Positions 1 through 20,389 of a stretch of DNA of 20,389 bases are shown here, in pieces. Numbering within the stretch: the stretch's first letter is position 1; the number at the start of each line of letters is the position of its first letter. This DNA comes from a virus. The DNA is taken from the IMG/VR virus record IMGVR_UViG_3300028384_000576, positions 1-20,389 of that record; one strand, given 5' to 3'. Below the pieces are notes generated by a model. It was not told the DNA's origin, ran no database searches, and was given only the letters and a program-made list of their open reading frames with translations. A program made the position numbers and the translations under genes.

Positions 1-3
1 GTT

Positions 4-177
4 TTATCTTAGGTTTGGCTTGATGCCGTGTATTAAACACTGATACGCATAGTTAGGATCGTTACGGTATTCCGTTTCTACCCAACGCTGAACATCAGCA
101 TGTCTCTTTGTTGAAGGTCGTGCAAATGAGACAGCAGTCATCATTACACGACCAAGTGCTTTAGCTATATTGGTCAT
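4..177 (-). CDS. Small 57-aa hypothetical protein
   Basis: Minus-strand reading frame starting with ATG (complement of 175-177) and ending with TAA (complement of 4-6). An AAGGAA Shine-Dalgarno lies just upstream of the ATG, and a GATAAATA late-promoter octamer on the same strand lies about 87 nt upstream (264-271). The product starts MTNIAKALGRVM and has a central basic/aromatic part (KRHADVQRW) and a C-terminus ending in GIKPNLR. I recognise no domain. It resembles the short conserved peptides scattered through T4-like marine phages. The good RBS and late promoter argue that it is real. Confidence 0.6.
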   Translation of the reverse strand: MTNIAKALGRVMMTAVSFARPSTKRHADVQRWVETEYRNDPNYAYQCLIHGIKPNLR

Positions 178-202
178 TGTTTTTTCCTTTTGTAATGATG
201 TC

Positions 203-250
203 TTGTAAGGCGGACGCCAGTTGTGCTACCAACTACTCAGGTCGAGAACT
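203..250 (-). pseudogene. Possible tRNA-Val(UAC) 5'-half remnant
   Basis: Read on the minus strand, this stretch has a D-arm-like GTAGTTGGTAGCAC, then an anticodon-arm-like GTCCGC followed by the loop CTTACAA, which would carry anticodon UAC (Val). No matching 3' anticodon strand, T-arm or CCA follows; the sequence runs straight into the RBS of the 57-aa gene. It reads as a decayed or truncated tRNA rather than a working one. Recognition is by eye only. Confidence 0.3.
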
Positions 251-263
251 TATCTTGCCAGAA

Positions 264-271
264 TATTTATC
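264..271 (-). promoter_or_regulatory. T4-type late promoter GATAAATA
   Basis: The minus strand reads GATAAATA, close to the T4 late consensus TATAAATA, and is oriented toward the 57-aa minus-strand gene. Confidence 0.5.
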
Positions 272-278
272 ATAATAG

Positions 279-307
279 TTGACAGAGAGTTTGATTTGTG
301 TTTAAAT
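279..307 (+). promoter_or_regulatory. Sigma70-like promoter upstream of UGD-like gene
   Basis: TTGACA (279-284), a 17-nt spacer, then TTAAAT (302-307). The -10 overlaps a late-type octamer TTTAAATA (301-308) that ends 5 nt before the ATG at 314. Either promoter would start transcription at or very near the start codon, and no Shine-Dalgarno is visible, so the mRNA may be leaderless. Confidence 0.45.
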
Positions 308-313
308 AGTATT

Positions 314-1042
314 ATGAAAATTGGAATAGCAGGATACGGTTTCGTGGGTAAGGCTCACGCCGCTGTATTAAAAAACAAACACGATATTGTAGTAAGCGAT
401 CCGGCACTAGGATTTGAAGCTGACTTCGCAGATGTAGACGCTGTGATTGTCTGTGTGAGTACACCTCCACGCCCAGACGGCAGTTGTCATATGGACAATG
501 TGTACGAAGTAATTGAAGCAGCACCAGATGTACCTATTCTAATCAAAAGTACGATTAGCGTAGAAGGCTGGCAGATGCTTGTAGACGCATTTCCAAACCG
601 TATGCTAAACTTTAGTCCAGAGTTTCTACGTGCCGCAAGTGCAGTAGAAGATTTACGTGCAATGGATTTGATGCTTATTGGCGGAACAAGTTGTAACTTC
701 TGGGCAAAAGTGTTTAATGTAAGTTGCGAGATAGCAGAGCCAGAAGAACTTATCCTTGCCAAGTATGCTCGCAATAGTTTCCTTGCTCTAAAGGTTGCGT
801 TCTTTAATCAGATGTACGATCTATGTGATGCACTAGACGTGGAGTATGCAGCAGTTGCACATTACACAGGAATGGATCTTCGCATTACAGAAAGTCATAC
901 ACAAGTGACAAAAGAACGTGGCTTTGGAGGACATTGCTTTCCTAAAGATACTAGCGCACTCATACAAACAGCTCAACGCGATAACGTTGATTTATCTATA
1001 CTAAAAGAGGCGATTGAGTATAACAATAAAGTACGCCGATAA
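314..1042 (+). CDS. UDP-glucose/GDP-mannose dehydrogenase-like protein (short form)
   Basis: A 242-aa member of the UDP-glucose 6-dehydrogenase family, which oxidises nucleotide sugars to uronates with NAD. Seen: N-terminal Rossmann motif GIAGYGFVG (about 4-12), the VCVSTPP strand end, KSTISVEGW, SPEFLRA, the central helix with KYARNSFLALK, and the catalytic-cysteine motif GFGGHCFPKD (Cys208). The family is usually about 400-450 aa. The C-terminal UDP-binding domain is absent here, so the active form or substrate may differ; short forms are known in marine phages. I chose the start at 314 because MKIGIAG is the natural N-terminus; the upstream in-frame extension to 221 is not family-like. It may modify host surface or capsule sugars (inference). 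Confidence 0.88.
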   Translation: MKIGIAGYGFVGKAHAAVLKNKHDIVVSDPALGFEADFADVDAVIVCVSTPPRPDGSCHMDNVYEVIEAAPDVPILIKSTISVEGWQMLVDAFPNRMLNFSPEFLRAASAVEDLRAMDLMLIGGTSCNFWAKVFNVSCEIAEPEELILAKYARNSFLALKVAFFNQMYDLCDALDVEYAAVAHYTGMDLRITESHTQVTKERGFGGHCFPKDTSALIQTAQRDNVDLSILKEAIEYNNKVRR

Positions 1043-1045
1043 ATA
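1038..1045 (+). promoter_or_regulatory. Late promoter GATAAATA
   Basis: GATAAATA overlaps the stop of the dehydrogenase gene and lies 19 nt before the ATG at 1065, with an AAGGAGA Shine-Dalgarno (1051-1057) in between. It probably drives the 1065 gene and the PAAR gene late in infection. Confidence 0.6.
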
Positions 1046-1064
1046 CTTGTAAGGAGATTACTTT

Positions 1065-1925
1065 ATGGGTATTATATCAGGCGCAGCTAAAGCAGGTACA
1101 TGGGCATTAGATAAACTAGGACTTGACTGGGTTACTGGAACAGCTGCCAGTGTTCCGGGAATTGATACATCTTATATTTCAATTTTTATCGATGTTCCAG
1201 ATTATCAGAATGACTTTGCTACTATACCTGACAGGAGTCACGGTGGTACTTTGTTGTTAAATGTTCCTAATCATAGTAAAGAGTTTGGCGCCATTGCTAA
1301 AAATATGGCACAAGCAACTCTAGCACAAATTGAATTAATAATTGCATTACAGAATATAATTGCACCTAATGGCGGCTTGAATGTTAAAGACCAATTAGAT
1401 CCTTATCACTTTGAAGTTATTAAAGAGTCATTAGAAGAAAACGGCGACGAAGTGCCTGAAGAAAAAATTAAACCAGAAGCAAATATATTCCAACAGTTAG
1501 GCGGAGCAATTACAGAAACTGGTGCTCTTTCTGCACTAGGATCAGCATATGATGCAATGGAGACTGCCGGGTTTGGTCTTTCATTTTTACAGTTAACAAA
1601 TACAGTTGCTCCTTATCCAGCAGGAATTATTACACCGGCAGGTAGTCCAACTGATGGGATTAGAGGAACAGTAGATGGTGCTTGGCCAGATTATACATTT
1701 CCTTTAAAAATTATCAGTAGTTGTGTTAGTATACAAGGAAGTTTAAATCAATATGCAGTTTCGTTGTTTAGAAATGCAATTGATACAGAAGCAGGTGCAT
1801 TATTATTGAAGAACGGTATGGCTGAATTTAGTCAGGCTATATCTGAAAATGCAAGAACAAGAGCAAAACCAGATACAGAACGTAAACCTTTTGTAGAGCC
1901 AGAAGCGCCTGGAGGTTTCTTATAA
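1065..1925 (+). CDS. Putative virion (baseplate/tail-tip region) protein
   Basis: A 286-aa protein with no domain I can name. It has a hydrophobic, glycine/alanine-rich N-terminus (MGIISGAAKAGTWALDKLG), a mixed middle with an acidic stretch (EENGDEVPEEK, near 125-135), a low-complexity Gly/Ala segment near 145-170, and a polar C-terminal tail rich in Arg, Pro and Glu. It has a strong AAGGAGA RBS and a late promoter. Its stop overlaps the start of the PAAR gene (TAATG), so the two are co-translated. By position it is a candidate partner or carrier of the tail-tip PAAR protein; this is inference from context only. Confidence 0.6.
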   Translation: MGIISGAAKAGTWALDKLGLDWVTGTAASVPGIDTSYISIFIDVPDYQNDFATIPDRSHGGTLLLNVPNHSKEFGAIAKNMAQATLAQIELIIALQNIIAPNGGLNVKDQLDPYHFEVIKESLEENGDEVPEEKIKPEANIFQQLGGAITETGALSALGSAYDAMETAGFGLSFLQLTNTVAPYPAGIITPAGSPTDGIRGTVDGAWPDYTFPLKIISSCVSIQGSLNQYAVSLFRNAIDTEAGALLLKNGMAEFSQAISENARTRAKPDTERKPFVEPEAPGGFL

Positions 1926-2194
1926 TGCCAGCGGCAGCTAGAAAAGGTAAAGACACAGCAGTAGGTTTAATAATTAGTGGCCGCACCACAGTAATATTAA
2001 ACAACACGCCTATTGCATGTGAAGGCGATACTATTACACCGCATACTCCTGGCGGAATACACAACGGTTCAGTTATTGTAGGACATACTAAGAAAGTAGT
2101 TGCAGAAAATGCTTTTGTGGCTAGAGAGGGTGACCCTACAAGTTGTGGTCACCCTATTATGTCAGGCGCCGGAAATGTTATAGCAGGCGACTAA
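1925..2194 (+). CDS. PAAR-domain spike-tip protein (gp5.4-like)
   Basis: An 89-aa protein with the features of a PAAR repeat tip, the metal-stabilised cone that caps contractile-tail spikes (T4 gp5.4, T6SS PAAR proteins). Visible marks: N-terminal MPAAARKGKDT, a CEGDTITPH segment with His, GGIHNGS, a second ...AREGDPTSCGHP with Cys and His, and GAGNVIAGD at the end. Size fits a single-domain PAAR protein (about 90-100 aa). It overlaps the upstream gene by one base (TAATG) and its stop codon overlaps the stop of the convergent lipase gene (CTAA at 2191-2194). Confidence 0.85.
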   Translation: MPAAARKGKDTAVGLIISGRTTVILNNTPIACEGDTITPHTPGGIHNGSVIVGHTKKVVAENAFVAREGDPTSCGHPIMSGAGNVIAGD

Positions 2195-2973
2195 TTTTGA
2201 CTGTTCTCTTTACCACTTGCATACATTTCTAAGTTTGCAATATAAAAGTTCATACCGTGATCTGAAAAGTTATCAATGCTACCTGCTTTGATGCCCATCC
2301 ACATACCGCGCATACGATCTTTGAAACGCTGCCATCCTGTTGGGGTACGAACATTGCCCCATGCATTCATATAATGTTCTTCACCGTGGTGTCTATAACC
2401 CATTACCCAAAGCGGCACACGAGTTACTATGTCGTTATTATTAACCCAACGATGATGCGTCATGCCTAGACTCTTGCAGTATGCTGGCCAACCCACTCTA
2501 GGAGAACCATAAGTGTATGTTTCAATAGGGTTTGGTAATGCAGGATCATGAAAACAACGACTAGCCATAATAGTTGTCATTGCTGCACCTAAACTATGTC
2601 CTGTGAACCAAAGTTTATTATCTAAGTTTTGTGTTCGTGTAATATCTTCAACAATCATAGGCCAAAGTTCATCTACTTCTTGTTTGAAACCTTGATGTAC
2701 TCTGCTAATTGTTTCTGCTACAACAGGCACAGCTTTTAAGTCTGCTTTGATATCGTTGAACTCTGTTGGCTGTGTACCGCGACACGCAATTACTAGATCG
2801 TCTGCATTTTGAAAACGATATGCTTGTGCCCCATCTCTGTTGTAAAATTCAACAGTTGTAAATCCTAATTTTTTAACTTGCTTTTTTACTTCCTTGATGT
2901 TATCATTATATGCAATTGAACTTAGTCTAGCAAATAATAACGAACGTTCCGGGAAAGACATTTTTGAAATCAT
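2191..2973 (-). CDS. Class 3 lipase (alpha/beta hydrolase)
   Basis: A 260-aa lipase_3 family protein, predicted to hydrolyse glycerides or phospholipids. Seen: oxyanion-hole region VIACRGT (about 61-67), nucleophile elbow TGHSLGAA with Ser127, YGSPRVG (about 155-161), Asp181 in NNNDIVTRVP, and a C-terminal SDHGMNFY with His239, giving a complete Ser-Asp-His triad. No signal peptide is evident. It is one of only two minus-strand genes in the window, with a GGAGG Shine-Dalgarno and a perfect TATAAATA late promoter (3008-3015) about 35 nt upstream. It converges on the PAAR gene. A role in host membrane damage or lysis, or as a virion-borne enzyme, is plausible but inferred. Confidence 0.9.
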   Translation of the reverse strand: MISKMSFPERSLLFARLSSIAYNDNIKEVKKQVKKLGFTTVEFYNRDGAQAYRFQNADDLVIACRGTQPTEFNDIKADLKAVPVVAETISRVHQGFKQEVDELWPMIVEDITRTQNLDNKLWFTGHSLGAAMTTIMASRCFHDPALPNPIETYTYGSPRVGWPAYCKSLGMTHHRWVNNNDIVTRVPLWVMGYRHHGEEHYMNAWGNVRTPTGWQRFKDRMRGMWMGIKAGSIDNFSDHGMNFYIANLEMYASGKENSQN

Positions 2974-3007
2974 TGAACCCTCCAGTGTGTTGCCCCATTA
3001 ACACAGT

Positions 3008-3015
3008 TATTTATA
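3008..3015 (-). promoter_or_regulatory. Late promoter TATAAATA (lipase)
   Basis: The minus strand reads the exact T4 late consensus TATAAATA, 34 nt before the lipase ATG. Confidence 0.7.
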
Positions 3016-3025
3016 GTTTAACTTC

Positions 3026-3033
3026 GCTAAATA
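3026..3033 (+). promoter_or_regulatory. Late promoter GCTAAATA (divergent from lipase)
   Basis: GCTAAATA is followed by a GGAG Shine-Dalgarno and the ATG at 3053. It is back-to-back with the minus-strand late promoter at 3008-3015. Confidence 0.55.
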
Positions 3034-3052
3034 CATTAACGGAGCAGATATA

Positions 3053-3316
3053 ATGAAGAAACGTACTAGAAGTATTTTAGAAGAGTTGAACAATTTGACT
3101 CTATCCGATACAAAAGATCACTTGATAGAGTCTAGCGGTAGTAATATCATCGAAAGTGCTATTAATCTTTTAAATAAAATTTCAAATACGTATGATGCAG
3201 ACACTGCTGGCGAGTTAGAAAGACGTTTTATTAATAGTATTAGAAGCGGTGATCCACGTAAGTTTAAACGTGGTATACAAAAAGTTATTGAGAGTAAAAG
3301 CAATGATATTAGTTGA
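3053..3316 (+). CDS. Small helical hypothetical protein
   Basis: An 87-aa charged, mostly helical-looking protein (MKKRTRSILEELNN..., with RRFINSIRSGDPRKFKRGI in the second half). No domain recognised. It has an ACGGAG RBS and a late promoter, and its last 14 nt overlap the start of the nucleotidyltransferase gene, suggesting translational coupling and a possible working partnership. Confidence 0.7.
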   Translation: MKKRTRSILEELNNLTLSDTKDHLIESSGSNIIESAINLLNKISNTYDADTAGELERRFINSIRSGDPRKFKRGIQKVIESKSNDIS

Positions 3317-3902
3317 AGGCGGTGCAATGCCGGGTGTAGGCCCAATTCACATTGATGAAATCGAACCAACACTTGATGCACTAGAAAAATCATTGGGAAT
3401 AGACCTAAAGAATAATGTTCTCGGTAGTGTTGGCAAAAAAGAGTTTTCAGGCGATATTGATGTTGCTATTCAAGTTGATCCTGATAAAATACCAGAACTT
3501 GTAAAGAAAATTGAAGCAAGTCCTCTAGTAAAAGATATTGCAAAGTCGAGTGTAATAATGACAAGCGTTGACATTGTTAATTACGATGCAAGCAAACAAA
3601 CATCAAAACCTCGTACAGGCAAAGTGCAAGTAGACTTTATGCCAGGCGACCCGGGTTGGATGAAAACATATTATCATTCACCAAGTGAAAAAGAATCAAA
3701 GTACAAAGGTGTATTCCGTAACATTATGATTGCAACTATTTGTGCAGTATATCAGCGTAATGCATCAGAAGAAAAAATTGATGACGGCCGCCCTGTAGAA
3801 GTTGAGCGTTGGATGTGGTCACCAAGCGACGGACTTGTACGCATTAAACGTACACCTGTACCAAAAGCAAAAGGCGACGGCTATACAAAGAAAAATAAAT
3901 AG
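3303..3902 (+). CDS. Pol-beta-superfamily nucleotidyltransferase-like protein
   Basis: A 199-aa protein with the signature of minimal nucleotidyltransferases: GSVGKKEFSGDIDVAI, where the GS...GDID pattern gives the first two metal-binding acids, and VQVDFMPGD, giving the third. Such enzymes transfer NMP to RNA, proteins or small molecules; the substrate here is unknown. The C-terminus is basic (KRTPVPKAKG...KKNK), which would suit RNA binding. I chose ATG 3303 (MILVEGGAMPGVG); ATG 3327 behind AAGGCGG is an alternative, and the longer frame from 3249 is only overlap with the upstream gene. It sits just upstream of a ligase-fold gene, hinting at a shared nucleic-acid pathway (inference). Confidence 0.78.
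   Translation: MILVEGGAMPGVGPIHIDEIEPTLDALEKSLGIDLKNNVLGSVGKKEFSGDIDVAIQVDPDKIPELVKKIEASPLVKDIAKSSVIMTSVDIVNYDASKQTSKPRTGKVQVDFMPGDPGWMKTYYHSPSEKESKYKGVFRNIMIATICAVYQRNASEEKIDDGRPVEVERWMWSPSDGLVRIKRTPVPKAKGDGYTKKNK
3894..3901 (+). promoter_or_regulatory. Late promoter AATAAATA
   Basis: AATAAATA is embedded in the last codons and stop of the nucleotidyltransferase gene, 23 nt before the ATG at 3925. Confidence 0.45.
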
Positions 3903-3924
3903 TTATGAAAGTTTAAAAGCAGCA

Positions 3925-4113
3925 ATGGAAAAGAATTACGATCCAGAGATGGTTAAAAAGATTCTAGATAGTTTTGCTGAAAATAAACAGGTACAAGATA
4001 TTGGTGTACCTGACGATTTAAAAAATGAAGAACTTGATAGAATTAAAGAGCTCGCAGGTTTAAATTTAAATAGTTCAGTAATGGTAAGCAACGGTATTAG
4101 GATGCGTAAATGA
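3925..4113 (+). CDS. Small 62-aa hypothetical protein
   Basis: I start this at ATG 3925 (MEKNYDPEMVKKIL). The frame can be extended to 3802, but that part overlaps the conserved nucleotidyltransferase in another frame and looks spurious. The product is acidic/helical (DDLKNEELDRIKELAGLN) with no domain I recognise. Its stop overlaps the next ATG (ATGA at 4110), so it is probably coupled to the ligase-like gene. Confidence 0.6.
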   Translation: MEKNYDPEMVKKILDSFAENKQVQDIGVPDDLKNEELDRIKELAGLNLNSSVMVSNGIRMRK

Positions 4114-5390
4114 GATATACTGACTTTAAAATAATAGAAAAGCGTAAGCACAAAACCGGGTCTGCTGGACAAGCAAAGGGCAAAGACACTATGCCAACAG
4201 CAAAGCCAGGACGTAGTGAACATCCTTTACAAGGTAAACTAGTAGGCGAAAGCCAACTCAATGAAGGTGCTCGTATTGATCATGCAGAAGATATTATTTT
4301 TTGGGAAGGATCTAAAGGAGCAGTTCGAGCTATTGAAAGTTTAAAAGGTTTGGAGCAAGGAGGACATGCAAATGTCACAATCAAATGGGATGGATCTCCC
4401 GCAGTCATTTTTGGCCGCAATGAAGATGGAGAGTTTGTATTTACAGACAAGTCGGGATTTGGTGCAAAAGGATACGACGGAAAAGCAACCTCAGCAAAAG
4501 CCCTCCAACAAATGTTAATGAATCGTCCGGGTTATAAGAAGAATCCAGATGGTTATGGTGATCTAATTAAAAACATGACTACAGCATATGATAACTTCGA
4601 AAAATCTATATCAAAAGATTTTAGGGGATACCTCAAAGGTGATATGTTATACTTTAACACACCAGAAATACAAGATGATCATTATATTTTTACACCAAAC
4701 ATTGTTACATATAAAGTAAAACAAGACAGTGATATTGGTAGAGATATTGCAGCTAGTAACTGTGGTATTGTTATCCATAGACTAGTAGACGAACAAGGTA
4801 CCGAACGTGCATTAGCAGGCAACGAAGTAGAAACTATTGTTACAGGAAATGATGTATTAGTTTTACCACCAGTAACTGTACAAGATCCACCGCAGATTGA
4901 TGATAGTGCTATTCAAGAGTTAAAGAAACTAGTAAGTCAAAATGCAGGAGCGATTGATTCGATATTAAATACCGAAACATTAACGCAAGCTAAAATGAAA
5001 GACTTACCTAAAATCTTTTATGCATACCTAAATTCAAAAGTTGATAGTGGACTAACCAATTTAGCCAAAGATTTTATTGCTTGGTTAAAGCAGTCTAAGG
5101 TAAGCAACGCAAAACAACAAAAAATTATCGATCTAATTAATTCAAATGTACAAGGTTACAATGCAATGTGGCAAATTGTACAAGGCATAATGAGAGTTAA
5201 AGACGATATTATTAATCAGCTGGAACAACAAGAAACCGATGTAACAGCACATATTGGACCACATGGTCCTGTGTCACAGGATGCTCATGGCGACGGCGGT
5301 GAAGGTTATGTATTGGCACATCCAGACGGGGATATCAAGCTAGTCCCTAGAGAATATTTCAGCAAAGCAAACAGATCAGTGGAGAGATAA
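4110..5390 (+). CDS. Covalent nucleotidyltransferase/ligase-fold protein
   Basis: A 426-aa protein with polynucleotide-ligase-type motifs: motif I IKWDGSP with candidate adenylated Lys92, a motif III-like FRGYLKGDMLYF (about 190-202), motif IV GEGYV with Glu398, and motif V DIKLVP with Lys410. This suggests ATP-dependent activation of a nucleic-acid end (RNA or DNA ligase family). The long insert between motifs III and IV is unusual. I recall related uncharacterised proteins in cyanophages, possibly filed under a DUF. The N-terminal 60 residues are basic and probably disordered, with MRYTDFKIIE resembling a T4 capsid-targeting start. It is translationally coupled to the gene upstream and directly abuts the gene downstream. 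Confidence 0.72.
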   Translation: MRYTDFKIIEKRKHKTGSAGQAKGKDTMPTAKPGRSEHPLQGKLVGESQLNEGARIDHAEDIIFWEGSKGAVRAIESLKGLEQGGHANVTIKWDGSPAVIFGRNEDGEFVFTDKSGFGAKGYDGKATSAKALQQMLMNRPGYKKNPDGYGDLIKNMTTAYDNFEKSISKDFRGYLKGDMLYFNTPEIQDDHYIFTPNIVTYKVKQDSDIGRDIAASNCGIVIHRLVDEQGTERALAGNEVETIVTGNDVLVLPPVTVQDPPQIDDSAIQELKKLVSQNAGAIDSILNTETLTQAKMKDLPKIFYAYLNSKVDSGLTNLAKDFIAWLKQSKVSNAKQQKIIDLINSNVQGYNAMWQIVQGIMRVKDDIINQLEQQETDVTAHIGPHGPVSQDAHGDGGEGYVLAHPDGDIKLVPREYFSKANRSVER

Positions 5391-5786
5391 ATGAAAGACG
5401 TAATGGAACAATTTGAAGCAGAACTTGACGCAATCGTTAAGCCTGTACTAGAAGACGACTGGGATGACTTTGATATGTCAGCATCAGACGATGAAGAGCC
5501 TGGATATAAGCAAGCAGCTATGTATGATCAGCTAGGCAAGGTATTAGATAGTCAAGGGAATCCAAACCCGGTTGACACAGTAACTTGCGATGATGGCAAG
5601 AAATTTAAAGTAAATGCCGATCAAGCAAGAGTAATTCGTATGTTGATGACTACCGATAAAGTTAAGCCTAACGTAAGAACACAATTCCAAAGAGACATGC
5701 AGAATAGTGCAAGTGCCGCAGACTTTTTTGATATTAAAGACTATCACGAAATCCCACAACTATTTGTAAAGAGATATTTAGGCTAA
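5391..5786 (+). CDS. Acidic hypothetical protein
   Basis: A 131-aa protein whose ATG directly follows the stop of the ligase-like gene. The N-terminus is very acidic (LEDDWDDFDMSASDDEE, about 21-37). A more globular part follows, with VTCDDGKKFKVNADQARVI and a conserved-looking C-terminus (FFDIKDYHEIPQLF). No domain recognised. Its stop overlaps the next start (TAATG). Confidence 0.75.
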   Translation: MKDVMEQFEAELDAIVKPVLEDDWDDFDMSASDDEEPGYKQAAMYDQLGKVLDSQGNPNPVDTVTCDDGKKFKVNADQARVIRMLMTTDKVKPNVRTQFQRDMQNSASAADFFDIKDYHEIPQLFVKRYLG

Positions 5787-6115
5787 TGGACAACATGGAC
5801 TTCATAAAAGGTTTATATGAAGAAGATCTAGTTGAAAAACATCTAGATGAAGATGCTTGGGCAGATATTAGAGGACGTAGAATCGAACGCTTATCTGCGG
5901 AAAAACGTGTAGCTCTTTATGCTTATATTGTTGGTTTAGAAAACGCAATGCGAGCTACTAAGTTTGTAGAGTATGCAGAGCAAGGCCGAACTCCGCCTAA
6001 TCAATACGTCAAAGGCTATCTTCCTGCTGCAAAAATGATAGATGATATTATTACAGCAGGCCCTGCATACATCGCACAGCTAAGACAACTGCATAACAGA
6101 GCCAAAAAAAGCTAA
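5786..6115 (+). CDS. Hypothetical helical protein
   Basis: A 109-aa protein with an acidic N-terminus (MDNMDFIKGLYEEDLVEKHL) and then amphipathic helices (RRIERLSAEKRVALYAYIVGL). No domain known to me. It is the last gene of a tightly packed block from 3053 and is followed by a possible terminator. Confidence 0.72.
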   Translation: MDNMDFIKGLYEEDLVEKHLDEDAWADIRGRRIERLSAEKRVALYAYIVGLENAMRATKFVEYAEQGRTPPNQYVKGYLPAAKMIDDIITAGPAYIAQLRQLHNRAKKS

Positions 6116-6131
6116 TTATAGCAGTTTTTTT
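6104..6131 (+). terminator. Weak, possibly bidirectional terminator
   Basis: An A-run, GCTA (6111-6114), a short loop, TAGC (6119-6122), then AG and a T7 run (6125-6131). The GC stem is short, but the A-run can extend pairing with the T-run. It lies directly behind a gene block. Confidence 0.4.
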
Positions 6132-6139
6132 AGTAAAAT

Positions 6140-6147
6140 GGTAAATA
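6140..6147 (+). promoter_or_regulatory. Late promoter GGTAAATA
   Basis: GGTAAATA lies 57 nt before the ATG at 6205. The leader carries a perfect 6-bp hairpin CTTCAC/GTGAAG (6158-6174) and a strong AGGAGA RBS. Confidence 0.55.
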
Positions 6148-6204
6148 CATATAACAACTTCACTGAGCGTGAAGGTGTGTCATTAGAGAATATAGGAGAA
6201 AAAA

Positions 6205-6510
6205 ATGGCAGATTTAACAGGAACAAGCGTAGCAGATAACTACGAAGTACTACGTGATGGTAACGGCGTTGGCCCAGTTACACGCATCGTAACACTATCA
6301 AAGTCAAGCATCACAGATGCAGAAGCAGTAGCAGCAATCAAAGAAGCTGAAGGCGAAGGCAATACTGTTGCTGGCGTCATCAAAGACACTAACGTAGTAA
6401 CAGTAATGCTACAAGGTGCAGGTATCACAGACGGTTCTGACTACGGAGCAACTGGTGTTACTTCAGCTACAACTCACACATTTGAGAACAAGATCGCTGG
6501 CGCAGCATAA
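6205..6510 (+). CDS. Probably abundant small structural protein
   Basis: A 101-aa protein (MADLTGTSVADNYEVL...), rich in Ala, Gly, Thr and Val and poor in aromatic residues, consistent with a compact beta-rich virion or decoration protein. Several features point to high expression: a monocistronic layout, an AGGAGAAAAAA RBS, a 5' leader hairpin (6158-6174), three successive 3' hairpins ending in a strong terminator, and an even run of GCA/GTA/ACA codons. The function is inferred from expression signals only; no family was recognised. Confidence 0.75.
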   Translation: MADLTGTSVADNYEVLRDGNGVGPVTRIVTLSKSSITDAEAVAAIKEAEGEGNTVAGVIKDTNVVTVMLQGAGITDGSDYGATGVTSATTHTFENKIAGAA

Positions 6511-6514
6511 TTAA

Positions 6515-6552
6515 TTCCTAGCTACCTTTAGGAACCGACGTTACAAGGCGTC
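6515..6552 (+). other. Two 3'-UTR hairpins
   Basis: TTCCTA (6515-6520) pairs with TAGGAA (6529-6534), and GACG (6537-6540) pairs with CGTC (6549-6552). They lie directly between the 101-aa gene and its terminator and may protect the transcript from 3' exonucleases. Confidence 0.45.
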
Positions 6553-6559
6553 ACACTAA

Positions 6560-6588
6560 AGCACCACTTTTATAGTGGTGCTTTTTTT
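6560..6588 (+). terminator. Strong intrinsic terminator
   Basis: AGCACCACT (6560-6568), loop TTTAT, AGTGGTGCT (6574-6582), then a T-run to 6588. A 9-bp perfect stem with a poly-T tail is a textbook Rho-independent terminator. Confidence 0.92.
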
Positions 6589-6593
6589 ATGAC

Positions 6594-6601
6594 TGTAAAT
6601 A
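6594..6601 (+). promoter_or_regulatory. Late promoter TGTAAATA close to ATG
   Basis: TGTAAATA ends 4 nt before the ATG at 6606 and no Shine-Dalgarno is present. T4 late transcription starts about 6 nt after the octamer, which would place the 5' end inside or next to the start codon. Confidence 0.5.
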
Positions 6602-6605
6602 CTGT

Positions 6606-7004
6606 ATGAGATTTCGCATTCAAACCATTGTAGATGTAACACAAACACATGCTCGAAAAGGTGTTGACGATTCTAAAGCAATAAAGCAACAAGCAAACTT
6701 TAATACTCTTTATAATGTAATCGGACTTAGATCAAATCCTACAGAGTTTGATATTACTATAGATAAGGTTTCTTTAACTGGGTTTGGGTTCGGAAACAAA
6801 TACAAAGGCAAACATAATGTTTGGACTGTAGATTTTACTATTGAGCAAGATAAAAGTTTAACATTAGATATGTTAGAAACAGATTTCGACCTTGTTCCAT
6901 TTATACCTGGTCTAGATGATACTGTAGACCATAGCCCAGCAGTGTTTACCACACTGTCAAATAACGGCTTTCGAAACATCATTTTTACTGAAATTGATAA
7001 ATAA
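6606..7004 (+). CDS. Conserved hypothetical protein
   Basis: A 132-aa protein (MRFRIQTIVDVTQTHARKG...) with an alternating beta-strand pattern, including FDITIDKVSLTGFGFG and VWTVDFTIEQ. The C-terminal ...GLDDTVDHSPAVF reads like a compact folded domain. I recall similar uncharacterised proteins in marine T4-like phages but know no function. It starts right after a strong terminator with its own late promoter, and appears leaderless. Confidence 0.72.
   Translation: MRFRIQTIVDVTQTHARKGVDDSKAIKQQANFNTLYNVIGLRSNPTEFDITIDKVSLTGFGFGNKYKGKHNVWTVDFTIEQDKSLTLDMLETDFDLVPFIPGLDDTVDHSPAVFTTLSNNGFRNIIFTEIDK
6996..7003 (+). promoter_or_regulatory. Late promoter GATAAATA
   Basis: GATAAATA overlaps the stop codon of the 132-aa gene, 83 nt before the ATG at 7087. 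Confidence 0.5.
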
Positions 7005-7086
7005 TATTATATAAAACACTACTAAGGCTATATAAAAACACACCACAAGGCTAACTTCGAGTTTACTTTTAATTGGAGATTATTAT

Positions 7087-7323
7087 ATGGCTAGTTCGCC
7101 TACAACAGATTTAGAAAGAGAAAGTTTAGAAGCACACGTTGACTTATGCGCTCTGCGTTATGAGCAACTTGATACACGTATGACCAATCTCGAAAATAAA
7201 GTTAACGAAATCCATCAAGATATTAAAAGCGGTAACCAATCAATGACAAAAGTATTAATTGGCTCAGCCGGCACTATTGTAGCAGGACTACTTTCTACAA
7301 TCGTTGTAATTTTATTGCAATAG
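7087..7323 (+). CDS. XhlA/holin-like small membrane protein
   Basis: A 78-aa protein: polar N-terminus, a coiled-coil-like stretch (YEQLDTRMTNLENKVNEIH, about 25-43), then one C-terminal membrane segment (VLIGSAGTIVAGLLSTIVVI, about 57-76). This layout matches haemolysin XhlA-like phage proteins that anchor at the inner membrane and assist lysis. RBS TTGGAGA is 8 nt upstream of the ATG. A holin, antiholin or other membrane accessory role is possible; the family call rests on topology. Confidence 0.65.
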   Translation: MASSPTTDLERESLEAHVDLCALRYEQLDTRMTNLENKVNEIHQDIKSGNQSMTKVLIGSAGTIVAGLLSTIVVILLQ

Positions 7324-7335
7324 ACCTTCACTCAC

Positions 7336-7343
7336 GATAAATA
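7336..7343 (+). promoter_or_regulatory. Late promoter GATAAATA close to ATG
   Basis: GATAAATA ends 5 nt before the ATG at 7349, with no Shine-Dalgarno between. This is the same geometry as at 6594/6606 and 301/314. Confidence 0.55.
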
Positions 7344-7348
7344 ACTAT

Positions 7349-7639
7349 ATGTTAATACGTGAGTTTTTTAATGACCAAATAGATGAGAAGCAAGTCTGGG
7401 CACGTTCTGGTAAGAAAGTTGTGCGCAAGTATCGTTGTGTCGGTGGTAGACGCAATGGTAGAGTAGTTGCTAAGATGCAACAGTGTTTTGCAGCACCAGA
7501 TCTGAAAAAGTCTAAAAGGTTAAAAGTTATGAAGGCAAGACTAGGTCCTAGACTTGCAAAGAAAACAAAAAGAACTAAAAGAGTTAATCCTGCAAGTCGC
7601 AGGGTTCAACAAATGAACAAAGCAGCGAGACGTAAGTAA
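7349..7639 (+). CDS. Highly basic protein, tandem paralogue A
   Basis: A 96-aa protein extremely rich in Lys and Arg, with the core VRKYRCVGGRRNGRVVAKMQQC followed by a basic tail (KKTKRTKRVNPASRRVQ). It shares this core layout (KYRC..G.R.GRV.A....C..P) with the gene immediately downstream, so the two are paralogues. The two spaced Cys may bind metal or each other. Such charge suggests a nucleic-acid-binding protein, perhaps an internal head protein condensing DNA. The MLIREF start resembles T4 capsid-targeting N-termini (inference). A late promoter lies only 5 nt upstream. Confidence 0.75.
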   Translation: MLIREFFNDQIDEKQVWARSGKKVVRKYRCVGGRRNGRVVAKMQQCFAAPDLKKSKRLKVMKARLGPRLAKKTKRTKRVNPASRRVQQMNKAARRK

Positions 7640-7969
7640 ATGTTTTTACGAGAGCTTACTATAGACGAAGCCACTCAAGTATGGTCTAAAGGCAAGAGCG
7701 GCGGCAGTGTAAGAAAATATCGTTGTACTAGTGGTGCAAGAAAAGGCAGAGTAATGGCTTCGCCTGCTTCATGTAATAAACCATTAAATGTTCATAAAAG
7801 TGCCGGTTTGAAAAAAACTAGACAAAAGAAAAAACAAGCAATGGCTTATAGATCCGGAATAACAAAAAGATCAAATCCCGGAGCAATTAGAACAGCAAAA
7901 TTAAATAAGAGTGCTGCTAAAGTTAGACCAAGAAAATCAAGTAGTAAACGCTCAAGGAGAATGAAATGA
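7640..7969 (+). CDS. Highly basic protein, tandem paralogue B
   Basis: A 109-aa protein beginning directly after the stop of paralogue A. It repeats the motif VRKYRCTSGARKGRVMAS with a second Cys in ASCNKP, then KRSNPGAIRTAKLNKSA, which aligns with KRVNPASRRVQQMNKAA in paralogue A. The tail is almost pure Lys/Arg/Ser (SSSKRSRRMK). The N-terminus MFLRELTIDEATQ contains I-D-E-A, matching the T4 gp21 protease consensus (L/I-x-E before A/G). Likely a DNA-binding late protein; function inferred from composition. Its stop overlaps the next ATG (ATGA). Confidence 0.75.
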   Translation: MFLRELTIDEATQVWSKGKSGGSVRKYRCTSGARKGRVMASPASCNKPLNVHKSAGLKKTRQKKKQAMAYRSGITKRSNPGAIRTAKLNKSAAKVRPRKSSSKRSRRMK

Positions 7970-8202
7970 AAATTAACGAAGTTACAGGTAAAGTCAGAAG
8001 AGTTACTGGAAACAGTGTTGAAATTGAACAAGAGCCTGGCGTTACTACAACTATCGATACCAGAAAGAATCCAAACGCATTAAATAAAGATCCTAGAACA
8101 GGTAAAGTTCAGCATCAAAATAGAAATAGTGCGCAGAACAGTCCAAATAAAGCAAGACAAACAATCAGACCCGGTGACGAGGTACAATCCGATGAGGATT
8201 GA
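7966..8202 (+). CDS. Small hypothetical protein
   Basis: A 78-aa protein starting at ATG 7966, behind AAGGAGA and overlapping the previous stop. It has a short beta-type N-terminus (MKINEVTGKVRRVTGNSVEIEQ as two pieces, about 1-22), then a Gln/Asn/Pro-rich, probably disordered tail ending PGDEVQSDED. No family recognised. Confidence 0.65.
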   Translation: MKINEVTGKVRRVTGNSVEIEQEPGVTTTIDTRKNPNALNKDPRTGKVQHQNRNSAQNSPNKARQTIRPGDEVQSDED

Positions 8203-8410
8203 TGACGTACTAAAGCAGTTTACTATACAAGTTTCTAACGAAGAAAACGAAGTGTTAGAAAATATTGATAGTAGAACTCCTTTATCGTCATTTAACGAAA
8301 GAGAACAAGTCGTTATAGAGAACCTCATACGCAAGAGTTTGGTAAGTAAAATAGTTGTTGGACTTCAAACGCTGGTAGTGAGGAATGATATACAAACCCC
8401 AAATTGTTAA
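8192..8410 (+). CDS. Small hypothetical protein
   Basis: I place the start at ATG 8192 (MRIDDVLKQFTIQ), overlapping the previous gene by 11 nt; a longer frame reaches 8129 but runs over the upstream gene. The 72-aa product is acidic with helices (NEENEVLENI, REQVVIENLIRKSL). No domain recognised. Its 3' end overlaps the next gene by 26 nt. Confidence 0.6.
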   Translation: MRIDDVLKQFTIQVSNEENEVLENIDSRTPLSSFNEREQVVIENLIRKSLVSKIVVGLQTLVVRNDIQTPNC

Positions 8411-8816
8411 AGAGCTCGAGGCTCTTTTAAATAGTTCTATTGACCCTGCAATGTTTCCTTATGCAAAGGGCAATAGTATACGTGTGGGTAATTATATTGT
8501 AAGATCAAACAAAAAAGGCTATCATAAAGTATATGATCTATCCGAAAATATATTAGTTACAGAAACATTTTGTAAAACAAGTGCATTAGCCCTTGCTAAA
8601 GTTTTAGCACAAGGCAAAGGCACAAAGGACGAAGAAGATATAATTAAAAAAGATAGAGAAATAGCAAAGTATTATAATGATTGTTTATTTTATAAGCATA
8701 CTATAAAAGTAGCTAAAGATGCTACTAGACGAGAAGTTGCTGAAACAAGATACGACATTGCTAGAGAGAAAACACTCCAAGCAAAGGATCATCTAGATAA
8801 GTATATCTATTACTAA
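8385..8816 (+). CDS. Conserved hypothetical protein with helical C-terminus
   Basis: A 143-aa protein (MIYKPQIVKELEALL...). The N-terminal half has strand-like segments around a basic turn (VGNYIVRSNKKGYHKVYDL). The C-terminal half is long, charged helix (EDIIKKDREIAKYYNDC ... RYDIAREKTLQAKDHLDKY) that could form a coiled coil. RBS GAGGA precedes the ATG. I recall relatives in cyanophages without known function. Confidence 0.72.
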   Translation: MIYKPQIVKELEALLNSSIDPAMFPYAKGNSIRVGNYIVRSNKKGYHKVYDLSENILVTETFCKTSALALAKVLAQGKGTKDEEDIIKKDREIAKYYNDCLFYKHTIKVAKDATRREVAETRYDIAREKTLQAKDHLDKYIYY

Positions 8817-8819
8817 GAT

Positions 8820-8827
8820 GATAAATA
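8820..8827 (+). promoter_or_regulatory. Late promoter GATAAATA
   Basis: GATAAATA is 34 nt before the ATG at 8862, with AGGAAGAG as RBS between them. Confidence 0.6.
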
Positions 8828-8861
8828 ACTATAACAAAGAAATTCATAGGAAGAGTTACAA

Positions 8862-9830
8862 ATGAATATTAGAGAAATTTCGAAACCAGTTACCGCTAAA
8901 GGACTAAACGAAAGCCTAGCGAAACGTTTTGGCTCAAAAGTAAACATTGACGCCTTTACATTAGAGCAATTAGAAGATGCTCGTAATAAAATTAGAACTA
9001 AATTATCGCAAGTAGAAACTAATGAAAGTTTCGACTCTGTTGTTAATAATGAAGGATATCAAAAATCAAAACTCTTCCTTGATGTCCTAAATGCTGCAAT
9101 TTCAGAGCGCGAAATGATTGGCGAAGCAGATGACTGTGACGAAACTTGTCCAAAGAGCTGCCCAGACTGTGGCGGCACAGGCGATCCGGAAAAGTACAAA
9201 GCATCAATGAAAGAAGCAGCAAAGCCAGACTATATTGATATTGATGGCGACGGCGACAAAAAAGAGCCTATGAAGAAAGCTGTTAAAGATAAAGAAAAGA
9301 AAAAGAAAACAGATGAATCAGTAGTTACTGAAGGCGCTGAAGACGAAGCAGAACTAGTAATGGCAGCTAAGGACATGGTTGATCGTGTTACTGGTTGGAT
9401 GGAAGACACAGCTGAAATGCAAACTGAATCAATGCTAGAACTTGCAGACGCTATCCGTGATGAAATGGGAAGCGAGAAATCAGAAGCATTTACAGCATCA
9501 ATTAAGCCAGCACTTGAAGCACTATACTCAGCAATGGAAAGCGCACGTGGCACACTAACAAGCGGCGTTGGAATGCTTACTGGCGAAGAAGCACCAATGG
9601 GCAACGACATGATGGGTACAGATATGCCAGCAGACGACATGGCAGATCCAGGAATGGAACCAATTGAAGATCCTTTAGCAGCAGATGATGGCATGGGAGC
9701 AGCACCAGCAGCAGCCGGCGGCGACGAAGAAGCAGGTCGTGCAAAGCGTGAAAGTGTAAACCGTTCAAAAAAAAAGTTAGCTGAAAAATCACGTCAGATA
9801 GGAAGAATCCTTTCAAAAAAAAAGTCCTAG
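8862..9830 (+). CDS. Acidic Cys-cluster virion-type protein (0-frame product)
   Basis: A 322-aa protein. The N-terminal 85 residues form a conserved-looking helical domain (LEQLEDARNKIRTKLSQ, about 35-51). A zinc-knuckle-like cluster follows with Cys92, Cys96, Cys100 and Cys103. Next comes an acidic loop DYIDIDGDGDKKEP (about 123-136), resembling an EF-hand/dockerin calcium loop, and a Lys-rich linker. The middle is helical with many Met/Glu, then there is an Ala/Met/Asp/Gly low-complexity stretch (about 240-295) and a basic end (SKKKS). This composition fits a head scaffold/core or other virion protein. The frame ends in A9-G-TCC-TAG; a -1 shift there would add 125 residues (next entry). Confidence 0.8.
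   Translation: MNIREISKPVTAKGLNESLAKRFGSKVNIDAFTLEQLEDARNKIRTKLSQVETNESFDSVVNNEGYQKSKLFLDVLNAAISEREMIGEADDCDETCPKSCPDCGGTGDPEKYKASMKEAAKPDYIDIDGDGDKKEPMKKAVKDKEKKKKTDESVVTEGAEDEAELVMAAKDMVDRVTGWMEDTAEMQTESMLELADAIRDEMGSEKSEAFTASIKPALEALYSAMESARGTLTSGVGMLTGEEAPMGNDMMGTDMPADDMADPGMEPIEDPLAADDGMGAAPAAAGGDEEAGRAKRESVNRSKKKLAEKSRQIGRILSKKKS
9815..9824 (+). promoter_or_regulatory. Programmed -1 frameshift site (A AAA AAG)
   Basis: A9 followed by G. In frame 0 the codons are TCA AAA AAA AAG TCC TAG, so the slippery heptamer A AAA AAG (9818-9824), as used in E. coli dnaX, sits one codon before the stop. Slipping -1 continues as GTC CTA GAG TCA CAG ... without a stop to 10201. Two small hairpins lie downstream: TCCT/AGGA (9825-9840) and AGTTC/GAACT (9859-9871). 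Polymerase slippage on A9 would have the same effect. Confidence 0.6.
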
Positions 9831-10201
9831 AGTCACAGGATGCATCTAAGTTAGTTCAAGTTCTAAGAACTGTCATTGGTGCAGCTGATTCAAAAGGTGA
9901 GACTGTTTTCCTACACTTTGAAAGACCATTACCAGATCAAATAAAATCTGGTTCAAAAAATCTCGATCTAAATAAACTTATGCAAAATGTTGGAGCAGAG
10001 CAATTTGACTTTGGCACATTTAAAGCAGCCTATGACACTGATCCTCGTGTAAAAACTATGGTGAAGAATTTTGATAAGACAGGTATTGAGCCTAAAACTA
10101 AGAATACATTAGATGACGGCGGCCCATTAGCTGAACCAGAAGGCGGCGGCGACACTGTTAATCAAATGGCAAAACGTGCAACAGACTTAGGGGACCTTTA
10201 A
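9824..10201 (+). CDS. C-terminal extension of the 8862 protein via -1 frameshift
   Basis: From 9824 the -1 frame is open for 125 residues and reads like real protein: SQDASKLVQVLRTVIGAA, then ETVFLHFERPLPDQI, a helical middle, and an acidic/Gly end (AEPEGGGDTVNQMAKRATDLGDL as two pieces). No ATG, GTG or TTG occurs before ATG 9980 (52 codons in), so translation should arrive from the upstream gene; the fusion would be 446 aa. Starting at ATG 9980 instead would give a 73-aa protein lacking the first half of the clean coding stretch. No domain recognised. The stop TAA directly precedes the next ATG. Confidence 0.65.
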   Translation, partial: VLESQDASKLVQVLRTVIGAADSKGETVFLHFERPLPDQIKSGSKNLDLNKLMQNVGAEQFDFGTFKAAYDTDPRVKTMVKNFDKTGIEPKTKNTLDDGGPLAEPEGGGDTVNQMAKRATDLGDL

Positions 10202-10837
10202 ATGAAGTTGCAGAAGCAGCAAAATGACTTCGATAGCAAACTTCAATTAACTAACCCAATCGCACAGCCACTAATTAAAACACTTTCTTTAAAAGACTTT
10301 GATAAAGACGGATACGAGGTTCCTGCACTATTAGAACGTGCATATTACGAAGCACAAGGAATCAAATTAAATTACGATATTCAATATCATGTTGCTCCTG
10401 TAAAGCCTTGGTATATAGACATTGAAGATAGTGAAAAAGGATTAGTACTCGATCATTGTATGCTATTACAAAGATTTGCCCTTGGCGGTCTTGCTTTACT
10501 ACAAGTACAAGAAGCAGTAAGCGAACGTCCTATACTACAAAAACTATTAAACATTAAACCTAAATGGGGTATTGATTTTAGTTTAGATTATGTATCTACA
10601 GACATTGTTATGGAAGTAATACACATTGAACAAGACTTTGACAATCTTGATGATGCACAAGAAGCTAAGATACAGTTAGAAAAAATTATTGAAACTACTG
10701 ATTGGCTTGAAGGTGCAAATAAACTTATAGAAAAACGCAACGAATGGGAACATCTAAGCAGCGACGATCATTCAGATTATAAAGCTCAGTTCTTTGGGTG
10801 GCATCGGGCTTTTGATAATTTAAAGGTTTTTTCTTGA
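10202..10837 (+). CDS. Conserved hypothetical protein
   Basis: A 211-aa soluble, acidic protein. Segments include SKLQLTNPIAQPLIKTLSLK near the start, a middle with HVAPVKPWYIDIED, and a helical end with NKLIEKRNEWEHL. I recognise no enzyme motif. Its ATG follows the frameshift product's stop without a gap. Its own stop (10835-10837) lies inside the -35 element of the next gene's promoter, so the operon ends here. Confidence 0.75.
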   Translation: MKLQKQQNDFDSKLQLTNPIAQPLIKTLSLKDFDKDGYEVPALLERAYYEAQGIKLNYDIQYHVAPVKPWYIDIEDSEKGLVLDHCMLLQRFALGGLALLQVQEAVSERPILQKLLNIKPKWGIDFSLDYVSTDIVMEVIHIEQDFDNLDDAQEAKIQLEKIIETTDWLEGANKLIEKRNEWEHLSSDDHSDYKAQFFGWHRAFDNLKVFS

Positions 10838-10862
10838 CTTTTAACAACTTATGTTGTATACT
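10834..10862 (+). promoter_or_regulatory. Sigma70-like early promoter (exonuclease)
   Basis: TTGACT (10834-10839), 17-nt spacer, TATACT (10857-10862). Near-consensus for host housekeeping sigma, placed about 27 nt before the TTG start at 10889. Confidence 0.85.
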
Positions 10863-10888
10863 ATATAAAATGATATAGGAAAAACGTT

Positions 10889-11569
10889 TTGAGTCTAATA
10901 TTAAACAAGTATGATTACACCCCCATCTCACGAAAACAAGTAAACGGCAAGAGGCTCTATGAGACCCCCGATGGAAATGCGGTGGCCTCTGTCACTACTA
11001 TCCTCGACGCTACCAAAGATAAGACACACCTCATTGCTTGGAAGAAGAGGGTGGGTGAGAAAAAGGCACAAGAGATTGTTACTGAAGCGGCGGGGGTTGG
11101 TACCCGTATGCACAAATACTTAGAGGATTACATTGAATTCGGTGAGTGGCCCCAACCAGGGTCTAACCCTTATGCTCAACAAGCACACGGTATGGCTGAG
11201 ATTATCAAGACCCAAGCACTTACTGATGTAGATGAGATATGGGGTTCTGAGGTAGCCCTATACATGCCCAACATGTACGCTGGTACGACTGACTTGGTAG
11301 GACAGTATAAAGGTCAGCCCTCTATCATGGACTTCAAACAAACCAACAAGCCCAAGAAGGTTGAATGGGTAGTTGACTACTTCTTGCAACTTGTAGCATA
11401 TGCAGAAGCACACAATGAAATATATGGAACAGATATTAAAGAAGGACATGTGTTTATGTGCAGTCGTGCAGGAGAATACCAACAATTTGATGTTTGGCCG
11501 CACGAATACGACGAATGGCGCAATGAATGGTATGAAAGAGTATACAAGTATTACGAACAACACGCATAA
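10889..11569 (+). CDS. PD-(D/E)XK exonuclease, RecB/Cas4-like
   Basis: A 226-aa nuclease-fold protein. Seen: GTRMHKYLEDY with His75 (RecB-family motif), Glu121 in WGSEVALY, Asp135 in GTTDLVGQY, the core D148-F-K150 (IMDFKQTN), and a downstream FLQLVAYAEA giving the QxxxY motif (Gln167...Tyr171). Together these make a RecB/Cas4-like exonuclease typical of marine phages, used in recombination or host-DNA breakdown. The start is TTG with AGGA eight bases upstream. Codons from about 10915 to 11385 are clearly GC-richer (CCC, CTC, ATC, GTC) than neighbours, then revert to phage style, so the gene looks like a recombinant mosaic. Confidence 0.85.
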   Translation: MSLILNKYDYTPISRKQVNGKRLYETPDGNAVASVTTILDATKDKTHLIAWKKRVGEKKAQEIVTEAAGVGTRMHKYLEDYIEFGEWPQPGSNPYAQQAHGMAEIIKTQALTDVDEIWGSEVALYMPNMYAGTTDLVGQYKGQPSIMDFKQTNKPKKVEWVVDYFLQLVAYAEAHNEIYGTDIKEGHVFMCSRAGEYQQFDVWPHEYDEWRNEWYERVYKYYEQHA

Positions 11570-11572
11570 ATA
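11565..11572 (+). promoter_or_regulatory. Late promoter CATAAATA
   Basis: CATAAATA spans the exonuclease stop codon and is 25 nt before the GTG start at 11598, with AGGAGA between. Confidence 0.6.
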
Positions 11573-11597
11573 CATAATAAAAGCGTAGGAGAAACAC

Positions 11598-13499
11598 GTG
11601 GCTGTTGTTCAAATATCAAAAATACAAGTCCGTAGAGGACAAGAAAATCAAGGTTCTGGATTGCCGCAACTATCCTCTGGTGAGTTTGGTTGGGCAGTAG
11701 ATACACAAAAATTATATATTGGTAACGGTAGTGTTGCAGAAGGTGCACCACAAGTTGGCAATACAAAAATTTTAACTGAACATAGTGATCTGTTTGAAGT
11801 AGCAAATGAATACATTTATAAGAACAACAGCGGCTCGGTTATTACAGGAATCGATTCAGTTAATCCTGTAAAGCGTACACTTCAAGAAAGACTAGACGAA
11901 ACAGTTACAGTACGTTCTTTCGGAGCAACTGGAGCAGAATCACAAGATGCAACTGCTCTGCTGCAGAGAGCAATCGATCAGTTATATTTGAATGCAGGCC
12001 AAGAATTAAACGAACGTAATAGAGTTACCTTACATGTACCTGCAGGTATTTACACAGTAAAAGATACTATTAGAATTCCGCCTCATGCAAACATTATAGG
12101 CGACGGCGCAGGCAAAACAATTATTAAACAAACAAACCCAGGACGTTCTGTTTTCACTACTGTCAGTGACGAAAGTCGCCCAGGTGCATATGTAACCGAC
12201 GGAGAATATGCAACACAAGCTAGAAATATTCGTGTAGAAGGATTAACACTACAAGTTGTTGACGGATCTAAAGGACTTGTTTTACAAAGTTGTAGAGATA
12301 GTTATTTTGAAAATTTAACTATTATTGGTAATTGGACCACAGGTAATATAATTGACACTGATACAAACACTACCTTCAATATTGGACTTAGCCTAAACAG
12401 CAAAAATGGTGGTGTAGAAAGTGTCCGAAACGAGTTTACTAATTGTCATATTCAAGGATTTGGATACCTAGTAGTTTCAGACTTTGATATTAATGATAAC
12501 GTATTTACAACAAGTAATTTTGGCGTTGCCGGTTACGGCGTTGCATTTGGTAAGGGAATGACCTTAGATGGAAACATTGCAAACGGTACAGCAACTGGAC
12601 CCCATAATAACATATTTTCAGATTGCGTATTTACTAACATAAGCAAAGAAGCAATTCTAGTTACAGAAGGAACTTACAACGTAAGTCGAGGTAACAAATT
12701 TATTACTTGTGGTAACGACGGCGGCGCAGATGATATACCGGTAACACCTGTTATTAATTTTGCGAAACTAGGCAACGAAAGTATAAATGATTTCTTTTCA
12801 AGAACTAAAATACTTTCTTACACGCAGGGTGCTATCCTTGCTACAAATGCAGTTATTACAGCAGGGCAACTATCTGTAACAATGGCAGACACTAGTTCAG
12901 TTAGAGTAGGACAAATATTAACAAAGACAAGCGGCACTGGTGAGTTCGGCGGCGATCCTACTACAGTACAAAGTGTTGATTCACCTACACAAATAACTGT
13001 TAACGCTGCACATGATACGAGTGGACAGATCTTTTTTGAAATTAGAAGTCCAATTATTGGATCAGTTCCGTATATTCCAGAAGTTAAAGGTCCATCAAAC
13101 TTTCAATGGGGCTTTGAGCACGAAGTAACAGTATCAGATGGTAATGCTATTACTTTGTTTAGATTGCCTCAAGTTATTAACCAATCTTTCGAAGTAGACT
13201 ATCTGATAACAAGCGAACAAGGCTGGAATGGTGTACGTTCAGGAACGTTACACATACTATGTAACAGCAGAGATGATAGTGCTAACGGTACGCCAAGTAT
13301 CTCAGTTTCGGACGATTACGACTATCAAGGCGACACAAATTATGTTGACAAACTTTATTTTGATGCTATACTAGATGATATGAATGCAGATAGTGAGAAC
13401 GAAACTATTGTAATTAGAAGCAATTCTTCAAGTATGCCTTCAAACTCAAGAAGCAATTTTAAATTTAAAGTGAAAACAAAACAAACTAGTATAACATAA
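11598..13499 (+). CDS. Tail fibre/spike protein with beta-helix domain
   Basis: A 633-aa protein starting at GTG 11598 behind TAGGAGA. The first 50 residues (ISKIQVRRGQ ... LSSGEFGWAVDTQKLYIGNG in two pieces) match the common phage fibre N-terminal module that attaches to the virion. Residues about 90-130 (VRSFGATG ... DATALLQRAIDQL) are the classic entry of the pectate-lyase_3/right-handed beta-helix fold. HVPAGIYTVKDTIRIPPHANIIGDGAGKT and many Asn/Gly/Thr-rich repeats follow to about 370. The C-terminal part is beta-rich. Likely a receptor-binding or polysaccharide-degrading tail fibre. No catalytic residues can be assigned by eye. It overlaps the next gene by one base (TAATG). Confidence 0.85.
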   Translation: MAVVQISKIQVRRGQENQGSGLPQLSSGEFGWAVDTQKLYIGNGSVAEGAPQVGNTKILTEHSDLFEVANEYIYKNNSGSVITGIDSVNPVKRTLQERLDETVTVRSFGATGAESQDATALLQRAIDQLYLNAGQELNERNRVTLHVPAGIYTVKDTIRIPPHANIIGDGAGKTIIKQTNPGRSVFTTVSDESRPGAYVTDGEYATQARNIRVEGLTLQVVDGSKGLVLQSCRDSYFENLTIIGNWTTGNIIDTDTNTTFNIGLSLNSKNGGVESVRNEFTNCHIQGFGYLVVSDFDINDNVFTTSNFGVAGYGVAFGKGMTLDGNIANGTATGPHNNIFSDCVFTNISKEAILVTEGTYNVSRGNKFITCGNDGGADDIPVTPVINFAKLGNESINDFFSRTKILSYTQGAILATNAVITAGQLSVTMADTSSVRVGQILTKTSGTGEFGGDPTTVQSVDSPTQITVNAAHDTSGQIFFEIRSPIIGSVPYIPEVKGPSNFQWGFEHEVTVSDGNAITLFRLPQVINQSFEVDYLITSEQGWNGVRSGTLHILCNSRDDSANGTPSISVSDDYDYQGDTNYVDKLYFDAILDDMNADSENETIVIRSNSSSMPSNSRSNFKFKVKTKQTSIT

Positions 13500-13927
13500 T
13501 GTTCGCAAAATCCTATGAAGAACGACTACAGTCTTGGGCGAAGTTTCGCGACTCTTTAGAAGACTCGTCTGATCCTTTAAGTAAGGTGATTCAGTTCTAT
13601 GCACAAGCACCTAGTGTTAGTATTCACACAGATCCATTTGATCAAGATGCTTGGCCAGATCCGTGGGAGTTAATATTAGAGAATCGGTACTGTGACTTTA
13701 CTCGTGTACTAGGTTACGGTTATTCTTTACAGTTAACCGAACGCTTTAAAGGGGCAACTATTGAGATACATATCTGTACAGACAATGTGTTAGGGTACAT
13801 GTACTTGTTATTTGTAGACGATTTTGTTTTAGGGTACGAAGAAAAGGCTGCTGTTAAAAAAGAAGACTTACCTGAAGATTTACACTCGCAACACATCTTC
13901 GCATTGTCTAAAGCCAATAAATATTAA
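13499..13927 (+). CDS. Conserved hypothetical protein
   Basis: A 142-aa protein, translationally coupled to the fibre gene. It has a helical N-terminus (YEERLQSWAKFRDSL), then APSVSIHTDPFDQDAWPDPWEL, a beta-rich middle (LGYGYSLQLTERFKGATIEI) and an acidic C-terminus. I recall similar small proteins near nrdA in marine myoviruses, but no function is known. Confidence 0.72.
   Translation: MFAKSYEERLQSWAKFRDSLEDSSDPLSKVIQFYAQAPSVSIHTDPFDQDAWPDPWELILENRYCDFTRVLGYGYSLQLTERFKGATIEIHICTDNVLGYMYLLFVDDFVLGYEEKAAVKKEDLPEDLHSQHIFALSKANKY
13916..13923 (+). promoter_or_regulatory. Late-type octamer AATAAATA before nrdA
   Basis: AATAAATA lies 27 nt before the nrdA ATG and overlaps the stop of the previous gene. 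A late promoter here is odd for a nucleotide-metabolism gene; it may be fortuitous. Confidence 0.35.
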
Positions 13928-13950
13928 ACATGAAATTAGGAGAGAAATAA

Positions 13951-14778
13951 ATGTCAAATGGTATTCACATCGTTAAACGTAACGGCAGCAAAGAACCGAT
14001 CAATATTGATAAGATACACAAAGTAGTCGAACATGCTTGTGAAGGCTTAGCCGGAGTTAGTAGTTCACAAATTGAAATGAATGCAAACTTACAGTTTTAC
14101 GATGGAATGAGTACAGCAGAAATACAAGAGATTATGGTGCGTTCGGCCAACGATCTTATATCTTTAGAATCTCCTAATTATCAATATGCTGCTTCAAGAC
14201 TTTTAACTTACGGACTATATAAAGAAGTGTTCGGCGAGTTTAACGCAAAGACATTTTTAGAAATTATTAAAGAAAATATTGAACGTAAAGTTTATGATCC
14301 TGCAATTCTTGATTTTTATACTGAAGAAGAAATTAATAGAATGGATAGTTATATTCATCATAAGCGTGACGAAAACTTTACCTATGCAGGCATGCGTCAA
14401 GTAGTCGACAAATATCTAGTACAGGATCGTAGTTCAGGAGAGATCTTTGAAACCCCTCAGTTTATGTATATGATGATCGCGGCAACACTATTTCATAACT
14501 ATCCAAAAGAAACACGTATGCACTATGTAAGGAGATACTACGATGCGACCTCACTTTTTAAAGTCAACATTCCGACCCCAGTCATGGCAGGAGTGCGAAC
14601 ACCTATCAGACAGTTTGCCTCGTGTGTCCTCGTTGATTCAGATGACACGCTTGATTCCATTTTTGCCAGTGATATGTCTATTGGACGTTACACAGCGCAG
14701 AGAGCTGGCATCGGCATTAACGCAGGGCGCATCAGAGGAGTTAATTCATCACTTCCCGTTTTGGCATCAAGAGATTGA
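13951..14778 (+). CDS. nrdA: Ribonucleotide reductase class Ia alpha subunit, N-terminal fragment
   Basis: The large subunit of the aerobic enzyme that makes dNDPs from NDPs. RBS TTAGGAGAG precedes the ATG. Residues 1-90 are the ATP-cone-like allosteric domain. Cys225 lies in RQFASCVLVDS, at the same number as the E. coli active-site Cys225, and the frame stays family-like to GIGINAGRIRGVNS (residue 266, base 14748). Nine junk codons then lead to a stop at 14776-14778. Homology resumes in another frame at 14750, so about 37-41 residues are missing, including the effector and substrate specificity loops of the family. The fragment cannot be active by itself. From about 14541 to 14750 the codons are GC-richer than in the rest of the gene. 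Confidence 0.88.
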   Translation: MSNGIHIVKRNGSKEPINIDKIHKVVEHACEGLAGVSSSQIEMNANLQFYDGMSTAEIQEIMVRSANDLISLESPNYQYAASRLLTYGLYKEVFGEFNAKTFLEIIKENIERKVYDPAILDFYTEEEINRMDSYIHHKRDENFTYAGMRQVVDKYLVQDRSSGEIFETPQFMYMMIAATLFHNYPKETRMHYVRRYYDATSLFKVNIPTPVMAGVRTPIRQFASCVLVDSDDTLDSIFASDMSIGRYTAQRAGIGINAGRIRGVNSSLPVLASRD

Positions 14779-16153
14779 AGACATTCTTGTGCTAAAGAAC
14801 AACAAAGGCACAGAAGACAATCGTGTACGTAAACTAGACTACAGCATTCAGTTGAATAAAACAATGTATGAAAGGTTATTATCTGGCGGAGATATTACTC
14901 TTTTCTCGCCACATGACGTTCCAGGATTATACGAAGCATATTTTGGTGATTCTACTAAGTTTCAAGAGCTATACGAAAAGTACGAACGTGCTACAAGTAT
15001 TAAGAAGAAATCTATTCCTGCAATGGAATTGTTCTCTGCTCTAATTAAAGAACGTGCCGAAACAGGACGTATCTACATTATGAATGTAGACCACGCTAAC
15101 ACACACAGTAGTTTTAAAGATACTGTATATATGAGTAACTTATGTCAAGAGATTACACTACCTACCAAACCACTAAACCACATTGATGACGAAGAAGGTG
15201 AAATTGCACTATGTATTCTAAGTGCTATTAACGTAGGTGTAATCAAAGAACTAGACGACTTAGAAGAACTATGCGATTTAGCAGTACGTGCTCTAGAAGA
15301 AATTATTGATTACCAGCGTTATCCAATTTTAGCCGCTGAGAAATCTACTAAAGCAAGACGTTCATTAGGTGTAGGATATATTGGATTAGCGCATTTCTTA
15401 GCAAGACAAAAGGTACAATACAACGATCCGCAAGCCTGGAAACTTGTACACGACCTAACAGAAGCATTTCAGTACTACTTGCTAAAAGCCAGCAACAAAT
15501 TAGCGCAGGAGCGTGGTGCTTGTGAGTATTTTGACCGTACTAAATACAGCGACGGCATTCTGCCAATTGATACATACAAGAAGGATGTAGACACAATCGT
15601 TCCACACAGTTTAAATTATGATTGGGAATCTTTACGACACGATATCAAAGAGCACGGCCTCAGGCACTCAACTCTGTCCGCACAGATGCCATCGGAGAGC
15701 AGTTCCGTTGTGTCGAACGCAACAAACGGGATTGAGCCACCTAGAGGATTCTTGTCCGTTAAAAAATCAAAGAAAGGGCCTCTCAAGCAGATTGTTCCGC
15801 AGTATCAAACACTCAAAAATCATTACACGCTTTTATGGGATATGCCATCAAATGAAGGCTACATTAATGTGGTGGCAATAATGCAGAAGTTTTTTGATCA
15901 AGCTATTAGCGGCAATTGGAGTTATAACCCTACGCACTTTGAAAATAACGAAGTACCTATGAGCGTAATGATACAAGATCTACTAAACACTTATAAGTAT
16001 GGATGGAAGACTTCTTACTACCAAAACACTTACGATTATAAAACAGATCCTAGTGAGATTGAAGAAGAAAAGGTAACACAACCGTTAGATGCAGGAGTTC
16101 CTACTAATGGTATAAATGAAGACGACGAGCTTTGCGAAGCGTGTGCGATTTAG
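14750..16153 (+). CDS. nrdA: Ribonucleotide reductase class Ia alpha subunit, C-terminal fragment
   Basis: The rest of NrdA, starting in a different frame at HFPFWHQEIEDILVLKNN; the first in-frame ATG within the homologous part is 14864. Seen: NKGTEDNRVRK, LFSPHDVPGLY, thiyl-radical site SNLCQE (equivalent of E. coli Cys439 with Asn437 and Glu441), ALCILSAINVG (Cys462 equivalent), the MPSESSSVVSNATNGIEPPRG phosphate/catalytic loop, YYQNTYD with the radical-transfer Tyr pair, and a C-terminal CEAC redox pair. All catalytic residues survive; only the core segment at the junction is lost. A second GC-richer patch covers about 15650-15860, exactly over the SNATNGIEPPRG loop. Confidence 0.85.
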   Translation, partial: HFPFWHQEIEDILVLKNNKGTEDNRVRKLDYSIQLNKTMYERLLSGGDITLFSPHDVPGLYEAYFGDSTKFQELYEKYERATSIKKKSIPAMELFSALIKERAETGRIYIMNVDHANTHSSFKDTVYMSNLCQEITLPTKPLNHIDDEEGEIALCILSAINVGVIKELDDLEELCDLAVRALEEIIDYQRYPILAAEKSTKARRSLGVGYIGLAHFLARQKVQYNDPQAWKLVHDLTEAFQYYLLKASNKLAQERGACEYFDRTKYSDGILPIDTYKKDVDTIVPHSLNYDWESLRHDIKEHGLRHSTLSAQMPSESSSVVSNATNGIEPPRGFLSVKKSKKGPLKQIVPQYQTLKNHYTLLWDMPSNEGYINVVAIMQKFFDQAISGNWSYNPTHFENNEVPMSVMIQDLLNTYKYGWKTSYYQNTYDYKTDPSEIEEEKVTQPLDAGVPTNGINEDDELCEACAI

Positions 16154-16154
16154 G

Positions 16155-16183
16155 TTGACATGTCATGTTAAAGATTGTAGTAT
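16155..16183 (+). promoter_or_regulatory. Sigma70-like early promoter (nrdB)
   Basis: TTGACA (16155-16160), 17-nt spacer, TAGTAT (16178-16183), directly behind the nrdA stop and 25 nt before the nrdB ATG, with AAGGAAAG between. Confidence 0.75.
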
Positions 16184-16208
16184 AGCATAAGATAAGGAAA
16201 GAGAAAGT

Positions 16209-16922
16209 ATGGCTAAGACAGTATTCAATAAGGAAAAAGTAGACTTCACCAAACAGAACATGTTTTTTGGTGCAGATCAAAACACACAGAGATATGACAC
16301 ATTTAAGTTTCCTGTCTTTGATAAACTAAATCAAACTATGCTGGGCTACTTCTGGCGTCCAGAAGAAGTATCGTTACAAAAAGATAGAGCAGATTATGCA
16401 AACTTCCGTCCAGAACAGAAGCACATCTTTACTGCTAACCTAAAGTATCAAACATTGTTGGATAGTGTACAAGGACGTGGTCCGTGCCTAGCATTCCTGC
16501 CGCACGTATCACTACCGGAACTAGAAGGTTGTATTGTTACTTGGGACTTCTTTGAAACAATTCACAGTCGTTCGTATACACATATTATGAAAAACGTGTA
16601 TCCAGATCCAAGTGAAGTATTCGATACTATCTTAGACGATGAGAAAATTATTGCTCGAGCACAAAGTGTCACGAAATATTACGACGAGTTTAACGAAGCC
16701 GCAGATGCATTTATGCACCGCAAAGAAGGTTCAATGCGTGACGTAAAGAAGAAACTGTATCTTGCAATGCAAACAGTAAATATCCTTGAAGGTTTACGTT
16801 TCTATGTGAGCTTTGCTTGCACCTTTGGCTTTGGCGAACTAAAGCTAATGGAAGGCTCGGCAAAGATTATTTCACTTATTGCTCGTGACGAAGTGTGTAG
16901 AAGAAGAAAAAGATTGGGCTAA
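16209..16922 (+). CDS. nrdB: Ribonucleotide reductase class Ia beta subunit, N-terminal fragment
   Basis: The small, diiron subunit that generates the tyrosyl radical. Seen: Asp85 in YQTLLDSVQGR, Glu116 and His119 in FFETIHSRSY, radical Tyr123, FGFGELKLMEG with the next Glu ligand, and SLIARDE with the following Glu. The frame is family-like to residue 228 (base 16892), then runs into ten junk codons and a stop. The missing stretch should carry the last iron ligand His (E. coli His241, three residues after the RDE Glu). Homology resumes at 16894 in another frame with about 45-50 residues absent. The protein should not form a normal diiron site. Confidence 0.88.
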   Translation: MAKTVFNKEKVDFTKQNMFFGADQNTQRYDTFKFPVFDKLNQTMLGYFWRPEEVSLQKDRADYANFRPEQKHIFTANLKYQTLLDSVQGRGPCLAFLPHVSLPELEGCIVTWDFFETIHSRSYTHIMKNVYPDPSEVFDTILDDEKIIARAQSVTKYYDEFNEAADAFMHRKEGSMRDVKKKLYLAMQTVNILEGLRFYVSFACTFGFGELKLMEGSAKIISLIARDEVCRRRKRLG

Positions 16923-17193
16923 CTATCTATTTAAAGACGGTTCAATGATTGGTTTGAATGCAACACTATTGCATCAATATGTAGAGTACATTGCTAACCG
17001 TCGACTAAAGGCTCTGGGCATGAATGCAATTTTTGATGCACCAGTTAATACTAACCCGCTACCATGGACACAGCATTGGTTATCTAGTTCAGGATTGCAA
17101 GTTGCTCCACAAGAAACTGAAGTTGAAAGTTATATCATTGGTGGCATCAAACAAGACGTTGATAAAGACAGTCTAAAAGGATTTTCGTTATGA
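16894..17193 (+). CDS. nrdB: Ribonucleotide reductase class Ia beta subunit, C-terminal fragment
   Basis: Continues NrdB in a shifted frame: VEEEKDWANYLFKDGSMIGLN, then QYVEYIANRRL, PLPWTQHWL and the C-terminal tail VAPQETEVESYI...LKGFSL that binds the alpha subunit in this family. The first ATG within the homologous part is at about 16945, so independent translation would give only a tail peptide. The stop overlaps the start of the glutaredoxin gene (ATGA at 17190). Confidence 0.85.
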   Translation, partial: CVEEEKDWANYLFKDGSMIGLNATLLHQYVEYIANRRLKALGMNAIFDAPVNTNPLPWTQHWLSSSGLQVAPQETEVESYIIGGIKQDVDKDSLKGFSL

Positions 17194-17447
17194 TAGAAAT
17201 ATATGGAAAACCAATGTGCCCATATTGCGACAAAGCAAAGGCACTTTGCGAAAGACGTGATTTTAAATACACATACAAGTCACTTGGTACCGACTACACA
17301 AAAGAAGAGTTACTAGAATCATTTCCAGGTGCTCGTACTGTACCACAGATTAAAATTAATGGTACAACAGTAGGCGGATACGATCAATTTGTGCAGTATA
17401 TTGACGAAACAGGCTATAACGGAACAGGACATACAGTAGGACATTAA
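17190..17447 (+). CDS. Glutaredoxin
   Basis: An 85-aa single-domain glutaredoxin: active site CPYC (Cys10, Cys13), the cis-Pro motif RTVPQIKING (about 50-59), and the GG motif in TVGGYDQF. Size and motifs fit the family (T4 nrdC is a functional analogue). It overlaps the nrdB stop by 4 nt and would supply electrons to ribonucleotide reductase. This gene is intact, in contrast to nrdA and nrdB upstream. Confidence 0.93.
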   Translation: MIEIYGKPMCPYCDKAKALCERRDFKYTYKSLGTDYTKEELLESFPGARTVPQIKINGTTVGGYDQFVQYIDETGYNGTGHTVGH

Positions 17448-17448
17448 T

Positions 17449-17739
17449 ATGTTAATTGACACACCATACAAAGAAGGCGACACAATCTCATTTAAAACAG
17501 TAGCAGGCGAAGAAGTTATTGCGAGACTCCAAAAAGAAACAGAAAACTCACTAAAGGTGACTAAACCAATGGCACTTACTGCCAGTCAGCAAGGACTAGG
17601 AATGGTTCCTTTTACATTTACTGTTTCACCATCTTCGTCAATCGAAATGAACAAAGCAACAATCGTTTTTATTGCTAAAACAGACGAAGAGATGGCAAAG
17701 CAGTATATCGAAAGTACTACAAATATTAAAATAGCGTAA
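17449..17739 (+). CDS. Small beta-barrel protein, Sm/Hfq-like (tentative)
   Basis: A 96-aa protein: GDTISFKTVAGEEVIARLQKE resembles an Sm1-type strand pattern, and NKATIVFIAKT near residues 68-78 could be the second Sm strand. I recall close relatives in cyanophages that lack a known role. RNA binding is a guess from fold resemblance. The ATG follows the glutaredoxin stop by one base. Confidence 0.7.
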   Translation: MLIDTPYKEGDTISFKTVAGEEVIARLQKETENSLKVTKPMALTASQQGLGMVPFTFTVSPSSSIEMNKATIVFIAKTDEEMAKQYIESTTNIKIA

Positions 17740-17744
17740 CGTCA

Positions 17745-18092
17745 ATGACTGTAGAAAATAAAGCACAAGATCTGATCGCAGATCTAAAAGGTATTCCTAA
17801 CAAAGAAGATCTAAACAAACTGCTAGAGCAAAATGTTGTAGTAGTTGATTTCACTAAACTCAATGGCGACAAGCGAGTAATGACTTGCACACTACGCGAA
17901 GATATCAAGCCGCCTGCAACTAAAAAAGATCCTATGAGCCAAGAGAAAGTTCGCAAGGTGTCAGATGCTGTTGTAAGTGTATGGGACGTAAACGCAAAAG
18001 GTTGGCGCAGTTTCCGTTATGAACGTATTAATTCAGTAAACATCGTAGAAGAATACGAACAAGAATGGTACAATAAACCGGTTGACAACTAA
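17745..18092 (+). CDS. SH3-barrel phage protein (DUF2693-like)
   Basis: A 115-aa protein with the pattern VVDFTKLNGDKRVMTCTL ... AVVSVWDVNAKGWRSFRYERI, which matches my memory of the small phage SH3-barrel family (V.FTK.DG..R.M.CTL ... VWD...WRSFR.D.I). Function is unknown. It starts 5 nt after the previous gene, and the promoter of the next operon overlaps its stop region. Confidence 0.78.
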   Translation: MTVENKAQDLIADLKGIPNKEDLNKLLEQNVVVVDFTKLNGDKRVMTCTLREDIKPPATKKDPMSQEKVRKVSDAVVSVWDVNAKGWRSFRYERINSVNIVEEYEQEWYNKPVDN

Positions 18093-18110
18093 TCTTTTTG
18101 AGTGTATAGT
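18082..18110 (+). promoter_or_regulatory. Sigma70-like early promoter (HAD gene operon)
   Basis: TTGACA (18082-18087), 17-nt spacer, TATAGT (18105-18110), 35 nt before the ATG at 18146. Near-consensus. Confidence 0.85.
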
Positions 18111-18145
18111 ATACACATAGTAAGGCAAATTTTGAAAGGCAATGT

Positions 18146-18724
18146 ATGATGAAGAAGACAATGTTAGTAGACGCCGATGGCGTTATTTTTAACTGGGAAT
18201 ATGCGTTCAACCTATTTATGGAAGAACACGGTTTTGAAACTGTAGATAAAGCAAAGTTAATTTATGACATTGGAGTCCGTTATGACATTTCTGAGAAGCA
18301 AGGTAAAACAATGATTAAGCATTTTAATGAAAGTGCAATGATTGGTTTCCTTCCTCCATTACGAGATGCTGTAGAGTATATTACTAAACTTACAGACGAA
18401 GGATGGAACTTTATTTGTATTACAAGTCTATCAACAAACAAGTATGCACAGAAATTACGTACAAAAAATATTAAAAAGATATTTGGCGAAGATACATTTA
18501 CAGATTTTATCTACCTAGGAACAGGAGCAGATAAGGACAAGGTGCTACAGCAGTTTGAAGGTAGCAATCACTGGTGGGTTGAAGACAAAGTCGAAAACGC
18601 ACTACATGGCAAATCAGTTGGCCTTCGTCCTTTGGTTATGGAACATGGTTATAATATGAATGATGATCGAGTTAGACGAGTAAAGAACTGGAAAGAAATA
18701 TATAATATAGTTACAGGAGAATAA
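18146..18724 (+). CDS. HAD-family 5'-nucleotidase-like phosphatase
   Basis: A 192-aa HAD-superfamily hydrolase: nucleophile motif LVDADGVIFNW (Asp9, Asp11), motif II FICITSLS (Ser/Thr), a Lys-rich segment in the motif III position, and motif IV HWWVEDKVENA with Glu-Asp. The layout resembles 5'(3')-deoxyribonucleotidases, so it could trim dNMPs or nucleotides during phage DNA synthesis. ATG 18146 behind GAAAGG is chosen; ATG 18149 is equally possible. First gene of an early operon reaching at least to 20273. Confidence 0.85.
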   Translation: MMKKTMLVDADGVIFNWEYAFNLFMEEHGFETVDKAKLIYDIGVRYDISEKQGKTMIKHFNESAMIGFLPPLRDAVEYITKLTDEGWNFICITSLSTNKYAQKLRTKNIKKIFGEDTFTDFIYLGTGADKDKVLQQFEGSNHWWVEDKVENALHGKSVGLRPLVMEHGYNMNDDRVRRVKNWKEIYNIVTGE

Positions 18725-18725
18725 T

Positions 18726-18902
18726 ATGACTAATCACGACGAAATCGTACAAGCGTTTAATAATTATCTTGCAGAGCAAGAAGCATTTGAAACTAAAGGT
18801 GTAAAAGCCGCTGCCGCTAGAGCAAGAAAAGCACTAGGTGATCTAGGCAAACTTACTAAAGAGCGCCGTAAAGAAATCCAAGACAAAAAGAATGCTATGT
18901 AA
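18726..18902 (+). CDS. Histone H1/Hc1-like small DNA-binding protein
   Basis: A 58-aa protein (MTNHDEIVQAFNNYL...), with the core GVKAAAARARKALGDLGKL followed by TKERRKEIQDKKNAM. The RARKAL..L.KL.KE.RKEIQ pattern is that of Hc1-like histone-H1-type peptides found in marine phages and some bacteria, which bind DNA. It starts right after the HAD gene (ATAATATG) and its stop is followed immediately by the ATG of the IscA-like gene. Probably affects host or phage nucleoid structure (inference). Confidence 0.78.
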   Translation: MTNHDEIVQAFNNYLAEQEAFETKGVKAAAARARKALGDLGKLTKERRKEIQDKKNAM

Positions 18903-19247
18903 ATGATTACACTAACACCGGCGGCTCAAGAACAGATTGATAAACTCTGTAATGATAATGAATGCTACGGAGTAAGTTTAAATGTTAAAGGCGGCGGATG
19001 CGCTGGCTTTGAATATGACTGGCAGTTAGTTAAATTACCTTCTGACCTTGAAAAAGACAGTGAAGTAATTAAAACAGATGCAGGATGTGCATTTGTAATA
19101 GGAGCACATAGTGTTATGTTTCTTATAGGATCAACTATTGATTACAAGAAAGATATTATAGGCGCTATGTTTGATATACAAAATCCAAATGCACAATCTT
19201 CCTGCGGCTGCGGAGTTAGTGTAAATTTTAACGATAATATATTTTAA
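18903..19247 (+). CDS. IscA/HesB-like A-type Fe-S carrier
   Basis: A 114-aa protein of the A-type iron-sulfur carrier family: GGGCAGFEYDW with Cys33, and the C-terminal SCGCG motif with Cys101 and Cys103, the three cluster-binding cysteines. Length (about 105-120 aa) fits. Such carriers pass Fe-S clusters to target enzymes. Marine phages often carry one, possibly to sustain Fe-S or electron-transfer proteins late in infection. Coupled to the next gene through TAATG. Confidence 0.92.
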   Translation: MITLTPAAQEQIDKLCNDNECYGVSLNVKGGGCAGFEYDWQLVKLPSDLEKDSEVIKTDAGCAFVIGAHSVMFLIGSTIDYKKDIIGAMFDIQNPNAQSSCGCGVSVNFNDNIF

Positions 19248-19417
19248 TGTGGGAGTTATGGTGTAAAGCAATAGGCCATAAAGCCTACGACGACAATCGC
19301 AAAGCAGACCGGGTAGCAATGATCCGCACATTGTGGATACTATTACACATTGTTACCTGTCTTGCTATTATAACTAATGCAATAGCAAATCACGGCTGGG
19401 GATTAATAGGTCTATGA
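19247..19417 (+). CDS. Small membrane protein, 56 aa
   Basis: The ATG overlaps the IscA stop (TAATG) and the stop overlaps the next ATG (ATGA), so the frame is fixed by its neighbours. The product starts MWELWCKAIGHKAYDDNRKA, a charged cytoplasmic part, followed by one hydrophobic segment (about 29-47, TLWILLHIVTCLAIITNAI). I recall very similar single-span peptides in cyanophages in the same neighbourhood. Function unknown. Confidence 0.8.
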   Translation: MWELWCKAIGHKAYDDNRKADRVAMIRTLWILLHIVTCLAIITNAIANHGWGLIGL

Positions 19418-19968
19418 AAAAAGAATTAAAAGATTATGTAAAAGTTTATAATCACTTTGATAAAGACTTTTGTGATACCGTCGTTGATAATTTAAAAGAC
19501 GACTGGCAAAAACATACATTTTATTCTCACGCCGATAAAGAACGTTTTGACTTTAATGACGACTTAGAAATTAGTCATCAGTTTGATGATAAAAGTAATT
19601 TTATATGTCAGCAAATAAAGGATGTTTTAATCAAATACATTGAAGATATAAACATTCCTAGTCTAACTGGCTGGGACGGATACCTTGATATTAGGTATAA
19701 CAGATACCAACCAGGAACAACAATGCACTGGCATGCTGACAGAGTGCAAGAAATGTTTGACGGTCAGCGCAAAGGTATTCCAACTCTAAGCGTAGTTGGG
19801 CTTTTAAATGATGACTTTGAAGGCGGCGACTTTTATATGTTTGATGACTATAAAGTAGAACTAACTATAGGAGATGTTTTAATATTTCCAAGTACTTTTA
19901 TGTATATACATCAAGTAACACCTGTAACTAAAGGAACACGTTACAGTTGGGTAAGTTGGGTTTGGTAA
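19414..19968 (+). CDS. 2-oxoglutarate/Fe(II)-dependent oxygenase (prolyl-4-hydroxylase-like)
   Basis: A 184-aa oxygenase: iron ligands H107-x-D109 in MHWHADR and His166 in MYIHQVTP, and the 2-oxoglutarate-binding Arg176 in KGTRYSW, preceded by the DIRYNRYQPG strand. These are the P4H-type jelly-roll signatures. The substrate (peptide prolines, nucleic acid or other) is unknown. Such genes are common in marine T4-like phages. ATGA overlap with the membrane peptide gene and TAATG overlap with the next gene. Confidence 0.92.
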   Translation: MKKELKDYVKVYNHFDKDFCDTVVDNLKDDWQKHTFYSHADKERFDFNDDLEISHQFDDKSNFICQQIKDVLIKYIEDINIPSLTGWDGYLDIRYNRYQPGTTMHWHADRVQEMFDGQRKGIPTLSVVGLLNDDFEGGDFYMFDDYKVELTIGDVLIFPSTFMYIHQVTPVTKGTRYSWVSWVW

Positions 19969-20273
19969 TGAATGTTAAAGAAGGCGATCTAGCATATATT
20001 GTTTTTAGTATACGTCCAGAAAATGTAGGACGTATTGTTAAAGTAGCAGAGTATATTGGAAGATTTCAAAAAGGTGAACAGTTTGAGTTTCGTAATGTTC
20101 CTTGTCAAGCGTTAGTAACAGATCACCATTGGTGGATTGAAGCAGATGATTTAGAAATAGGATTCGGACCAAGTCCGAGAGCTTACATTGCAGATAGTTG
20201 GCTACGCCCTATACAATCACCAAAAGAAGAAAAAGAACAAGCAGAACAATTAGAACTTGACATCTTTGGTTAA
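19968..20273 (+). CDS. Hypothetical beta-rich protein
   Basis: A 101-aa protein starting at ATG 19968 (MNVKEGDLAYIVFSIRPENVG); the frame extends to 19947, but that overlaps the oxygenase C-terminus. The N-terminal 60 residues look like a small SH3/KOW-type barrel (VKEGDLAYI ... NVGRIVKVAEYIG). The middle has HHWWIEADDLEI, and the C-terminus is a Glu/Lys-rich helix. No function known. Confidence 0.72.
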   Translation: MNVKEGDLAYIVFSIRPENVGRIVKVAEYIGRFQKGEQFEFRNVPCQALVTDHHWWIEADDLEIGFGPSPRAYIADSWLRPIQSPKEEKEQAEQLELDIFG

Positions 20274-20279
20274 AGGTGT

Positions 20280-20287
20280 TATAAATA
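20280..20287 (+). promoter_or_regulatory. Late promoter TATAAATA (tmRNA-like RNA)
   Basis: An exact T4 late consensus. The expected start, about 6 nt after it, falls at the TGTTAGC that begins the inverted repeat of the RNA element. Confidence 0.6.
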
Positions 20288-20290
20288 CTT

Positions 20291-20389
20291 TGTTAGCGTT
20301 GAAGCAACGTGGACACATACTGGACCCGGGTGCGATTCCCGGCATCTCCACCATAAGCACATCACGGGTGCGAGAACAACTGCTAACAT
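20291..20389 (+). ncRNA. tmRNA acceptor piece, probably circularly permuted (partial)
   Basis: 20322-20353 reads like a tmRNA 3' end: GGAC, then T-stem CCGGG, loop TGCGATT, CCCGG, acceptor strand CATCTCC, A and CCA (20351-20353). GGAC before the T-stem and CTCCACCA at the end match the E. coli ssrA 3' end. No GGAGATG partner strand or anticodon arm precedes it, and the gene ending at 20273 leaves only 80 nt, so neither a tRNA nor a one-piece tmRNA fits. In permuted two-piece tmRNAs (alphaproteobacteria, some cyanobacteria) the acceptor piece comes first and the coding piece follows, which here would lie beyond the window. An inverted repeat encloses it: TGTTAGC-GTTG (20291-20301) with CAAC-T-GCTAACA (20377-20388). 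Confidence 0.6.

Follow-up and report, generated by a model that had tools for sequence, protein, structure and literature searches.

The stretch of DNA analysed here, which we call the window, is an entire virus record of 20,389 bases. The genes upstream of the locus of interest are phage genes, belonging among others to the NrdA, NrdB, thioredoxin and exonuclease families, and the best matches to the NrdB protein, among those listed, come from pelagiphages and cyanophages. Both NrdA (13951-16153) and NrdB (16209-17193) are read as two overlapping frames each, which suggests a frameshift or an internal deletion, arising from either assembly error or real damage. The locus itself lies at the right-hand end of the window, with all of its features on the plus strand. 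It begins with a small phage gene of the phrog_2529 family (19968-20273), which served as a synteny anchor and has homologues in 80 viral loci. A T4-type late promoter, TATAAATA (20280-20287), follows 6 nt past the stop codon of this neighbour gene, and then comes a tmRNA acceptor piece (20291-20353), whose 5' end is approximate and falls near the predicted transcription start.

Within the acceptor piece, the hexamer GTTAGC (20292-20297) would form one strand of a helix between the two pieces of the RNA, and is followed by GTTGAAGC. Next come GGAC (20322-20325) and the T-arm CCGGG-TGCGATT-CCCGG (20326-20342), which has a perfect 5-bp stem with compensatory changes in relatives, and the loop TGCGATT. 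The 3' strand of the acceptor stem, CATCTCC (20343-20349), has a T at position 70 and leads into the terminal ACCA (20350-20353). Beyond this point only the first 36 nt of an intervening segment (IVS; 20354-20389) are present before the contig ends. The IVS opens with TAAGCACATCA (20354-20364), the left arm of a conserved IVS-closing stem, the right arm of which would lie past the contig end. A first-pass annotation of this DNA had remarked that the 5' partner strand was absent upstream, and we concur: the acceptor piece, with its GGAC, T-arm and CCA, is not preceded by a tmRNA 5' half anywhere in the window.

ARAGORN missed this fragment and called no tRNA, and Rfam missed it at the gathering threshold. 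When the last 190 nt of the window were searched with Rfam, the permuted tmRNA family RF04321 (tmRNA_permuted) matched with 34 bits (E=1e-5) over model positions 1-87 of 213 and was flagged as 3'-cut; RF00023 matched with E=4.9e-10. A clade model, R1, built from 37 viral acceptor pieces with the window excluded, found a single match in the whole window, at the acceptor piece (72.2 bits, E=8.6e-17). Acceptors of the window type are present in 64 viral stretches. As far as it is present, the feature is a regular, though truncated, member of the phage two-piece tmRNAs. Very probably a T4-like marine phage carries here a circularly permuted, two-piece tmRNA gene of which the window retains the 5' third, the remainder having been lost where the contig stops.

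Complete genes of this kind are found in relatives that share the neighbour gene. Many of the 80 viral contigs that encode a relative of this gene run on into a complete permuted tmRNA, in the order TATAAATA, acceptor piece, IVS hairpin, a coding piece beginning with GGGG, a TCGAC D-arm and a tag such as ANENFALAA*; a minority have a different next gene, or a tmRNA at greater distance. At the syntenic place, full-length RF04321 scores lie between 95 and 122 bits (L047 121.8, L038 115.7, L061 112.1, L093 110.2; also L048), and the tags of relatives include ANENFALAA, ANESYALAA, ANDNFALAA and ANANYSLAA. The coding piece, D-arm and tag frame of these same-neighbour relatives sustain the earlier proposal that the phage encodes the acceptor of a permuted tmRNA and places it behind a T4-type late promoter. 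The tag of L093 is common to Pelagibacteraceae genomes, and the SAR11-type tag ANESYALAA in one relative may point to the host, as only a hint. The relative L419 (RF04321 score 113 bits) shares 44 identical nucleotides with the window, made up of CTCCACCA and the 36 nt of IVS that follow it. Its acceptor piece is 62% identical to that of the window (32/52), and its neighbour protein is identical at 60 of 101 positions. In L419 the sequence continues through a 104-nt IVS closed by TAAGCACATCA/TGGTGTGTTTA into GGGGGTG, a D-arm and the tag ANENFALAA*.

Among named phages, blastn of the full gene returned no full-length relative. Rhodobacter phage RcSimone-Hastad (L418), an isolate phage, carries an unannotated permuted tmRNA at about 1500-1850, with a long IVS and the tag ANDNVRMDAQALAA. 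Two viral contigs (L026, L029) combine a GOLLD RNA with a permuted tmRNA, and several tRNA genes are present in both. A tmRNA T-loop of the form GGCGGTA or GGCAGTA, which lacks T54 and T55, occurs widely among Alphaproteobacteria and the phages that infect them. We considered whether GGCGGTA, the loop of most relatives, was a phage novelty, and rejected this idea, as it is present in at least 118 bacterial genome stretches.

The relatives also indicate what the missing strand of the acceptor stem should look like. Of the alanine identity pair, T70 is seen in the window, and the position of G3 lies beyond the contig end. G3:U70 occurs in 201 of 201 distinct viral genes and in 104 of 104 bacterial genes, in a collection whose search pattern admitted coding pieces only if they began with GG and the acceptor stem was almost complete. 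Two relatives, L059 and L093, have the same CATCTCC 3' strand as the window and pair it with GGGGATG. Since all 201 viral genes keep G3:U70, the missing strand in this phage should be GGGGATG, and we replace with it the GGAGATG that had been predicted from the window alone.

Where the contigs of this clade end is informative as well. We located 49 contig ends in the 3 kb or so that follow the neighbour gene, and 27 of them fall no more than 400 nt from its stop codon or just ahead of it. Because contig ends pile up at the tmRNA gene in this way, the truncation in the window looks like an assembly effect, and we infer that stretches common to co-occurring phages break the assembly at this gene. 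Since assemblies break here, half tmRNAs at contig ends are not to be taken as split or acceptor-only genes. Four apparent acceptor-only genes, in which the acceptor is followed by an open frame (L067, L102, L108, L114), were rejected as such, for in each the coding piece follows a longer IVS. In one contig, L049 (3324-4080), a second tmRNA acceptor piece lies about 690 nt from the first; this second piece is window-like and is located at the contig end.

Could the locus instead be a decayed or acceptor-only remnant, lacking a functional coding piece? No coding piece can be seen in the window, ssrA fragments are known in prophages (PMC9004378), and the first acceptor of L049 is followed by GGGGCTG with no recognisable TCGAC D-arm, so degenerate copies may occur. 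Yet the acceptor in the window is intact in every feature tested and has its promoter in register, its IVS starts identically to that of a complete gene (L419), complete, tag-bearing genes follow the same neighbour in relatives, and contig ends cluster at the tmRNA gene. We therefore consider a remnant unlikely. Misassembly of a host bacterial tmRNA onto a phage contig is more improbable still. The tendency of clade contigs to break at the tmRNA gene does make shared stretches likely, but TATAAATA is found upstream of none of the 104 bacterial genes, many independent contigs have an acceptor behind their phrog_2529 gene, and the window-type acceptor recurs across the 64 viral stretches mentioned above. 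That the feature is the 3' half of an ordinary tRNA, or some other tRNA-like element, seems hardly credible: a T-arm and CCA are common to all tRNAs, but the GGAC ahead of the T-stem, the T at position 70, the rank of the tmRNA families as the best Rfam matches of their clan, the failure of ARAGORN to call a tRNA and the complete tmRNAs of the relatives all argue against it.

The first-pass annotation had proposed that an 11-bp inverted repeat (20291-20301/20377-20388) could guide processing. The repeat is present in the window and arose in none of 1000 shuffles; it is conserved in none of 107 relatives, and both of its arms have other partners, so we rejected it as a processing element. The left arm contains the helix strand GTTAGC, which would pair with GTTAAC of the coding piece, and this inter-piece helix co-varies in relatives (GTTAGC/GTTAAC 19 times, GTAAAC/GTTTAC 17 times and GTTGAT/GTCAAC twice). 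The window strand agrees with the helix of the clade, and its expected partner, GTTAAC, would lie in the missing coding piece beyond the contig end. The right arm, CTAAC, has its partner inside the IVS: in the fold predicted for that of L419, it pairs with a GTTAG three bases downstream. A different pairing is widely conserved: among 171 viral IVSs, 134 are closed by a full 9-bp terminal stem (9/9), and a single shuffle of the 171 gave only one such stem. This IVS-closing stem, which would bring both cut sites together, could guide processing.

In T4 late promoters, the register of the octamer sets the transcript start, which here would fall close to the 5' end of the acceptor. In this AT-rich window, TATAAATA occurs twice against 2.2 expected, with no excess over chance, and it is significant because its position is conserved in relatives, not because of its count. 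An exact copy lies upstream of the tmRNA gene in 121 of 203 viral cases but in 0 of 104 bacterial ones, and each of four control octamers was found at no more than one of the 203 viral genes. Counted from the first base of the octamer, the distance to the CCA end is mostly 74-77 nt in relatives; in the window it is 74 nt, the mode. Thus the octamer stands in a fixed register to the transcript, and the late promoter proposed before the acceptor is upheld by the conservation of this register.

Phage two-piece tmRNAs are already known from Melnitz and Mosig, and have been reported to be commoner in marine and aquatic phages (PMC9004378). Methylophilales phage Melnitz is likewise a marine T4-like phage with a permuted ssrA of alphaproteobacterial type; its gene is reported to carry a glutamine riboswitch as well as an early promoter and to sit immediately before the gene for a transcription coactivator, and early use of the tmRNA was proposed (PMC9004378). 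In the window, by contrast, a T4 late promoter separates the phrog_2529 gene from the acceptor piece, which it immediately precedes. A glutamine riboswitch also lies beside the tmRNA in some of the loci collected here (L006, L009, L011, L013, L022). Pelagibacter phage Mosig EXVC030M (MT647606), which infects SAR11, has an annotated SsrA in permuted order as well, but no TATAAATA directly upstream of it, and its neighbours are the late promoter accessory gene and thyX. The order of acceptor, IVS and coding piece is that of RF04321 tmRNA_permuted and RF01849 alpha_tmRNA (PMC11915505). What is new here is the late-promoter placement, the exchange of IVSs between different tmRNA flanks, and the protein genes in the IVSs of relatives.

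Sequence comparison establishes the gene order, promoter register, identity element, tag and inter-piece helix, and from these a course of events can be proposed. Phage late transcription would start at about 20291-20293 and yield one precursor, from which host enzymes would excise the IVS, with RNase P cutting at the GGGG end and 3' processing acting at the CCA. The acceptor stem and the GTTAGC/GTTAAC helix would hold both pieces together, and AlaRS would charge the G3:U70 acceptor. In late infection, the two-piece RNA would then work with host SmpB to release ribosomes that have stalled on broken mRNAs and to tag the products of these ribosomes for proteolysis. The conserved late promoter just before the acceptor suggests that, in this clade, ribosomes are rescued while virions are being made, and a late role in rescue or tagging is plausible. 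The main benefit would most likely be that ribosomes caught on broken mRNAs are recycled late in infection; by analogy with the proposal for Melnitz, selective tagging of host proteins may be an alternative role.

The IVS stands apart from the rest of the gene in two respects, its size and its mobility between flanks. Its median length is 78 nt in viruses (maximum 493), whereas it is 28 nt (maximum 139) in the 104 bacterial genes, which were collected with one T-loop pattern. Among 80 gene pairs with IVSs at least 80% identical, 29 have an IVS identity at least 10 points above that of both flanks, a few of these pairs involving genes cut at contig ends. For example, Mosig and L038, the latter a relative that shares the neighbour gene of the window, have IVSs that are 87% identical and acceptors that are only 65% identical. 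Judged by the start of its IVS, which is identical in L419 behind an acceptor only 62% identical, the window itself participates in this exchange.

Many of the longer IVSs contain open frames. Counting frames with a ribosome site and at least 30 codons that end inside the IVS, we found them in 23 of 64 distinct viral IVSs of at least 100 nt, against a mean of 0.87 in shuffles. In 12 homologous pairs of such frames, differences summed from the table fall 51/30/118 at codon positions 1/2/3, and wherever both values could be computed, dN is smaller than dS. Three of ten IVS frames have Pfam matches, to HNH endonuclease (L010), PGDYG (L379) and DUF6356 (L413); nested protein genes with a ribosome site also occur in L067, L102, L108, L384, L014, L017 and others. 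A limited literature search found no report of protein genes inside tmRNA IVSs. Together with the exchange of IVSs, these nested genes make the removable segment of the permuted tmRNA a candidate cargo site, a role for which the same limited search turned up no earlier description. We somewhat favour the view that, in the tmRNA precursor of these phages, the IVS is an exchangeable cargo slot that moves between different flanks and in many cases holds a small protein gene with its ribosome site right after the CCA, such that one late transcript would give rise to both a two-piece tmRNA and the mRNA of a small protein. More speculatively, where an IVS frame runs into the coding piece, the RNase P cut would leave a stop-less mini-mRNA that would itself be a tmRNA substrate. 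The window's own IVS looks to be of the structured, non-coding kind.

In the tmRNA database paper, a tRNA gene is mentioned inside one IVS and a repetitive element inside another (PMC11915505). A tRNA inside the IVS as a general rule was rejected, as an intact T-arm is present in 2 of 187 viral IVSs. In L356 and L377, and also in L049 and L060, an intact or near-intact tRNA T-arm lies beside the closing stem, as if these IVSs were derived from tRNAs.
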